Positions 1-64,000 of a DNA stretch of 64,000 bases are shown one piece after another. The translations under genes were made by a program, and so were the position numbers. The notes under the pieces were generated by a model. That model saw only the letters and a list, made by a program, of their open reading frames with translations, was not told the origin of the DNA and ran no database searches. How positions within the stretch are numbered: position 1 is the first letter of the stretch; each line of letters opens with the position of its first letter. Source of the stretch: Neoroseomonas oryzicola (GTDB lineage: Bacteria > Pseudomonadota > Alphaproteobacteria > Acetobacterales > Acetobacteraceae); the NCBI RefSeq assembly GCF_012163135.1, contig NZ_JAAVUP010000001.1, positions 1,116,001-1,180,000 on the forward strand, given 5' to 3'.

Positions 1-97
1 CTGGGGCGAGCGGACGGCCACCGGCTGGTCCTGCTACGTCCATGAGGTGAACCCACTGACCCGTAACTTCACCAACAAGGCGCTGTCCCGCATCTGA
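1..97 (+). CDS. C-terminal fragment of an unidentified protein
   Basis: An open frame runs from the window edge (frame 2) to a TGA at 95-97 and encodes 31 residues ending in NKALSRI. Codon use is GC-rich at third positions like the neighbouring genes, so it looks like the genuine 3' end of a gene that begins outside the window. The residues are too few for me to assign a family. It converges on the dehydrogenase gene on the other strand with a 15-base gap. Confidence 0.5.
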   Translation, partial: WGERTATGWSCYVHEVNPLTRNFTNKALSRI

Positions 98-112
98 CCA
101 CGGGGCCGCGGG

Positions 113-1195
113 TCACCTGGCCTCGGGAACCTCGTTGATGCCGAGGCCCCGCGCGGCGTCGACCAGCATCGACCAGGTGTTCGCATCCACCGGCACGCCG
201 GTCGCAAGACGCCGCGCCTTGGTGATGCGCTCCTTCTCGCCCGCGACCAGCACCGGGCTGTCCGGGTCCGCGGCCGGGGAGGACTTCACATCGGCGATCA
301 CGGCCGCGAGTTCCGCCCGGAACGCCTCAATGTCGCCGAAGCGCGCCGGGTCCAGCACGAAGGCGAGCCAGGAATTGACGATGCCGCGGTCGCGCATCTC
401 CGGCCGCCAGGCCGTCGCACCGCCGAGCAGCGCGCCCGCCAGCAGTTCGCACACCAGCGCCAGCCCATAGCCCTTGTGCGCCCCGAAGGAGAGCAGCGCC
501 CCGCGTGGTTCCCCGCGATAGAGCACGCCCGGATCGTTGGTCGGCTGTCCGCTCGCATCCACCAGCGCGCCGCCCGGCACCGCGCGGCCTGCATTGAACG
601 CGACCCGGCACTTGCCGAGCGCGATCGCCGAGGTCGCGAAATCCAGCACCAGCGGCTGCCCGTCCGGGTCCGCCGGCGGGATGGTGATGCAGACCGGGTT
701 GGTCGACAGCCGCGCCGCCGACCCGCCGAAGGGGGCGACCGCCGGCGGCCCCGACACGCCGTTGACGAAGTGGACGGAGATCATCCCCGCCCGCGCCGCC
801 TGCTCGCCATAGGTGCCGACGCGCCCGATGTGGTGGACGTTGCGCAGCCCCATCACAGCATGGCCGTGCTGCCGCGCGGCCTCGATCGCCCAGTCCATGG
901 CGATGCGCCCGACATGCTGGCCGTAGCCCATCCGGCCGTCGAACAGCGCCAGCGAGGCCTCCTGCCGCACCGGCTCCGGCGCGGCGTTCGGGTTCAGCTT
1001 GCCCTCGCGCACATGCTGCACGTAACGCGGCAGCAGCATGATGCCGTGGCTGTCATGGCCCTGCAGGTTGGCTTCGAGCAGATGCGCCGCGACCTCCTCG
1101 GCCTCCTGCCGCGTGCTGCCGGTCCCCGCCACGATGGCGCGCACGAAGCCCTCGAGCGCGCCGGCCTCGACATGCAGCGTCGCCGCCTCGCTCAT
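113..1195 (-). CDS. Malate/L-lactate dehydrogenase family oxidoreductase (Ldh_2)
   Basis: A 360-residue NAD(P)-dependent oxidoreductase of the type 2 malate/L-lactate dehydrogenase family, whose members include malate, ureidoglycolate and 2,3-diketogulonate dehydrogenases. Family landmarks are the N-terminal HDSHGI segment, a NPVCITIPP stretch and GAHKGYGLAL near the middle. The length is normal for the family. The start is placed at the ATG at 1195, which overlaps the stop of the upstream Bug gene by 4 bases (ATGA) and implies translational coupling. An in-frame ATG at 1222 lies inside that gene. Co-transcription with a solute-binding protein suggests uptake and oxidation of a hydroxy acid, but the substrate cannot be read from sequence. 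Confidence 0.9.
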   Translation of the reverse strand: MSEAATLHVEAGALEGFVRAIVAGTGSTRQEAEEVAAHLLEANLQGHDSHGIMLLPRYVQHVREGKLNPNAAPEPVRQEASLALFDGRMGYGQHVGRIAMDWAIEAARQHGHAVMGLRNVHHIGRVGTYGEQAARAGMISVHFVNGVSGPPAVAPFGGSAARLSTNPVCITIPPADPDGQPLVLDFATSAIALGKCRVAFNAGRAVPGGALVDASGQPTNDPGVLYRGEPRGALLSFGAHKGYGLALVCELLAGALLGGATAWRPEMRDRGIVNSWLAFVLDPARFGDIEAFRAELAAVIADVKSSPAADPDSPVLVAGEKERITKARRLATGVPVDANTWSMLVDAARGLGINEVPEAR

Positions 1196-2166
1196 GATTC
1201 CTTCCACGGGCGGCGCTGCCACAGGCCGCGGAGTTCCGTCTCGAGTGCTGCGACATCGGCGCGGTAGTCGGCTCCGATGCGCGGGGACAGTGGCAGGCCC
1301 ATGCGGTTCGCCTCGGCGACGAAGCCCGCCTCGGCCATCGCGTCGCGGAAGGCGGTGGTCAGGCGCGCAGTGATCTCGGCGGGCAGGCCGGGCGGCGCCA
1401 CGATGCCGCGTGTCGCGCCGCTGATGAGGTCCTGGCCCTGCTCGCGGAAGGTCGGGACCTCCGGCGTCCCCGACCAGCGCGTGGCCGCTGCCTGGCCGAG
1501 GGAGCGGATGCGCCCGTCGCGCAGCAACGCGAGGCTCTCGCTCATGTTGAAGGCGCCGACTTGCAGGTGGCCGCCGACCAGCGCGGTGGACAGCGGCGCC
1601 ATGCCATTGAAGGGGACATGCGTCATGGGCGGCATGCCGGCCTTGTCCTCAAGCGCAATGACCAGCAGGTGATCGTCCGACCCGATGCCCGTCGTGCCGT
1701 AGGACAGCGCCCCCGGCTGCGCCTTCGCCGCGGCGATCAGGTCGGCGAGCGTGCGCAGCGGCGAATTCGCCGCCACGAACAGCCCGCCCGGATCGTCCAC
1801 GACATTCGCGATGAAGGTGAATTCGAGCGGCCGGTAGCGGACCTGACGCTCCATCGGGTAGGTGACGAGCGCGGGAACGCTGGTCGCGGCCAGGGTGAAG
1901 CCATCCGGCGCCGCGCTGAAGGCAGCCTCCCAGCCGAGCTGACCTCCCGCGCCGGCGCGGTTCACCACGACGAACCGCGCGCCGGGCAGCTTGGCCTGCA
2001 CGGCCGGCAGCACCATCCGCGCCATGGTGTCCACCCCGCCGCCGGGCGGATAGGGCACGATTACCTCGATCGGGCGGTCCGCGGGCCAGGCAGCGCGGGC
2101 GAGGCGCGGCAGCGCGAGCGTGCCGGCAGCGGCAAGGGCGCCGAGGGCGGCGCGGCGGGTGGTCAT
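1192..2166 (-). CDS. Bug family tripartite tricarboxylate transporter substrate-binding protein
   Basis: A 324-residue periplasmic binding protein of the Bug/TctC family. It starts with a twin-arginine-like or Sec signal (MTTRRAALGALAAAGTLALP) followed by the family hallmark IEVIVPYPPGGGVD. The ATG at 2166 is chosen because a GGAGG site sits 7 bases upstream. An in-frame upstream ATG at 2271 would add an implausible 35-residue tail. No TctA/TctB permease genes lie in the window, so this is an orphan binding protein. It is translationally coupled to the Ldh2-type dehydrogenase, which suggests that the bound ligand is a hydroxy- or dicarboxylic acid (inference). Confidence 0.9.
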   Translation of the reverse strand: MTTRRAALGALAAAGTLALPRLARAAWPADRPIEVIVPYPPGGGVDTMARMVLPAVQAKLPGARFVVVNRAGAGGQLGWEAAFSAAPDGFTLAATSVPALVTYPMERQVRYRPLEFTFIANVVDDPGGLFVAANSPLRTLADLIAAAKAQPGALSYGTTGIGSDDHLLVIALEDKAGMPPMTHVPFNGMAPLSTALVGGHLQVGAFNMSESLALLRDGRIRSLGQAAATRWSGTPEVPTFREQGQDLISGATRGIVAPPGLPAEITARLTTAFRDAMAEAGFVAEANRMGLPLSPRIGADYRADVAALETELRGLWQRRPWKES

Positions 2167-2212
2167 GGCGATCCTCCGGATTGCTTTGACGTCACATTGG
2201 ACGCCGGGCGCC

Positions 2213-2240
2213 TTGGGCGGCAAGGGCAGGCGCGCTAGAA
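2213..2240 (+). promoter_or_regulatory. Candidate promoter for the patatin genes
   Basis: TTGGGC at 2213-2218, a 16-base spacer and CTAGAA at 2235-2240 form a plausible sigma-70-type promoter 33 bases before the GTG start at 2274. The CTAG-type -10 recurs upstream of several other genes in the window. No experimental support is available. Confidence 0.35.
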
Positions 2241-2273
2241 GCCCGCGAACACCCGCCGATCGGAGACCCAAGC

Positions 2274-3497
2274 GTGACGAAGCAGCGAACCGGTGGCGCG
2301 CGCCGCGATGTTCTGAAGCTCGCCAGCCTGGCCGCGCTGGGCGGCACCGCCGCCTGCGCCACGCCCGAGCGCCTGCCCGCCGTGCCCAGCGGCCGCGCGG
2401 CCGCGGCCTCGGTCCTCGGCATCCCCAATGAACGCTTCGTCTTCGCGGGCGAACCGGGTTCCGCCGGCTTGGCCATCGAGCGCGAGTTCAGGGCCGCGGC
2501 CGAACGCCGCCTGCGCCATCTCGGCCTGCGTCGCATCGACCAGATGCCCCGCTACGACCTTCTCGGCGTCTCGGGCGGGGGCGAGAACGGGGCCTTCGGC
2601 GCCGGCCTGCTGTGCGGCTGGAGCGCCCGGGGCGACCGGCCGGAATTCGAGCTCGTGACCGGCGTGTCGACCGGCGCGCTGACCGCGCCCTTCGCCTTCC
2701 TCGGGTCCGAATGGGATCCGCAGCTCAAATCCGTCTACACCGACATCACGCCCGACGACGTGCTGCGCAGCCGCGGGCTGCTGTCCGCGGTGTTCCACGA
2801 TGCGTTGGCGGACAACGAACCGCTGTTCCGCACCATCTCCCGACACCTCGACGAACGGATGCTCGCGGCGATCGCGCGCGGCTACGAACAGGGCCGCCTG
2901 CTCTTCGTCGGGTCGACCAACCTCGACGCGCAGGTGCCGGTGGTGTGGAACATCGGCGCCATCGCGGCGAGCGGCCATCCCGGCGCGCTCGACCTGGTGC
3001 GCCGGCTGCTGCTCGCCTCCGCGGCGATCCCGGGCGCCTTCCCACCGGTGATGATCGACGTGACGGTGGATGGCGAGACCCGTCAGGAGATGCATGTCGA
3101 CGGCGGCGCCTTCGCGCAGGTCTTCCTCTATCCCCGCCAGGTCGGGGAGGCGCGGCGCGCCCGCGCGCAGCGCGGCCAGCGCCTGGTGCCCGCCACCGCC
3201 TACATCCTGCGCAACGGGCGGCTCGATCCCGACTGGGCCTCGGTCGACCGGCGCACCCTGACCATCGCCGGGCGCGCCATCTCGACCATGATCGCGGCGA
3301 GCGGCCTGAACGACGTCCTCCGCATCTACAATTCCTGCCAGCGCGACGGCGTGGACTACAACCTGGCGTTCATCGGCCGCGACTTCACCGCCACCTACAC
3401 CCAGCCCTTCGAGCAGACCTACATGCGCGAACTGTTCAATTTCGCCTTCGAGCGCGCCCGGCAGGGCTACGACTGGGCGAAGCAGCCGCCGCTCTGA
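2274..3497 (+). CDS. Patatin-like phospholipase, putative lipoprotein (copy 1)
   Basis: A 407-residue patatin-family lipid acyl hydrolase. The N-terminus has a lipoprotein signal with a likely lipidated Cys28 (GGTAAC). The oxyanion-hole glycine-rich segment SGGGENGAFGAG, the nucleophile elbow GVSTG (Ser132) and the DGG motif (Asp276) give a complete Ser-Asp dyad, so it should be catalytically active, probably anchored in the envelope. The start is a GTG at 2274 preceded by a CGGAGA ribosome site. A close paralogue follows 45 bases downstream, so this is a tandem duplication and both copies probably share one transcript. The substrate (phospholipid or another ester) is unknown. Confidence 0.9.
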   Translation: MTKQRTGGARRDVLKLASLAALGGTAACATPERLPAVPSGRAAAASVLGIPNERFVFAGEPGSAGLAIEREFRAAAERRLRHLGLRRIDQMPRYDLLGVSGGGENGAFGAGLLCGWSARGDRPEFELVTGVSTGALTAPFAFLGSEWDPQLKSVYTDITPDDVLRSRGLLSAVFHDALADNEPLFRTISRHLDERMLAAIARGYEQGRLLFVGSTNLDAQVPVVWNIGAIAASGHPGALDLVRRLLLASAAIPGAFPPVMIDVTVDGETRQEMHVDGGAFAQVFLYPRQVGEARRARAQRGQRLVPATAYILRNGRLDPDWASVDRRTLTIAGRAISTMIAASGLNDVLRIYNSCQRDGVDYNLAFIGRDFTATYTQPFEQTYMRELFNFAFERARQGYDWAKQPPL

Positions 3498-3542
3498 CGG
3501 CGCGCTTCACCGCGGCGGGCGGCGCGGGATAGTCTCCGCCCC

Positions 3543-4754
3543 ATGCGACGGACCGGCCCAGGAATGATCCTTGCGCGACGCGCGGCCCTGGCGGGTGCCG
3601 CCGGCGCCCTGGCAGGATGCACGCTGCCGCGCCAGCACGACCCCGTGCCGGGCGACCGGGTGCGCAACGCCCAGGTGCTGGGACTGCCCAACGAACGCTT
3701 CTGCGTCGCGGACGCCGCCGACGTGCCCCGCATCGTCGAGGAATTCAACGATGCCGGCCGCCGCCAGCGCCGCGCCTTCGGCCTCGGCCCGCGCGACCCG
3801 CTGCCGCCGGCGCACATCATCGCCTTCTCGGGCGGCGGCGAGAACGGGGCCTTCGGCGCCGGCCTCGCCTGCGGCTGGACGAAGAACGGCACGCGGCCAC
3901 GCTTCGCCCTCGTCACCGGCATCAGCACCGGCGCGCTGACCGCGCCGCTGGTCTTCGCCGGGCCGCATCGCGACGACCAGCTGCGCGCCGCCTACACCGA
4001 GATCACGGCCGCCGACGTGCTGACGCAGCGCGGCTTCCTCGCCGCGCTGACCGACGATGCGGTGGCCGACAGCGCGCCGCTCGCGCGCACCATCGCACGC
4101 CACATGGACGCCGGGCTGCTCGCCGAGATCGCCCAGCGCTACCGCAATGGCGCGCAACTCGTGATCGGGACGACGAACCTCGACGCGCAGCGCCCGGTGG
4201 GCTGGAACATCGGCGCCATCGCCGACAGCGGCCATCCGCGCGCGCTCGACCTGGTGCGCCAGATCCTGCTCGCCTCCGCTTCCATCCCCGGCATCTTCCC
4301 GCCGGTGATGATCGACGTGACGGTGGACGGCCGCCCCTACCAGGAGATGCATGTCGACGGCGGCACCTACGCCCAGGCCTATCTCTACCCGCCCGCGCTC
4401 GGAGACACGCGGATGGAACGCATCCGCCTCGGCCTCACCCCGCCCTCGGTCACCGCCTACATCGTGCGCAACGCGCGGCTGACGCAGAGCGGCGGGCCGG
4501 TGCGCCGCCGCGCCGTCTCGATCGCGGAGCGCGCCATCTCGACGCTGATCGGCGCCGCGGGGGTCAACGACATCTACCGCATCCAGGTCTCGGCGATGCG
4601 CCACGGCATCGGCTTTCGCCTCGCGAACATCGAGGACGACTTCACCGCCGAGGAATCCGAGCCCTTCGATCCGGCCTATCTGCGCGCCCTGTTCACCTAC
4701 GGCTTCGCCAAGGCCGAGGTCGGCTATCCCTGGAAGGACATGCTGCCGGCCTGA
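3543..4754 (+). CDS. Patatin-like phospholipase, putative lipoprotein (copy 2)
   Basis: A 403-residue paralogue of the preceding gene with the same layout: lipobox LAGC (Cys26), SGGGENGAFGAG, nucleophile elbow GISTG (Ser128) and DGG (Asp272). The dyad is intact. The two proteins are nearly collinear over the catalytic region but differ in the signal and the C-terminal third, so the duplication is not recent. An ATG at 3564 (residue 8) could be the true start, which would shorten the signal peptide. It is followed after 45 bases by a lysozyme-like gene on the same strand. Confidence 0.9.
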   Translation: MRRTGPGMILARRAALAGAAGALAGCTLPRQHDPVPGDRVRNAQVLGLPNERFCVADAADVPRIVEEFNDAGRRQRRAFGLGPRDPLPPAHIIAFSGGGENGAFGAGLACGWTKNGTRPRFALVTGISTGALTAPLVFAGPHRDDQLRAAYTEITAADVLTQRGFLAALTDDAVADSAPLARTIARHMDAGLLAEIAQRYRNGAQLVIGTTNLDAQRPVGWNIGAIADSGHPRALDLVRQILLASASIPGIFPPVMIDVTVDGRPYQEMHVDGGTYAQAYLYPPALGDTRMERIRLGLTPPSVTAYIVRNARLTQSGGPVRRRAVSIAERAISTLIGAAGVNDIYRIQVSAMRHGIGFRLANIEDDFTAEESEPFDPAYLRALFTYGFAKAEVGYPWKDMLPA

Positions 4755-4799
4755 AGCGGCGCTAATCCTTCCTTCACCTTTCGGGCGCCAGGGTGGCGC

Positions 4800-5285
4800 A
4801 TGTCGCCCGCCGCAATGGACCGCTTCGACGCCTGCGCCGCCGCCGTCATGGCCGCGCGCGGCCCCTTCCTTCCCTACGACCCGCTGTTCGAGGGGCCCTC
4901 GGCCCACGGCATCGGGCTCGGCCTTCTCTCGGTCTGGGTCGGGGGGCCCGCCGACGAGACCGCGCTGCGCCGCCTCGGGGCGGACGGTGCAGCGCGGATT
5001 CTCCAGCAGATGGTCTGGGCGCCGCTCGGCGCCGGCCGTCTCGCGGCGGGGCCGGACCTCGCCCTCTTCGCCTATGCGGCCGAGGCCGGGACCATGCAGG
5101 CGCTGTCCGACCTGCAGGAGGAGCTCGGCGTCGCGCCGAGCGGCGCGCCCGACGCCGCGACCATCGCCGCCGCGGCATCGCGCGAACCCGCCCTGCTCGC
5201 CAGCGCCATCCGCCGCCGGCATGACGCCTGGCGTCGCGCCCGCGGCCTGGGGCCTGAAGCCGCCACCCTGCGCCCGGCCTGCTGA
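4800..5285 (+). CDS. Degenerate GH108 lysozyme-like protein
   Basis: A 161-residue cytoplasmic-looking protein without a signal peptide. Its layout follows the GH108 / TtsA-type N-acetylmuramidase fold: a GIGLGLLSVWVGGP segment (compare GIT-LATLRAW), then a QMVWAPLGA segment (the usual YW-P), then DLALFAYAAEAGT (compare DLAVFDFAVNSGP), then a LQEELGV peptidoglycan-binding-like stretch. The catalytic glutamate of the usual EGGY/F motif is not there: the matching segment reads AARGPF. It is therefore probably not an active muramidase. This is family recognition by eye, so homology is likely but not proven. Confidence 0.55.
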   Translation: MSPAAMDRFDACAAAVMAARGPFLPYDPLFEGPSAHGIGLGLLSVWVGGPADETALRRLGADGAARILQQMVWAPLGAGRLAAGPDLALFAYAAEAGTMQALSDLQEELGVAPSGAPDAATIAAAASREPALLASAIRRRHDAWRRARGLGPEAATLRPAC

Positions 5286-5347
5286 CCCCCCCTTGGCAGC
5301 CTCCCCCGGCCCGGCCAGCCTGTGCGCCGGAACGGGGAGAGAGACGC

Positions 5348-6514
5348 ATGCGGCTGGACCGCTCCTGCCTGCCGGAGGATTTCGGCAAGGGCGCCTTCGC
5401 GGCGCGCATCATGACGGCCGATGGGCCGTGCATCGTCGGCTTCCTCGGCGGCGCGGCCTTCGACATGACCTGCGCCTTCGGCACCATGTCCCGCTGGATG
5501 GAGGAGGAGCACCCGGTCGCGGCGATCCGCCAGCGCGGCGCGCCGCTCGCCATCGACCTCGACGCGCTGCTCGCGAATTCGGCGCATGACGCGCGCGATC
5601 CGTCCAAGCCCTGGCTGCTCGCGCCGATCGACCTGCAGGCGGTGAAGGCCGCCGGCGTGACCTATGTGCGATCCATGCTCGAACGAGTGATCGAGGAGCG
5701 CTGCCGCGGCGACGCCTCGCTTGCCGCCGCCGTGCGGGTCGAGGTGCGCGGCATCATCGGCGACGACCTCGCGAACCTCGTCCCCGGCAGCGCCGAGGCG
5801 ATGCGCGTCAAGGAAGCTCTGGTCGCCAAGGGGTGGTGGAGCCAGTACCTCGAGGTCGGCATCGGCGCCGATGCCGAGATCTTCACGAAATGCCCGCCCA
5901 TGGCCCCGGTCGGCGTCGGATCGAAGATCGGCGTGCATCCGAACTCCGCCTGGTCGAACCCGGAGCCCGAGGCGGTGATGGTGGTGAACAGCCGCGGCCG
6001 CATCCAGGGGGCGACGCTTGGCAACGACGTCAACCTGCGCGACGTGGAAGGCCGTTCGGCGCTGCTGCTCGGCCGCGCGAAGGACAACAACGCCTCCGCC
6101 GCGCTGGGCCCGATGATCCGGCTGTTCGACGACGGCTTCTCGCTCGAGGACATCCGCCGCGCCGAGATCGCGCTGACCATCTCCGGCCGCGACGGCTTCA
6201 CGCTGGACGAGCGCGGCGCAGTCGGTTCGATCAGTCGCGATCCGACGGACCTGGTGGCGCAGATGATCGGCGCGCACCATCAGTATCCGGACGGGGCGGT
6301 GCTGTATCTCGGCACGCCCTTCTCGCCGTCGAAGGATCGCGGCGCGCCCGGCATGGGGTTCACGCACAAGGAGGGCGACACGGTGCGGATCGCCTCCCCG
6401 CGGCTCGGCGCGCTGGTGAACGAGGTGGACCGGACCGACGAATGCCCGCCCTGGGCCTTCGGGACCGGGGCGTTGTTCGCGTCCCTGGTGCGGCGGGGCC
6501 TGCCGCGGCCGTGA
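5348..6514 (+). CDS. Fumarylacetoacetate hydrolase family protein
   Basis: A 388-residue member of the FAH superfamily. These enzymes hydrolyse or decarboxylate beta-diketo or 2-oxo acids with a bound Mg2+ or Ca2+. The C-terminal domain carries the family metal site in NPEPEAVMVVN (Glu residues) and GNDVNLRDVEGRS, followed by AKDNNASAALGP. At 388 residues it is longer than bacterial two-domain isomerases and is closest to the long FAH-like clade often found in sugar-acid or aromatic catabolism. An AGAGA ribosome site precedes the ATG. The substrate is unknown. The patatin and dehydrogenase neighbours do not form an obvious pathway with it. Confidence 0.88.
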   Translation: MRLDRSCLPEDFGKGAFAARIMTADGPCIVGFLGGAAFDMTCAFGTMSRWMEEEHPVAAIRQRGAPLAIDLDALLANSAHDARDPSKPWLLAPIDLQAVKAAGVTYVRSMLERVIEERCRGDASLAAAVRVEVRGIIGDDLANLVPGSAEAMRVKEALVAKGWWSQYLEVGIGADAEIFTKCPPMAPVGVGSKIGVHPNSAWSNPEPEAVMVVNSRGRIQGATLGNDVNLRDVEGRSALLLGRAKDNNASAALGPMIRLFDDGFSLEDIRRAEIALTISGRDGFTLDERGAVGSISRDPTDLVAQMIGAHHQYPDGAVLYLGTPFSPSKDRGAPGMGFTHKEGDTVRIASPRLGALVNEVDRTDECPPWAFGTGALFASLVRRGLPRP

Positions 6515-6588
6515 GGCGGCGGGGCACCGCCCCTCCGCACCTCCCCGCCAATAGGCCAGCGCGTCACATGACGCCGGCACCCGGTACT

Positions 6589-6648
6589 GGTTTCCAAAGG
6601 CCTTTCGGCCTTTGGTGGGTGGGGTATGGGGAGGGCGAAGCCCTCCCC
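6589..6648. repeat. Dispersed two-hairpin repeat, copy 1
   Basis: Begins with a segment also found at 41670. Hairpin A is a perfect 9-bp stem (CCAAAGGCC, loop TTTC, GGCCTTTGG) at 6594-6615. Hairpin B at 6628-6648 is a perfect 9-bp stem (GGGGAGGGC, loop GAA, GCCCTCCCC). The second copy has an identical hairpin A and a hairpin B of the same shape but different sequence. This copy sits directly before the AGGAG ribosome site of the hydrolase at 6663, so it could act as a terminator for the FAH gene or affect translation of the hydrolase. Confidence 0.85.
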
Positions 6649-6662
6649 AGGAGTCCGACGCG

Positions 6663-7415
6663 ATGAAGGAAGAACACGGCACGATCGACCGCGGCGACGG
6701 CGTCCCCCTCGCCTGGCGGCGCCTGTCCGGCCGCGGACCCGGCGTGGTCTTCCTCGGCGGCTTCAACTCCGACATGACCGGCAGCAAGGCGGAATTCCTC
6801 GCCGGCTGGTGCGAGGCCCGCGGCACGCCCTTCCTGCGCTTCGACTACTCGGGCCATGGCGCCTCCGGCGGCCGCTTCGTGGACGGGACCATCGGCCGCT
6901 GGGCCGAGGATGCCGCGCACGTGGTCACGGCGCTGACGGAGGGCCCACAGGTGCTGGTGGGATCCTCGATGGGCGGATGGATCGCGCTGCTGCTGGCGCG
7001 GCGCGTGGCGATCCGCGCGCTGGTCGGCATCGCGCCGGCGCCCGACTTCACCGAGGACCTGATGTGGGCCGAGTTCACGCCCGACCAGCGCGCGATGATC
7101 GAGCGCGACGGCGTCTGGCACCGCCCGAGCGCGTATGGCGACCCCTACCCCATCACCCGCGCGCTGATCGAGGACGGCCGCAGCCACCTGCTGCTGCGCG
7201 CCCCGATCGCGCTGGAGGCGCCGGTTCGCATCCTGCAGGGCCAGCAGGATCCGGACGTGCCGTGGCGGCACGCGCTGCGCATCGCGGAGGCGGTGACGGG
7301 CGGCGAGGTGCGCGTCCACCTGATCAAGGACGGGGACCATCGGCTCTCCCGCCCGCAGGACCTCGCGCTACTCGGCGAGACCCTCGCGCCCCTCCTCCGC
7401 GAGGATGGCCGCTAG
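6663..7415 (+). CDS. Alpha/beta hydrolase, ABHD10-like
   Basis: A 250-residue serine hydrolase. It resembles the mitochondrial ABHD10 acyl-protein thioesterase group: FLGGFNSDMTGSKA oxyanion loop, FDYSGHGASGG, nucleophile elbow GSSMGG (Ser102), an Asp in QQDPDVPW and a His in DGDHRLSRPQD. The triad is complete. The start at 6663 follows AGGAG with 9-base spacing; the upstream in-frame codons lie in the repeat element. Its 3' end overlaps the convergent SDR gene by 48 bases. A depalmitoylase or glucuronide-esterase role is known for ABHD10, but the bacterial substrate is not known. Confidence 0.85.
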   Translation: MKEEHGTIDRGDGVPLAWRRLSGRGPGVVFLGGFNSDMTGSKAEFLAGWCEARGTPFLRFDYSGHGASGGRFVDGTIGRWAEDAAHVVTALTEGPQVLVGSSMGGWIALLLARRVAIRALVGIAPAPDFTEDLMWAEFTPDQRAMIERDGVWHRPSAYGDPYPITRALIEDGRSHLLLRAPIALEAPVRILQGQQDPDVPWRHALRIAEAVTGGEVRVHLIKDGDHRLSRPQDLALLGETLAPLLREDGR

Positions 7416-8243
7416 GCCCTCCCGATAGGTCGGATGGCGCCAGGCGATGCCGAGCGCGGCCTTGGTGGCCGTGTTCGTCACTTGCCGGTTCTCCGCCCAG
7501 AAGGACAGCGCCATGGGCGACATGCGCGCACGGGCTTCCTCGAACGGAATGGCGGGCGGCGGCGGGACGCCGAGCAGACGCGCGGCGTGGGCGGTGACGA
7601 CGGCGCTTTCCGCCGCCTCGTCGTCCACCAGGTGCAGCACGCGGACGCCCGGCGGCAGGTCCTGGCGGATCGCGGCGCAGACCGCCAGCGCGATGTCGTC
7701 GCGATGGATGCGGGAGAAGGCGTGCCCCGGCTTCACCACGCAGCGTGCCGTCCCGGCGCGCAGGTCGTCGAAGGCCGATCGGCCCGGCCCGTAGATCCCG
7801 CCGACGCGGAAGATGTCGAGCGCGGCGCGGCCGGCGACGCGGCGCCGCCAGGCCTCCTCGGCCTCGAGCCGCCGGACGGATCGCGCCTGACCGGGCGCGG
7901 GGGGCGTCGCCTCCTCGACCACGCCGCCGCCGCGGTCGCCGTAGACGCCCGTGGTGGACAGGTAGCCCAGCCAGCGCAGCGTCCCGGCCGCGAGCGCGGC
8001 TTCCAGCGCCGCCCCATGCGCGGCGAGGACCGGATCCCCGCCCTCCCCCGGCGCCGCGGTGACGAGGAGGTGGCTGGCCCGGCCGATCGCGCCCGCGGCT
8101 TCCGCGAAGGGCAGCACGGCCACGCCCGGCAGGGGTACCGCGGCCGCCGGGTCGCGCGCCGTCCCGGCCACCTCCCAGCCTGATTCCGCCGCCAACCGGG
8201 CCACCGCCCGGCCCGCATATCCCAGTCCCGCAACGAGAAGCAT
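7368..8243 (-). CDS. SDR family NAD(P)-binding epimerase/reductase
   Basis: A 291-residue extended short-chain dehydrogenase-like protein. The N-terminal Rossmann motif is AGLGYAG, and LGYLSTTGVYG supplies the usual active-site Ser-Thr / Tyr region, followed by FRVGGIYGPGRS. It resembles the YeeZ-type NAD-dependent epimerase/dehydratase group. The ATG at 8243 is chosen over one at 8270 because GGAGGG lies 5 bases upstream. The last 48 bases are shared with the convergent hydrolase gene. No operon partner is evident, so the function is unknown beyond nucleotide-dependent redox or epimerisation. Confidence 0.8.
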   Translation of the reverse strand: MLLVAGLGYAGRAVARLAAESGWEVAGTARDPAAAVPLPGVAVLPFAEAAGAIGRASHLLVTAAPGEGGDPVLAAHGAALEAALAAGTLRWLGYLSTTGVYGDRGGGVVEEATPPAPGQARSVRRLEAEEAWRRRVAGRAALDIFRVGGIYGPGRSAFDDLRAGTARCVVKPGHAFSRIHRDDIALAVCAAIRQDLPPGVRVLHLVDDEAAESAVVTAHAARLLGVPPPPAIPFEEARARMSPMALSFWAENRQVTNTATKAALGIAWRHPTYREGLAAILAEEGREGLAE

Positions 8244-8299
8244 ACGGACCCTCCGCTGCTCATCTGGCATGCACCCCGCCGCACGGCTAGATTGTGGGG

Positions 8300-9121
8300 A
8301 TGCCCCCCCTCACACGCCTCCTGCTCGCAGGTGTCGCGGCGTTGGCGCTCGTCGCCGGCGGCGGCGGCGCGTGGTGGTGGCTGTCGGGGCGCGGCCCGGC
8401 GGAAATGCTGCCCACCCCGCCCGAACCGCCGCGCCTGTCGGACGCGCCGGAATACGAACGCTGCCTCGACATGCTCGAAGACGATCCCGAAGGCGCGCGG
8501 CGCTTCGCCGATTCCTGGGGCATGGACGGCGGCGGCGAATCGGCGGCGCATTGCGCGGCGCTCGCGGCCCTGTCGCTGGGTGAGGCGGAACGCGCGGCCG
8601 AGGCGCTGGAACGCATCGCCGCGCGCAGCCAGGCCGGAATCGCCGCCCGTGCCGCCGTCTTCGGCCAGGCCGGCGAGGCCTGGACCGCCGCCGGCAAGCC
8701 GCAACGTGCCCATGCGGCGCTGACCCTCGCCCTCGCCCTGGTGCCGGCCGACGCCCAGTTGCTCACGGCGCGCGCGGTCGCCCTGCTGGCGCTCGATCGC
8801 CCGTCCGAGGCACTGGACGACCTCGACCACGCCGTCGCGGCCGATGGATCGAACGCCGAATCCTGGGTGCTGCGCGCCTCCGCCCTGCGGCGGCTGGACC
8901 GCGTGGGCCCGGCCGCGGAAAGCGTGGCGCAGGCCCTGCGGCTCGAGCCCGACAATGTCGAGGCGCTGCTGGAGCGCGGGGTCATCCGCCAGATCCAGGG
9001 CGATGCAAGCGGTGCGCGGTCGGATTGGGAACGGGTGATCGAACTCGCGCCCGACGGCCCGACGGCCGACCTCGCCGCGCAGAACATGGCGCTGATCGAG
9101 GCGGGCCCCGCCCAGCGCTGA
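8300..9121 (+). CDS. TPR-repeat protein with N-terminal membrane anchor
   Basis: A 273-residue protein with one N-terminal transmembrane segment (LLLAGVAALALVAGGGGAW), then an acidic linker with two cysteines, then about five tetratricopeptide repeats in residues 110-260 (for example AVALLALDRPSEALDDLDHA and ALRLEPDNVEALLERG). It is probably a periplasmic or inner-membrane scaffold. A CTAGAT -10-like element at 8287-8292 with CTGGCA 17 bases upstream lies so close to the ATG that the transcript may have almost no leader. A GTG at 8294 is an alternative start. Confidence 0.8.
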   Translation: MPPLTRLLLAGVAALALVAGGGGAWWWLSGRGPAEMLPTPPEPPRLSDAPEYERCLDMLEDDPEGARRFADSWGMDGGGESAAHCAALAALSLGEAERAAEALERIAARSQAGIAARAAVFGQAGEAWTAAGKPQRAHAALTLALALVPADAQLLTARAVALLALDRPSEALDDLDHAVAADGSNAESWVLRASALRRLDRVGPAAESVAQALRLEPDNVEALLERGVIRQIQGDASGARSDWERVIELAPDGPTADLAAQNMALIEAGPAQR

Positions 9122-9135
9122 TCCCCGCGGGGGGC

Positions 9136-9804
9136 TCAGAAATCGAGGTTGGCGTAGTGATCCGGCGGCTCGAGGCCGCTGACCCGGTCCGCCAGCAGCG
9201 GCCGGAAGGACGGGCGCGACTTCACCCTCGCATACCAGTCCTTCGCCCCCTCGCTCAGCGACCAGTCGATGTCGCCGATGTAGTCGAGGGCCGAGAGATG
9301 CGCCGCCGCCGCGAGGTCGGCAAGCGAGAGCATCGGCCCCGCCAGCCAGGGCCGCGTCTCGGCCAGCCAGCCGAGATAGGCGAGGTGCGGCTTGAGATTG
9401 GCGTAGCCCGCGCGGATCGAGGACGCATCCGGATTGCCGCGCCCCATGGCCCGCTTGAACTGCTTTTCGTAGAGCAGGTTCATGCCGACCTCGGCGTGGA
9501 ACTTGCCGTCGAACCAGGCGACCAGGCGCCGCACCTCGACGCGCTCGGCCAAGGTCCGGCCGAGCAGCGGCGTGTCCGGATAGGCCTCATCGAGGTATTC
9601 GCAGATCGCGTAGGAATCCGGGATGGTGAGGCCGTTGTCCTCCTGCAGCACGGGCACGGTGCAGGCGGGGTTCATGGCCAGGAAATCGTCGCGCCGTTCC
9701 CACACGCGCTCGATGCGCAGGTCGAAGGGAATGCGCTTCTCCGCCAGGGCGAGACGGACCTTGCGGGAGAAGGGCGAGAGGGGAAGGTGGAACAGCAGCC
9801 TCAC
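9136..9804 (-). CDS. Glutathione S-transferase family protein
   Basis: A 222-residue two-domain GST. The N-terminal thioredoxin-fold domain has LSPFSRKVRLALAEK with an SPFSRK active-site region, then cis-proline CTVPVLQ and DSYAICEYLDE, the glutathione gamma-glutamyl binding site. The C-terminal all-helical domain includes LSLADLAAAAHLSALDYIGD with the conserved N-capping Asp. It belongs to the bacterial group also found near formaldehyde genes, but no such genes are here. It converges with the TPR gene across a short CCCCGCGGGG palindrome at 9123-9132. Confidence 0.88.
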   Translation of the reverse strand: MRLLFHLPLSPFSRKVRLALAEKRIPFDLRIERVWERRDDFLAMNPACTVPVLQEDNGLTIPDSYAICEYLDEAYPDTPLLGRTLAERVEVRRLVAWFDGKFHAEVGMNLLYEKQFKRAMGRGNPDASSIRAGYANLKPHLAYLGWLAETRPWLAGPMLSLADLAAAAHLSALDYIGDIDWSLSEGAKDWYARVKSRPSFRPLLADRVSGLEPPDHYANLDF

Positions 9805-9852
9805 GATGCGGGGCTTATGCCATCCGGCCCCGCATCGCGCAAAGCCTCGCGG

Positions 9853-10359
9853 TCAGATTCGCCTGGCGCAGGCGAGGAAGGCCTCGGTCACCGCGCGCGT
9901 CCCGCGCAGGTCGGCCGACCAGGGCGTGACGTTCTCGCCGGGGAACAGCACCTGCATCCGCAACCCGAGGGCGAAGGCCTCGACGAAGTTCATGAAGTTC
10001 TGGAAGGCACCCTGGTAGGAGGCCTCGATCATGTCGGCGCGGCTGGTGCCGTGGTAGTTGAGCTCCGCGCGGCGGCTGTCGATCGCGATGACGATGCGCC
10101 CCGTCGCGGCCTGGCGAACGTTCCAGCTGCGGTCGCCCACCTGGACGAAGCCGTGCAGGTTGCCCTGCATCCGCTCCACCTTGATCCAGAAGAAGCGGCC
10201 GAGGCGGTTGGCATCCGTCCCCATGCCGCAGAGCGGCCCGTTCTCGGTCTGCGCGACATAGGCGCGCCAGCCATTGACCGCCGCGATGTCGCGGACCTGC
10301 GCCGAGGCCGGCGCCGAAAGGGCGAGGACGGCCGCAAGGGCCAGGGCCAGGAAACGCAT
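9853..10359 (-). CDS. Secreted hypothetical protein
   Basis: A 168-residue protein with a clear Sec signal peptide (MRFLALALAAVLALSAPASA, cleavage after ASA). The mature part (about 148 residues) is mixed alpha/beta with no family I recognise. The start at 10359 is supported by AAGGAG 7 bases upstream; an upstream in-frame ATG at 10422 would hide the signal peptide. It is probably monocistronic and lies just beyond the 3' end of gltB. Function unknown. Confidence 0.7.
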   Translation of the reverse strand: MRFLALALAAVLALSAPASAQVRDIAAVNGWRAYVAQTENGPLCGMGTDANRLGRFFWIKVERMQGNLHGFVQVGDRSWNVRQAATGRIVIAIDSRRAELNYHGTSRADMIEASYQGAFQNFMNFVEAFALGLRMQVLFPGENVTPWSADLRGTRAVTEAFLACARRI

Positions 10360-10442
10360 GCGCTGCTCCTTTCGTCCGTCCGGGAGGCCGGCGTCACGGA
10401 CGGAACATGACAGGCAGGACATGCGGACGGAAGGTGGGCGGC

Positions 10443-10474
10443 CGCCGCCCGGTGAAGCGATTCACCGGGCGGCG
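10443..10474 (-). terminator. Strong hairpin after gltB
   Basis: A 14-bp perfect stem (10443-10456 with 10461-10474) with a GCGA tetraloop begins 10 bases beyond the gltB stop. It has no T tract on the minus strand, so it is either a terminator of the U-poor type or an mRNA 3'-end protecting structure. Confidence 0.55.
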
Positions 10475-10483
10475 TGCGCAGGA

Positions 10484-13400
10484 TCACTCGGCGGCGACGG
10501 CGTCCGCATCGCGCATCGGCACCGGCAGGTACTTCACGTATTCCTTCGGCACGACATGCCAGAAGCGGCCACGCTCGGTCGCCCATTCGTTCAGCAGGCG
10601 GGCGGCGAAGCGGCTGCCGGTCTCCGCGACATGCCGGGCGATCAGGTCGCACAGCACACCTTCCCAATGCGGGTGGGAGACGCGGTTCCAGACCAACGTG
10701 TCCGGATTGACGCGCAGTTCGAAATTGTCGTCGGCGTCGTAGACGAAGGCGTGGCCGCCGGTGAAGCCGGCGCCGAAATTGTCGCCCACGGCGCCGAGGA
10801 TCACGACCGTGCCGCCGGTCATGTACTCGCAGCCATTGGCGCCGCAGCCCTCGACCACCGCGGTGGCGCCGGAATTGCGCACCGCGAAGCGCTCGCCCGC
10901 CTGGCCGGCGGCAAACAGCTCACCGGCCGTCGCGCCATAGAGGCAGGTGTTGCCGATGATCGTGTTCTCGTTCCACACCAGCGGCGAGGACGGCGCCGGG
11001 CGCACCACGATGGTCGCGCCAGACAGGCCCTTGCCGACATAGTCGTTGGCGTCGCCGAAGACTTCCAGCTTGAGGCCCCGCACGCCGAAGGCGCCGAGCG
11101 ACTGGCCGGCGGACCCGCGCAGCCGGACGCTGAGATGGCCGGGCTGCAGGCCGCTCATCCCGAACTGGCGCGTGATGCGGGACGACACCTTGGTGCCGAT
11201 CGCACGATGCGTGTTCCGGATGTTGTACTGCAGTTGCATCTTCTCGCCGTGGCGGAACAGAGCGTCGGCGTCGCGGATCATCTCCGCGTCCAGCGTCTCC
11301 GGCACCTCGTTGCGGCCTTCGAGGGTGCAATAGGCGGCATGCGGGCCGGCATCGGCCTGCACCAGCAGCGGGTTGAGGTCGAGGTCGTCGAGGTCCTCCG
11401 ACCCGCGGCTGACCTGCTGCAGCAGATCGGTCCGCCCGATGATGTCCGTGAGCTTCCGGAAGCCGAGCGAGGCGAGGATCTCGCGCACCTCCTCCGCCAC
11501 GAAGGAGAAGAGGTTGATCACCTTCTCCGGCGTGCCGGTGAACTTCTGGCGCAGGGCTTCGTCCTGCACGCAGACGCCGACGGGGCAGGTGTTGGAGTGG
11601 CACTGGCGGACCATGATGCAGCCCATGGCCACGAGCGAGGCGGTGCCGATGCCGAATTCCTCGGCCCCCAGCATCGCCGCGATCACCACGTCGCGCCCGG
11701 TCTTGATGCCGCCATCGGTGCGCAGCTTCACGCGGTGGCGCAGCCGGTTCAGCAGCAGCACCTGGTGGGTCTCGGAAAGGCCCATCTCCCACGGCAGCCC
11801 GGCATACTTGATGGAGGATTGCGGCGAGGCGCCGGTGCCGCCCGAATGGCCGGACACCAGGATCGCATCCGCCTTCGCCTTGGCGACGCCGGCGGCGATG
11901 GTGCCGATGCCCGAACGGCTCACGAGCTTCACGCAGACCGATGCATCCGGGTTGATCTGCTTGAGGTCGTAGATGAGCTGCGCCAGGTCCTCGATCGAGT
12001 AGATGTCGTGGTGCGGCGGGGGCGAGATCAGCGTCACGCCCGGCGTCGAATGCCGCAGCTTCGCGATCAGCCCGGTCACCTTGAAGCCGGGCAGCTGCCC
12101 GCCCTCGCCGGGCTTGGCACCCTGGGCGACCTTGATCTCGATCTCGCGGCAGTTGTTGAGGTATTCCGCGGTCACGCCGAAGCGACCCGACGCGATCTGC
12201 TTGATGGCGGAATTGGCGTTGTCGCCGTTCGACCGCGGCTTGGCGCGCGACGGATCCTCGCCGCCCTCGCCGCTGTCCGACTTCGCGCCGATGCGGTTCA
12301 TCGCGATCGACAGCGTCTCATGCGCTTCCGGGCTCAGCGCGCCGAGCGAGATGCCGGGCGCGACGAGGCGCTTGCGGATCTCGGTGATGCTCTCGACTTC
12401 CTCGAGCGTGACCGGCGTGCGGCCTTCCATCCGGAAGTCGAGCAGGTCGCGCAGCGCGACGGGCGGCAGCTTCCGCACCGCGTCGGAATAACGCTTGAAG
12501 GTCTGGTAGCTGTCGGTCTCGACCGCCTTCTGCAGCGTGTGGATCAGGCTGCCGTCGAAGGCGTGCACCTCGCCGCGCCGGCGCAGCTTGTACAGGCCGC
12601 CGACCGGCAGGGTGATCGCACCTTCCTGCCAGGCCTTCTCGTGCAGCGCGAGGAGGCGCCGCGCGATGCCCGACAGGCCGATGCCGGAGATGCGCGACGG
12701 CGTGCCGGGGAAGAATTCCGCCACCAGCGCGCGCGACAGGCCGATCGCCTCGAAGTTCATGCCGCCGCGGTAGGAGGACAGCACGCCGATGCCCATCTTG
12801 GACATCACCTTCAGCAGGCCCTTGTCCACCGCCTTCTTGTACTTCGCGACGGCGTCCCCCAGGCCGACATTGCCGAACAGGCCGCGGCGGTGGCGGTCGG
12901 CGATGCTCTCCTGCGCGAGATAGGCGTTGACCGTCGTCGCCCCCGCGCCGATCAGCACGGCGAAGTAGTGCACGTCCATGCACTCGGCGGCGCGCACATT
13001 GAGCGAGGTGAAGGTGCGCAGCCCGTGCTTGACCAGGTGCGTCTGGACCGCGCCGACCGCGAGGATCATCGGGATGGCGGCGCGCTCCTGGCCCTGCGCC
13101 TCATCGGTCAGGATCACGTGGGCGCAGCCCGAGCGCACGCCCTCCTCCGCCTCGCGGCGGATGCGCTCGATGGCGCGGCGCAGGCCGGTCTCATCCTCCT
13201 CGACCGGCCAGGTGCAGTCCACCGTGCAGACGGTCGCACCCATATAGGCGCGCATCGCCTCGAACTGCGCGTTGGACAGGACCGGGCTGTCCAGCATCAG
13301 CATGTCGCACTGGGTTGGGTCCTCGTCGAGGATGTTCCCGAGATTCCCGAGGCGCGTCTTCAGCGTCATCACCCGCGTCTCGCGCAGCGAGTCGATGGGC

Positions 13401-15022
13401 GGGTTGGTCACCTGGCTGAAGGTCTGGCGGAAATAGTGGTGCAGGCCGCGATACTGCGTGGACAGCACCGCGATCGGCGTGTCGTCGCCCATCGAGCCGA
13501 CCGCCTCGTTCGCATCCTCGGCCATGGGATGGAGGATCTGCTCGAGCTCCTCGAGCGTGTAGCCCATCGCGAGCTGGCGGCGGCGCAGTTCCTCGACCGC
13601 GAAATGGGCGCGCTCGTCGCCCTCGGCCTTCACGATCTCGTCGATGCGCGTGGTGCGCGCGGTCCACTTGCCGAACGGCTTGCGGCCGGCGAGCAGGTCC
13701 TTCAGCGCACGGTCCTCGTAGAAGACGCCTTCCTCGAGGTCGACGCCGATGCACTGGCCCGGGCCGACGCGACCCTTCTGGACCACGCGATCCTCGGCCA
13801 CCTTCACCATGCCGGTCTCGGAGCCGACGATCAGCAGCCCGCCATCGGTGATGGTGAAGCGCATCGGACGCAGGCCGTTGCGATCCAGGCCCGCGACCAC
13901 CCAGCGGCCGTCGGTCGCAGCGATCGCCGCCGGGCCGTCCCAGGGTTCCATCACCGCGTTGCAGTACATGAACAGCTCGCGGTGGTTCTCCGGCATGGTC
14001 GCGTTGTTGCCGGTGCTCTCGGGGATGAGCATGGCCTTGGCCATGGGCGCATCGCGCCCGCCACGGACCAGCAGCTCGAAGACGTTGTCGAGCGTCGCGG
14101 TGTCGGAGCCGCCCGCCTGCACGATCGGCTTCAAATCGTCCATGAAGGGATCGAGCAGCGGATGGGAGAGCCGCGTCTCGTGGCTCTTCATCCAGTTGGC
14201 GTTGCCGTGCAGCGTGTTGATCTCGCCGTTGTGGGCGAGCATCCGGAACGGCTGCGCCAGGCGCCAGGTCGGGAAGGTGTTGGTGCTGTAGCGCTGGTGG
14301 TAGATCGCGAAGCGCGACACGAAGCGCGCATCGAGCAGGTCCGGGTAGAACTCCGTCAGGCTCTCCGCGAGGAACATGCCCTTGTAGATGACCGAGCGCG
14401 CCGACAGCGAGCACAGGTATAGCTCGGGTATCTGCGCGGCGATCGCCTGCTTCTCGATGCGCCGGCGGATCACGTACATGTCGCGCTCGGCGGTCGCGAT
14501 CTCGCGCTGCTCGGGATCCCAGATCAGGATCTGCTCGATCTCGGGCCGGGTCGCGTTCGCCTTCTCGCCGATGCAGGTGACGTTGATCGGCACCTGGCGC
14601 CAGCCATAGATGTTGTAGCCGGCGTTGAGGATCTCGGTCTCGATGATCTGGCGGCAGCGTTCCTGCGCGCCGAGGTCGGTCTTGGGCAGGAAGACCATGC
14701 CGACGGCGATGCGGCCCGGGCGCAGCTTGTCGCCGCCGCGTTCGACCACCTCGGCAAAGAGGTCCTGCGGGATCTCGACATGGATGCCGGCGCCGTCGCC
14801 GGTCTTGCCATCCGCATCCACGGCGCCGCGGTGCCAGACCGCCTTCAGCGCGTCGATGCCGGCCTGCACCACCTCGCGGCTCGGCTTGCCGTTCAGGGCG
14901 GCGACGAGGCCGACCCCGCAGGCATCATGCTCGGTCAGGTCGATATGCGCCGCGGAGGCCAGCAGGTCGCGGCCGCGCGCGTAGGATTCGACATAGGCGG
15001 AACCGGTCTCGTGCTGCGTCAT
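10484..15022 (-). CDS. gltB: Glutamate synthase [NADPH] large subunit
   Basis: A 1512-residue GOGAT alpha chain that transfers the glutamine amide nitrogen to 2-oxoglutarate. After a 34-residue propeptide the N-terminal nucleophile is Cys35 (ACGVGLVAAL), marking the class II amidotransferase domain. The central domain, the FMN-binding synthase domain (GASPQSSIKYAGLPWE) and the 3Fe-4S motif (CHSNTCPVGVC) follow, with the C-terminal GXGXG beta-helix domain (GANGCEYMTGGTVVILG). The length is normal. The ATG at 15022 lies 5 bases after the gltD stop, so gltD and gltB form one operon in the order gltD-gltB. Longer upstream frames overlap gltD and are not coding. Confidence 0.97.
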   Translation of the reverse strand: MTQHETGSAYVESYARGRDLLASAAHIDLTEHDACGVGLVAALNGKPSREVVQAGIDALKAVWHRGAVDADGKTGDGAGIHVEIPQDLFAEVVERGGDKLRPGRIAVGMVFLPKTDLGAQERCRQIIETEILNAGYNIYGWRQVPINVTCIGEKANATRPEIEQILIWDPEQREIATAERDMYVIRRRIEKQAIAAQIPELYLCSLSARSVIYKGMFLAESLTEFYPDLLDARFVSRFAIYHQRYSTNTFPTWRLAQPFRMLAHNGEINTLHGNANWMKSHETRLSHPLLDPFMDDLKPIVQAGGSDTATLDNVFELLVRGGRDAPMAKAMLIPESTGNNATMPENHRELFMYCNAVMEPWDGPAAIAATDGRWVVAGLDRNGLRPMRFTITDGGLLIVGSETGMVKVAEDRVVQKGRVGPGQCIGVDLEEGVFYEDRALKDLLAGRKPFGKWTARTTRIDEIVKAEGDERAHFAVEELRRRQLAMGYTLEELEQILHPMAEDANEAVGSMGDDTPIAVLSTQYRGLHHYFRQTFSQVTNPPIDSLRETRVMTLKTRLGNLGNILDEDPTQCDMLMLDSPVLSNAQFEAMRAYMGATVCTVDCTWPVEEDETGLRRAIERIRREAEEGVRSGCAHVILTDEAQGQERAAIPMILAVGAVQTHLVKHGLRTFTSLNVRAAECMDVHYFAVLIGAGATTVNAYLAQESIADRHRRGLFGNVGLGDAVAKYKKAVDKGLLKVMSKMGIGVLSSYRGGMNFEAIGLSRALVAEFFPGTPSRISGIGLSGIARRLLALHEKAWQEGAITLPVGGLYKLRRRGEVHAFDGSLIHTLQKAVETDSYQTFKRYSDAVRKLPPVALRDLLDFRMEGRTPVTLEEVESITEIRKRLVAPGISLGALSPEAHETLSIAMNRIGAKSDSGEGGEDPSRAKPRSNGDNANSAIKQIASGRFGVTAEYLNNCREIEIKVAQGAKPGEGGQLPGFKVTGLIAKLRHSTPGVTLISPPPHHDIYSIEDLAQLIYDLKQINPDASVCVKLVSRSGIGTIAAGVAKAKADAILVSGHSGGTGASPQSSIKYAGLPWEMGLSETHQVLLLNRLRHRVKLRTDGGIKTGRDVVIAAMLGAEEFGIGTASLVAMGCIMVRQCHSNTCPVGVCVQDEALRQKFTGTPEKVINLFSFVAEEVREILASLGFRKLTDIIGRTDLLQQVSRGSEDLDDLDLNPLLVQADAGPHAAYCTLEGRNEVPETLDAEMIRDADALFRHGEKMQLQYNIRNTHRAIGTKVSSRITRQFGMSGLQPGHLSVRLRGSAGQSLGAFGVRGLKLEVFGDANDYVGKGLSGATIVVRPAPSSPLVWNENTIIGNTCLYGATAGELFAAGQAGERFAVRNSGATAVVEGCGANGCEYMTGGTVVILGAVGDNFGAGFTGGHAFVYDADDNFELRVNPDTLVWNRVSHPHWEGVLCDLIARHVAETGSRFAARLLNEWATERGRFWHVVPKEYVKYLPVPMRDADAVAAE

Positions 15023-15027
15023 GGCGG

Positions 15028-16467
15028 TCACTCCGCGGCCATGGCCGGGGCCGCGCCCCGTGCCTGGATGAACTGGTGGATCTGCTCGGCGACGTCGCGC
15101 CCGTCCCGGATGCCCCAGACGACGAGCGAGGCGCCGCGCACGATGTCGCCGGCGGCAAACACGCCGGGCAGCGCGGTCATCATGGTGCGGTGGTCGATCT
15201 TCAGCGTGCCCCAGCGCGTCACCGTGAGCTCGGGCTCGCCGAAGGCGGCGGGCAGGTCCTCGGGGTCGAAGCCGAGCGCCTTGATGACCAGGTCGGCACG
15301 CAGGTTGAAATGCGCCCCGGCGATCGGTTCGACCTGCTGGCGGCCGGTCGCGTCCGGCAGGCCGAGATGCATCCGCTGCGCGCGCACGCCGTCCACCTTG
15401 CCCTCGCCGAAGAAGGCCTCCGGCGCCGCGAGCCATTCGAAGCGCACGCCTTCTTCCTCGGCGTTCTTCACCTCGCGCATCGAGCCCGGCATGTTCGCCT
15501 TGTCGCGGCGATAGAGACAGGTCACCGAAGCGGCACCCTGGCGGACCGCGGTGCGCACGCAGTCCATTGCGGTGTCGCCGCCGCCGACCACGACCACATG
15601 CTTGCCCTCGGCGTTCAGCGCGCCGCTCTCGAAATCGGGCACGTCGTCGCCGAGGCCCTTGCGGTTCGACGCGATCAGGTAGTCGAGCGCGGCGACGACG
15701 CCGGGCAGGCCCGCGCCGGGGTTGTCGATGTCGCGCGCCTTGTAGACGCCGGTCGCGACGAGGATCGCGTCATGGCGCTGGCGCAGTTCGCCCAGCGTGA
15801 CGTCCTTGCCGACCGCGGTGTTCATGCGGAACTGGATGCCGCCCATCACGTACTGCTTCCAGCGGCGGACGACGATGTCCTTCTCCAGCTTGAAGTTCGG
15901 GATGCCGTAGATCATCAGCCCGCCGGCGCGGTCGTGGCGGTCGTAGATCGTCACCTGGTAGCCGAGCGTCCGCAGGCGCTCCGCCGCGGCCATGCCGGCC
16001 GGGCCCGCGCCGATGATGCCGACGGATTGCTGGCGCTCGCGCACCGGCATCGGCGGCTTGACCCAGCCCTTCTCCCAGGCGGTGTCGGTGATGAACTTCT
16101 CGACGGCGCCGATGGTGACGCTGTCGAAGCCCTTCTCGATGACGCAGTTGCCCTCGCACAGGCGGTCCTGCGGGCAGACGCGGCCGCAGATCTCGGGGAA
16201 GGTGTTGGTGCCGGCGGCGACCTCGTAGGCCTCCTCAAGCCGGCCTTCCGCCGTCAGCTTCAGCCAGTCGGGGATGTTGTTGTTGAGCGGGCAGTGCACC
16301 TGGCAGAAGGGCACGCCGCATTGCGAGCAACGCGAGGCCTGCTGGGACGCGGCATCGGCGGCGAAGGCCTGATAGACCTCGCCCCAGTCGGCGCGGCGTT
16401 CGGACGCGTCGCGCTTGTCCGGCTGCCGCTGCTGCAGGCGGACGAACTGGAGCATCTTCTCGGCCAT
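15028..16467 (-). CDS. gltD: Glutamate synthase [NADPH] small subunit
   Basis: A 479-residue GOGAT beta chain that passes electrons from NADPH through FAD and two 4Fe-4S clusters to GltB. The N-terminal cysteine-rich region (CSQCGVPFCQVHCPL, then CGRVCPQDRLCEGNC) binds the clusters. IIGAGPAGMAAAERL is the FAD Rossmann motif and VVGGGDTAMDCVRTA the NADPH motif. The length is typical. It is the first gene of gltDB; 218 bases with several dyad sequences separate it from the epimerase gene upstream, where its promoter must lie. Confidence 0.96.
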   Translation of the reverse strand: MAEKMLQFVRLQQRQPDKRDASERRADWGEVYQAFAADAASQQASRCSQCGVPFCQVHCPLNNNIPDWLKLTAEGRLEEAYEVAAGTNTFPEICGRVCPQDRLCEGNCVIEKGFDSVTIGAVEKFITDTAWEKGWVKPPMPVRERQQSVGIIGAGPAGMAAAERLRTLGYQVTIYDRHDRAGGLMIYGIPNFKLEKDIVVRRWKQYVMGGIQFRMNTAVGKDVTLGELRQRHDAILVATGVYKARDIDNPGAGLPGVVAALDYLIASNRKGLGDDVPDFESGALNAEGKHVVVVGGGDTAMDCVRTAVRQGAASVTCLYRRDKANMPGSMREVKNAEEEGVRFEWLAAPEAFFGEGKVDGVRAQRMHLGLPDATGRQQVEPIAGAHFNLRADLVIKALGFDPEDLPAAFGEPELTVTRWGTLKIDHRTMMTALPGVFAAGDIVRGASLVVWGIRDGRDVAEQIHQFIQARGAAPAMAAE

Positions 16468-16650
16468 GCGAAACCCCCGCGGGACTGTGTCGACCCCGGC
16501 GGGGCGCAGGCATGAAGGATGCTGCGCTGCATCAGGGGCGGAGGGTCAGATAAGGCAACAAATCCGGCAGCGCGAGTCCTTTCTGCACCGATAGGTCAGT
16601 TTTTTTGCCCTATTATGGTCTCCACACCCGCCGGACCGATGTTCCGTGAG

Positions 16651-16683
16651 AGAACTGCCCAGTTCTTATGTCCGATTCGGACA
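16651..16683. promoter_or_regulatory. Two adjacent inverted repeats upstream of gltD
   Basis: AGAACTG-CC-CAGTTCT (16651-16666) and the 15-base dyad TGTCCGA-T-TCGGACA (16669-16683) lie side by side about 185-215 bases upstream of the gltD start. An AT-rich stretch with a CATAAT-like -10 on the minus strand follows (around 16610-16617). The layout, dyads upstream of a possible promoter, suggests activator or repressor sites for gltDB, for example for nitrogen control. No known consensus is clearly matched. Confidence 0.4.
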
Positions 16684-16685
16684 TT

Positions 16686-17636
16686 TCAGCCCGCAAGTCG
16701 TTGCTGTCGCTGACCCCCCGGTCGGTAGCGCGCCAGGTAGGCCGGCGCGATCGCCTCCGCCGCCTTCGCCTCGATGCCGAGATCTGCCAGGCCCAGGGCT
16801 CCCTCGCCCACCAGATTGTCCCGCCCGAGCAGGATCAACTGGTCACGGGTCAGGGGCGGCGTCGGCAGCATCTCCCCCAGCCGCGCCTGCAGCGCGACGA
16901 AACCCTGCGGCAGGTCGACCATGAAGCGGCTGCGATGCGCGTGCTCGCACACGAAACGCAGCACGTCCCGCATGCTCATCGCCCGCGGGCCGCCCAGTTC
17001 GTAGGTCCTGCCCATCGCGTCGGCGCGCGTCGCTGCGGCGAAGACGGCATCGGCGACGTCGCCGACATAGACCGGCTGGAAGCGCGTCTCGCCGGCGACC
17101 ACCGGCATCACCGGCAGCAGTGCCGCAAGTGCCGCGAAGCGATTGAAGAACTGGTCCTCGGGCCCGAACACCACCGAGGGGCGCAGGATCGTGGCCGCCG
17201 GGAAGGCCGCGCGCACCGCCGCCTCCCCTGCCGCCTTGCTGCGGGCATAGAGGCTCTCGCTGTCGGCATCCGCGCCGATCGCCGAGACATGCACCAGCCG
17301 CGACACCCCGGCCGCCGCGGCGAGGCGCGCGACGCGCCCTGCGCCCTCGGCCTGGATGCGCGCGAAGTCGCCGGGCTTCTTCTCGAACAGGATGCCGACC
17401 AGGTTCACCACCACCTCGGCGCCGGCGACGGCGCGCGCGGCCGAGGCCTCGTCCGTCACCGAGGCCGAGACGGGCACCACCTGCCCGACATCGCCGAGCG
17501 TGCGCAGCCGCGCCGCCTTCTCGGTATCGCGCCCGGCGACGCGCACGATGAAGCCGGCGCGCGCGAATCGCTGCACGACGTGACGCCCGATGAATCCCGC
17601 ACCACCGAAGACCGTCGCGACACGACGTCCCGCCAT
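16686..17636 (-). CDS. Complex I NDUFA9-family NAD-dependent epimerase/dehydratase
   Basis: A 316-residue atypical SDR protein of the NDUFA9-like group. It has the Rossmann motif TVFGGAGFIGRHVVQRFARAG, then VSAIGADADSESLYARSKAAGE with the YxxxK pair, then ILRPSVVFGPEDQFFNRFA, which is typical of this family. In mitochondria the relative is an accessory subunit of complex I; bacterial members are usually annotated only by homology. The start at 17636 follows a GGGGG ribosome site; an upstream frame running into the tRNA gene is not coding. The order epimerase, tRNA-Leu, rnd looks conserved in alphaproteobacteria. Confidence 0.88.
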   Translation of the reverse strand: MAGRRVATVFGGAGFIGRHVVQRFARAGFIVRVAGRDTEKAARLRTLGDVGQVVPVSASVTDEASAARAVAGAEVVVNLVGILFEKKPGDFARIQAEGAGRVARLAAAAGVSRLVHVSAIGADADSESLYARSKAAGEAAVRAAFPAATILRPSVVFGPEDQFFNRFAALAALLPVMPVVAGETRFQPVYVGDVADAVFAAATRADAMGRTYELGGPRAMSMRDVLRFVCEHAHRSRFMVDLPQGFVALQARLGEMLPTPPLTRDQLILLGRDNLVGEGALGLADLGIEAKAAEAIAPAYLARYRPGGQRQQRLAG

Positions 17637-17767
17637 CGTCAGCACCCCCGATTTCCTTGTTCCGACGATATGGCACGCATCGCGCTGCATGAAAGTGCGG
17701 GCATGGCTTGACGACCTCTCCGCCCCCGCGTAAATCGCCGCCCTCGCCGCAAGGCGCCGGCCCCCTT

Positions 17768-17854
17768 GCCCAGGTGGCGGAATTGGTAGACGCGCAGGTT
17801 TCAGGTACCTGTGGCCGCAAGGCTGTGAAGGTTCGAGTCCTTTCCTGGGCACCA
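17768..17854 (+). tRNA. tRNA-Leu (anticodon CAG)
   Basis: An 87-base class II tRNA with an encoded CCA end. The acceptor stem GCCCAGG pairs with CCTGGGC. The D arm contains AATTGGTAGA. The anticodon stem CAGGT/ACCTG encloses the loop TTCAGGT, which gives anticodon CAG reading CUG. A long variable arm (GGCCGCAAGGCTG region) is as expected for leucine. The T arm has GGTTCGAGTCC. CUG is the dominant leucine codon in this genome, so this should be a major tRNA. Confidence 0.97.
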
Positions 17855-17908
17855 CTCCCCGAGAGACAGTAGGCGAATGCCAGCCTCACCCGGGACCGGG
17901 CCGGGGCG

Positions 17909-18598
17909 ATGTGGCCCCTGTCTGAGAGGTTTGGCGCGATCGTGGGCAGCACCCTTTTCACCCATGCCGGCGTGACCATCCGGTTGCACCGCAACGACCT
18001 GCCGGACGGGCTCGACCTCGGCCGCGTCGTCGCCATCGACACCGAGACGATGGGCCTCAACCCCCATCGCGACCGGCTCTGCCTGGTGCAGCTCTCCTCG
18101 GGCGACGGCACCGCGCATCTCGTGCAGCTCATCCCCGAGAACCTCGGCGGCCAGGGCTACGGCGCGCCGAACCTCAAGCGGATGCTGGCCGATCCCGCGG
18201 TGACGAAGCTGTTCCACTTCGCGCGCTTCGACGTCGCGGTGCTGTACCGGTATCTCGGCGTCACCACGGCACCGGTGGTCTGCACCAAGGTCGCCGCGAA
18301 GCTGGTGCGCACCTTCACCGACCGGCACGGGCTGAAGGATCTCTGCAAGGAGCTGCTCGGCGTCGACCTGTCGAAGCAGCAGCAAACCTCCGACTGGGGC
18401 GCGCCCGAACTCACGCCCGAGCAGCTCGCCTACGCCGCGTCCGACGTGCTGCACCTGCATGCGCTCTGGGCGAAGCTCGAGGGCCTGCTGAAGCGCGAGG
18501 GGCGCCTCGACATCGCCGAGGGCTGCTTCCGCTTCCTGCCCACGCGCGGGAAGCTGGACCTGCTGGGCTACGAGGATCCCGACATCCTGAGTCATTGA
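17909..18598 (+). CDS. rnd: Ribonuclease D
   Basis: A 229-residue DEDDy 3'-5' exoribonuclease acting in tRNA 3' maturation. The catalytic motifs are Exo I VVAIDTETMGL, Exo II FHFARFDVAVLYR and Exo III AYAASDVLHLHALW with the Tyr and Asp. It is shorter than E. coli RNase D because it lacks the C-terminal HRDC domains, as is usual in alphaproteobacteria. The neighbouring tRNA gene is a fitting context. The ATG at 17909 is used; a GTG at 17942 is possible. Confidence 0.92.
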   Translation: MWPLSERFGAIVGSTLFTHAGVTIRLHRNDLPDGLDLGRVVAIDTETMGLNPHRDRLCLVQLSSGDGTAHLVQLIPENLGGQGYGAPNLKRMLADPAVTKLFHFARFDVAVLYRYLGVTTAPVVCTKVAAKLVRTFTDRHGLKDLCKELLGVDLSKQQQTSDWGAPELTPEQLAYAASDVLHLHALWAKLEGLLKREGRLDIAEGCFRFLPTRGKLDLLGYEDPDILSH

Positions 18599-18605
18599 TT
18601 GGTGC

Positions 18606-18628
18606 GCGCGACGGCGGGGCCGTCGCGC
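18606..18628. terminator. Bidirectional hairpin between rnd and aroC
   Basis: A perfect 10-bp GC-rich stem (GCGCGACGGC, loop GGG, GCCGTCGCGC) lies 8 bases beyond the rnd stop, in the gap between two convergent genes. A weaker 6-bp hairpin (CCGCGA/TCGCGG) follows around 18647-18667. There is no T run. Confidence 0.5.
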
Positions 18629-18686
18629 CCCTCAGACGCCGCGCATCCGCGAGGCTTGGCTTCGCGGCACGCGCAGCGGCGCCGCT

Positions 18687-19793
18687 TCAGTTGCGCGGCA
18701 GCCGCGCCACGCTCGGCGCATCCGGGTTCTGCGCCCGGTGCCGCAGCAGGTGGTCCGCGAGCACGATCGCCAGCATCGCCTCCCCCACCGGTACGGCGCG
18801 GATGCCGACGCAGGGGTCGTGGCGACCCTTGGTCTGCACCTCGACCTCCCGCCCCTGGCGGTCTACCGCCGCACGCGGCGTCAGGATCGAGCTCGTCGGC
18901 TTCACCGCGAAGCGCGCGACGATCGGCTGCCCGGTGCTGATGCCGCCCAGGATCCCGCCCGCGTGGTTCGACTGGTAGGCCACCGTGCCGTCCGGGTTCA
19001 TCCGCATCTCGTCGGCATTGGCCGACCCGGTCAGCGCGGCGGCCCCGAAGCCATCGCCGATCTCGACGCCCTTCACGGCGTTGATCGACATCAGCCCCGC
19101 CGCCAGGTCGGAATCGAGCTTGCCGTAGATCGGCGCCCCGAGCCCCGGCGGCACGCCGTCGGCCACCACCTCGATCACCGCGCCGACCGAATCACCCGCC
19201 TTGCGGAGTTCCAGCAGCCGTTCCTCCCACCGCGCGGCGGCCGCGCGGTCGGGGCAGAAGAAGGCGTTCTCCTCCACCGCCGCCCAGTCCCAGCCGGCCG
19301 GATCCACCCAGTCCCCGCCGATCGAGACCAGCGCCCCGCGGATGCGCACCTCCGGCCCCAGCACCTTGCGCGCCACCGCGCCAGCCGCGACGCGCATCGC
19401 CGTCTCGCGCGCGCTCGACCGCCCGCCGCCGCGATAGTCGCGGATGCCGTATTTCAGTTCATAGGTGATGTCGGCATGGCCGGGGCGGAACCGCTCGGCG
19501 ATCTCGGAGTAATCCTTGGACCGCTGGTCGGTGTTCTCGATGTGCAGGGCGATGGGCGTGCCCGTCGTCAGCCCCTCGAAGACGCCGGACAGGATGCGGA
19601 CCTGGTCCGGTTCCTGCCGCTGCGTCACGAATTTCGACTGTCCCGGCCGGCGCTTGTCGAGCCAGGGCTGGATGTCGGCCTCGCTCAGCGCGATGCGGGG
19701 CGGCACGCCATCCACCACGCAGCCGATGGCCGGGCCGTGGCTTTCGCCCCAGGTGGTGACGCGGAACAGGTGGCCGAAGGAATTGTGGGACAT
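18687..19793 (-). CDS. aroC: Chorismate synthase
   Basis: A 368-residue enzyme converting 5-enolpyruvylshikimate-3-phosphate to chorismate with reduced FMN, the last step of the shikimate pathway. The signatures are [17 protein letters not shown] near the N-terminus, [18 protein letters not shown] in the middle and [18 protein letters not shown] near the C-terminus. Length and start ([20 protein letters not shown]) are canonical. The next minus-strand gene upstream, a small secreted protein, ends 75 bases before its start. Confidence 0.97.
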
Positions 19794-19868
19794 GGGGTGC
19801 GCTTCAACAGCCGGCGGGTGGGATCTGGGCGGCGATGCAGGGTCCTCCGGGCGACCCTCCCATCGCCG

Positions 19869-20264
19869 TCAGCGGTCGAGGCGCGGCGCGCCGCGATAGA
19901 CGCAGGTCAGCATGCCGAGCGGCACCCGGATCTCCTGGTTGCCCGGCCCGTCGATGCTCTCCGCCGTGGTCCGCTCGATAGCCATCGACTTCGTCATGTC
20001 GCAATACCGCGCCGCGATGGCGCCGAGCGGCTGGCCGGCATCGCTGAGGAACACCAGCGCATCCCCCGCGCGGCAGCGCAGGCGCAGGCGCGAATGCGCC
20101 TCCTCCTCGCTGACGCGCTGGCTTTCCGGGCCGGTGACGCGGACGGCGACCCAGCAGCGCCCCTCGTCGGGCAGTTGCGCCCGGGCCGGCAGGACGGTGC
20201 CGGCCGCCGGCAGGGCGGCCAGGACGGCGAGACGCAGCAGGGCGCGGCAGGACGGCGGTTTCAT
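19869..20264 (-). CDS. Small secreted hypothetical protein
   Basis: A 131-residue protein with a Sec signal peptide (LLRLAVLAALPAAGTVLPARA) and three cysteines in the mature part (CWVAV, RLRCRAGD, YCDMT) plus one near the C-terminus (LTCVYRG), which may form disulphides in the periplasm. No family is recognised. It lies between fabI and aroC on the same strand with 54- and 75-base gaps, so co-transcription is possible. A second frame over this region (19804-20301) lacks a signal peptide and has poor codon use, so it was not used. Confidence 0.65.
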   Translation of the reverse strand: MKPPSCRALLRLAVLAALPAAGTVLPARAQLPDEGRCWVAVRVTGPESQRVSEEEAHSRLRLRCRAGDALVFLSDAGQPLGAIAARYCDMTKSMAIERTTAESIDGPGNQEIRVPLGMLTCVYRGAPRLDR

Positions 20265-20318
20265 CGACCGCTGGGTTAGCCCGGACGGGGCGGCGGCTCA
20301 ATGGCCAGGCGGAGGGCC

Positions 20319-21161
20319 TCAGCCCTTCTCGACTGTGATGTCCGGGGCGTCGGGGTTCTTCATGCCGACGATGTGGTAGCCGGAATCGACGTGATGGACC
20401 TCGCCCGTCACGCCCTGGGCGAGGTCAGACAGCAGGTAGAGGCCCGAGCCGCCCACTTCCTCGATCGTCACGTTCCGGCGCAGCGGCGAATTGTACTGGT
20501 TCCACTTCAGGATGTAGCGGAAGTCGCCGATGCCGCTCGCCGCCAGGGTCTTGATCGGTCCGGCCGAGATCGCGTTCACCCGGATCCCCCGCTCCCCGAG
20601 GTCGGTCGCCATGTAGCGCACCGAGGCCTCGAGCGCCGCCTTGGCCACGCCCATCACGTTGTAGTGGGGCGTGACACGCTCGGCGCCGAGGTAGGACAGC
20701 GTCAGCAGCGACCCGCCCCCTTCCATCAGCGCCGCCGCCCGCTGGCCGACCGCGACGAAGGAGAAGCAGGAGATGTCCATCGCCTGCAGGAAGGCCGCCC
20801 GCGGCGTGTCGAGGTAGCGCCCGCGCAGGAACTGCTTGTCCGCATAGCCGATGGCATGGACGAGGAAGTCGATCTTCCCCCAGGCCTTGCCGATGGCCGC
20901 GAAGGCCTCGTCCATGCTGGCGTCGTCGGCCACGTCGCAGGGCAGCACTAGGCTCGACCCCACGCTTTCGGCCAGCGGCCGGACACGCTTCTCGAGCGCC
21001 TCGCCCTGGTAGGTGAAGGCGATCTCGCCGCCCTGGGCGGCCACGGCCTGCGCGATGCCCCAGGCGATCGACCGGTCGTTGGCCACGCCCATGATCACCC
21101 CGCGCTTGCCCTGCATCAGGTTGCCGGAGGCGATCCGGGGCTCAGGCGCGGAGTCGTTCAT
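20319..21161 (-). CDS. fabI: Enoyl-[acyl-carrier-protein] reductase (NADH)
   Basis: A 280-residue FabI-type reductase catalysing the last step of the fatty-acid elongation cycle. Features are the altered Rossmann motif [36 protein letters not shown] with the catalytic Tyr and Lys of the Y-x6-K type, and [18 protein letters not shown]. The length is a little above E. coli FabI because of an N-terminal 15-residue tail. The start at 21161 is chosen; an upstream ATG at 21287 would run through the intergenic region. It is divergent from pdxH across 131 bases. Confidence 0.95.
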
Positions 21162-21292
21162 CACTGGTGGGACCCGTCTTTGTCTGGCAGGGCAGGGGTG
21201 GTGCCATGGCGGGGTCCGCCGGGCAAGAGGTTCCCGCCCCCTTGCCGCCCCCGCCCCCCGCCCCGATACAGGCTCCACGAGGAGCACAGCGC

Positions 21293-21886
21293 ATGGACGG
21301 CACCCCCACCAACGAGGATCCGATCGCCATCTTCGAGGCCTGGATGGCCGAGGCGGCGAAGACCGAACCCAACGACCCCAACGCCGTCTGCCTGGCCACC
21401 GCCACGCCGGACGGCTTCCCCTCCGCCCGCATGGTGTTGCTCAAGGGCGTCGATGCGCGGGGCTTCGTCTTCTACACCAACCTCGAGAGCCGCAAGGGCT
21501 CGGAACTGGCCGCCAACCCCAATGCCGCCCTGTGCTTCCACTGGAAGACGCTCGCGCGATCCGTCCGTGTCGAAGGCGCCGTCGAGCGCGTGACCGACGG
21601 CGAGGCCGATGCCTACTACGCCTCCCGCGCGCGGACCTCGCGCCTTGGCGCCTGGGCGTCGAAGCAGTCCCGGCCGCTCGAATCCCGCTTCGCGCTGGAA
21701 AAGGCCGTCGCCGAGTACGGGCTGAAATACGCGGTCGGCGAGATCCCGCGCCCGCCCCACTGGTCCGGCTTCCGCGTGCTGCCGCGGCGGATCGAGTTGT
21801 GGCGCGACATGCCGTTCCGCCTGCACGAACGCCGCGTCTTCCATCGTGACGGCACCGGTTGGCGGATCGAGACGCTCTACCCGTGA
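21293..21886 (+). CDS. pdxH: Pyridoxamine 5'-phosphate oxidase
   Basis: A 197-residue FMN enzyme that oxidises pyridoxine- or pyridoxamine-5'-phosphate to pyridoxal 5'-phosphate. Landmarks are [24 protein letters not shown] (FMN binding), the [15 protein letters not shown] segment and the C-terminal [17 protein letters not shown]. The ATG at 21293 follows GAGGAG with normal spacing. The stop overlaps the GTG start of the next gene (GTGA), so the two are translationally coupled. Confidence 0.95.
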
Positions 21887-23349
21887 CCATCCCCGCGGCG
21901 CAGGCCGAGGCGGCGGATCTCCTCGCCCGCCTCTCCGGCGCCGCGCCGGTCGAGACGCATATCTCGGCCGTCTATGTCGGCCGCGACACCGCCTGGAAGA
22001 TGAAGAAGGCGGTCGCCCTCGGCTTCCTCGACTTCACCCGGCTCGAGGACCGGGCGCGCTTCTGCCGCCGCGAGCTGGACCTCAACCGCCCCCACGCCCC
22101 GGGCATCTACCGCGATGTGATCCCCCTCACCCGCGCCCCGGATGGTGCGCTGCGGGAAGGCGGGGACGGTCCGGCGGTGGAATGGGTGCTGCGCATGGCG
22201 CCGATTCCCGCCGGCGACTTCCTCGACCAGGTGCCGCCCACCCCGGCGCTGCTCGACGCCGTGGCCGACGCGGTCGCGGCGATGCATGCGGCGGCGGAAC
22301 GGATACCGGTCGATGCGCCCGCGACGATGGGCGCGATCCTGGAGGGCAATGTCCCCTCGGCGCTGCGCGCGGGGCTCGATGCACCGCGCGTCGAGGCCTG
22401 GGCCGCCGCCGCACGGGCCGAACTCGCGCGCATCGCGCCGGTTCTGGCGGCGCGCTCGGCCGCAGGCTTCACGCGCCGCTGCCATGGCGACCTGCACCTG
22501 GGGAATCTCTGCCTCTGGGACGGCCGGCCGACGCTGTTCGACGCGCTGGAATTCGACGAGGCGCTGGCGCGCATCGATGTCGGCTACGACCTCGCCTTCC
22601 TCCTGATGGACCTCGACCTGCGGCATGGGCGCGCGGCGGCGAACCGGGTGCTGAACCGCTACGTCGCGCGCAGCGGCGATGCCGGCATCGTCGCAGGCCT
22701 GCCCCTCTGGCTGTCGATGCGGGCGATGATCCGCGCCCATGTCGAAGGCGCGCGGGGGCGCGACTGGCGTGCGCTGCTCGCGGCGGCGGAACAGCATCTC
22801 GTGCCCGCGCCGGCGCGCATGGTGGCGGTGGGCGGGCTGCAGGGCACCGGGAAGTCCACCATCGCCCGCGCCATCGCGCCGCTCCTCGGCCGCTGCCCCG
22901 GCGCGCTCGTGCTGCGCACGGACGAGATCCGCAAGCGTCGCTTCGGCCTCGCCCCCGAACAGCGCCTGCCGCCCGAGGCCTATGCCGAGGATGTGAGCCG
23001 TTCGGTCCACGCCGAACTCTTCGCCATGGCGCGCGATGCGCTCGCGGGCGGCCAGGCCGTGATCGCCGATGCCGTCTTCCTCGACCCCGCGCAGCGCGCC
23101 GCGGCCGAAGCGGCCGCGCGCGAGGCCGGCGTGCCCTTCGACGGCCTTTGGCTCGAGGCGCCGCTCGACCTGCTGCGCGCGCGCCTCGCGGCACGGCGCG
23201 ACGATGCCTCGGATGCCAACGAGGCCGTGCTGCTGCGCGCCGCCGCCGTCGATCCCGGCCCGATCGCCTGGCACCGCATCGCCGCCGATGACGGCGCCCT
23301 TGCCGCCGCACTTGTAGCACTTGGCATGGAACGCCATTCCATGTGCTAG
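21883..23349 (+). CDS. Bifunctional aminoglycoside-phosphotransferase-like / P-loop kinase protein
   Basis: A 488-residue fusion. Residues about 40-290 form a phosphotransferase (APH) domain with the catalytic [16 protein letters not shown] motif and [22 protein letters not shown], the metal-binding Asp. Residues about 310-488 form a separate P-loop domain with Walker [11 protein letters not shown]. This two-domain layout is widespread in proteobacteria but its substrate is not known; drug resistance should not be assumed from the APH name. A GTG start at 21883 overlaps the pdxH stop by 4 bases. The last codons carry an inverted repeat that may control the downstream stress protein gene. Confidence 0.85.
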
Positions 23350-23351
23350 TG
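23321..23351 (+). promoter_or_regulatory. Inverted repeat and possible promoter before the universal stress gene
   Basis: CATGGAA (23325-23331) and TTCCATG (23337-23343) form perfect 7-bp arms around CGCCA. They lie between TTGGCA (23321-23326), a -35 candidate, and a CTAG-type -10 (23346-23351), within the last codons of the kinase gene and about 60 bases before the stress-protein start. This is the arrangement expected of an operator overlapping a promoter. The binding protein is unknown. Confidence 0.4.
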
Positions 23352-23400
23352 TTCGCACTCGACTGACGCAGAACGCAGCGAGGAAGGGGAGCTTCTGATC

Positions 23401-24279
23401 ATGGCCTATCGCCGGCTGCTGCTGCCGCTGACCGGGACCGCCGCAGGCGAGGCGGCCCTCGCCACTGCGCTGATCACCGCGCGCGCCTGGGGCGCGCATG
23501 TCCATTGCCTGCATGTCCGCGTCGATGCGCGCGACGTCGCGCCGCTCGCCGGCGAAGGCCTCTCGGGCGCGATGATCGAGGAGATGATGGCCGCCACCGA
23601 GCGCGAGAGCGGCGAGCGCGCCGACCGCGTGCGCACCCTGTTCGAGAAGTTCACCTCCGGCCTCGGCGGCGTGACGCTCGCCGACAATCCCGACACCGCC
23701 GCCAAGACCGACGGCCCGACGCTGTCCTTCGAGGCCATCGCGGGGCGGGAGGAGGACATCGTCGCGCAGCAGTCGCGCCTCTATGACCTCGCCGTGGTGC
23801 CGCACCCCGAGGCGGGGGAGGACGTCTCCTCCTCCGACGCGCTGCACGCGATCCTGTTCGATTCCGGCCGCCCGGTCCTGATCGCCCCGCGCGTTGCCCC
23901 GGCCGACATCGGCAACCGGATCTGCGTCGCCTGGAACGGGACGGCGGAAAGCGCCGCGGCCGTCGCCGCCGCCCTGCCCTGGCTGCACAAGGCGGCCGCG
24001 GTGCGCATCCTCTGCGCCGACGAATACCAGCGCCGCGGGCCGAAGGCCGAGGGCATCCAGGCCTATCTGCGCTGGCACTCCATCAATGCCGAGATCGTTC
24101 CCTTCAAGCCGACGACGCGCGAAGTGGGCGCGGGCCTGCTCGGGGCGGTGCGCGATTTCGGGGCGGACCTGCTCTGCATGGGCGCCTATTCGCATTCGCG
24201 CCTGCGCCAGCTGATCCTCGGCGGCGTGACGCGCCACGTGCTCGAGAACGCCGAGATCCCCGTCCTGATGTGCCGCTGA
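23401..24279 (+). CDS. Universal stress protein (UspA family)
   Basis: A 292-residue protein of two tandem Usp folds. The N-terminal domain begins YRRLLLPLTGTAAGEAALATAL. The C-terminal domain ends with MGAYSHSRLRQLILGGVTRHVL, matching the ATP-binding G-2X-G-9X-G pattern, so the second domain probably binds ATP. AGGAAGGGGAG precedes the ATG. The 51-base gap after the kinase fusion gene and the upstream dyad suggest an independent promoter in addition to read-through. Confidence 0.9.
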   Translation: MAYRRLLLPLTGTAAGEAALATALITARAWGAHVHCLHVRVDARDVAPLAGEGLSGAMIEEMMAATERESGERADRVRTLFEKFTSGLGGVTLADNPDTAAKTDGPTLSFEAIAGREEDIVAQQSRLYDLAVVPHPEAGEDVSSSDALHAILFDSGRPVLIAPRVAPADIGNRICVAWNGTAESAAAVAAALPWLHKAAAVRILCADEYQRRGPKAEGIQAYLRWHSINAEIVPFKPTTREVGAGLLGAVRDFGADLLCMGAYSHSRLRQLILGGVTRHVLENAEIPVLMCR

Positions 24280-24287
24280 GGCGCAAC

Positions 24288-24318
24288 GCGGCGGCGGCCG
24301 GCCCCCCGGTGCCGCCGC
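24288..24318. terminator. GC-rich hairpin between convergent usp and OmpA genes
   Basis: GCGGCGGC (24288-24295) pairs with GCCGCCGC (24311-24318) just after the stress-protein stop, and faces the 3' end of the OmpA-like gene. No T tract is present, so termination efficiency is uncertain. Confidence 0.4.
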
Positions 24319-24337
24319 CGCGCCGCCTCGCCGTCGG

Positions 24338-24880
24338 TCAGTTGCCGGGACCGACCAGCGTGATCTCGATGCGCCGGTTCTGCGCCCGGCCCTGCGGCGT
24401 GTCGTTCGACGCGATCGGGTTCGATTCGCCCCGCCCGTCGGCCGAGATCAGGTTCCGCGGTCCGCCTTCGCGGATCAGCGTGTCCGCCACGGTGTCGGCG
24501 CGGCGCGAGGACAGGTCGAGGTTCGAGCTGATCCCCATCCGGCGCAGTTCCGGCCCGACCGGGGTGTTGTCGGTGTAGCCCTCGACGATCACGCGGGTCT
24601 GCACCAGGCCCTGCAGGGTCGGGATCATCTTGCGCAGCTGCTGGCGCGCCGGTTCCTCGATGCGGTAGCCGCCGGAGGGGAACAGGATGCGGTCCGTCAT
24701 GGTCACCCGCAGGCGGCCCTGCAGCATGCGGATCTCGGCCTCGTCCGCCGTGTAGCGGCCCTGGAGCTGCTGGTAGGCGCGCTCCAGCTCCTCGTAGCGT
24801 TCCATGGACACGCAGCCGGTCAGGCCGAGCAGCCCGAGCGCCGCGGGCGCCACGGCAAGCTTCAGGAAGGTGCGACGCAT
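24338..24880 (-). CDS. OmpA family outer-membrane lipoprotein
   Basis: A 180-residue protein. The signal peptide ends in a lipobox (LLGLTGC), so the mature protein begins with a lipidated Cys. A short coiled-coil region follows (MERYEELERAYQQLQGRY), then a C-terminal OmpA/MotB peptidoglycan-binding domain with VEGYTDNTPVG, LDLSSRRADTVADTLI and GRAQNRRIEITL. It probably ties the outer membrane to peptidoglycan. The start at 24880 is supported by GGAGC upstream; an ATG at 24973 would bury the signal. Confidence 0.9.
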   Translation of the reverse strand: MRRTFLKLAVAPAALGLLGLTGCVSMERYEELERAYQQLQGRYTADEAEIRMLQGRLRVTMTDRILFPSGGYRIEEPARQQLRKMIPTLQGLVQTRVIVEGYTDNTPVGPELRRMGISSNLDLSSRRADTVADTLIREGGPRNLISADGRGESNPIASNDTPQGRAQNRRIEITLVGPGN

Positions 24881-25098
24881 CTCGTTTGCTCCTGGTGGGA
24901 CTGGGGCCCCAGTGTGACGCGTCCGGGGCCCGGCGACAGGAGCGAAACGAGATCCGTTTTCGGCAGGGTGCAAGCCCTTCCCTCATTCAGGGCATGAATG
25001 GGGGCGATTGGACCCCCGGCGTGGCGGCGGCGCGGGCCAAAGCCTATCTCGGTTGCCGAACGGCGGGCGCGGCCCGCCCCGAAACGGAGATCACGACC

Positions 25099-25809
25099 AT
25101 GATCGACATCCGCCCCTTCTCGAGCCTCGGCAAGGCCAATTTCGGCTGGCTGAACGCCAACCACCACTTCTCCTTCGGCCACTACATGGACCCGCAGCGC
25201 ATGGCATGGGGCCGGCTGCGCGTGTGGAACGACGACGAGATCGCGCCGGGCACCGGCTTCGACCCGCACCCGCACCGCGACATGGAGATCATCACCTACG
25301 TCCGCGAAGGTGCGATCACCCACAAGGACAACATGGGCAACGAGGGCCGCACCGAGGCCGGCGACGTGCAGATCATGTCCGCCGGCACCGGGGTGGTGCA
25401 TGCCGAATACAACCTCGAGCCCACGACGACGCGCATCTTCCAGATCTGGATCATGCCCGACCGTCGCGGCGTGAAGCCGGCCTGGGGCGCGAAGCAGTTC
25501 CCGAAGGAGCAGCGCGAGGCGGGCTTCGAGGTGCTCGCTTCCGGCCGCACGCAGGATGGCGGCAACGGGGCCCTGCCGATCAACGTGGACGGCGCGGTGC
25601 TCGCGACCACGATGAAGAAGGGGCAGAGCCTGGTGCAGGCGCTCGCCCCGGGCCGCGCGGCCTACATCGTGCCGGCCCGCGGCGCGGTGACCGTCAACGG
25701 CGCACCCGCCTCGGCGCGCGATGGCATCGCCATCCGCGACGAGACGGAATTCACCATCACGGCGACCGAGGATGCCGAGCTGGTGATGGTCGAGGTGGCG
25801 GCGGACTGA
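25099..25809 (+). CDS. Pirin family protein
   Basis: A 236-residue bicupin. The N-terminal cupin has the metal ligands in FDPHPHRDMEIITYV and the Glu/His of GTGVVHAEYN, typical of YhaK/YhhW-type pirins, some of which have quercetin 2,3-dioxygenase activity. The C-terminal cupin lacks the histidines. Start ATG 25099 is chosen because upstream in-frame codons from 24886 show no pirin-like sequence. It precedes an aldo/keto reductase on the same strand after 65 bases that contain a CTAG-type -10. Confidence 0.92.
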   Translation: MIDIRPFSSLGKANFGWLNANHHFSFGHYMDPQRMAWGRLRVWNDDEIAPGTGFDPHPHRDMEIITYVREGAITHKDNMGNEGRTEAGDVQIMSAGTGVVHAEYNLEPTTTRIFQIWIMPDRRGVKPAWGAKQFPKEQREAGFEVLASGRTQDGGNGALPINVDGAVLATTMKKGQSLVQALAPGRAAYIVPARGAVTVNGAPASARDGIAIRDETEFTITATEDAELVMVEVAAD

Positions 25810-25874
25810 CCCGCCGGGTCGCGCGTACCGGCAAGGCGGCCTAGTCTTCGCGGAACGACCGCGGAGACGCCGCC

Positions 25875-26699
25875 ATGCCGACCCTGCCCGACGGAACCCC
25901 GGTGCCCGCCCTTGGCCAGGGCACCTGGCACATGGGGGAGCTCGCCTCCCAGCGCCGGATCGAGGTCGATGCGCTCCGCCTCGGCCTCGACCTCGGCATG
26001 AGCCTGATCGACACCGCCGAGATGTATGGGGAGGGCGGGGCCGAGGAGGTGGTGGGCGAGGCCATCGCCGGCCGCCGGGACGGGGTCTTCCTCGTCTCCA
26101 AGGTCTATCCCCACAACGCGTCGCGCCGCGGCGCCGTCGCCGCCTGCGAGCGCAGCCTGAAGCGCCTGCGGGTCGAGACGATCGATCTCTATCTGCTGCA
26201 CTGGCGCGGTTCGCATCCGCTCGCCGAGACGGTCGCCGCCTTCGAGGCGCTGAAGGCCGCCGGCAAGATCCGCCACTGGGGCGTGTCCAACTGCGACGTG
26301 GACGACCTCGAGGAACTCGGCGCCGCGCTGCCGGACTGCGCCACGGACCAGGTGCTCTACAGCCTCGAGCATCGCGGCGTGGAATTCGACCTGCTGCCCT
26401 TCTGCGCCCGCCACCGCATGCCGGTGATGGCCTATTCCCCGGTCGGCCAGGGCGGGCGGATGCTGCGCAACGCGGCGCTGGCCGAGGTCGCGCAGCGGCA
26501 CGGCGTGACGCCGGCGCAGGTCGCCATCGCCTGGACCCTGCGCCACCCGCACGTCATCAGCATCCCGAAGGCTTCGGATCCGGCCCATGTGCGGCAGAAC
26601 GCGGCCGCGCGGGACATTGCGCTGACCGCGGAGGACCTCGCGACGCTGGACCTCGGCTTCGCGCCGCCGACGAGGAAGCGAAGCCTCGCGATGCTGTAG
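25875..26699 (+). CDS. Aldo/keto reductase
   Basis: A 274-residue NADPH-dependent (beta/alpha)8 reductase. The catalytic tetrad is visible: Asp and Tyr in [14 protein letters not shown], Lys in VSKVYPHN and His in [22 protein letters not shown] is the C-terminal coenzyme site. It is related to the 2,5-diketo-gluconate reductase / YeaE group. CTAGTC at 25841-25846 may be the -10 of its own promoter. The substrate is not predictable. Confidence 0.92.
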
Positions 26700-26714
26700 G
26701 CGCGCGCCGGTTCC

Positions 26715-28127
26715 CTACCGGAAGACCGGCACCTCGTTCTCCTCGCTCGTATCCGGCATCGGCACCTCGATCCGCACGGTCGAGGGATCGACGCCGGTGC
26801 CCTTGTCGATCCAGTAGGTCACGCTCTCGGGCCAGAGGATCACGATCGCGACCAGCAGCAGCTGCAGCCCCACCCAGGGGATCGCACCCCAGTAGATGTC
26901 CCGCGACAGCACTTCCTTGGGCGCGATGCCGCGCAGGTAGAACAGCGCGAAGCCGAAGGGCGGGTGCATGAAGGACGTCTGCATGTTGATGCAGAGCAGC
27001 ACGCCGAACCACACCAGGTCGATGTCGAGCTTCGCCGCCACCGGCGCCAGCAGCGGGATGATGATGAAGGCGATCTCGAAGAAGTCGAGGAAGAAGGCCA
27101 GGAAGAAGACGAAGATGTTGACGAAGACCAGGAAGCCCGTCTGACCGCCCGGCAGGTGCGACAGCAGGTGCTCGATCCAGTGGCTGCCGTCCACGCCCTG
27201 GAACACCAGGCTGAACACGGTCGCGCCGATCAGGATGAAGATCACCATGGAGGTGATCCGCATCGTGTTCGCCATCGCCTCGCGCATCAGCGTCCAGGTG
27301 AAGCGGCCGTTGATCATCGCCAGCACGACGGCGCCGACCGCGCCCATCGCACCCGCTTCCGTCGGCGTCGCGAGGCCCATGAAGATGGTCCCGAGCACCA
27401 GGAAGATCAGCACGACCGAGGGCACCATGCCCTTGAGCACGCGCCACCACAGCGCCCAGCCGCGCGGGCCCAGCGCCTCGTCCGGCAGGGGCGGCACCTT
27501 GTGGGGGGCGAAGATCGATACGCCCGCGATGAAGAGGATGAAGAGGAAGACCTGCAGGAAGGACGGCCCGATCGCGCCGGCATACATGTCGCCGACCGAC
27601 TTGCCGAGCTGGTCGCCCAGCACGATCAGCACGAGCGAGGGCGGGATGACCTGCGTGATGGTACCGGATGCCGCGATCACGCCCGTCGCGATGCGCATGT
27701 CGTAGCCGTAGCGCATCATGATCGGCAGCGAGATCATGCCCATCGCGATCACGCTCGCCGCCACCGTGCCGGTGATGGCACCCAGCACCGCGCCCACCAG
27801 GATGACGGCATAGGCGAGCCCGCCCGGGATCTTGCCGAACAACTGCCCGGTGCCCTCGAGCAGGTCCTCCGCCAGGCCGCATCGCTCGAGGATCGCGCCC
27901 ATCAGCGTGAAGAACGGGATCGACAGCAGCAGGTCGTTGGACAGGATGCCGAAGACGCGCAGCGGCAGGTTGCCGAGATAGGCGGTGGTGAAGAAGCCCA
28001 TCTCGATCGACAGGAAGCCGAAGAACAGCCCGACCGCGGACAGCGAGAACGCCACCGGGAAGCCCATCAGCAGGAAGACCACCAGGCCGCCGAACATCAG
28101 CGGCGGCATGATTTCCAGGCTCAGCAC
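26715..28127 (-). CDS. dctM: TRAP transporter large permease, DctM family
   Basis: A 470-residue integral membrane protein with about 12-13 transmembrane segments, the ion-coupled transport subunit of a TRAP importer. It has the DctM landmarks GFPVAFSLSAVGLFFG, LLLSIPFFTLMGAILERCG, IAASGTITQVIPPSLVLIVLG and MQTSFMHPPFGFALFYLRG. A GTG start at 28127 lies 4 bases after the dctQ stop; ATG at 28109 is an alternative. The cognate binding protein DctP is not in the window. Confidence 0.9.
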   Translation of the reverse strand: MLSLEIMPPLMFGGLVVFLLMGFPVAFSLSAVGLFFGFLSIEMGFFTTAYLGNLPLRVFGILSNDLLLSIPFFTLMGAILERCGLAEDLLEGTGQLFGKIPGGLAYAVILVGAVLGAITGTVAASVIAMGMISLPIMMRYGYDMRIATGVIAASGTITQVIPPSLVLIVLGDQLGKSVGDMYAGAIGPSFLQVFLFILFIAGVSIFAPHKVPPLPDEALGPRGWALWWRVLKGMVPSVVLIFLVLGTIFMGLATPTEAGAMGAVGAVVLAMINGRFTWTLMREAMANTMRITSMVIFILIGATVFSLVFQGVDGSHWIEHLLSHLPGGQTGFLVFVNIFVFFLAFFLDFFEIAFIIIPLLAPVAAKLDIDLVWFGVLLCINMQTSFMHPPFGFALFYLRGIAPKEVLSRDIYWGAIPWVGLQLLLVAIVILWPESVTYWIDKGTGVDPSTVRIEVPMPDTSEENEVPVFR

Positions 28128-28131
28128 GGTC

Positions 28132-28680
28132 CTACTGCTCCGGTCGGTGGTATTCGGCGAGGTGCGCCGCATCGGGCGCGATGCCCATCAGCGCGGCGAC
28201 ACGCTTCACCAGTTCGGACAGCCCCTGCAGCGTCACCAGCAGGAAGCCCAGCGGCAGTACCAGCTTGACGGGCCAGCGGATGAGACCGCCCGCGTTGGGC
28301 GACCCCTCCCCCCGCACCCAGGCGTCCCAGAAGAAGGGCCAGGTCATCCAGGCGAGCAGCGCCATGGCCGGCAGCAGGAAGAAGATGATGCCGAAGACGT
28401 CGATCCACAGTCGCGCCCGCGCGCTGACGCTGCCGTAGACGAGGTCGACGCGCACATGCTCGTTGCGTTCCAGCGTGTAGGACGCGCCGAGCATGACCAC
28501 GCCGGCGAAGAGGTACCACTGCACCTCGAGCCAGGCGTTGGAGGACATCGAGAAGCCGTACCGGATCACCGCATTGCCCGCGCTGACCACGCAGGCCGCG
28601 AGCACCATCCAGTCCGCGATGCGTCCGAAGGCGGCGCTGACCGCATCCATCCCCCGGCTGAAGGCGAGCAGCGGCCTCAT
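28132..28680 (-). CDS. dctQ: TRAP transporter small permease, DctQ family
   Basis: A 182-residue protein with four transmembrane helices and the family pattern YGFSMSSNAWLEVQWYLF followed by LGASYTLERNEHVRVDLVY. It forms the small membrane subunit that pairs with DctM. It overlaps nothing and is followed almost directly by dctM. The absence of a dctP gene next to the pair means the substrate is unknown; the family imports acidic metabolites such as keto acids or sulfonates. Confidence 0.9.
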   Translation of the reverse strand: MRPLLAFSRGMDAVSAAFGRIADWMVLAACVVSAGNAVIRYGFSMSSNAWLEVQWYLFAGVVMLGASYTLERNEHVRVDLVYGSVSARARLWIDVFGIIFFLLPAMALLAWMTWPFFWDAWVRGEGSPNAGGLIRWPVKLVLPLGFLLVTLQGLSELVKRVAALMGIAPDAAHLAEYHRPEQ

Positions 28681-28853
28681 TCCCTGTTCCCCTGCGCCCC
28701 GGCGGCGTGCGTGGCCGGGGCGGCGCTCGCCAACGGACTGGCGACGAGGTGACGGCGTTCCACGTCCGAATTTCCTGATCCTGGTCGTTTCGCAGGCGCG
28801 CGCCGCTCGGTTTACCGGCGCTTCAGACGCGCGGCGGGTATCACACCCCGCGA

Positions 28854-28928
28854 CATTTCACAAAATGAGGGTTTCTCCACCCGCATGCCGAAGAAGCATG
28901 CGCTTCCCTGAATGGCTCCGGGGGGTAT
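28854..28928 (+). promoter_or_regulatory. Structured region around the hyfB start
   Basis: CATTT-CACA-AAATG (28854-28867) is a perfect dyad. CGCATGC-CGAAGAA-GCATGCG (28882-28902) is a 7-bp hairpin that encloses the ATG at 28898. GGGGGGTAT (28920-28928) resembles one half of CsoR/RcnR-type metal operators, but no matching half is present. Together they suggest control of the hydrogenase-like operon, though the true promoter is not identified. Confidence 0.3.
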
Positions 28929-30979
28929 CCTCCCTACGTGACCCGCGACTCCGCCACGCCGTGCTGACCCTGCTGCTCCTCGCCACCGGGGGCCTGCTGG
29001 TCCTTGCCGCGGCGGCGCCGGCGCTGGCGCGCCACGCGAAGGGTGCGCCCGTCGTGCTGGGCGGTTGCGCCGCCGCATCGGTGCTGATCGCGGCGGGGGC
29101 CGTGGGCGGGCTGCTCGGCGGGCCCGACGCGCTGGACCTGCCCTTCGGCCCGCCCTGGGGTCCGGCGCGGGTCGCGATCGATGCGCTGTCGGCCTGGTTC
29201 CTGCTGATCCTGGGGCTGGCGGGGACCGCCGCCTCGATCTTCGCCCTGGGCAGCCTGCATGGGCCGGAGGCGCCGCGCCGCCTCCTCCCCTACCCGCTCT
29301 TTCTCGCGGGCATGGCTGTCACGCTGCTCGCCGCTGACGGCTTCACCCTGCTGCTCGGCTTCGAGGCGATGTCCCTCGCCTCCTGGGTGCTCGTCGCGCA
29401 TGAGCACGAGGAGGAGGAGGCGAACCGTCGCGCCGCGCGGATCTACCTCGGCTTCGCGGGCTTCGGCGGGCTGTCGCTGATGCTCGCCTTCGGCGTGCTC
29501 GCCGGCGGCGCGGGGGACGTCGCCTTCGCCGCCCTGCGGGAGGCCCCGCCCGACGGCTGGCGCGCGGCGCTGGTGCTGGCGTTGGTACTCGCCGGGGCGG
29601 GATCCAAGGCCGGGCTCGCGCCGTTGCATGTCTGGCTGCCCCTCGCCCACCCCGCGGCGCCGAGCCATGTCTCGGCGCTGATGTCGGGCGCGATGACCAA
29701 GGTCGCGATCTACGTCCTCGCCCGTTTCGCCTTCGACCTGATGGGATCGGCGCAGCCGCTCTGGCTCGGCGCGCCGCTGGTGGCACTCGGCGCGGCCTCG
29801 GCGGTGATCGGCGCGCTGCGCGCGAATCTCGAGGAGGACATCAAGACGCTCCTCGCCTGCTCGACCATCGAGAATGTCGGGCTGATCTCGATCGGCCTCG
29901 GGCTTGCGCTGGCCTTCCGCGGCGCGGACCTGCCGGCGCTCGCCGCACTCGCGGCAGGGGCGGCGCTGCTGCACGCGCTGAACCATGCGGTGTTCAAGAC
30001 GCTGCTGTTCCTGGCCGCCGGGGAAGTGCTGCACGGCGCGCTGTCGCGGCGGATCGACCGGCTGGGCGGGCTGATCCATCGCATGCCGGTCACCGCCTGG
30101 GCGGCGCTGGCGGGCGTGGCGGCGGCCGCATCGCTGCCGCCGCTGTCGGGCTTCGCGTCCGAATGGCTGCTGCTGCAGGCGCTGCTGGCGTCCTGGCGGG
30201 TGGGCGACCTCGCCTTCCAGATGGGTGCCGCGGCAGCGACGGCGCTGGCCGCGCTGGCCGCGGCCCTCGCAGCAGCGGCCATGGTCCGCTTCTGGGGCTT
30301 GGTCTTCCTCGGCCGGCCGCGCACGCCGCGCGCCGCGGGCGCGGAGGAAGGCGGACGGCTGGTCCAGGCCGCGCTGATCCTGCCGGCGGCACTTACCGTC
30401 CTGTTCGGGCTGCTGCCCGGGGTGATGCTCGACCTCGCGGAGCCGGCGCTGCGGCTGATGACGCGCGCCGCGGCGCCGCGGGCGGGCTTCGTCGCCATCG
30501 GCGCGGCGGAAGGCGGGGCGCGCTACTGGCCGCTGCTGGTCGCGCTGCTGCTCGCGGCGGCGGTCGGCGCCGTGGTCTGGGCGGTGCGCCGGCGCGCGCC
30601 GGCGGGCGTGGCGCGCGGCCCGATCTGGGATTGCGGCTTCATCGCCGCCCCGCACCACCTGCCCTTCGGCGACCCCTCGTCGCAGCCCACCGCCTCGGGC
30701 TTCGGCCAGCCGCTGCGCCGGATGCTCGGCACCAGCCTGCTCGCGGCGCGGGAGGGAGTGACCATGCCGCCGCCCGGCGCCACCGCCCCCGCCGTGCTCC
30801 AATCCGGCTTCCACGACCCTGCCCTCGTTGCGCTGGAAGGGCCGGTGCCGCGCTGGCGGGACGCGGCCGCGGCGCAGGCGGAACGGCTGCGCGACCTGTC
30901 GATCCGGCAATGCCTCGGCCTCACCTTCGGCGCGGTGGTTCTGATGCTCGCCCTGCTCGCCTGGCTGGAGGCGCGCTGA
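28898..30979 (+). CDS. hyfB: Hydrogenase-4 component B-like, antiporter-type proton-translocating subunit
   Basis: A 693-residue polytopic membrane protein of the NuoL/M/N and Mrp antiporter family. It has GFEAMSLASWVLVAHE (conserved Glu), GSKAGLAPLHVWLPLAHPAAPSH (conserved Lys and broken helix) and HALNHAVFKTLLFLAAGEV, as in HyfB/HycC. It is the first gene of a six-gene overlapping operon for a complex I/hydrogenase-related assembly. The start is uncertain: ATG 28898 lies inside a hairpin, and an in-frame GTG at 28961 begins right at the first membrane helix. The stop overlaps the next ATG by one base. Confidence 0.9.
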   Translation: MRFPEWLRGVSSLRDPRLRHAVLTLLLLATGGLLVLAAAAPALARHAKGAPVVLGGCAAASVLIAAGAVGGLLGGPDALDLPFGPPWGPARVAIDALSAWFLLILGLAGTAASIFALGSLHGPEAPRRLLPYPLFLAGMAVTLLAADGFTLLLGFEAMSLASWVLVAHEHEEEEANRRAARIYLGFAGFGGLSLMLAFGVLAGGAGDVAFAALREAPPDGWRAALVLALVLAGAGSKAGLAPLHVWLPLAHPAAPSHVSALMSGAMTKVAIYVLARFAFDLMGSAQPLWLGAPLVALGAASAVIGALRANLEEDIKTLLACSTIENVGLISIGLGLALAFRGADLPALAALAAGAALLHALNHAVFKTLLFLAAGEVLHGALSRRIDRLGGLIHRMPVTAWAALAGVAAAASLPPLSGFASEWLLLQALLASWRVGDLAFQMGAAAATALAALAAALAAAAMVRFWGLVFLGRPRTPRAAGAEEGGRLVQAALILPAALTVLFGLLPGVMLDLAEPALRLMTRAAAPRAGFVAIGAAEGGARYWPLLVALLLAAAVGAVVWAVRRRAPAGVARGPIWDCGFIAAPHHLPFGDPSSQPTASGFGQPLRRMLGTSLLAAREGVTMPPPGATAPAVLQSGFHDPALVALEGPVPRWRDAAAAQAERLRDLSIRQCLGLTFGAVVLMLALLAWLEAR

Positions 30980-31938
30980 TGGCGGTCGTGTGGTCGATCC
31001 TCTCCCAGGCGCTGCACATCGCGCTGATCGTCGCGGCGGCGCCGGTGCTGACCGGCGTGCTGCGCTGGCTCAAGGCACGGATGATGGGCCGGCGCGGCGC
31101 GCATCCGCTGCAGCCGGTGTGGGACCTGCTGAAGCTGCTGCGCAAGACGCCGGTGCTGGCGGAGAACGCCTCGGTCGTCTCGCGCGCCGCGCCCTACCTC
31201 ACGGCCGGCGCTGCGGTCGCGGCGGCGGCGCTGGTGCCCTCCTTCGCGCGCGGCATGGCCCTGGCACCGCTGTCGGACCTCATCGTCGTCGCGGGGCTGC
31301 TGGCGCTCGGTCGCGTCGCGATGGCGCTGGCGGGGATGGATGTGGGAACGCCCTTCGGCGGCCTCGGCGCGGCCCGCGAGATGTCCTTTGCCGCGCTCGC
31401 GGAACCGGCCCTCGTCGTCGCTGCGCTGTCGCTCGCGATCCTCGCGGGCACCACGAACCTGGACGCCATCGCCGGTGCCTTCCGCGAAGGCGGGCTCGGC
31501 CTTCGCGTCTCGCTCGGCCTCGCCCTCGTCGCGATGCTGGCCGTCGCGGTGGCGGAGAATGCCCGCATCCCCGTCGACAATCCCGCGACGCATCTCGAAC
31601 TGACCATGGTGCATGAGGCGATGATCCTCGAGGCCTCGGGCCGGCACCTCGCGCTGTGGGATTTCGCGGCGATGCTGCGGCTGACGCTGTGGCTCGCGCT
31701 CCTCTCGGCGGTGTTCCTGCCGCTGGGCCAGGCGCCGGCCGGCGCGGGGCCGCATCTGTGGATCGTCGGTCTCGCGGCTTGGCTCGCGAAGATGGGCGCG
31801 CTGGCGCTGGCGCTGGCCGCCTTCGAAAGCGCGATCGCCAAGATGCGTGTCTTCCGCGTGCCGGAATTCCTTGGCGCGGCACTGCTGCTCGGCCTGCTGG
31901 GCGCGGTGCTGCTCTTCGTCTCGACGGGGCTGACATGA
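30979..31938 (+). CDS. hyfC: Hydrogenase-4 component C-like (NuoH-type) membrane subunit
   Basis: A 319-residue protein with about eight membrane helices, homologous to HyfC/HycD and to complex I NuoH. Loop motifs are HPLQPVWDLLKLLRKTPV, the NPATHLELTMVHEAMILEASG segment with the conserved acidic residues facing the catalytic module, and FESAIAKMRVFRVPEFLGAA near the C-terminus. It links the membrane arm to the electron-transfer subunits. It overlaps hyfB by 1 base and hyfE by 4. Confidence 0.92.
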   Translation: MAVVWSILSQALHIALIVAAAPVLTGVLRWLKARMMGRRGAHPLQPVWDLLKLLRKTPVLAENASVVSRAAPYLTAGAAVAAAALVPSFARGMALAPLSDLIVVAGLLALGRVAMALAGMDVGTPFGGLGAAREMSFAALAEPALVVAALSLAILAGTTNLDAIAGAFREGGLGLRVSLGLALVAMLAVAVAENARIPVDNPATHLELTMVHEAMILEASGRHLALWDFAAMLRLTLWLALLSAVFLPLGQAPAGAGPHLWIVGLAAWLAKMGALALALAAFESAIAKMRVFRVPEFLGAALLLGLLGAVLLFVSTGLT

Positions 31939-32603
31939 GCTTCGGTCAGCTCGGCTACGACGTCGCGCATCTGCTCGGGGGCGGGGTGCTGCTGCTGTCC
32001 TTCGTGCTGCTGTACCAGCGGCGCATCGGGGCGGTGATCAACGCCTTCGCGACGCAGGGGACGCTGCTCGCGCTGGCCGCCGCCTGGCAGGCCCATGCGC
32101 AGGGGGCGCCGGGGCTCTACCTCACGGCGGTGCTCGCCTTCGCCGCCAAGGGTGTGCTGATCCCCCTCGCGCTACACGCCATCGTGCGGCGGCTCAACCT
32201 GCATCGCAGCGTGGAAACGGCGCTCGGCGTCGGCCTGTCGATGACCGCCGGCGTCGCGCTGGTCGGCCTGTCCATCCTGGTGGTGCTGCCGGCGACCGAG
32301 GGCGCGCGCGCCCTGGCGCGGGAGGATGTGGCCCTCGCGCTGTCCGTCGTGCTGCTCGGCATGCTGATGATGATCACGCGGCGCAACGCGATCAGCCAGG
32401 TGATCGGGCTGCTGTCGCTCGAGAACGGTCTGATCCTCGCCGCCATCGGCGTCGCCGGCATGCCGCTGGTGGTCGAACTTTCCACCGCCGCGCTGGTGCT
32501 GATGGTCGCCGTCGTCGCCGGTGTCTTCGCCTTCCAGATCCGCGAGCGCTTCGACACGCTCGACACCGGCAGCCTCGAGGAACATCGCGGGGAGGGTCGG
32601 TGA
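31935..32603 (+). CDS. hyfE: Hydrogenase-4 component E-like membrane subunit
   Basis: A 222-residue protein with about six to seven membrane helices, in the HyfE family. It includes the NuoK-like RRNAISQVIGLLSLENG segment with a conserved acidic residue within a membrane helix, used in proton transfer in complex I. Start ATG 31935 overlaps the hyfC stop (ATGA). The stop shares one base with the hyfF start, and the GGAGGG ribosome site for hyfF lies within the last codons. Confidence 0.9.
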   Translation: MSFGQLGYDVAHLLGGGVLLLSFVLLYQRRIGAVINAFATQGTLLALAAAWQAHAQGAPGLYLTAVLAFAAKGVLIPLALHAIVRRLNLHRSVETALGVGLSMTAGVALVGLSILVVLPATEGARALAREDVALALSVVLLGMLMMITRRNAISQVIGLLSLENGLILAAIGVAGMPLVVELSTAALVLMVAVVAGVFAFQIRERFDTLDTGSLEEHRGEGR

Positions 32604-34039
32604 TGCCCCTGCAATGGGCCATCGTCTTCTTCGCCTGGGGCGGCGCCGTCGCGCTGGCCGCGGTGCCGCGGCTGCGCACCGCGACGCTGGTCAATGTCGG
32701 CGTCAGCGCCGTCTCCTTCCTGCTCGCCGTCGCCCTCGCCCTGCAGCCCTTCGCGCAGCATGGCTGGACCCGCACGGATGCGCTGAACACGCCCTTCATC
32801 CTGGTCTCGGCCTTCGTCGGGCTCACCACCTCGGTCTTCTCGGCCGCGACGCTGGACCAGGAAGGCTTCGACCATTGGCGCATCCGCGCCTACCACGCCG
32901 CCTACCAGGTCTTCATGGGGGCGCAGACGCTCGCCCTGCTCGCCGACAACCTCGGCGTGATGTGGGTGGCGATCGAGATCGCGACGCTGGCGACCGTCTC
33001 GATGGTCGCGGTCCACCGCACGCCGGCGGCCTTCGAGGCAGCCTGGAAGTTCTTCATCCTCTGCGGCGTCGGCATCGCGCTGGCGCTGTTCGGCACCATC
33101 GTCCTCTACCTCGCGGCCCAGCCCCTGCTGCATGAGGAAACCGGCCTGTCCTGGGCCGCGCTGATGGGTGTCGCGGCGCGGTGCGACCCGAACACGCTCA
33201 ACCTCGCCTTCGCCTTCCTGCTGCTCGGCTACGGCACCAAGGCGGGGCTCGTGCCGCTGCATTCCTGGCTGCCGGATGCCCATGCCGAAGGGCCGGTGCC
33301 GATCTCGGCCGTGCTGTCGGGACTGCTGCTGAATGCGGCGATGCTCGCGGTGCTGCGGGCGAAGTCGATCGTCGGCGCCAATCCGGACGCCATCGCGCCG
33401 GGGCCGTTCCTGATCGCGCTCGGCCTCGCCTCGGTGCTGCTCGCCTCGGTCTCGCTGTGGCGGCGGCGGGATGCGCGGCGCTTCTTCGGCTGGTCCTCCA
33501 TCGAGCACATGGGCATCGTCGCCTTCGCCTTCGGGCTTGGCGGGGCGGCGGCGAACCTCGCGGGGCTGCTGCACCTGGTCGGCCATTCCGTCATCAAGAG
33601 CGCGGTGTTCTTCGGCGTCGGTCGCGCCGCCCAGGCCAAGGGCAGCCAGAAGATCGCCGACATCTCGGGCCTGGTCGCGACGCATCCGGCGCTGGGCTGG
33701 GGCCTCGCCTTCGCCATCGCGGGCATCGCGGGGATGCCGCCCTTCCTGCTGTTTGCCTCGGAATTCCGCCTGCTCACCGCCGCGGCGGCCGAGGCGCCCT
33801 GGCTGGCGCTGGCGCTCGTCGCCGGCATGGTGATGGCGCTGGCCGCGCTCATCACCGTCCTGCAGGCGCTCTGCTTCGGCCCGCCGACGTCCGACGCCGC
33901 CGGTGCGCTGGATGGCTGGCGGGAGGCCGCAGCGGCGGCACCGCTCTGGCTGCATCTCGCTGTCGCCACCCTGCTCGGCCTCGCCATGCCCGGCGCGCTG
34001 GCTGCCATGCTGGCCGAGGCCGCGAGGATCATCGGATGA
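32603..34039 (+). CDS. hyfF: Hydrogenase-4 component F-like, second antiporter-type subunit
   Basis: A 478-residue NuoM/N-like membrane protein with DNLGVMWVAIEIATLATVSMV (conserved Glu), GYGTKAGLVPLHSWLPDAHAE (conserved Lys) and HLVGHSVIKSAVFFGVGRA. With HyfB it gives the complex two antiporter-like modules. The ATG at 32603 is preferred over the GTG at 32600 because of spacing from GGAGGG. It overlaps the next gene by 4 bases. Confidence 0.92.
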   Translation: MPLQWAIVFFAWGGAVALAAVPRLRTATLVNVGVSAVSFLLAVALALQPFAQHGWTRTDALNTPFILVSAFVGLTTSVFSAATLDQEGFDHWRIRAYHAAYQVFMGAQTLALLADNLGVMWVAIEIATLATVSMVAVHRTPAAFEAAWKFFILCGVGIALALFGTIVLYLAAQPLLHEETGLSWAALMGVAARCDPNTLNLAFAFLLLGYGTKAGLVPLHSWLPDAHAEGPVPISAVLSGLLLNAAMLAVLRAKSIVGANPDAIAPGPFLIALGLASVLLASVSLWRRRDARRFFGWSSIEHMGIVAFAFGLGGAAANLAGLLHLVGHSVIKSAVFFGVGRAAQAKGSQKIADISGLVATHPALGWGLAFAIAGIAGMPPFLLFASEFRLLTAAAAEAPWLALALVAGMVMALAALITVLQALCFGPPTSDAAGALDGWREAAAAAPLWLHLAVATLLGLAMPGALAAMLAEAARIIG

Positions 34040-35547
34040 GCGCTACCGCCCTGATCCGCGCCGGTGCGCCGCAGGGGGCGCGGCCCTTCGAGCGATTCCT
34101 GCTGTCCCCCGACGCCTGGGCCCGCCTGCCCGCCGCGCTGCGGGCGGAACCCTCGCTTGCGCTGCTCGCCCTCTGGGCCGAACCGGGCCTGGTCCACGCC
34201 GCCTTCCTCGACGAAGCCGCGGGCGGCGTACTTCTGGCTTCCGCCCCGGCCGAGGGCGGCCGCTACGCCGCCCTCTCGCCCGCCCGCCCGGGTGCGATCC
34301 GCTTCGAGCGCATGATCCGCGACCTCTGGGGCCTCACGGCCGAGGGCGCCGTCGACCTCCGCCCTTGGCTCGACCATGGACGCTGGCCAGTGGCTGGGCC
34401 GCTGTCGGGCCAGCCGGCGCAACTTACGGGCGCCGAGCCCCCCCAGCCCGAATTCCTCCCGGTCGAGGGCGAGGGCGTCCACCAGATCCCGGTCGGTCCG
34501 ATCCATGCCGGCGTCATCGAGCCCGGCCATTTCCGCTTCCACATCCAGGGCGAGATCGTCGTCCGGCTCGAGGAACGGCTCGGCTACAAGCACAAGGGCA
34601 CGCTGTCGCTCATGCTCGGCAAGTCGCCGCGCGCCGCGGCGGTCTTCCCCGCCCGGCTGTCGGGCGATTCCACCGTGGCCCATGCCTGGGCCTTCGCCGC
34701 CGCGGCCGAGGCCGCGCTGGGCGTCGCCGTGCCGGAACGTGCCACCGCGCTGCGCGCCGTGATGGGCGAGCTCGAGCGCATCCACAACCACCTCAATGAC
34801 TGGGGCTTCGTCTGCAACGACGCGGCCTTCGCCTTCCCGCACGCCCGCTGCGGCTTCCTGCGCGAACAGGTGCTGCGCGCCTGCGCCGCGGCCTTCGGCC
34901 ACCGGCTGATGATGGATTGCGTCCTGCCCGGCGGCGTCGCGCCGGACATCGCCGATGGCGGGGCGGCGGCGATCCTCGCCGCGCTCGCGGCCGTCGAGGC
35001 CGAGATCCCGGCACTCGTGAAGATCTACGAGAGCCACGCCAGCCTGCAGGACCGCGTGGTCGGCACCGGCTTCCTGAACCCGGACTTCGCCCGGGCCTAT
35101 GCGGCAGGCGGCTTCGTCGGCCGCGGGTCCGGCCGGCGCTTCGACGCCCGCATGGCGCCGGGCTACGCGCCCTACGACCTGCTCGCCCCGCCCGTGGTGG
35201 TCGAGGCCGGCGGCGACGTCGATGCCCGTGTGCGCGTGCGCATCGCCGAACTCCGAGCGTCGATCGCCATGGTCCGCCGCCTGCTCGGCGCCCTGCCCGG
35301 CGGCGAGACGCTGGTCGCCCTGCCCGCCCATGGCGGCGAGGGCAGCGCCCTCGTCGAAGGCTTCCGCGGCGAATGCCTGGCCTGGCTGCGCCTGGACGAT
35401 GGCGGGCTGATCCGCGGCGTCTTCCTGCGCGACCCGTCCTGGCTGCAATGGCCGCTGCTGGAGGCCGCGATCGAGGGGAACATCGTCGCCGACTTCCCCC
35501 TGTGCAACAAATCCTTCAACTGCTCCTACAGTGGGGTCGACCTGTGA
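34036..35547 (+). CDS. hyfG: Hydrogenase large-subunit-like protein lacking Ni ligands (HyfG/NuoCD-like)
   Basis: A 503-residue fusion of an N-terminal NuoC-like part (about 1-130) and a C-terminal NuoD / [NiFe] large-subunit-like part. In HycE/HyfG the active site uses RxCGxC and DPCxxC. Here the first motif reads RLSGDSTVAHA (Ser209, Ser212) and the second reads NCSYS (Cys496, Ser499), so three of four nickel-binding cysteines are serine. The surrounding residues (ERIHNHL, QDRVVGTGFL, GNIVADFPL) are preserved. The protein should not form a NiFe centre and, like NuoD or Ehr complexes, may handle a quinone or another substrate. It overlaps hyfF by 4 bases. Confidence 0.88.
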   Translation: MSATALIRAGAPQGARPFERFLLSPDAWARLPAALRAEPSLALLALWAEPGLVHAAFLDEAAGGVLLASAPAEGGRYAALSPARPGAIRFERMIRDLWGLTAEGAVDLRPWLDHGRWPVAGPLSGQPAQLTGAEPPQPEFLPVEGEGVHQIPVGPIHAGVIEPGHFRFHIQGEIVVRLEERLGYKHKGTLSLMLGKSPRAAAVFPARLSGDSTVAHAWAFAAAAEAALGVAVPERATALRAVMGELERIHNHLNDWGFVCNDAAFAFPHARCGFLREQVLRACAAAFGHRLMMDCVLPGGVAPDIADGGAAAILAALAAVEAEIPALVKIYESHASLQDRVVGTGFLNPDFARAYAAGGFVGRGSGRRFDARMAPGYAPYDLLAPPVVVEAGGDVDARVRVRIAELRASIAMVRRLLGALPGGETLVALPAHGGEGSALVEGFRGECLAWLRLDDGGLIRGVFLRDPSWLQWPLLEAAIEGNIVADFPLCNKSFNCSYSGVDL

Positions 35548-35602
35548 GCGGACGACGCACAGGCGCGGCGCCCGGGAGCACAACCCCCCCAGGCGAATCG
35601 AC

Positions 35603-36172
35603 ATGCTCTGGCCACGCCTCGCCCGCGCGCTGATCGGCAAGCCGCTGACCGACCCGGCGCCGCCGGTGCCGCAGGACACGGTCCACGCGCTGGCCGAACG
35701 CCTCGCCGCCACGGCCCGCACCCGGCTGGGCCGCAGCCTCGCGATCCGGGAGGTCGACAGCGGATCCTGCAACGGCTGCGAGCTCGAGGTGAACGCGCTG
35801 CAGAACGTCGCCTACGACCTCGAGCGATTCGGCCTGCGCTTCGTCGCCTCCCCCAAGCATGCCGACGTGCTGCTCGTCACCGGCCCCGCCTGCCGCAACA
35901 TGGCCGAGGCGATGGAGCGCGCGCTCGCCTGCACGCCCGAACCGCGCTGGGTCGTTGCCGCGGGGGATTGCGCGGTGGATGGCGGGGTCTTCAAGGGGTC
36001 CTACGCCGTGCATGGCGGCGTCGGCGCGGTGCTGCCGGTCGATCTGCTGATCCCGGGCTGCCCGCCCTCCCCCACCCAGTTGCTGGAAGGGCTGCTGGCG
36101 CTGCTGGAGGCCGAGGCCCGGCCCCCCCGCAAAGAAAATAGGGCCGGCTGGATTGCTCCAGCCGGCCCGTAA
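35603..36172 (+). CDS. hyfI: Hydrogenase small-subunit-like / NuoB-like iron-sulfur protein
   Basis: A 189-residue protein homologous to HyfI/HycG and NuoB. It retains the ligands for one [4Fe-4S] cluster equivalent to N2: GSCNGCE (Cys56, Cys59), GDCA (Cys123) and PGCPPSP (Cys153). Electrons can thus reach the altered large subunit. An N-terminal stretch rich in basic residues precedes the domain. ATG 35603 lies 55 bases after hyfG. The last 15 codons overlap a minus-strand terminator, giving an unusual tail (KENRAGWIAPAGP). No NuoI/HyfH-type ferredoxin subunit is encoded in the operon. Confidence 0.88.
   Translation: MLWPRLARALIGKPLTDPAPPVPQDTVHALAERLAATARTRLGRSLAIREVDSGSCNGCELEVNALQNVAYDLERFGLRFVASPKHADVLLVTGPACRNMAEAMERALACTPEPRWVVAAGDCAVDGGVFKGSYAVHGGVGAVLPVDLLIPGCPPSPTQLLEGLLALLEAEARPPRKENRAGWIAPAGP
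36129..36168 (-). terminator. Intrinsic terminator on the minus strand, inside the hyfI 3' end
   Basis: A perfect 12-bp stem, GGGCCGGCTGGA (36141-36152) with TCCAGCCGGCCC (36157-36168), is followed on the minus strand by the T-rich stretch TATTTTCTTT (complement of 36131-36140). It would end transcripts coming from the DUF1489 gene and the structured region next to it. The stem lies within hyfI coding sequence. Confidence 0.75.
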
Positions 36173-36303
36173 GCCCACCCCGAAGGGGGGCCAGTCTGAC
36201 GGCGGCCTGCCGGGAATAAGCCGCCGCGACACAAGGACCTTCGCAGGTGCGGCCTCTCCTCCCGGTGGCAGTGTCCTTACATCTGAGCAACCAAGCCGGG
36301 CGG
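36173..36303 (-). ncRNA. Candidate structured RNA or 3' UTR-derived small RNA
   Basis: The 131 bases between the hyfI and DUF1489 stops contain several internal pairings: GGCGGC/GCCGCC (36201-36206 and 36221-36226 region), AAGGAC/GTCCTT (36233-36238 and 36272-36277), and CCACCCC-GAA-GGGG (36176-36188). The minus-strand terminator follows directly. No gene lies downstream on either strand for it to regulate in cis. The family is not recognised: it lacks the landmarks of SRP RNA, tmRNA, 6S RNA and the RNase P core. Strand is inferred from the terminator only. Confidence 0.4.
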
Positions 36304-36729
36304 TCAGATAAGGCAGAGCTCGGCCAGATCCTTGCGCAGCCGCGGCGGCAGGCGGTCCAGCCCGATCGCCGGCGGGCGGTCGGCGGCGACATCCGGGGGC
36401 GCTTCCTCGGGCTTGAGGTAGCGCCAGCCCTGGAAGGCCTTGGTCGGGCGGGCTTCGACGGGGACCAGGGTGGGATCCAGCACAAGGGCGGCGCATTGGG
36501 TGGTGTCGTCCCAGGCTTCCTCGCGGATCTCGAGGATGCGCTGGCGCACGCGCACGAAGCCGCCGATCACCCAGTAGATCGACCCGCCATCGGTGACCTC
36601 GGCGATCCGCTTGGGAAACATGCGGGTCCAGGCGCGCAGCGGCGGTTCGGTGCGCAGCCGTTCCTTCTGCAGCGCCGCGAGCGCGGCGACGTCCTTGGGC
36701 CCGACCGAGAGCTTGATGAGGTGCAGCAC
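36304..36729 (-). CDS. DUF1489 family protein
   Basis: A 141-residue soluble protein of the alphaproteobacterial DUF1489 family. It begins MLHLIKLSVGPKDVAALAALQ and contains IYWVIGGFVRVRQRILEI, AFQGWRYLKPEEAPPD and a C-terminal LPPRLRKDLAELCLI, all typical. No catalytic residues are known for the family. It is probably monocistronic, with transcription continuing through the structured region to the terminator inside hyfI. Confidence 0.88.
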   Translation of the reverse strand: MLHLIKLSVGPKDVAALAALQKERLRTEPPLRAWTRMFPKRIAEVTDGGSIYWVIGGFVRVRQRILEIREEAWDDTTQCAALVLDPTLVPVEARPTKAFQGWRYLKPEEAPPDVAADRPPAIGLDRLPPRLRKDLAELCLI

Positions 36730-36854
36730 GCCCCTCCATCTCGCGCCGGACCCCGAGTCGGCAAGGGGCGAGCGCGACGGGGCCGTAACCGGCCCGGCCA
36801 GGGCGGCGAAACTGCCAGTGACCGCGGCCTCCCGGGCCGCCCCGGAGACGCCGC

Positions 36855-37988
36855 ATGTCCCTTCCCGCCCCTGCCGCCGCCCCGCGGCCCCTGGCCCGCC
36901 CGGCGCGGGACCTGCGCCTCGATATCGTGCGGGGCTGGATGCAGATCTCGATCTTCGGCGCCCATGCGGTGGGATCGGCCTTCGGTGCCTATGGCATCCA
37001 TGCCGCCTGGGGGGTCTCGGACAGTTCCGGGCAGTTCGTCTTCCTGTCGGGCTTCGTGCTGGCCTCGGTCTTCCTGCTGAAGGAACACCGGCGCGGGGCG
37101 TGGGATGCGACGACGGACATGCTGCGCCGCGCCGGGCGGCTGTGGGTGGTCCACCTCATCCTGTTCTTCATGTTCGGCGCGACGGTCATCTGGTCGGAGA
37201 TGGCCCTGCCCCTGCCCGGCGAGATCGACCGCCTGGCCTGGCGGATGCTGGTGGATGACCCGCTCCATGCCCTGCCGGGCGCGGCGCTGCTGCTCTACAT
37301 GCCGAACTACGTCGACATCCTGCCGGTCTTCGTCCTCGCCATGCTGCTGCTGCCGGGCTTCCTGCTGCTGGCCGGGCGGGTCGGGGCTTGGGCGCTGCTG
37401 CCCTCCTTCGCGGTCTGGGCCGGGGTGCAGGCGGGGATCTGGGAGTACTGGTCCTGGCTGCCGACCGGACTCGACCCGCTGGCCTGGCAATTCGTCTTCC
37501 TGCTCGGGGCCTGGTTCGGCCGGCGGGCGCTGCTGACCGGCGCGGCGGTGGCCTACCGGCGCTGGGGCGTGGTCCTCGCGGCCGTTGTGGTCGCGGCAGG
37601 CTTCGCCCAGCGGGTGGCGGAAGGGCTGGGCAGCCCGCTCGCGCTCGACGAGGACACGATCTGGATCCTTGCCGCCAAGTCGCATATCGGGCCGTTTAAC
37701 CTGCTGCACGGCTTGGCGCTTGCCTATCTGGTCGCGGTGCTGGTGCCGCGCGACGCGGCCTGGATGCACCGCGCGGGTGCGCAGGCGCTGGCCGCGGTCG
37801 GGCGGCACAGCCTCAATGTGTTCTGCATCGGCATCCTGTTGTCCTGGGCGGTGACGGCCGGGTTGCGCCTGCTGCCGCCGCATTGGTGGGTCGACCCCGC
37901 GCTGACGCTGGCCGGCGCCGCGCTGCTGGTCGGCTTCGCCCTGATCGCCGAGCGCCGCCGCGCCGTCACGGCCCCCGTGACGCCATGA
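36855..37988 (+). CDS. OpgC-domain membrane protein (acyltransferase 3-like)
   Basis: A 377-residue integral membrane protein with about ten helices. It begins with the OpgC-type signature RDLRLDIVRGWMQISIF, followed by SGFVLASVFLLKEH and LLYMPNYVDILPVFVLAMLL. OpgC transfers succinyl groups from the cytoplasm to periplasmic glucans; related proteins act on other polymers. No opgGH genes are nearby, so the acceptor is unknown. Its stop overlaps an upstream in-frame ATG of the sigma factor gene at 37985. Confidence 0.85.
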   Translation: MSLPAPAAAPRPLARPARDLRLDIVRGWMQISIFGAHAVGSAFGAYGIHAAWGVSDSSGQFVFLSGFVLASVFLLKEHRRGAWDATTDMLRRAGRLWVVHLILFFMFGATVIWSEMALPLPGEIDRLAWRMLVDDPLHALPGAALLLYMPNYVDILPVFVLAMLLLPGFLLLAGRVGAWALLPSFAVWAGVQAGIWEYWSWLPTGLDPLAWQFVFLLGAWFGRRALLTGAAVAYRRWGVVLAAVVVAAGFAQRVAEGLGSPLALDEDTIWILAAKSHIGPFNLLHGLALAYLVAVLVPRDAAWMHRAGAQALAAVGRHSLNVFCIGILLSWAVTAGLRLLPPHWWVDPALTLAGAALLVGFALIAERRRAVTAPVTP

Positions 37989-38071
37989 GCGCCTGCGCCA
38001 CCATCGGGCCGGTCTTCGCGAAGGGCCCCCGCGCCCCTAGATTGGGTCGGCAACGGAGCGGCACGGTCGTA

Positions 38072-38629
38072 GTGGCGGATGGCGACGGACGCTGGGAGGC
38101 CCTGATGGTCGCGGCGCAGGCCGGCGACGCGCGCGCCTACGACCTGCTGCTGCGCGACTGCCTGCCCCTGCTGCGCGGCATCGCGCGCCGCCGCATCGCC
38201 GACGCGCACGAGGCCGAGGACGCGGTCCAGGACACGCTGCTCACCGTCCATCGGATGCTCGCGACCTACGACCCCTCGCGCCCGCTGCGCCCCTGGCTCA
38301 TCGCCATCACCGAGCGCCGCTGCGTCGATCGCCTGCGCCGCCGCGGGCGCGGCGCAGGCCGGGAGACGCCGATCGACGACCATGCCGAGACCCTCGCCGC
38401 CCCCGCGACCGAGACGGGCGAGGACCGGATCGCCGGCCGCCAGCTGCGCGAGGCCGTCGCGGAGCTGCCCGAAAGCCAGCGCACCGCGCTGCGCCTCGCC
38501 AAGCTCGAGGACCTGCCGCTGGCCGATGCCGCCGCGAAATCCGGCCTGTCGGTCGGCGCGCTGAAGGTCGCGACGCATCGCGCCCTCAAGACCCTGCGCC
38601 GGCGCTTCGGCGCGGAGGACAAGCCGTGA
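38072..38629 (+). CDS. ECF-type RNA polymerase sigma factor
   Basis: A 185-residue sigma factor. Region 2 spans about 15-85 (AYDLLLRDCLPLLRGIARRR, EDAVQDTLLTVHRML, RPWLIAITERRCVDRLRRR) and region 4 about 125-180 (LPESQRTALRLAKLEDLPLADAA, LSVGALKVATHRALKTLRRR). The GTG at 38072 is preferred because it gives normal ECF length, follows GGAGCGG, and a CTAGAT -10 at 38037-38042 lies just upstream. An ATG at 37985 overlapping the previous stop would add 29 poorly conserved residues. The next gene encodes its probable anti-sigma factor. Confidence 0.88.
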   Translation: MADGDGRWEALMVAAQAGDARAYDLLLRDCLPLLRGIARRRIADAHEAEDAVQDTLLTVHRMLATYDPSRPLRPWLIAITERRCVDRLRRRGRGAGRETPIDDHAETLAAPATETGEDRIAGRQLREAVAELPESQRTALRLAKLEDLPLADAAAKSGLSVGALKVATHRALKTLRRRFGAEDKP

Positions 38630-39294
38630 CCGCCACCGACGACCTGATCTCCCGCCTGTCCGCCGATCTCCGCCCGGTCCGCCGCCTCGCGCCGCCGATG
38701 CGCCGCGCGGCGGGCTGGCTTGGCTTCGCCACCCTGCTGATCGCGGTGGCGGTCGCGGTGTTCGGGCTGCGTCCCGATTTCGCCGAGCGCCTGCGCGACG
38801 CCAGCGAGGTCGTGCAATGGGTCGCCTCGGCCGCGACCGGCGTACTGGCGACCATCGCGGCCTTCCAGCTCTCGCTGCCCGACCGCTCGCCGCGCTGGAT
38901 CTTGCTGCCGCTGCCCGCCGCGGCGGTCTGGGTCGCCACGCTCGGCCTCGGCTGCCTGGCGGAGGTGGCAAGGGTCGGGCCGGCCGCGTTGTGGCCAGGA
39001 TTCTCGCCCGGCTGCATGGCCTTCGTGCTCGGCCTCGGCCTGCCGCTGGCGGGGTCGCTCGTGTGGATGCTGCGCTACGCGGTGGCGATCCGGCCGGTGC
39101 CGGTCGCGGTCATGGGCGGGCTCGCCGGGGCGGCGCTGTCGGCGGCCGGGCTGTGGCTGTTCCACGAGCTGGAAGGCGCCGCCGAGGCGCTGATCTGGCA
39201 CGCGGGCATGACGCTGGTGGTGGTGGGCATCCTGCTTGCCTTCGGGCGGTCCTGGGAACGTCGCGAGGCCGAGCACGGCTTCACCGGCGCTTAA
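38626..39294 (+). CDS. NrsF-type anti-sigma factor (DUF1109)
   Basis: A 222-residue inner-membrane protein with six predicted helices and a short cytoplasmic N-terminus (DDLISRLSADLRPVRRL) as in NrsF. NrsF proteins hold SigF-like ECF factors at the membrane until metal or oxidative stress; in Caulobacter two cysteines are needed, and here cysteines lie at GLGCLAEVA and SPGCMAFV. A GTG start overlaps the sigma stop by 4 bases (GTGA), a standard layout for sigma/anti-sigma pairs. Confidence 0.85.
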   Translation: MTATDDLISRLSADLRPVRRLAPPMRRAAGWLGFATLLIAVAVAVFGLRPDFAERLRDASEVVQWVASAATGVLATIAAFQLSLPDRSPRWILLPLPAAAVWVATLGLGCLAEVARVGPAALWPGFSPGCMAFVLGLGLPLAGSLVWMLRYAVAIRPVPVAVMGGLAGAALSAAGLWLFHELEGAAEALIWHAGMTLVVVGILLAFGRSWERREAEHGFTGA

Positions 39295-39339
39295 GCCCGG
39301 CCAAGGAATGTTGCGGCCGCTCCTTTGCCAGGGTGGCCC

Positions 39340-41661
39340 ATGCGCGCATTCCTCCATCTTCCCGTCGCCGCCAAGATCGCGGTCTCTGGCCTCGTCGCCC
39401 TCCTGATGGTCGGCGCGATCGTCGCCACCATGCAGATCACCGGCGCCTCGGTCGAGGCGAGTATCCGCCGCCAGTCCGAAAGCGGGGCGGCGGCGGCGAT
39501 CATCTCGGCCGCGGCCGTCGGTGCCGCCGAGGCGCCCACCCAGGCCCGCGCGCTGGCCGCTGCGCATACGCCGGCCGCCGTGGAGGCCATCCGCGCCGCC
39601 GCCATCCAGGCGCTGGACCGCGCGACGGCGCAGGCGCGGCAGGCGGCGCTGCGCCTCGATGACCCGGCGACGACGGCGCTGGTCGCGACCATCGTGGAGC
39701 GCGCCGGGGCCTATACCCTGCTGCTCGAGGAACAGGCCCGCCTGCGGCTCGAGATCCTGCGCCAGCGGGACGAGGCCTTCCTCGCCCGCGCCCAGGACTA
39801 CGACCAGGCCTTCGAAGGCACCAACGCCGCCATCGACTTCGACCTGACGGGGGAAGCGCAGAACGACGCGCGCACGCGCTTCACGGCCTTCCACCAGGGC
39901 TTCAACGATGTGCGCGCCTCTGCGCTGCGCTACCTCGCGACCGGGGACGAGCGGATGGCCCAGCGCGTGCGCCGCGCCGCCGCGCAGTCGCGCGTGCACC
40001 TGCGCGGCGCGATCTCCTCCACCCAGCAGGTGCCGCGGGTGCGCGAGGAGTTCGAGCGCATCGGCGCCCTGGCCGAGCAGGCATCCGCCGGCGCCATCGC
40101 GACCATCGAGACGCGCGCGCAGTTCGAGCGCCTCGCCGCCGAGCGGGCCCAGCCGGCGCAGGAGGCGCTGCTCGCCGCCTTCGCCGCGGCCAATGACCGG
40201 CTTGCCCAGATCGATGCGGCGGCGGAGGCCGCCATCGGGGCGGAGCTGCGCAGCCAGTCGCGGATCGTGCTCGGCACCGCGGTCGGCATCGCGCTGGTGC
40301 TGCTGCTCTCGGCCTGGGCGATGGCGCGCACCATCGGGGCGCCGCTGCGGCGCCTCGCCGCGGCGATCGGCGCCATCGCCGGCGGGGAGGCGGACGTGAC
40401 CGTGCCCGACCGCAACCGCCGCGACGAGATCGGCCGCATCGCCGAGGCGGTGGAACGCATGCGCGTGACCGTGGCCGAGGCCTTCTCCCGCAGCCAGATC
40501 ATCGAGCAGATGCCCATCGGCGTGCTGGTCGCCGATCCGCGCAACGAGTTCCGCATCACCTACGCCAACGCCTTCTCGATGCACCTGGTGCAGCTGATGG
40601 AGGCGCATATGCCCGTGAAGGCCGATGCGATGCTCGGGCAGAGCATCGACATCTTCCACAAAGGTCCGGCGCGCATCCGCGCGCTGCTGTCCGATCCGGC
40701 CAACCTGCCCCACAAGGCGCGCGTGCGGGTGGGGACGGAGACGCTGGACCTCAATGCCTCGGCCCTGCGCGACCCGTCCGGGCAGTATGTCGGCGCCATG
40801 CTGGCCTGGTCCCGCACGACCGAGCAGGCGCGGCTCGCGGACACCTTCGAGGAGGATATCGGCGCGGTGGTGAATTCCGTCGCGGCCTCGGCGACGCAGC
40901 TGCAGCAGGCGGCGCGGACCCTGACCGACGCGGCCGCCGAGACGGGCCGCGAGGCGATGACGGTCTCCGAGGCCGGGACGCAGGCCAATGCCGATGTCCA
41001 GGCCGTCGCGGCCGCCGCCGAGGAGATGGCGGCCTCGGTCGAGGAGATCACCCGCCGCGTCGCCGAGGCGGCGGATGTGGCGCGGCGCGCGGTGGCCGAG
41101 GCGAAGGCGACGGACACGACGGTGCGCGGGCTGGCAGAAGCCGCATCGCGCATCGGCGACGTGGTGCGGTTGATCGGGGAGATCGCGGGCCAGACCAACC
41201 TGCTGGCGCTGAACGCGACGATCGAGGCGGCGCGTGCGGGCGAGGCCGGCAAGGGCTTCGCGGTGGTGGCGAGCGAGGTGAAGAACCTCGCCGGCCAGAC
41301 GGCGAAGGCGACCGAGGAGATCGGCCGGCAGATCGGCGAGATGCAGGGCGCGACGAACCAGGCGGTAGATGCGATCCGCGCCATCGGTGCGACGGTCGAC
41401 CGGACCAGCGACATCGCCACGGCGATCGCCGCCGCGGTCGAGGAACAGGGTGCAACGACGCGCGAGATCGCCCGCAGTGCCGCGCAGGTTGCCCAGGCGA
41501 CCGACACGGTGGCGCGGAAGATCGAGGGCATCCGGGCCGCCGCCGATGCGACCGGCGGTTCGGCCGGGGCCGTCCTGCAGGCGTCGGGGGCGTTGAGCGG
41601 CGACGCCGAAACCTTGCGCACCCGTGCCGAGAGCTTCCTGAAGGCCGTCCGCGCCGCCTGA
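39340..41661 (+). CDS. Methyl-accepting chemotaxis protein with PAS domain
   Basis: A 773-residue chemoreceptor. TM1 is at about 7-29 and TM2 at about 307-330, with a long helical periplasmic sensor between them. A HAMP domain follows at about 330-385, then a PAS-like domain at about 385-500 ([20 protein letters not shown]). The signalling domain has the tip motif [20 protein letters not shown] from residue 614. No CheBR pentapeptide is seen at the C-terminus. No other chemotaxis gene is in the window. ATG 39340 is used; a TTG at 39325 is unlikely. The gene ends at a repeat that serves as terminator. Confidence 0.93.
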
Positions 41662-41669
41662 CAAGTATC

Positions 41670-41733
41670 GGTTTCCAAAGGCCTTTCGGCCTTTGGTGGG
41701 GTGGTCCGGAGGGGCAAGGCCCCTCCGGCCTTT
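41670..41733 (+). repeat. Dispersed two-hairpin repeat, copy 2, acting as terminator
   Basis: Shares the stretch from 6589 onward with copy 1: hairpin A (CCAAAGGCC, TTTC, GGCCTTTGG) at 41675-41696 is identical. Hairpin B at 41706-41728 is a perfect 10-bp stem (CCGGAGGGGC, loop AAG, GCCCCTCCGG) followed by CCTTTTCCCTT, so on the plus strand it is a good intrinsic terminator for the chemoreceptor gene. It ends about 55 bases before asd. Confidence 0.85.
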
Positions 41734-41787
41734 TCCCTTGCAGGCCAAGTTGCTCTACAGCCCCCGTCGACAGGCTGGAGTGGTGTC

Positions 41788-42819
41788 ATGGCGTACAAGG
41801 TCGCGGTCGTCGGGGCCACCGGCGCGGTCGGGCGGGAGATCCTGAAGACGCTGTCCGAGCGTCGCTTCCCGGTGCGGGAGGCGGTGGCCCTCGCCTCGGG
41901 CCGTTCGGCGGGGGCTGAGGTCTCCTTCGGCGAGGATGCGGTGCTGAAGGTGCGCGACCTCGACCGCTACGATTTCAACGGCACCGACCTTGCGCTGTTC
42001 TCGCCGGGAGCGGCGGTGTCGGCCGTCCATGCGCCGCGCGCGGCGGCGGCGGGGTGCCTGGTCATCGACAACACCTCCCAGTTCCGGATGGAACCGGGCG
42101 TGCCGCTGGTGGTGCCGGAGGTGAACCCGCAGGCCATTGCGAAGAGGCCGAAGAAGGGGATCATCGCGAATCCCAACTGCTCGACCATCCAGATGGTCGT
42201 CGCGCTGAAGCCGCTGCACGAGATCGCGAAGGTGAAGCGCGTGGTGGTGGCGACCTACCAGTCCGTCTCCGGCGCGGGGAAGGAGGCGATGGACGAGCTC
42301 TGGTCCCAGACCCGCGGCGTCTTCGTCAACGACCCGGCGACGCCGGAGCAGTTCACCAAGCCCATCGCCTTCAACGTCATCCCACATATCGACCGATTCA
42401 TGGACGACGGCGCGACGAAGGAGGAATGGAAGATGGCGGTCGAGACGCGGAAGATCCTGGACCCCGACATCCAGGTGATCGCGACCTGCGTGCGCGTGCC
42501 GGTGATGATCGGCCATGCCGAGGCGGTGCATGTCGAGTTCGAGAAGCCGATCACCGAGCGCCAGGCGCGCGAGGCGCTGCGCACGGCGGCCGGCGTGACG
42601 CTGCTCGATACCCGCGACGACGGCGGCTATGCGACGCCGCTCGAGATCGCGGGCGAGGATGCGGTCTATGTCTCGCGCCTGCGGAAGGACCCGACGGTGC
42701 CGAACGGCCTCGCCTTCTGGTGCGTGGCGGACAACCTGCGCAAGGGCGCGGCGCTGAACGCGGTGCAGATCGCGGAGGAGCTGCACAGGAAGGGCCTCAT
42801 CGGGCGGCAGGCTTCCTAG
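41788..42819 (+). CDS. asd: Aspartate-semialdehyde dehydrogenase
   Basis: A 343-residue enzyme reducing aspartyl phosphate to aspartate semialdehyde for lysine, threonine, methionine and diaminopimelate synthesis. It has the NADP motif VVGATGAVGREIL and the catalytic Cys131 in NPNCSTIQM, with QSVSGAGKEAMDEL and the conserved C-terminal residues. The start at 41788 follows GGAG. The last 23 bases overlap the 3' end of the convergent transporter gene. Confidence 0.96.
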   Translation: MAYKVAVVGATGAVGREILKTLSERRFPVREAVALASGRSAGAEVSFGEDAVLKVRDLDRYDFNGTDLALFSPGAAVSAVHAPRAAAAGCLVIDNTSQFRMEPGVPLVVPEVNPQAIAKRPKKGIIANPNCSTIQMVVALKPLHEIAKVKRVVVATYQSVSGAGKEAMDELWSQTRGVFVNDPATPEQFTKPIAFNVIPHIDRFMDDGATKEEWKMAVETRKILDPDIQVIATCVRVPVMIGHAEAVHVEFEKPITERQAREALRTAAGVTLLDTRDDGGYATPLEIAGEDAVYVSRLRKDPTVPNGLAFWCVADNLRKGAALNAVQIAEELHRKGLIGRQAS

Positions 42820-43669
42820 GCCAGGCCAGCACCAGCCCGCCCGCCGCGATCAGCGCGCAGCCGACCAGCGCCCAGGCGCCCGGCACGCGCGCGAACAGGA
42901 TCGCATCCAGGATCAGCGCGAAGACGATGCGCGAATAATGCCAGGGCGCGAGGCCCGAGACCTCCGCCCGCCGCACCGCGCCGGCGATGCACAGCAGCGC
43001 CGCCGTCTGCACCGCCGCATAGACCACGACGAGAGCGAGCGCCGCCGCATCCGGCACGCGCCACAGGAAGGGCATGGCAGGCGCCAGCATCACCACGCCG
43101 GCCAGCGCCCCCTGCAGCGTCGCATCCCATTCGTCGGCCACGCCGCGGATGCGCCGCGTCATCACCTGGTACAGCGCGTACATCAGCGCGGCGGACACCG
43201 GCACCGCCGCCGCCCAGGTGAACAGGTCGCCGCCCGGCCGCACCACCGCGAGCATCCCCGCGAAGCCGAGCGCCAGCGCCACCCATCGCCGCGGCGTCAC
43301 ATGTTCCCGCAGTACCAGCGCGCCGAGCAGCACGAGGATGATCGGCGCAGTGAAGCCCAGCGCCGAGGCCTCGGTGACCGGCACCAGCGAATAGCCGACC
43401 ACCGCCAGCGTGGTCGAGACGATCAGCAGCACGGCGGCCAGGCGCTGGTCCTTCGCCTGCGGCGGCGCCACCAGCCGGCGCACCGCCGCCGCGGGATCGC
43501 GCAGCCGCAGCGCGAAGACCGCCGCGCCGGCCAGCACGATCGCCGAGCGGAGGAAGGTGATCTGCACGGGATCGAGCGTCGCCGCGAGGATCTTCGCGAT
43601 GGCGTAGCCGAGCGTGTAGAGCAGCCCCGCCCCGAGGGTCAGCATCACGGCAAAGACGGGCTGGCTCAT
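42797..43669 (-). CDS. EamA/DMT family transporter
   Basis: A 290-residue protein with ten predicted transmembrane helices in two EamA repeats (for example AIAKILAATLDPVQITFLRSA and the second repeat beginning LFTWAAAVPVSAALMYALYQ). This family exports metabolites, but the substrate is unknown. The ATG at 43669 overlaps the stop of the upstream TRIC-like gene (ATGA), so the pair is coupled. Its 3' end overlaps asd by 23 bases on the other strand. Confidence 0.88.
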   Translation of the reverse strand: MSQPVFAVMLTLGAGLLYTLGYAIAKILAATLDPVQITFLRSAIVLAGAAVFALRLRDPAAAVRRLVAPPQAKDQRLAAVLLIVSTTLAVVGYSLVPVTEASALGFTAPIILVLLGALVLREHVTPRRWVALALGFAGMLAVVRPGGDLFTWAAAVPVSAALMYALYQVMTRRIRGVADEWDATLQGALAGVVMLAPAMPFLWRVPDAAALALVVVYAAVQTAALLCIAGAVRRAEVSGLAPWHYSRIVFALILDAILFARVPGAWALVGCALIAAGGLVLAWPRKPAAR

Positions 43670-44310
43670 CGCTGGTCCGGGTAGTCCCTGCCCGGCCGCG
43701 CCCGGTAGGTCGGCAGGGACCAGCCGGTCAGGATCGCCGCCGCCCGCGCCCCGAAACCCACCAGGATCCCGATGGACACCGCGACGGTGCGCCCGGCGCC
43801 CGCGCCCTGCAGCACCACGAAGACGGCCGCGCCCAGCGCCGCGGCGGTCGCGTAGATCTCGCGCCGCAGGATCAGCGGCATCTCGGCGCAGATGATGTCG
43901 CGCAGCATGCCGCCCGCCGTCGCGGTGATGGTGCCCATCAGGACCGCGACCCATGGCGTCGCCCCGGCGCGCTGCGCCACCTCCGCCCCCAGCACGGCGA
44001 ACAGCCCGAGGCCCACCGCGTCCGCCCAGAGCAATACGACGAAGCGCCGTTCGACCAGATGCGCCGTGAAGAATACCAGCAGCGCCAGCCCCGCCGCGAG
44101 CCCCACCATCCCCGGCACGTTCAGCCAGAAGACAGGCTGGTTCAGGATCACGTCCCGCACCGTGCCACCCCCGAAGGCGCAGAGGCAGGCGACCAGCATG
44201 AACCCCACCGGATCGAGCTGCTTGCGCGACGCGCTCAGCGCCCCGGCCACCGCCAGCACCGCGACCGCCGCCCAGGTGAGCGCCAGCAGAAGATCGTCGA
44301 AGGCCGTCAC
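43666..44310 (-). CDS. TRIC / UPF0126 (YadS-like) membrane channel protein
   Basis: A 214-residue protein with seven predicted helices in the two-repeat UPF0126 fold. The hallmarks are the two GGGTVRDVIL and GGMLRDIIC motifs. Bacterial members are trimeric cation channels or glycine transporters. The GTG at 44310 is chosen because the upstream sequence is low-complexity proline-rich. It sits between an MFS gene (28 bases upstream) and the EamA gene it overlaps, so all three may be one transcript. Confidence 0.88.
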   Translation of the reverse strand: MTAFDDLLLALTWAAVAVLAVAGALSASRKQLDPVGFMLVACLCAFGGGTVRDVILNQPVFWLNVPGMVGLAAGLALLVFFTAHLVERRFVVLLWADAVGLGLFAVLGAEVAQRAGATPWVAVLMGTITATAGGMLRDIICAEMPLILRREIYATAAALGAAVFVVLQGAGAGRTVAVSIGILVGFGARAAAILTGWSLPTYRARPGRDYPDQR

Positions 44311-44338
44311 CGGGGCCCCGGCCCCCGGAGGTCCGGCA

Positions 44339-45562
44339 TCACTCGGCGGGCATCGCGGCCGCCCGGCGGCTGCGCGCATCCGCCTGGGCCGACCCGGCGC
44401 AGAGCAGCGACAGCCCCAGCAGCGCCGCCACCACCGGCAGCACGAGTTGCGGGTAGCCCATGTCGATCAGGAAGCCGAGCGGCACCGGCGTGATCGCCCC
44501 GCCCAGCGGCAGGCCGGAGGAGACGAAGCCGAACACCTTGCCGATCTGCCCGGGGGGCGAGGCATCCTTCAGCATCACGTCGCGCGGCGTGCGGGACGCC
44601 CCCATGGCGAGCCCGCCCAACAGCCCCACCACCGGCAGCACGAATTCCGGCATCGGCATCAGGCCGAGCGCGAGGATCATCGCCATGGCGAAGCCCGTCA
44701 GCACCACGACGAAGCCGATCAGGTTGCGCTTGGACGTATCGGCCACCCAGCCGCCCACCAGCGTGCCTGCCGTCGCGCCGATCATGTAGCCGGTCAGCAC
44801 GGTCGAGGCGACCGCGACCGGCGTCCCCCACAGCTTGCCCAGCACCGTGATGACGAAGGCCTGGATGCCCGACCCCGCCATGGAGGAGAGGAGGAAGAAG
44901 CCGAAGAACAGCAGGATGGGGCGGGAGAGCAGGATCTCGCGCCCCGTCGGCCCGTCCTCGGCCTTCTTCGGCTTGGCCTGGTCTTGCAGGATGCGGCTCT
45001 GCACCACGATCGCCGCGACCACCGGCACGCCAAGCAGCCCGACGAGAAGCAGCGACCAGCGCCAGCCCATGGTCGCGGCGAGCAGCGCGATCACAGGCGG
45101 CGCCAGCGCGAAGCCGAGGTTGCCCGTGAAGGTGTGCAGCGCGAAGGCGCGCCCCATCCGCGCCTTATCGATCGACCCCGCGAGGATCGCATAGTCCGCC
45201 GGATGGATCACCGAATTGCCCACGCCCGAGAGGATCGCCAGCAGCCAGATCGCCCAGATCCCTGGCGCGGCCGCCATGGCCGAGACCGAGAGCGCCATCA
45301 GCAGCGTCCCGCCCACCAGGAAGGGCCGCGCCCCGTGCTTGTCCACCAGGAAGCCGACCGGCGTCTGCAGCAGCGCCGTGGTCCCCGACATCAGCGCGAC
45401 GGCCAGGCCCAGCTCCGCGAAGGAGACGTCGAATTCCGCCCGCCAGAACAGGAACAGCGGCGGCAGGCACAGCATGTAGAAGTGCGACAGGAAGTGCCCG
45501 GTGCCGATCAGCGTGATGATGCGGGCGTCGCGGCCCATGCCGGGGGTGGGATCGGCGCTCAT
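44339..45562 (-). CDS. Major facilitator superfamily transporter
   Basis: A 407-residue protein with 12 predicted transmembrane helices. The loop 2-3 motif is present as GFLVDKHGARPFLVGG, and a related cytoplasmic loop GGWVADTSKRN lies in the second half. The start of helix 1 (LIGTGHFLSHFYMLCLPPLF) resembles the fosmidomycin-resistance / Fsr-like branch, but the substrate cannot be inferred. ATG 45562 is chosen because the segment upstream is not conserved-looking. First gene of a possible three-gene transporter transcript. Confidence 0.88.
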   Translation of the reverse strand: MSADPTPGMGRDARIITLIGTGHFLSHFYMLCLPPLFLFWRAEFDVSFAELGLAVALMSGTTALLQTPVGFLVDKHGARPFLVGGTLLMALSVSAMAAAPGIWAIWLLAILSGVGNSVIHPADYAILAGSIDKARMGRAFALHTFTGNLGFALAPPVIALLAATMGWRWSLLLVGLLGVPVVAAIVVQSRILQDQAKPKKAEDGPTGREILLSRPILLFFGFFLLSSMAGSGIQAFVITVLGKLWGTPVAVASTVLTGYMIGATAGTLVGGWVADTSKRNLIGFVVVLTGFAMAMILALGLMPMPEFVLPVVGLLGGLAMGASRTPRDVMLKDASPPGQIGKVFGFVSSGLPLGGAITPVPLGFLIDMGYPQLVLPVVAALLGLSLLCAGSAQADARSRRAAAMPAE

Positions 45563-45626
45563 CGGGTCCGCCCTGTGAAATCCGTCACAACGCTGGGCGC
45601 GGGACGCTTTCCCGTCAATCTCCGCC

Positions 45627-45992
45627 ATGCCTAACATTCCGGCCATGAGAATGGCCCGGACCATCACCCTCGTTCTGCTGGGCGGCGGCGTGGTGCTGGG
45701 CGGCGCCACGATGCTCATGAGCAACCCCGCCGCGCGGGACCGCCAGCGCGCCTGCCAGGAAGCCCGCGGCGCCGGCCGCGCGGACGCCGATCAGATCTGC
45801 GCCGGGGCGAGTTCGGGCCGCGGCTACCATGGCGGCAGCGGCGCCTGGTTCTTCGGGCGCAGCGGCAGCGGGACCAACACCTCCGGAGGCTCGGCCCTGG
45901 TCGGGTCGGGCGGCTTCCGCACCGCCGCGGTCACCTCCTCCCGCGGGGGGTTCGGCTCCACCGCGCGGGGCTTCTCCTCCTCGGGGTCCTGA
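45627..45992 (+). CDS. DUF1190-like (YgiB/YjfM-type) small envelope protein
   Basis: A protein of up to 121 residues with a signal anchor (TITLVLLGGGVVLGGATML), a two-cysteine segment (CQEARGAGRADADQIC) and a Gly/Ser-rich tail containing TSSRGGFGSTARG. YgiB ends with a similar TRGGFG element followed by Ser-rich sequence, and DUF1190 genes sit next to YgiC/YjfC-type ATP-grasp genes, as here. The start could be 45627, 45645 or 45651; none has a strong ribosome site. It lies 4 bases before the ATP-grasp gene. Confidence 0.6.
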   Translation: MPNIPAMRMARTITLVLLGGGVVLGGATMLMSNPAARDRQRACQEARGAGRADADQICAGASSGRGYHGGSGAWFFGRSGSGTNTSGGSALVGSGGFRTAAVTSSRGGFGSTARGFSSSGS

Positions 45993-45996
45993 GGGG

Positions 45997-47115
45997 GTGG
46001 AGCGCCGGCGCCTCGACCCCCGCCCCGACCGGCGCGACCGCGCCCGCCGGATGGGCTTCGCCTTCGCCGACATCGAGGGCGAGGCCTATTGGGACGAGAG
46101 CGCCTATTACCGCTTCACCGAGGATGAGGTGGACGTCCTCGAGGCCGCGACGGGCGAGATCGAGCGCATCAGCCGCGAGGCGGTCGCCTATGCCGTGGCG
46201 AACGACCTCAACGAGCCCCTCGGCATCCCGCCCGGCGCCTGGCCGATCGCCAAGCGATCCTGGGAACGGGGCGAGCCCTCCCTCTATGGCCGGATCGACC
46301 TGCGCTGGGACGGCACCGGAGCGCCGAAGCTGTTGGAATACAACGCCGACACGCCCACCGCGCTGTTCGAGGCAGCCGTGGTGCAGTGGGAATGGCTGCA
46401 ATGCCTCGATGACGGCCATGGCCCGGACAACCACGACCAGTTCAATGGCCTGCACGAGGCGCTGATCGAGGCCTGGCCGCGGCTCGGCCTACCGCCGACC
46501 GTCCATTTCTGCTGCCACGCCGAGAGCGTCGAGGACCGCGGCACCGTCGATTACCTCCGCGACACCGCCATGCAAGCGGGCTTCGACGCGCCCTTCCTCG
46601 CGATGGAGGAGATCGGCTGGAACGGCGTGGACTTCACCGACCTCGAGGAACGCCCGATCGAGGCGATGTTCAAGCTCTACCCCTGGGACTGGCTGCTGCG
46701 GGAGGCCTTCGGCGCCGACATCCCCCACGCCCGCACCCGCTGGATCGAGCCCGCCTGGCGCCTGATCCCGGCGAGCAAGGCCTTCCTCTCCCTGCTCTGG
46801 CACCTCTACCCGGACCATCCGAACCTGCTCGCGGCCTTCCTCGAGCCCGGCAGGACCGGCAAGCCCGAGATCGTCAAGCCGCTCTGGGGCCGGGAGGGGT
46901 CGAACATCTCCGCCCCCGGCATCGAGACCGACGGCCCCTACGCCGACCAGCCGCGGGTCTGGCAGGAATATGCCGAGTTGCCCGTCTTCGGTGGCCGCTA
47001 CCCGGTGCTGGGCTCCTGGATCATCGCCGGCGAACCGCGCGGGCTCGGCATCCGGGAGGATGCGACGCCGGTGACGCGCGACACCAGCCGCTTCGTGCCG
47101 CACCTGTTCGACTGA
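45997..47115 (+). CDS. Glutathionylspermidine synthase family ATP-grasp protein (YjfC/YgiC-like)
   Basis: A 372-residue C-terminal-type glutathionylspermidine synthase homologue. The GTG at 45997 is chosen because the N-terminus then matches the family pattern (ERRRLDPRPD, then GFAFADIEGEAYWDESAYYRF). Further landmarks are LLEYNADTPTALFEAAVVQWEWL, KLYPWDWLLREAFG, and VKPLWGREGSNISAPG for ATP binding. YjfC and YgiC lack the amidase domain and have no proven glutathionylspermidine synthase activity, so the peptide-ligase substrate is open. Confidence 0.88.
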   Translation: MERRRLDPRPDRRDRARRMGFAFADIEGEAYWDESAYYRFTEDEVDVLEAATGEIERISREAVAYAVANDLNEPLGIPPGAWPIAKRSWERGEPSLYGRIDLRWDGTGAPKLLEYNADTPTALFEAAVVQWEWLQCLDDGHGPDNHDQFNGLHEALIEAWPRLGLPPTVHFCCHAESVEDRGTVDYLRDTAMQAGFDAPFLAMEEIGWNGVDFTDLEERPIEAMFKLYPWDWLLREAFGADIPHARTRWIEPAWRLIPASKAFLSLLWHLYPDHPNLLAAFLEPGRTGKPEIVKPLWGREGSNISAPGIETDGPYADQPRVWQEYAELPVFGGRYPVLGSWIIAGEPRGLGIREDATPVTRDTSRFVPHLFD

Positions 47116-47131
47116 TCCTGGGGGGAAGACC

Positions 47132-47536
47132 ATGACGAGCCTCGCCACCCTGCCCGGCTTCCTGACCCATTTCATCGCGGGCATCGCGCTCGTCTGGGTC
47201 GGTGGCTGGATCTATTGCCGCATCACGCCGCAGGACGAGGTGGCGCTGATCCGCCAGGGCAACACCGCGGCCGCCATCGCCTTCACCGGCGCGCTGATCG
47301 GCCTCGCCATCCCGGTCGGCGCCTCGGTGTCGAACTCGGCGAACCTGGTCGATGCGGCGGTGTGGGGGCTGATCGCGCTGATCGCGCAGCTCGGCTGCTT
47401 CTTCGTGGTGACGCGGATGCTCGGCCCCGGCTGGCGGGAGGCGATGGAACAGCGCAACGAGGCGGCCGGCGCCATCGTGAAGGGCGGCGTCGCCATCGCC
47501 GTCGGCATCGTCAACGCGGCAGCGATGAGTTCCTGA
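47132..47536 (+). CDS. DUF350 (YjfL-like) membrane protein
   Basis: A 134-residue protein with four predicted membrane helices. DUF350 family features are YCRITPQDEVALIRQGNTAAAIAFTGALIGLAIP (residues about 29-63) with a polar loop, and a second half ending VKGGVAIAVGIVNAAAMSS. In E. coli yjfL lies beside yjfM and yjfC, the same partners seen here. It starts 16 bases after the ATP-grasp stop and overlaps the next gene by one base. Confidence 0.88.
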   Translation: MTSLATLPGFLTHFIAGIALVWVGGWIYCRITPQDEVALIRQGNTAAAIAFTGALIGLAIPVGASVSNSANLVDAAVWGLIALIAQLGCFFVVTRMLGPGWREAMEQRNEAAGAIVKGGVAIAVGIVNAAAMSS

Positions 47537-47991
47537 TGCGCCGGCGGGCGGCCCTGGCACTTCCCGCCCTGCTGCTGCTGATCCCGGCGCGCGCCCAGGC
47601 CGCCGCCTGGGAGCTCGTGACGGCGGACGAAGCGGCCGCCTCCGCCCGCGCCGGCCTGCCGCCGGTCGCGCGCAGCCTCGCCGCCGGACCGGGGCCGCGG
47701 ATCGAGGTGGTGACGCCGTCCGAGACCGCCCCGCTGCGCCCGCCGCTGACCATCCGCCTGCGCTTCGCCCCCGCCCCCGGCGCCATGGTCGATCCGACGA
47801 GCTTCCGCGCGCTCTACGGCGCCTTCCGAGTCGACGTCACCGACCGGCTGCGCGCCCATGCGCGGATCGACGCCGCCGGGCTGGTGGCCGAGGAGGTCGC
47901 TCTGCCCGCCGGGCAGCACCGCATCATCCTCTCGGTCGCCGACGACCAGGGCCGGCGCGGCGAACGGGATTTCCGCCTGCGTATCGACTAG
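47536..47991 (+). CDS. Secreted hypothetical protein with Ig-like fold
   Basis: A 151-residue protein with a signal peptide (ALALPALLLLIPARAQA). The mature part has a beta-rich region, PLRPPLTIRLRFAPAPGAMVDPTSF and LPAGQHRIILSVADDQG, which looks like a bacterial Ig/fibronectin-type domain. It overlaps the DUF350 stop by one base, so it belongs to the same operon. No catalytic residues are recognisable. Confidence 0.7.
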   Translation: MRRRAALALPALLLLIPARAQAAAWELVTADEAAASARAGLPPVARSLAAGPGPRIEVVTPSETAPLRPPLTIRLRFAPAPGAMVDPTSFRALYGAFRVDVTDRLRAHARIDAAGLVAEEVALPAGQHRIILSVADDQGRRGERDFRLRID

Positions 47992-48042
47992 CGTCGCGAG
48001 GCGCCGGGCCATGGGCCTCACGCCCGGGGCCGTCGCGCGGAT

Positions 48043-48071
48043 TTGACGCTGTGCGGCGCCGCACCATACAA
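48043..48071 (+). promoter_or_regulatory. sdh promoter with palindromic operator in the spacer
   Basis: TTGACG (48043-48048), a 17-base spacer and ATACAA (48066-48071) form the best sigma-70-type promoter in the window, 65 bases before sdhC. The spacer contains the perfect 14-base palindrome GTGCGGC-GCCGCAC (48051-48064), positioned to overlap both promoter elements on one face. Confidence 0.6.
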
Positions 48072-48136
48072 GACGCACGCAAGGCAGGCCCCCGGCTCGG
48101 GGATCGGGGCAACCGGCCGCCTGGAGTTTCGGACCC

Positions 48137-48583
48137 ATGTCCAAGATCACCGACGCGCGCGAGGCCGTCATGGTCGGCCGTCGCTCGGACGGCACCCTCG
48201 TCCGCCGCCCGCTCTCGCCGCATCTGCAGGCCTACGACATGATGCAGATGACGAGCGCGCTCTCCATCACCCACCGCATCACCGGCACCCTCTGGTCGAT
48301 CGGGATGATCTTCCTGGTGTGGTGGCTCGTCGCCGCCGCGGCCGGAGAGGCGTCCTTCAACGGGGCGCAGTGGTTCTTCGGGTCCTTCTTCGGCGTGATC
48401 GGGCTGATGGGGCTGACCGCGGTCGCCTGGTACCACACGCTCGCCGGCGTCCGGCACCTCTACTGGGACAGCGGGCGCGGCTTCGACCTGCCGACGACCT
48501 ACCTCACGGGCCGGGCGGTGCTGATCGGCACCGCGGCGCTGACGGCGCTGACCTGGCTCATCATGCTGATCACCTGGATCTGA
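48137..48583 (+). CDS. sdhC: Succinate dehydrogenase cytochrome b556 subunit
   Basis: A 148-residue membrane anchor of complex II with three helices. The quinone-site pattern [15 protein letters not shown] is at about residues 42-56 and the haem-ligand helix [12 protein letters not shown] at about residues 97-108. It starts 65 bases downstream of a clear promoter and is followed by sdhD after 5 bases. Confidence 0.94.
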
Positions 48584-48588
48584 CGCCG

Positions 48589-48981
48589 ATGGCCGCGCCG
48601 ACGATACGCTCCCTCCGCTCCCCGCTCGGCCGCGTTCGCGGCCTGGGCGCCGCCAAGGGCGGCACGCATCACTGGTGGCTGCAACGCGTCACCTCGGTCG
48701 CGCTGCTGCCGCTGACCATCTGGCTGGTCTTCTCCCTGGCCCGCATGCCGGACTCGACCTGGCAGGAAGCGACCGCCTGGATCGGCCGGCCCTTCAACGC
48801 GGTGCTGCTGCTCGCCTTCCTCGCCGCCGCCTTCCACCACATGGCCTACGGCCTGCAGGAAGTGGTCGAGGACTATGTGCGTGGCGAGCTCGCCAAGGTC
48901 GGCGCGCTGCTGGCGCTGAAGGGTGCCTGCTTCCTGCTGTGGCTGTCGGCCACGCTCGCGGTGCTGCGCATCGCGATCTGA
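48589..48981 (+). CDS. sdhD: Succinate dehydrogenase membrane anchor subunit
   Basis: A 130-residue three-helix anchor. [19 protein letters not shown] contains the quinone-binding region and [17 protein letters not shown] contains the second haem ligand. ATG 48589 lies 5 bases after sdhC. With SdhC it forms the membrane domain that delivers electrons to ubiquinone. Confidence 0.94.
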
Positions 48982-49085
48982 CGACCCCTGGCGAATTCGC
49001 CAGGGATGACAAGCTTGGGTGCATGGATGACGACCGCGGGACGGGGGATCCTCTCCCCGCCGCGGTGAAGAACGAGACGGAAGCG

Positions 49086-50897
49086 ATGAACGCGATCAGC
49101 AAGCCTTCCAACGGCGCCTACCGCATCGTCGACCACACCTATGACGTGGTGGTGGTCGGCGCCGGCGGCGCCGGCCTGCGCGCCACCTTCGGCATGGGTG
49201 CCGCCGGCCTCAAGACCGCCTGCATCACCAAGGTCTTCCCCACGCGCTCCCACACCGTCGCCGCGCAGGGCGGCGTCGGTGCCGCGCTCGGCAACATGGG
49301 CGAGGACGACTGGCGCTGGCACATGTACGACACCGTGAAGGGGTCGGACTGGCTCGGCGACCAGGACGCCATCGAGTACATGTGCCGCGAAGCGATCCCC
49401 GCGATCATCGAGCTCGAGCACTACGGCGTGCCGTTCTCCCGCACCGAGGACGGCAAGATCTACCAGCGCCCCTTCGGCGGCCACATGAAGCACTACGGCA
49501 AGGAGCCCGCGATGCGGGCCTGCGCCGCGGCCGACCGCACGGGCCACGCGATCCTGCACACGCTCTACCAGCAGTCGCTGAAGCACAACTGCGAGTTCTT
49601 CGTGGAGTACTTCGCGCTCGACCTCATCATGGATGAGGAAGGTGCCTGCCGCGGCGTGATCGCCTGGTGCCTCGAGGACGGGTCGATCCACCGCTTCCGC
49701 GCGCAGACCACGGTGCTCGCGACCGGCGGCTATGGCCGCGCCTACTTCTCCTGCACCTCCGCGCATACCTGCACGGGCGATGGCGGCGGCATGGTGCTGC
49801 GCGCCGGCCTGCCGCTGCAGGACAACGAGTTCGTGCAGTTCCACCCGACCGGCATCTACGGCTCGGGCTGCCTGGTGACGGAAGGCGCCCGCGGCGAGGG
49901 CGGCTACCTGACGAATTCCGAGGGCGAGCGCTTCATGGAGCGCTACGCGCCGACCGCGAAGGACCTGGCGTCCCGCGACGTCGTCTCGCGCGCCATGTCG
50001 ATGGAGATCCGCGAAGGGCGCGGCGTCGGTCCGCTCAAGGACCACATCCACCTGCACCTCGAGCATCTCGGCGCCGACATCCTGCATGAGCGGCTGCCCG
50101 GCATCTCCGAGACGGCGAAGATCTTCGCCGGCGTGGACGTGACGAAGGAGCCGATCCCGATGCTGCCCACCGTCCACTACAACATGGGCGGCATCCCGAC
50201 GAACATCCACTGCGAGGTCCTCGCCGCCACCGGCAAGGACCAGGACAAGGTGGTGCCCGGCCTGATGGCGGTGGGTGAAGCGGCCTGCGTCTCGGTGCAT
50301 GGCGCGAACCGCCTCGGCACCAATTCGCTGCTCGACCTCGTGGTGTTCGGCCGTGCCGCCGCCCACCGCGCCGCCGAGACGATCCGCCCCGGCGCGACCC
50401 AGGCCCCGCTGCCGCCCAAGGCCGGCGAGGCGTCGCTCGATCGCTTCGACCGCGTGCGCAACGCGAAGGGCTCGACCTCGGTGTCCGAGCTGCGCCTCAA
50501 CATGCAGCGCACCATGCAGACCCACGCCGCGGTGTTCCGCACCTCCGAACTGCTGAAGGAGGGCGTGGAGAAGATGGACAAGGTCGCCGCCGGCTACAGC
50601 GACATCAAGATCGCCGACCGTTCCCTGGTGTGGAACAGCGACCTGATGGAAGCGCTGGAACTGGACAACCTGATCGGCAACGCGCTGACCACGGTCTACG
50701 GCGCCGATGCGCGCAAGGAATCCCGCGGCGCCCACGCGCAGGAGGACTTCCCCGAGCGCGACGACCAGAACTGGATGAAGCACACCCTGGCGCGCGTGAA
50801 CGACAAGTACGCCGTCAGCCTCGACTACCGCGACGTGAAGATGCGCACGCTGACGAACGAAGTGCAGGTCTTTCCGCCGAAGCCGCGCGTGTACTGA
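49086..50897 (+). CDS. sdhA: Succinate dehydrogenase flavoprotein subunit
   Basis: A 603-residue FAD subunit. It has the dinucleotide motif [17 protein letters not shown], the FAD-linking His in [17 protein letters not shown], the active-site [21 protein letters not shown] and the C-terminal [22 protein letters not shown] 49086 gives the normal SdhA N-terminus; an ATG at 49023 would add 21 residues. It oxidises succinate to fumarate in the TCA cycle. Confidence 0.97.
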
Positions 50898-50909
50898 GGA
50901 TCCCGATCG

Positions 50910-51692
50910 ATGGCGACGTTCACTCTTCCGAAGAACTCCACCGTCGGCGAGGGCCGTACCTATTCGGCGCCTGCCGGTTCGAAGAACGTCAAGTCGTTCA
51001 GGATCTACCGCTGGGATCCGGATGGCGGCGCCAACCCGCGCACCGACACCTACGAGATCGATCTCGACCAGTGCGGCCCGATGGTCCTGGACGCGCTGAT
51101 CAAGATCAAGAACGAGGTCGACACCACCCTCACCTTCCGCCGGTCGTGCCGCGAGGGCATCTGCGGCTCCTGCGCGATGAACATCGACGGGCTGAACACG
51201 CTCGCCTGCCTCAAGCCGATCGATGAGGTGAAGGGCGACGTCCGCATCTCCCCGCTGCCGCACATGCCGGTGGTGAAGGACCTGGTGCCGGACCTGTCGC
51301 AGATCTACGCGCAGCTGCGCTCGGTCGAGCCCTGGCTGAAGGCCGACACCCCCCCGCCGCCCGATGGCGAGCGCCTGCAGTCCAAGGAGGAACGGGCGAA
51401 GCTCGACGGCCTCTGGGAATGCATCCTCTGCTTCTGCTGCTCGACGGCCTGCCCGTCCTATTGGTGGAACGGCGACCGCTATCTCGGCCCGGCGGTGCTG
51501 CTGCAGGCCTATCGCTGGATCTCGGACAGCCGCGACGAAGCGACCGGCGAGCGTCTCGACGCGCTCGAGGATCCGTTCAAGCTCTATCGCTGCCACACCA
51601 TCATGAACTGCACCCGGACCTGCCCGAAGGGGCTGAACCCGGCGCAGGCGATCGGCGAGATCAAGAAGCTGATGGTCGAACGCCAGGGCTGA
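50910..51692 (+). CDS. sdhB: Succinate dehydrogenase iron-sulfur subunit
   Basis: A 260-residue protein with three Fe-S clusters: 2Fe-2S ([15 protein letters not shown] plus a later Cys), 4Fe-4S ([16 protein letters not shown]) and 3Fe-4S ([17 protein letters not shown]). It transfers electrons from SdhA to the membrane subunits. It starts 12 bases after sdhA and is followed by a strong terminator. Confidence 0.97.
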
Positions 51693-51714
51693 CCGGCCCT
51701 TCCGGCGCCACCCG

Positions 51715-51749
51715 AAACGCCGCGGTCCCCGATGGGGCCGCGGCGTTTT
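51715..51749 (+). terminator. Intrinsic terminator of the sdh operon
   Basis: AAACGCCGCGG (51715-51725) pairs perfectly with CCGCGGCGTTT (51738-51748), an 11-bp stem whose 3' arm runs into TTTT. The loop itself contains CCCC/GGGG that can extend the stem. It begins 23 bases after the sdhB stop. Confidence 0.85.
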
Positions 51750-51821
51750 CCGTTCCGGGGGTGGCGCATCCTCCCGCCCCGGGTCTAGCCTTTCCGGCAA
51801 GAACCCCGGGAGACAAGTCCG

Positions 51822-53393
51822 ATGTCCATGATCGCCCGCGCCGCGCTCGCCGGCGCCATCGCCCTCACCGCGCCCGCGGTGGGCGCGCAGACGCTCACCG
51901 TCGGGTCGGCCGCGCCGGTGACGACGATCGACCCGCATTTCCACAATGTCGGGCCGAACAACGCGCTGACCATGCACATCTTCGACCGTCTGGTCGAACG
52001 CGACGGGCGCGCGCGGCCGCATCCCTCGCTGGCGGAATCCTGGCGCGTCATCTCGGACACGGTGTGGGAATTCAAGCTGCGCCAGGGCGTGACCTGGCAC
52101 GACGGCCGGCCCTTCACGGCCGACGACGTGGTCTTCACCTTCTCCCGCGTGCCGAACGTGCCCAACAGCCCGGGCGGCTTCCAGGGCTTCCTGCGCGCCA
52201 TCGAACGGGTGGAGGTGGTGGATCCCCACACCATCCGCCTGCACACGGCCGCGCCGCATCCGCTGATGCCCCTCGACCTCGCCTCGGTCTCCATCATCGC
52301 CCGCCACGCGGCCGAGGGCCTTGGCACCGAGGACTTCAACACCGGCCGCGCGGCGGTCGGCACCGGCCCCTATCGCCTGGTCTCCTACCGCTCCGGCGAC
52401 CGGATCGAGATGGCGCGCAACGACGCCTATTTCCGCGGCGCCGAGCCCTGGGCGCGGGTGAACTACCGCATCGTCGCGAATGACGGCGCGCGCACCGCCG
52501 CCCTGCTCGCCGGCGACCTCGACATCATCGAGCAGGTGCCGACCTCCGACCTCGCGCGGCTGCGGCGCGACCCGCGCCTCACGGTCACCGAGATCGCCTC
52601 GCTGCGCACCGTCTACATGGCGCCCGACTATTCGCGCGACGGCGGCACGCCGCTCGTCACCGACAATGCCGGCAACCCGCTGCCGGTGAACCCCTTCAAG
52701 GACGTCCGCGTGCGCCGCGCCCTGTCCATGGCGATCAACCGCGACGCGCTGGTCGAACGCGTGATGGAAGGGGCGGCGACCGCCACCGCGCAATGGCTGC
52801 CCGAAGGCGCCTTCGGCTACAATCGCAACGTCCGCCCCCGCGCCTACGACCCCGAGGGCGCGAAGCGCCTGCTGGCCGAGGCCGGCTATCCCGACGGCTT
52901 CCGCATCACGCTCAACACGCCGAACGACCGCTGGCCGAACGATTCGCGCCTCGCGCAGGCGGTGGCGCAGATGTGGACGCGCATCGGCGTGCGCACCCAG
53001 GTCGATGCCGCGCCCTGGACCGCCTTCGTGCCGCGCCGCGCGCGCATCGAATACGCGATGCAGATCGGCGCCTGGGGCAGCAGCACGGGGGAAGGCTCGA
53101 ACTTCCTGGTGAACACCGTCGCGACCAACAACCGCCAGCGCCTGACCGGGGCGAACAACAACGCCCGCTTCTCGAGCCCAGTCTTCGACGAGCTCGCCGC
53201 GCGCGGTTCGGCCACGCTCGACGACGAGCGGCGCGAGGCGATCTGGCACGAGGCCGTCGCGCTCTATGCCGAGGAGGAGCCGCTGATCCAGCTCGTCCAG
53301 TACGTGAACACCTGGGCGCTGCGCCGCGGCCTCACGCACGACCCGCGCATGGACGAACGGACGATCGCGATGGGGGTTCGCCGGGCTCAATAA
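51822..53393 (+). CDS. ABC transporter substrate-binding protein, peptide/nickel type (SBP_bac_5)
   Basis: A 523-residue periplasmic binding protein of the DppA/OppA/NikA family. A signal peptide (ALAGAIALTAPAVGA) is followed by the family segments VERDGRARPHPSLAESW and VTWHDGRPFTADDVVFTFSRV, then the C-terminal lobe. No permease or ATPase genes adjoin it. It starts 73 bases after the sdh terminator; CTAGCC at 51785-51790 may be its -10. The next gene is an M20-type protein, so a peptide or N-acyl ligand is plausible. Confidence 0.92.
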   Translation: MSMIARAALAGAIALTAPAVGAQTLTVGSAAPVTTIDPHFHNVGPNNALTMHIFDRLVERDGRARPHPSLAESWRVISDTVWEFKLRQGVTWHDGRPFTADDVVFTFSRVPNVPNSPGGFQGFLRAIERVEVVDPHTIRLHTAAPHPLMPLDLASVSIIARHAAEGLGTEDFNTGRAAVGTGPYRLVSYRSGDRIEMARNDAYFRGAEPWARVNYRIVANDGARTAALLAGDLDIIEQVPTSDLARLRRDPRLTVTEIASLRTVYMAPDYSRDGGTPLVTDNAGNPLPVNPFKDVRVRRALSMAINRDALVERVMEGAATATAQWLPEGAFGYNRNVRPRAYDPEGAKRLLAEAGYPDGFRITLNTPNDRWPNDSRLAQAVAQMWTRIGVRTQVDAAPWTAFVPRRARIEYAMQIGAWGSSTGEGSNFLVNTVATNNRQRLTGANNNARFSSPVFDELAARGSATLDDERREAIWHEAVALYAEEEPLIQLVQYVNTWALRRGLTHDPRMDERTIAMGVRRAQ

Positions 53394-53463
53394 CGTCCCG
53401 GAACGTTGACGGCTCCCCGCATGCGGCGCGACGCTGCGTTCGCATTGCCGGGATCCTGACGAC

Positions 53464-54789
53464 ATGGCCGACCTCACCGCGCGGCTCCGCGCCGCCGCCA
53501 CCGACCGGGGCGACGCGGCCCTCGCATTGCTGCGGGGCATGATCGCCGCGCAGCGCACCGGCGAGGCCGCGGTGCAGGCCGAGGTCGCCCGTGGCCTGGC
53601 CGGGGCGGGTGCCGAGGTGCGCAGCCTGCGCTACCGGCCCGCCGAGGTGCCGATGCGCGAGGAATTCGCCGCCGAGCCGCCGCCGGGCGAGCGCGAGAGC
53701 GTGCTCGGCCTGCTGTCGGGCACCGGTGGCGGACGCAGCCTCATCCTCTTTGCCCATCCGGACAGCGAGCCGCTGCCGGCCGCGCCTGGCTGGTCGGTCG
53801 ACCCCTTCGCCGGCGTAGTACGCGACGGGCGCCTGCACGGATGGGGCGTGTCGGACGACCTGGCAGGTGTGGCGGCGATGGTCTCGGCGCTGGACGTGCT
53901 TCGCGCGGCGGGCGTCGCGCCGCGCGGGGACGTCATCGTCGCCAGCACGCCGTCCAAGCGCCATGCGCGCGGCGTTCATGCGGTGATGCACCACGGCTAC
54001 CGCGCCGATGCAGCGGTCTACCTGCACCCGGCCGAATCGGGCGCGGGCATGCGGGAGGTGAAGGCCTTCGCCTGCGGCCAGATCGAGTTCCGCATCACGG
54101 TCCCCGGCCGCGCGCCCGACACCACCGAGCCCGGCCACGGCGCCTTCGCCCATCGCGGGGTGAACGCGATCGAGAAGGCCTTCGCGGTCATCGCGGCGCT
54201 GCGCGCGCTCGATGCCCATCGCGGCGCGCACGTGCACCATCCCGCGCTCGAGGCCGCGATCGGGCGCTCCACCAACCTGCTCGTCGGCGGCATCGCCGGC
54301 GGGACGCAGCGGGGGACGCGGGTGCCGACGGACTGCGTGATCTCCGGCGCGCTCGCCTTCCCGCCGGGGGAGACGCTCTCGGCCGTCCGCGCGGAGATCG
54401 AGGCCGCGGTCGCCGAGGCCGCCGCAGCCGATCCATGGCTGCGCGACCATCCGCCGCGGATCGACTTCGTCGCCGGGGTGACGGGGGCGGAGGTGCCGCT
54501 CGCGCATCCGCTGTGGTCCGCGACCGCGACCGCGATCCTCGGCCAGACCAGCGTGGAGCCCTTCATGAATCCGCTGCACACCGGCAGCGACATCCGCAAC
54601 CCGGCCGTGCAGCAAGGGATTCCCTGCGTCGGCCTCGGCCCGCTCGGCGGCGACCTGACGCAGAACGGGCGGACCGACGAATGGGTGGATGTCGCCGACC
54701 ACCTGCGCGCCGTGGCGGTGACGGCGGCGCTGATCGCCGAATGGTGCGGTGCCGAGGACCGGCCGGGCGCCACGATCGCCGCCGGATGA
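53464..54789 (+). CDS. M20 family metallopeptidase-like protein with altered active site
   Basis: A 441-residue protein of the ArgE/DapE/peptidase M20 family. The first metal ligand motif is kept (LILFAHPDSEPLP) and WGVSDDLAGVAAM supplies the bridging Asp. The segment that normally carries the catalytic and metal Glu-Glu reads ASTPSKRHARG, and the following ligand region reads LHPAESG. The C-terminal metal His is probably in FMNPLHTGSD. It may belong to a divergent M20 subgroup with a changed mechanism or be inactive. Length is normal. Confidence 0.82.
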   Translation: MADLTARLRAAATDRGDAALALLRGMIAAQRTGEAAVQAEVARGLAGAGAEVRSLRYRPAEVPMREEFAAEPPPGERESVLGLLSGTGGGRSLILFAHPDSEPLPAAPGWSVDPFAGVVRDGRLHGWGVSDDLAGVAAMVSALDVLRAAGVAPRGDVIVASTPSKRHARGVHAVMHHGYRADAAVYLHPAESGAGMREVKAFACGQIEFRITVPGRAPDTTEPGHGAFAHRGVNAIEKAFAVIAALRALDAHRGAHVHHPALEAAIGRSTNLLVGGIAGGTQRGTRVPTDCVISGALAFPPGETLSAVRAEIEAAVAEAAAADPWLRDHPPRIDFVAGVTGAEVPLAHPLWSATATAILGQTSVEPFMNPLHTGSDIRNPAVQQGIPCVGLGPLGGDLTQNGRTDEWVDVADHLRAVAVTAALIAEWCGAEDRPGATIAAG

Positions 54790-54823
54790 CGACCGCACGC
54801 CGCAGCCGCACGGAGACACCCGC

Positions 54824-55801
54824 ATGATCCGCCGCCGTTCCCTCATCGCCGCGGGCCCGGCCTTCGGCGCGACCCTCGCCGCCCCCGCCCTCGCGCAGGC
54901 GCCCTGGCCGAACCGCCCGATCCGACTGGTCGTGCCCTATCCGCCGGGCGGGGCGAGTGACATCGCCGGCCGCCTGCAGGCCGAGATCCTCTCGACGGGG
55001 CTTGGCGTGCCGGTGGTCGTGGACAACCGCGCCGGCGCCGGCGGCACGGTGGGATCGGCCCATGTCGCCCAGTCCGCCCCCGACGGCTACACGCTGGTCA
55101 TGGCGAGCCCCTCCTCGCACCTCGGCGCGCCGCTGCTGTTTCGCAACGCCGGCTACCAGGGCGTGGACGACTTCACGGCGATCGCGACCTTCGCGACGGG
55201 CACCGCGCTCGTCTGCGTCAACCCACGCCTGCCCATCACCAACGTCCAGGAGCTGATCGCCCATGCGCGCGCACGCCCCGGGGCGCTGAACTACGGATCG
55301 GCCGGAGCGGGCGGCGCGAACCACATGCTCGGCGTGCTGTTCATGCTCCGCACCGGCGTCGAGTTCACGCATGTGCCCTATCGCGGTGCCGCGCCGGCGC
55401 TCGCGGACCTGATCGCGGGCAACATCCAGCTCGTCTTCGACAGCTTCTCGGGGATCATCGGCGCGGTGCGCGCGGGCCAGGTGCGCGCCATCGCGGTCAC
55501 CAGCCCGCAGCGTTGGCCGCTCGCGCCCGAATTCCCGACCGTGCAGGAACAGGGCGTGCCCGACTACGACCTGCCGAGCTTCTCCGCCGTCATGGGCCCG
55601 CGTGGGCTGCCGGAGGAGATGGTCACGCGCATGAACCGCATCATCAATGACGGGCTGCGATCGCCGGAGATGGTCGCGCGGCTCGCGGCGAACGGCAACG
55701 CGACCTTCCCGTCCAGCCCGGCCGAGTTCGCCGCGCTGATGCGCGCGCAGCGGAACATCTGGGTCGAACTGGTGAACGTCTCCGGCGTCACGCCGCAGTG
55801 A
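54824..55801 (+). CDS. Bug family tripartite tricarboxylate transporter substrate-binding protein
   Basis: A 325-residue TctC/Bug protein with a signal peptide (RRRSLIAAGPAFGATLAAPALA) and the hallmark IRLVVPYPPGGASDIAGR. The later GTALVCVNPRLPITNVQELI and GGANHMLGVLF stretches are typical. ATG 54824 is chosen because the signal peptide starts there. It is the second orphan Bug protein of the window, downstream of the M20-like gene by 34 bases, possibly co-transcribed with it and the SBP. Confidence 0.92.
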   Translation: MIRRRSLIAAGPAFGATLAAPALAQAPWPNRPIRLVVPYPPGGASDIAGRLQAEILSTGLGVPVVVDNRAGAGGTVGSAHVAQSAPDGYTLVMASPSSHLGAPLLFRNAGYQGVDDFTAIATFATGTALVCVNPRLPITNVQELIAHARARPGALNYGSAGAGGANHMLGVLFMLRTGVEFTHVPYRGAAPALADLIAGNIQLVFDSFSGIIGAVRAGQVRAIAVTSPQRWPLAPEFPTVQEQGVPDYDLPSFSAVMGPRGLPEEMVTRMNRIINDGLRSPEMVARLAANGNATFPSSPAEFAALMRAQRNIWVELVNVSGVTPQ

Positions 55802-55810
55802 CCCTTGGCG

Positions 55811-55835
55811 CCGGCGGCCCCGGGACCGCCGCCGG
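55811..55835 (+). terminator. GC hairpin after the second Bug gene
   Basis: CCGGCGGC (55811-55818) pairs with GCCGCCGG (55828-55835) ten bases after the stop. No T run follows. The remaining 227 bases to the next small gene contain nothing recognisable. Confidence 0.4.
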
Positions 55836-56062
55836 ACGCCCCTGGCGTGGCATCGGCCGAGGCCGCATGGCATGACGACGGCGACGAGGTGTGCCGCCGC
55901 CGGCCGCCGCAGCGCAGGAAGATGATCGCCATCATGCCGCGGTTCCCACGGCCCGGCGTTCATCGCCGCCCGGTCGTCACGCCATGGCATCGGCCGCCGC
56001 GCGGCCATGATTGACCTCGCGCAACCCGCGATACGGGCGCGCGTGCCAGCCTGCATGGCGCG

Positions 56063-56215
56063 ATGCGGACCCTGCTCACGATCATCGCCGCGCTGCTTGG
56101 GATCTGGATCGCCTTCCAGATCGCGGCCTTCGTCGTCGGCATGGTCATGGTCAGCGACATGCAGCACCAGGCCCGGGACGACCTCCGCCGCATCGAAAAG
56201 GAGATGCGCCGCTAG
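56063..56215 (+). CDS. Small single-span membrane protein (50 aa)
   Basis: An ATG at 56063 opens a 50-residue frame: [18 protein letters not shown] begins a strongly hydrophobic helix of about 28 residues, followed by a highly charged tail ([13 protein letters not shown]). The combination of a clean membrane helix and amphipathic charged tail is unlikely by chance in an antisense or random frame. The stop TAG overlaps the priA stop on the other strand (a shared CTAG). No ribosome site is strong. No family recognised. Confidence 0.55.
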
Positions 56216-58434
56216 AGGAACCCCACCGGGTCCACGTCCACCTGCACCCGGACATTCCCCGGCACCTCGACCTTGTCGAGCCAGTCCTCCAGCAGCGGCT
56301 GAACCGCGATGTCGCGCCGCGTCTTCAGCAGCAGCCGCCGACGATGCCGTCCGCGCAGGATGGCGAGCGGCGCCGGCGCCGGCCCCAGCACCTCCACCCC
56401 CTCCCCGCCCGGCGCGGCCAGGCCGAGGTCCCGCGCCGTGCGGTCGGCGGCGCGCTCGTCCTCGGAACTGACGATCAACGCCGCGAGGCGCCCGAAGGGC
56501 GGCCAATGGCCCGGCCGGCGACCATCCGCCTCGGCCTCCATGAAGGCCTCGAGGTCGCCATGCACCAGCGCCTGCATCACCGGATGCTCGGGGGCGAAGG
56601 TCTGCAGCAGGACGCGGCCCGGGCGTTCCTCGCGCCCCGCCCGGCCGGCGACCTGGTGCAGCAGCTGCACGGTCCGCTCGGCCGCGCGCAGGTCGCCGCC
56701 GGCCAGGCCAAGATCGGCATCCACCACGCCGACCAGCGTCAGGTGCGGGAAATGCCAGCCCTTGGCGACGATCTGCGTGCCGATGATGAGGTCGACCTCG
56801 CGGTGTTGGATCGCCTTCGCCGCCGCGGCCGCCGCCGCAGGACCGGGGATGGTGTCGGAGGCCATGACCAGCACCCGCGCCTCCGGCCACAGTGCCCGCG
56901 CTTCCTCGAGCACGCGCTCCACCCCCGGCCCGATCGGCACGGTGGAATGGGCGCTGCCGCATTCGGGGCAGGCTTCCGGAATCGGCTCGACATGGCCGCA
57001 ATGGTGGCATTGCAGGCGGCGCTGGGCGCGATGCTCGACCAGCCAGGCGGTGCAGTTGGGGCAGCGCAGCCGGTGCCCGCAGGTGCGGCACAGCGTCATC
57101 GGCGCATAGCCGCGCCGGTTCAGGAACAGCATCGCCTGCTCGCCGCGGTCCAGCGTCTCGCCCACCGCGGCGACCAGCGCCGGGGAGAGGAAGCGCCCGC
57201 GCTCGGGCGGCGTGCGACGCAGGTCGACCGCCTCGACCGCCGGCATCTCCGCCCCGCCGTGGCGCGCGGGCAGGTGCACGGTGGCGTAGCGCCCGGTCTG
57301 CGCGTTGGTGGCGCTTTCGAGCGACGGCGTCGCGCTCGCCAGCACGCAGGCAGCCTCGGACAGCCGCGCGCGGACCACGGCCATGTCCCGCGCGTGGTAG
57401 ACGACGCCTTCCTCCTGCTTGAACGCCGTCTCGTGCTCCTCGTCCACCACGATCAGGCCGAGATCCGGATAGGGCAGGAACAGGGCGGACCTCGCGCCGA
57501 CGAGCACCGGTGCCGCGCCCTCGGCCACCGCCCGCCAGGTCTCCCGCCGGGTCCGTGACGTCAGTTCCGAATGCCACAGCGCCGGGGCGACGCCGAAGCG
57601 GGCCCGGAAGCGGTCGAGCCATTGCGCGGACAGCGCGATCTCCGGCAGCAGTACCAGCGCCTGACGGCCCCGGCGCAGGCATTCCGCGATGGCCTCGAAA
57701 TAGACCTCGGTCTTGCCCGAGCCCGTCACGCCGGTCAGCAGCGTGGTCGAGAAGCCGTGGCGCGCGACGGCGGCACGCAGGGCGTCTGCGGCCTCGCGCT
57801 GCTCGGGCCCCAGCGCAGGGCCGGGATGGTCCGGGTCGGGGGCGGCGAAAAGGCGCCGGCGCGGCATCAGGGCGGGTTCGATCAGCCCGGCATCGGCCAT
57901 GCCGCGCAGCACGGCCGGCGCGACGCCAGCAGCCTCGGCGAGTTCGCCGCCCGCCCGCGCCGCGCCATCCGCCAGCACCTCCAGCACGCGCCGGCGCATC
58001 GGCGTGGTGCGCGCGCCCGCCGGCGGCGCGGCCGCCCTGCGCCAGCCGGCCTGCGGCGCGGGGGGCTCGAGCGCCGAGGGAGCGCTCATCGCCATCCGGA
58101 GCACCGCGCCCGGCGGGCTCAGCGTATAGGCCGCGACCCAGTCGACGAAGCGGCGCAGCACCGCCGTCATGGGCGGCGCATCCAGCACCGCCTGCACGTT
58201 GCGCAGCCGGTTTTCCGACAGGCCCGGGTCGGGCTCCCCGTCCCACACCACGCCGATCGTTTCGCGCCCGCCCAGCGGCACCACGACAAAGGCGCCGGGC
58301 GTCAGGGCGAGGCCCTCCGGCACGCGGTAGTCGTAGGCGTTCCCCAAGGGCAACGGCAGCAGCACGCGCACGCGTGGCGCGGCGGCCACAGGGCCCGTTG
58401 TCACACCGCCGCGCGTTCTTTTCCCGCCCGCCAT
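56212..58434 (-). CDS. priA: Primosomal replication protein N' (PriA helicase)
   Basis: A 740-residue superfamily 2 helicase that restarts stalled replication forks. It has an N-terminal DNA-binding domain ([22 protein letters not shown]), Walker [12 protein letters not shown], the VVDEEHE Walker B box, and the zinc-binding cysteines [13 protein letters not shown] and CHHCG...CPECGS inserted in the helicase core. Length and order are normal. It is divergent from fsa across 73 bases. Confidence 0.96.
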
Positions 58435-58507
58435 CGCCTAAGATGTGACTCTTGGCACGGCCGGCTTTGGCTCCCGACGCCAACCTGGAATCACAAGGTC
58501 CCTCACC

Positions 58508-59164
58508 ATGAAGTTCTTCGTCGATACCGCCGACGTGGCGGAGATACGCTCCCTTGCCGAAGCCGGCCTCGTGGACGGCGTCACCACCAACCCCTCCCTG
58601 GTCGCGAAATCCGGCCGCGACTTCAAGGAGGTCATTGCGGAGATCTGCGCCATCACGCCAGGGCCCGTCAGCGCGGAAGTGACCGCCACCGACGCCGCCG
58701 GCATGATCGCCGAGGGCCGGGTGCTGCGGGCCATCGCGCCCAACGTCGCGGTGAAGGTGCCGCTGACGGAAGCGGGCCTCGTCACCTGCCGCACGCTCGC
58801 CGGCGAAGGTGCCATGGTGAACGTCACGCTCTGCTTCAGCGCGGCGCAGGCGCTGCTCGCCGCCAAGGCGGGCGCCACCTTCATATCCCCCTTCGTCGGG
58901 CGGCTCGATGACATCGCCACCGACGGCATGCGGCTGATCGCGGACATCGTGCAGATCTACCGCAACTACCCGAACCTGAAGACCGAGGTGCTGGTCGCCT
59001 CGGTCCGCCATCCGATCCACCTCGTCGAGTCCGCCAAGCTCGGCGCCCATGTCGCAACCCTTCCGCCGAACGTCATCCGGATGCTGCTGAAGCACCCGCT
59101 GACCGACCGCGGCCTGGAGGCCTTCCTGGCCGACTGGAAGAAGACGGGACAAACCATCCTGTGA
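58508..59164 (+). CDS. fsa: Fructose-6-phosphate aldolase / transaldolase-like protein
   Basis: A 218-residue short transaldolase family protein. It begins [20 protein letters not shown] with [14 protein letters not shown]; the Schiff-base Lys lies in [12 protein letters not shown], and [29 protein letters not shown] follows. The length matches Fsa or the short TalC clade, so either aldolase or transaldolase activity is possible. ATG 58508 is chosen. The stop overlaps the next gene by 4 bases. Confidence 0.93.
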
Positions 59165-59847
59165 CCACGCGCCCCCTCCCCGCCGAAGAGATCCCGCCGG
59201 GCCCGACGGCGGAGGAGGTGGCCGCGTTCCTCGAGGCCAATCCCGGCTTCCTCGCCGAGCGCCCCGAGATCTACCGCAGCCTGCAGCCGCCCCGGCGGCT
59301 GCACGGCGAACGCTTCGCCGACCACATGGCCGCCATGCTGGACGCCGAGCGCACCCGCACCCGCGCCCTCGAGGCCGAGGTCCGCGCCGCGCTCGAGGCC
59401 GGGCGCGCCGGCGCCGGCTTCACCGTCCGCGTCCGCCTCGCGGTCCTTGCGCTGATGCGCGCGCAGGACGTGCATGAGGCGGTGACGCAGGAACTGCCCG
59501 CGCTGCTCGGCGTCGAGACCTGCACCCTCGCCGTCGAGGCCGCGCCCGCGCCGGTCTTCGCCTTCCTCCCGCTCGGCGTGCGGTCCCTCCCGCCCGGCAC
59601 GGTCGGCCGGCTGATCGGCCGCGGCCGCGACGCCGTGGTGCGCCAGACGCCGGGCGACCTGAGCCTGCTCCATGGGGAGGCCGCGCCGCTCGTCCTGCGT
59701 GACGCGCTGGCCCGCGTGCCGCTCGCCGGCCCCAACCCGGCGCTGATCGCGATCGGCGCGCGCGACACCGCCGCGCTGCCGATGCGCCAGACCGTCGCGG
59801 TGCTCGCCTTCTTGGGTCGCGCCGTCGCCGCGGCGCTGTCGCGGTGA
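59161..59847 (+). CDS. DUF484 family protein
   Basis: A 228-residue GAF-like protein. The N-terminus has the family pattern [20 protein letters not shown] followed by a coiled-coil-like stretch rich in Arg and Ala; the C-terminal half is the GAF-like domain. DUF484 genes commonly sit directly upstream of xerC, as here (stop and xerC start separated by one base). The role is unknown. A GTG start overlaps fsa. Confidence 0.9.
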
Positions 59848-59848
59848 G

Positions 59849-60781
59849 ATGACTGCCGATCAGGCGCGCGCCGCCTGGCTGGCCTGGCTCGCGGGCGAAC
59901 GCCGCTCGAGCCCCCATACGCTCGAGGCCTATGGCGCCGACACCGCCGAATTCCTCGGCTTCCTCACGCATCACCTGGGGGGCGAGCCCGACCTCGCGGC
60001 GCTCGGCGCGCTCACGCCGGCCGATCTGCGCGCCTTCCTCGCGCACCGCGCGGCGCAGGGCGATTCGCCGGCGACGCGGGCGCGGCGGCTCGCCGCCATC
60101 CGCGGGTTACTGCGCTACCTGACGCGGCATCACGGCTTGGCGGCGCTGCCGCTCGGCGCGCTGCGCGGCCCGCGGCCGAAGCCGCCCATCCCGCGCGCCC
60201 TGACGCCCGAGGCGGCCCGCGCCGTCGCGACCGAGGCCGGCGAGGTCTACGCCCTCGGCCGCCACGAACGCCCCGAGTTGCAGGCCGCGCGCGACGTCGC
60301 GCTCTTCACCCTGCTCTACGGCGCCGGGTTGCGCATCGCGGAGGCGCTGTCGCTCGACCTCGGCGACGCGCCGCTGCCGGGGCGCGACGACGCACTGCGG
60401 GTGCGCGGCAAGGGCAACAAGGAACGCGTCGTCCCCGTCCTGCCCGCGGTCCGCACGGCGATCGCCGGCTACCTGAAGCATCGCGGGCCGGGGGCGCCGG
60501 ACGAACCGCTCTTCATCGGCGCCCGCGGCAAGCGGCTCGACCCCGCGGTGGCGCAGAAGTCGCTGCGCGAATTCCGCCGCCTCGCCGGCCTGCCGGAGCA
60601 CGCGACGCCCCATGCGCTGCGGCATTCCTTCGCGACGCATTTGCTCGGCGCCGGGGCGGATCTGCGGTCCATCCAGGACCTGCTCGGCCATGCCAGCCTA
60701 TCGACCACGCAGCGCTACACCGCGGTCGATGCGGCGGGGCTGCTTGCGACCTGGAAGAAGGCGCACCCGCGCGCCGGCTGA
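59849..60781 (+). CDS. xerC: Site-specific tyrosine recombinase XerC
   Basis: A 310-residue tyrosine recombinase resolving chromosome dimers at dif with XerD. The N-terminal SAM-like core-binding domain (SSPHTLEAYGADTAEFLGFL) is followed by the catalytic domain with Arg162 (GAGLRIAEALSL), a beta-hairpin Lys in RGKGNKERVVP, His255 and Arg258 (HALRHSFATHLL), His281 (LGHASLSTTQRY) and the nucleophile Tyr290. All catalytic residues are intact. The DUF484 context supports XerC over XerD or an integrase; no phage genes adjoin. Confidence 0.94.
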   Translation: MTADQARAAWLAWLAGERRSSPHTLEAYGADTAEFLGFLTHHLGGEPDLAALGALTPADLRAFLAHRAAQGDSPATRARRLAAIRGLLRYLTRHHGLAALPLGALRGPRPKPPIPRALTPEAARAVATEAGEVYALGRHERPELQAARDVALFTLLYGAGLRIAEALSLDLGDAPLPGRDDALRVRGKGNKERVVPVLPAVRTAIAGYLKHRGPGAPDEPLFIGARGKRLDPAVAQKSLREFRRLAGLPEHATPHALRHSFATHLLGAGADLRSIQDLLGHASLSTTQRYTAVDAAGLLATWKKAHPRAG

Positions 60782-60869
60782 TCGCGGCGCTACCGGATGC
60801 GTTCGCATTCATGCATGATCCCGTTCCGCGAAGCGCCCGACCCGAGGCGCGCGGCAGGATGGGAACGCG

Positions 60870-62366
60870 ATGTTCGAAGCGGCGGAACTCGACCACAAGG
60901 TCGACAAGGCGGCCTTCAAGGCAGAGGAGGCGGAACTCCGCCGCGCCCTGCTCCAGGCCCAGCGCGACCTCGGGGAGCGGAAGCGCTTCCCGGTCCTGAT
61001 CCTGATCGCCGGCATCGAAGGCGCCGGCAAGAGCGAGACGGTCCACCTGCTCAACGAATGGATGGACCCCCGCTTCATCGAGGTGACAGGCTTCGCCATC
61101 CCGACCGAGGAGGAGGCCGCCCACCCGCCCAATTGGCGCTTCTGGAAGGCGCTGCCGCCCAAGGGGCGCATCGGCATCTTCTTCGGCGCCTGGCAGACCA
61201 TGCCGATCCTCGAGCGTGTGCTCGGCAACCTCGGCCCCGACGGCTTCGCCGCGCGGATGGAGGAGATCATGCGCCTCGAGCGCATGCTCACCGACGAGGG
61301 CGTGCTGCTGATCAAGTACTGGTTCCATCTGTCCAAGGCGCAGCAGAAGAAGCGCATCAAGGCGCTGGAGAAAGACAAGGAGACCTCCTGGAAGGTCTCC
61401 CGCTACGACCGGGCGCTGTTCGACCGCTACGACGACTTCATCGAGGTCTGCGAACCCTTCCTGCGCGAGACCTCGACCGGCAATGCGCCCTGGACGGTGG
61501 TGCCGGCGGCCGACGACCGCTACCGCGCGCTCTTCGTCGGGCGGCATCTGCTCGCGGCGATGCGCGAGCGGCTCGACGCGCCGCCGCCCGCCCCGGCGAA
61601 GCCGCCGGCCAAGGCGAAGGCGAAGCCCGCCCTTCCCGACCAGGTGAACGTCATCCGCGCGCTGACGCTCAAGCAGGAAATGTCGCGCGACGACTACGAC
61701 AAGGCGCTGGCCGAGGCGCAGGGACGGCTGGCCCGCGCCACGCGGCACAAGCGCTATGGCAGGATCAGCGTCATCGCGGCGTTCGAGGGCAACGACGCCG
61801 CCGGCAAGGGCGGCGCGATCCGCCGCCTCGGCGCCGCACTCGACCCGCGCGCCTATCGCATCGTGCCGGTCGCCGCACCCTCCGAGGAAGAACGCGCCCA
61901 GCCCTATCTCTGGCGCTTCTGGCGGCACATGCCGCGGCCCGGGCGCGTGACCATCTTCGACCGCACCTGGTATGGCCGCGTGCTGGTGGAACGCGTGGAA
62001 GGCTTCGCGCCCGAGGCCGACTGGCGCCGCGCCTATGGCGAGATCAACGATTTCGAGGAGCAGCTGGTCAACCACGGCGCGGTGGTCGCGAAGTTCTGGC
62101 TCGCCATCAGCAAGGAGGAGCAGCACCGCCGCTTCAAGGAACGCGAGGCGACCGCCTTCAAGCGCCACAAGATCACCGAGGAGGACTGGCGCAACCGCGA
62201 GAAGTGGGACGCCTACGAGGAAGCGGTCTGCGAGATGGTCGAGCGCACCTCGACCGGCCAGGCACCCTGGACGCTGGTTGAGGCCGACAACAAGCTGCAC
62301 GCGCGGGTGAAGGTCATCTCCACCCTCGCGGACATGGTCGAGGACGCGCTGAAGCGGACGAAATAG
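60870..62366 (+). CDS. pap: Polyphosphate:AMP phosphotransferase (tandem PPK2 domains)
   Basis: A 498-residue class II PPK2 protein made of two PPK2 domains. The first has a Walker A-like GIEGAGKSE (residues 48-56) and the second EGNDAAGKGG (306-315). Further landmarks are FGAWQTMPI, FDRTWYGRVLVERVEGF and the lid sequence KEEQHRRFKERE. The second domain is the more canonical, and the first is the diverged copy typical of Pap. The enzyme phosphorylates AMP with polyphosphate. It starts 88 bases after xerC. Confidence 0.93.
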   Translation: MFEAAELDHKVDKAAFKAEEAELRRALLQAQRDLGERKRFPVLILIAGIEGAGKSETVHLLNEWMDPRFIEVTGFAIPTEEEAAHPPNWRFWKALPPKGRIGIFFGAWQTMPILERVLGNLGPDGFAARMEEIMRLERMLTDEGVLLIKYWFHLSKAQQKKRIKALEKDKETSWKVSRYDRALFDRYDDFIEVCEPFLRETSTGNAPWTVVPAADDRYRALFVGRHLLAAMRERLDAPPPAPAKPPAKAKAKPALPDQVNVIRALTLKQEMSRDDYDKALAEAQGRLARATRHKRYGRISVIAAFEGNDAAGKGGAIRRLGAALDPRAYRIVPVAAPSEEERAQPYLWRFWRHMPRPGRVTIFDRTWYGRVLVERVEGFAPEADWRRAYGEINDFEEQLVNHGAVVAKFWLAISKEEQHRRFKEREATAFKRHKITEEDWRNREKWDAYEEAVCEMVERTSTGQAPWTLVEADNKLHARVKVISTLADMVEDALKRTK

Positions 62367-62400
62367 GCCGACCTCCCGTCGGTGGAGGCCGGCCCGCGCC

Positions 62401-63315
62401 TCAGCGCCGGGCGAGGAAGGCGCGGATGGCCGCGACGGTCGCCTCGGGCTGCTCCTCCATCAGCCAGTGGCCGGAATTGGGAATGATCAGTTCCTCCACA
62501 TTGGTCGCGGCGCCGCGCGCGACCGCGCCCATCACCGGACCCAGCGACGCCGCCCCGCCGATCGCGAGCACCGGCATGGTCAGCGGCCCGCGCGCCAGCA
62601 GCGCCCGGTTGTCCACCGCGTCCTGGTCGAAGGCGAGGAACTGCGCGAAGCCGGCGCGCATCGCACCCGGCTGGGCGTAAAGCCGCGCGTAGTGTTCGCG
62701 GGAAGCCTCGTCGAAGCGGGCGGGGTCGGCCGAGAAGTCGTTCCAGAAGCGGTCGAGGTAGATGCGCTCCCGCCCCGCCACCAAGCGTTCCATGTCGGGG
62801 CCGCCGAAGCGGAAATGCCACAGCAACGGGCTCTTGAGGATCTCGTCCCAGGGACCGACGCCCGGGATCGGCGCATCCATCAGCACGAAGCGCGTCACGC
62901 GCTCGGGGTACTGCGCGGCGAAGGCGTAGCCGACCATGTTGCCGATGTCGTGGGTCACGAGATCGACGCGCGCGACTCCAAGCGCGTCGAGCATCCGCGC
63001 CATGTCCACGCCCTGGGTCCGCTTGTCGTAGCCACCCTCGGGCTTCGAGGAGAGGCCCATGCCGCGCAGGTCGGGCGCGATCAGGGTGTGGTCGGCGGCC
63101 AGCGCGGCGGCGAGCGGCGACCACATGTCGCCGGTCTCGCCGTATCCGTGGATCATGAGCACCGCAGGGCCCTGCCCGCCGATGCGGACATGGAGGGTGG
63201 CGCCGTCGACCTGGACCTGCTGCGTCCGGAAGCCGGCGGGATAAGGGGGCACCTCTGCCGCGACCGGCAGGGCGAAGGCCAGCGCGAAGGCCGCGCCGAC
63301 GAGTGAACGGATCAT
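62401..63315 (-). CDS. Secreted alpha/beta hydrolase, epoxide hydrolase/haloalkane dehalogenase-like
   Basis: A 304-residue protein with a signal peptide (LVGAAFALAFALPVAA). The oxyanion segment MIHGYGETGDMW is followed by the nucleophile elbow VTHDIGNMVG, where an Asp takes the place of Ser, as in epoxide hydrolases and dehalogenases. The catalytic His is in IPNSGHWLMEEQPE. The Asp nucleophile predicts an ester intermediate hydrolysed in the periplasm. It is divergent from a LysR gene and may be its target. Confidence 0.9.
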   Translation of the reverse strand: MIRSLVGAAFALAFALPVAAEVPPYPAGFRTQQVQVDGATLHVRIGGQGPAVLMIHGYGETGDMWSPLAAALAADHTLIAPDLRGMGLSSKPEGGYDKRTQGVDMARMLDALGVARVDLVTHDIGNMVGYAFAAQYPERVTRFVLMDAPIPGVGPWDEILKSPLLWHFRFGGPDMERLVAGRERIYLDRFWNDFSADPARFDEASREHYARLYAQPGAMRAGFAQFLAFDQDAVDNRALLARGPLTMPVLAIGGAASLGPVMGAVARGAATNVEELIIPNSGHWLMEEQPEATVAAIRAFLARR

Positions 63316-63401
63316 GGTCTGTCTCCTGGGAGACGGCCGATCGGGCCGCCTGGGTGGGCAGACGATGGCGCTTTCGTATCGTTCGGAGCAGACTGAAAAA
63401 G

Positions 63402-63418
63402 CCGAAATCCAAATTCGG
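63402..63418. promoter_or_regulatory. Candidate LysR-type operator
   Basis: CCGAA (63402-63406) and TTCGG (63414-63418) form a 17-base interrupted dyad with a 7-base AT-rich centre, located 13 bases before the LysR start and about 90 bases before the divergent hydrolase start. This is where an autoregulatory LysR site is expected. Confidence 0.4.
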
Positions 63419-63430
63419 AAAAGCAGAACG

Positions 63431-64000
63431 ATGCTCAAGCTCGATGCCATCGCGACCTTCGTCCAGGTGGCCGAGGCCGGTTCGATCAGCGAGGCGGCGC
63501 GCCGCCTGCGCCTCGCCAAATCCGTGGTGAGCGAAAGGCTGACCGAGCTGGAGCGCAGCCTGGGCGCGGTGCTGCTGCACCGGTCCACCCGGCGGCTCTC
63601 GCTGACCGAGGACGGCGTCGCCTTCCTCGACCGGGCGGGACGCATCGTGCGGGAGGTGGAGGACGCGGCGGCCGAGCTCGCGGAGCGGCGCGGGAGCCTG
63701 ACGGGGCCGCTGCGGCTATCGGCGCCCGTCACCTTCGGGCGGATGCATCTGGGGCCCGCGCTGTATCCCTTCCTCGCCGCGCATCCGGGCATCGCCCTGT
63801 CGCTGGAACTCGACGACCGGCGCGTCGATATCGCCGCGGAAGGCTATGACGCGGCGATCCGGCACGGGTCGGTGGAGGACAGCCGGCTGGTCGCGCTGCG
63901 CCTGGCCACCAGCCGGCGCTGCCTCGTCGCCTCGCCGGCCTATCTCGCGCAGCATGGTGTGCCGGACAGCATCGACGAGCTCGAGCGCCATCGCGGAATC
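63431..64000 (+). CDS. LysR family transcriptional regulator (5' part)
   Basis: The first 190 residues of a LysR-type regulator; the gene continues past the window. The winged helix-turn-helix is at residues 4-62 (AIATFVQVAEAGSISEAARR, then VVSERLTELERSLGAVLLHR), followed by a linker and the start of the ligand-binding domain (GPLRLSAPVTFGRMHLGPAL). It is divergently oriented to the secreted hydrolase, the usual arrangement for a regulator and its target. Confidence 0.92.
   Translation, partial: MLKLDAIATFVQVAEAGSISEAARRLRLAKSVVSERLTELERSLGAVLLHRSTRRLSLTEDGVAFLDRAGRIVREVEDAAAELAERRGSLTGPLRLSAPVTFGRMHLGPALYPFLAAHPGIALSLELDDRRVDIAAEGYDAAIRHGSVEDSRLVALRLATSRRCLVASPAYLAQHGVPDSIDELERHRGI

Follow-up and report, generated by a model that had tools for sequence, protein, structure and literature searches.

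The six genes at positions 28898-36172 of the window (the whole stretch of Neoroseomonas oryzicola DNA that was analysed, 64,000 nucleotides) form an operon, hyfBCEFGI, and the evidence supports the conclusion that it encodes an energy-converting hydrogenase-related (Ehr) complex and not a hydrogenase: antiporter-like and NuoH-like subunits are co-encoded with a large subunit that lacks the CxxC motifs of a Ni-Fe site. The Ehr reading, already offered in the preliminary description, agrees with the group 4 ancestry of the large subunit, the loss of its nickel ligands, the absence of HypD and the intact charges of the membrane arm. This relative of complex I is common in the window's family, and public records label it as hydrogenase or NADH-quinone oxidoreductase subunits.

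All six genes lie on the + strand, as originally described, and Pfam and NCBIfam searches support each of the six subunit assignments, which had been given as two antiporter-like, one NuoH-like, one HyfE-like, one NuoB-like and one large subunit. The first gene, hyfB (28898-30979), encodes a NuoL/MrpA-type antiporter-like subunit of 693 aa that matches the NCBIfam model NF005086 (hydrogenase 4 subunit B) with E 1.3e-179, at 598.8 bits against a cut-off of 667, and MbhH (PDB 6cfw_H) with E 8.7e-47. It is followed by hyfC (30979-31938), encoding a NuoH/HycD-like subunit of 319 aa (PF00146, E 2.7e-33; HycD, PDB 7z0s_D, E 1.3e-29), and by hyfE (31935-32603), encoding a HyfE/NuoK-like subunit of 222 aa whose matches to NF008556 (hydrogenase 4 membrane subunit; E 1.4e-19, 70.8 bits) and PF00420 (E 7e-5, 22.9 bits) fall under the model cut-off of 136 and the Pfam cut-off of 26.1, respectively. 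A second antiporter-like subunit, of the NuoM/N type and 479 aa long, is encoded by hyfF (32600-34039), which has a GTG start and exceeds the cut-off of 533 for NF005043 (hydrogenase 4 subunit F) with 548.3 bits. The NuoCD/HycE-like large subunit (503 aa, none of the four Ni-ligand cysteines) is the product of hyfG (34036-35547), and the NuoB/HycG-like small subunit (189 aa, one [4Fe-4S] site) that of hyfI (35603-36172). The start of hyfI was read as ATG; an in-frame GTG upstream at 35531 is less likely because the copy of a congener (L172) is also 189 aa long. The six genes had been described as overlapping, which holds from hyfB to hyfG, where neighbours overlap by 1-4 nt, whereas hyfI starts 55 nt after hyfG.

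The closest PDB sequence to HyfG is HycE (7z0s_E; E 1e-50), which is also its best fold match (TM-score 0.81), supporting an ancestry among group 4 hydrogenases. In the alignment with HycE, RLSGDS (HyfG 207-212; 34654-34671, + strand) replaces RxCGxC in the register first proposed, with S209 and S212 on the ligand positions of RVCGIC, and NKSFNCSYSGVDL (HyfG 491-503; 35506-35544, + strand) replaces the C-terminal DPCxxC region, where DPCYSC aligns with NCSYSG (N495-G500). The preliminary description counted three of four nickel-binding cysteines as lost, but all four are gone: S497 and G500 occupy the ligand positions, and C496, the cysteine of NCSYS, occupies that of the proline, a register by which a hydrogenase with one ligand left was rejected. 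No intact CxxC pair was found elsewhere in HyfG, and with none of the four ligands aligned, the view that a NiFe site cannot form was borne out. The protein also stops at the motif (...SYSGVDL), without the C-terminal tail for a protease.

Among 80 aligned rows, R207, G210 and D211 are found in all, S209 in 79 (the lone exception being Cys in L067) and S212 in 70 (otherwise Ala or Thr); at the other end N491, K492, S493, N495, Y498, G500 and D502 are likewise found in 80/80, S497 in 78/80 and C496 in 73/80 (otherwise Gly or Ala). Position 496 is Leu in three betaproteobacterial plasmid copies (L124, L129 and L130). The replacement site is kept in 18 more loci of the same phylum, three in the window's class and 15 in other classes, with variation at positions 209, 212 and 497. 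Because the replacement site is itself conserved, the loss of the nickel ligands is, as judged from these alignments, not decay. The AlphaFold model of HyfG has pLDDT <50 at residues 129-187 and 480-503, so its pocket geometry was set aside.

The operon is under purifying selection, with dN/dS of 0.02-0.12 across all six genes in comparison with one congener; comparisons with L033 and L037 were discarded as divergent, the HyfB pair of L033 (30.7% over 453 aa) being evidently a wrong match. As first described, the operon is intact and compact, and gene orders other than BCEFGI among the aligned loci reflect partly contig ends and partly artefacts of ORF starts. A decaying relic is known from a nested branch in the window's family, where many members have lost site residues and the three checked for antiporter charges (L145, L157 and L161) have lost them as well, but such a fate is very improbable for the window itself, with its six full-length, closely packed genes, low dN/dS, and conserved site and charges.

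The complex resembles formate hydrogenlyase (FHL) and hydrogenase 4 (E. coli Hyf, L113, and HycE, 7z0s_E; A. argentinense, L128) in the fold and sequence of HyfG and in the sequences of HyfI, HyfB, HyfC, HyfE and HyfF. In contrast, those systems keep RxCGxC, DPCxxC, the C-terminal tail, HyfA, HyfD, HyfH and HyfJ, none of which is present in the window, and the A. argentinense locus also has HycI and hypA/hypC nearby, which the window lacks. The family names and the likeness of the operon to E. coli hyf invite its interpretation as a residual or unusual hydrogenase of the FHL type, but this is almost certainly wrong: there are no Ni ligands, no protease tail, no HypD and no HyfH-type ferredoxin subunit, homologues of HyfA, HyfJ and HycI are likewise missing from the window, and the Acidithiobacillus homologue is termed a non-hydrogenase in one published HydDB analysis. 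L135, which has all four Ni cysteines, six genes and no hyfH that was found, looks like a cysteine-intact cousin; it was used solely to check the register, since its genome is 88% complete and broken into 480 contigs, its hyfF is split and the sequence upstream of hyfI contains an ambiguous base. No HypD was found in that genome.

Several absences extend beyond the operon. HypD, the one Hyp protein searched for genome-wide, is absent from the host genome (99.6% complete), which upholds this part of the earlier statement that maturation genes are missing. HypD occurs in five of the 24 sampled alphaproteobacterial genomes that have the complex and in 14 of the 265 that do not (P 0.014), a mild enrichment, yet a link was rejected, as 19 of the 24 lack HypD. 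The reported lack of a ferredoxin-like NuoI/HyfH gene also holds genome-wide, where, apart from a single weak hit, the search matched only the NuoI adjacent to the nuo operon, and no homologues of HyfA, HyfH, HyfJ, HycI or HypA were found in the window or in 80 loci of its type. Formate dehydrogenase, said to be lacking, is indeed lacking in the neighbourhood but not in the genome, which encodes one alpha subunit above the cut-off; this enzyme is probably NAD-linked because a NuoE/NuoF-type protein adjoins it.

Core subunits of complex I (NuoCD, NuoB, NuoH, NuoL/M) are homologous to those of the window, but unlike complex I the operon includes no NADH module and neither NuoI nor NuoG; a separate NuoD is encoded elsewhere in the host genome. 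The shared ancestry and the NuoH-like HyfC raise the possibility of a ferredoxin:quinone oxidoreductase, a minimal NDH-1-like enzyme feeding the quinone pool, in which the conserved Y498 could stand in for the missing quinone tyrosine. This seems rather unlikely: the replacement residues are polar, and Y498 is not diagnostic because the same tyrosine is part of the hydrogenase motif DPCYSC. Moreover, His38 and Tyr87 of Thermus Nqo4, the quinone head-group ligands of complex I, are not conserved in HyfG, where G210 occupies the tyrosine position and E162 lies near the place of His38 by sequence placement.

In HyfI, the four cluster cysteines noted earlier are present (codons at 35768, 35777, 35969 and 36059) and conserved in 76/76, 76/76, 76/76 and 75/75 rows, and Pfam detects PF01058 alone, with no ferredoxin domain. 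The charges of the membrane arm are intact: E156, K237, K268, K316, H363, K367 and E422 of HyfB are at least 95% conserved (62 rows), and the key charges of HyfF are conserved as well. The favoured interpretation, to which we give an even chance, is a working six-subunit Ehr complex that couples ion movement to electron transfer through the HyfI cluster. Its membrane arm would consist of the antiporter-like HyfB and HyfF, the NuoH-like HyfC for coupling, and HyfE, and would assemble with a minimal cytoplasmic stub of HyfG and HyfI. The complex would neither make nor use H2; H+ (or Na+) would be pumped, in a direction that may be either, as a soluble low-potential carrier, probably ferredoxin at the vacant HyfH site, gives or takes electrons through the single [4Fe-4S] cluster. 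The metal-free pocket of HyfG, with an expected lining of S209-G210-D211-S212, N491-K492-S493, N495, S497 and Y498, may bind the other substrate, which could be the head group of a quinone or some small polar molecule. The 80 loci share no conserved electron-donor neighbour, which together with the missing HyfA, HyfH, HyfJ, HycI and HypA suits a diffusible partner. Counting against the proposal, no donor or acceptor was found, the quinone ligands of complex I are not present, and two wider relatives lack the cluster cysteines.

These relatives and a sister branch bear on whether redox chemistry is needed at all. Nine loci (L127, L141, L150, L151, L153, L154, L215, L235 and L236), here called type II, form the sister clade of the window's type with 96% support; a type II complex is carried by the soil Caballeronia sp. 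SBC1. The nine loci have the same subunits and no Ni ligands wherever the site can be examined (the L150 sequence ends short of the C-terminal motif), but they differ from the window in gene order (CEFGIB), in site motifs (e.g. RVSGVDT / EASFGLTISG), in the fusion of a ferredoxin domain or half-domain to HyfI (8/8 members with HyfI covered, of nine), which suggests where electrons would enter, and in an upstream fluoride riboswitch, present at 9/9 type II loci versus 0/157 other sources scanned and not found in the window or in 80 other loci of its type. In the literature the enzyme linked to fluoride riboswitches is named formate hydrogen lyase; the type II complexes, unlike their naming, cannot hold NiFe as far as their sequences tell. 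A review ranks Na+/H+ antiporters second in frequency, after exporters, among the classes associated with fluoride riboswitches, the reason given being that HF brings down both the cytoplasmic pH and the proton-motive force.

Allomeiothermus (L126) and Mycobacterium branderi (L215) have lost the complete set of four cluster cysteines in HyfI but keep most antiporter-like charges, and redox coupling may therefore be dispensable in the wider family. A non-redox antiporter of protons or cations, serving homeostasis of pH or energy, with HyfG/HyfI as a ligand-sensing or structural plug and the cluster vestigial or structural, would account for these two loci, for the type II riboswitches and for the lack of a conserved redox partner gene among 80 loci. 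It is possible but doubtful for the window, whose type has no such riboswitch and in whose lineage the four cluster cysteines are invariant in 76 rows, which is hard to explain without a role in electron transfer. A joint interpretation, advanced only tentatively, regards the Ehr family as ion pumps that have persisted although their redox chemistry was lost, the antiporter machine being kept after loss of [NiFe] and, in L126 and L215, also of the HyfI cluster. The riboswitch-linked 'formate hydrogen lyase' would then be type II, serving proton and energy homeostasis under HF stress. The window's type I would be its relative that lacks the fluoride switch, and the polar D211/K492 pocket of type I may gate ion flux through ligand binding or through a one-cluster reaction, and not through H2. 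The function that appears to have been kept is ion movement. The exchange of Ni ligands for a fixed new set, the fluoride-switch sister with fused ferredoxin and the two cluster-less cousins make the role of Ehr complexes testable.

Close homologues of HyfG (at least 350 bits) were found in 87 of the 150 genomes sampled from the window's family, most with motifs unchecked and including at least the degenerate form in G386, and in 24 of the 289 sampled from its class. Cupriavidus metallidurans CH34 (L124), read directly, has the same six-gene content, and its large subunit, with 46.8% identity to HyfG over the match, reads NKSFNLSYAGHDL. A six-gene operon is also present in a Rhodopseudomonas. 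In a tree that left out the Geobacter, Nitrospira, Acidithiobacillus and Sulfobacillus members, the window complex clusters with that of CH34, apart from FHL, with 100% support. The six-gene type has already been published, either by its gene names or as Ehr: papers describe hyfBCEFGI in C. necator H16, A. ferrooxidans and Nitrospira, and for Sulfobacillus they report a large subunit that lacks the motifs, with six syntenic genes close by. The Geobacter Ehr cluster GSU0739-45 is described as closest in composition to Ech operons, and the Ehr proteins of Geobacter, which differ in composition from the six-gene type, become more abundant on formate. No expression or fitness data for the six-gene type were found in the accessible parts of the literature searched, and a term search of a C. 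necator fitness paper, limited to its main text, gave no mention of Hyf.

Other associations were considered and rejected. A link to CO dehydrogenase, suggested in print for Nitrospira, fails in the sampled genomes of the window's class, where form I CoxL exceeds the cut-off in 11/289 but in only 1/24 with the complex (Fisher P = 1). Nitrogenase (NifH) occurs in 8/289 and in 3/24 with the complex (Fisher P 0.02, uncorrected for genome size or kinship) and is missing from the other 21. Universal stress proteins adjoin the complex in seven sources in ~2.5 Mb, near their roughly guessed usual density. A spermidine-synthase-like neighbour gene, which in CH34 lies downstream of the cluster, was matched 10 times in 8 sources and is not general.

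The genome that holds the window (5.3 Mb, 99.6% complete; the window lies within contig C1) encodes homologues of HyfB, HyfC, HyfE, HyfF, HyfG and HyfI in six genes on the + strand (28898-36172). The family is taken to be Acetobacteraceae, because Roseomonas and its allies in that family are the closest named relatives within the searched collection. As the preliminary description had stated, the operon is compact; of the six genes that it called overlapping, the first five, hyfB to hyfG, are joined by overlaps of 1-4 nt, and hyfI follows after a gap of 55 nt. All six are under strong purifying selection, with dN/dS values against a congener of 0.122, 0.087, 0.019, 0.062, 0.096 and 0.064. Upstream, TRAP transporter genes (26715-28680, - strand) diverge from hyfB; dctM scores above its cut-off, and the small gene preceding it has no NCBIfam match. 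A DUF1489 gene after hyfI (36304-36729, - strand) is common to the close relatives L033, L034 and L110. The only widely shared neighbour found among 80 named loci is a small helix-turn-helix (XRE) regulator immediately 5' of hyfB, identified by position in at least 32 of them and absent from the window. Spermidine-synthase-like or methyltransferase-like genes occur near the hyf operons of some Mesorhizobium, Bradyrhizobium, Cupriavidus and Variovorax hosts (L040, L045, L056, L068, L069, L124, L129 and L131), and in several loci the XRE regulator is present twice, its second copy beside such genes.

An alignment of 431 residues relates the large subunit, HyfG, to HycE (PDB 7z0s_E), with an E value of 1e-50 for the single sequence and 3e-80 for a profile built from 22 sequences. 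RVCGIC of HycE corresponds to RLSGDS, and at the C-terminus SLDPCYSCTD stands opposite SFNCSYSGVD, with S497 and G500 facing the two C-terminal ligand cysteines and the remaining cysteine, C496, facing proline. The same register is obtained from L135, a cousin with all four cysteines (NKSFELCYSCTDR). Position 496 is variable, being C in 73 of 80 aligned sequences, G or A in the remainder, and L in the copies of Cupriavidus metallidurans CH34, Variovorax and Paraburkholderia (L124, L129 and L130). Because the ligand cysteines face S or G, and C496 faces proline and is itself not fixed, all four nickel ligands of the window HyfG are lost; the earlier count of three out of four was correct as to loss and one too low. 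HyfG ends at this motif, without the C-terminal tail of E. coli HyfG.

The replacement residues are highly conserved. All 80 rows, which comprise the window and 79 of the 80 named loci (the best 80 of 572), have R207, G210, D211, N491, K492, S493, N495, Y498, G500 and D502; S209 occurs in 79 of them (Cys once, in L067), S497 in 78 and S212 in 70; conservation within about 151-168 is not independent, because the search patterns used for retrieval spanned that stretch. Among 20 further loci from the phylum, two are true formate hydrogenlyases (FHL) and 18 have the same signature, with substitutions at 209 (A, in one locus), 212 (A, C or M) and 497 (A or N). Three of these 18 belong to the window's class and 15 to other classes. 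The signature also occurs in betaproteobacterial L124, L129 and L130 (the last with A209 and N497) and in gammaproteobacterial L112 (Thiorhodococcus). The replacement in the window HyfG is thus a new site and not a product of decay.

HypD was not found in the whole genome, which for this protein bears out the reported lack of maturation genes. Close HyfG relatives (at least 350 bits) are present in 24 of 289 genomes of the class, and HypD in 5 of these 24 versus 14 of the 265 others. The operon has no ferredoxin-like NuoI/HyfH gene, as described, and a genome-wide search for HyfH returned only NuoI and one weak match. The stated absence of formate dehydrogenase is true of the neighbourhood but not of the genome, which encodes one alpha subunit above cut-off; this is an unlikely FHL partner, because a NuoE/NuoF-type protein adjoins it. 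Across the window and 80 loci (81 sources), no homologue of E. coli HyfA, HyfH or HyfJ or of A. argentinense HycI or HypA was found, HypC was found in two (L087 and L098), and the HyfD query matched only the two core antiporter-like subunits. Neither form I CO dehydrogenase nor NifH tracks with the complex.

In maximum-likelihood trees of 90 large subunits and of a smaller set with added members, the six-gene complexes form one clade (100% support) to which FHL is sister (97% and 96%, respectively). The first branch within it is L135 (95% and 73%), whose operon (L135:7381-14896) combines a HyfG bearing all four nickel cysteines with a split hyfF and no hyfH; HypD was not found in its genome (88% complete). 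Type II, a sister lineage with gene order CEFGIB, branches next, then Allomeiothermus, with Rhodococcus L216 nearby, then type I, including the window. With no nickel ligands, no HypD and a place in this clade, the window operon matches the concept of energy-converting hydrogenase-related (Ehr) complexes, as proposed. It is a further example of a six-gene type without nickel motifs that is already published, with its function given as unknown; Geobacter Ehr proteins are reported to increase on formate. Within the window's own group lie the long branches of fast-evolving, Ehr-derived operons of its family (L145, L147, L152, L156-L171, L114 and L115), in which most of the site signature has disappeared. 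L145, L157 and L161, the three examined for antiporter charges, have lost these as well; the HyfI cluster cysteines are kept in most of the set, with three of four lost in L161. Some genomes of the window's family (G399, G428, G352 and G380; L133-L141 and L148-L150) have three different superfamily members each, encoded apart from one another; the forms represented are type I, type II, true FHL and Cys-bearing or divergent ones.

The NuoB-like HyfI was correctly said to have all four cluster cysteines, which are conserved in 76/76, 76/76, 76/76 and 75/75 rows. In HyfB, HyfF and HyfC, 27 of 28 compared positions, mostly charged, are identical to E. coli hydrogenase 4, the exception being HyfF 303 (His in the window, Asn in E. 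coli). The common element kept across the family would be the ion-moving arm. Electrons may still pass in the window's type, because the HyfI cluster is invariant; their donor would be diffusible, because HyfH and a fixed partner gene are both absent; and HyfG would act on a substrate other than protons, because the pocket has been exchanged. This combined mechanism has about an even chance of being correct. Its two serious rivals, a non-redox transporter and, marginally behind it, a ferredoxin:quinone enzyme, are both considerably less likely.

Specialists are likeliest to be interested in the fluoride-linked sister type, in the ferredoxin domain fused to its HyfI and in the cousins that lack the HyfI cluster cysteines. 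An N-terminal, HyfH-like 2[4Fe-4S] ferredoxin domain with eight cysteines is fused to HyfI in type II loci L127, L141, L151, L154, L235 and L236; L153, L215 and the related L126 retain a half domain with one cluster's cysteine set (CP plus CxxCxxC), and the L150 sequence ends short of hyfI. Of the four type II proteins run against Pfam, L127, L141 and L215 match Fer4 above cut-off and L153 does not; neither of two type I HyfI proteins tested by Pfam has the domain. HyfI lacks all four proximal-cluster cysteines in Allomeiothermus silvanus (L126:10257-11138) and Mycobacterium branderi (L215:8848-9642). Compared positions are kept in HyfF (10/10 in both), HyfB (8/9 in L126, 6/9 in L215) and HyfC (8/9 and 4/9).

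A fluoride riboswitch (RF01734) lies 5' of the CEFGIB operon in all nine type II loci found: L127:5182-5252, L141:8413-8475, L150:4475-4536, L151:4908-4969, L153:12820-12880, L154:4552-4626, L215:3600-3673, L235:2050-2120 and L236:1857-1927. All eight scanned with Rfam were positive, L153 with a score of 36 where the cut-off is 34. The ninth, L150, was matched by an in-house model trained on these eight, whose reach towards distant riboswitches is seen at this locus only. At E 0.1 this model found none in the window and 80 named type I loci (0/81) or in 76 other sources, which comprise type I, degenerate and FHL loci and a few of no assigned type, and the Rfam model none in the window or seven others. 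Formate hydrogen lyase is among the commonest fluoride-riboswitch enzymes according to passages of a 2024 review (PMC11139923; also PMC8004769). The type II complexes here are not FHL, because their large subunits have no nickel ligands where read (for example, RVSGVDT / EASFGLTISG; the L150 sequence breaks off ahead of the second motif). A NUDIX gene separates riboswitch and operon in L215, and among the genes around the L235, L236 and L215 operons are those for DUF190, pyrophosphatase, CrcB or enolase.
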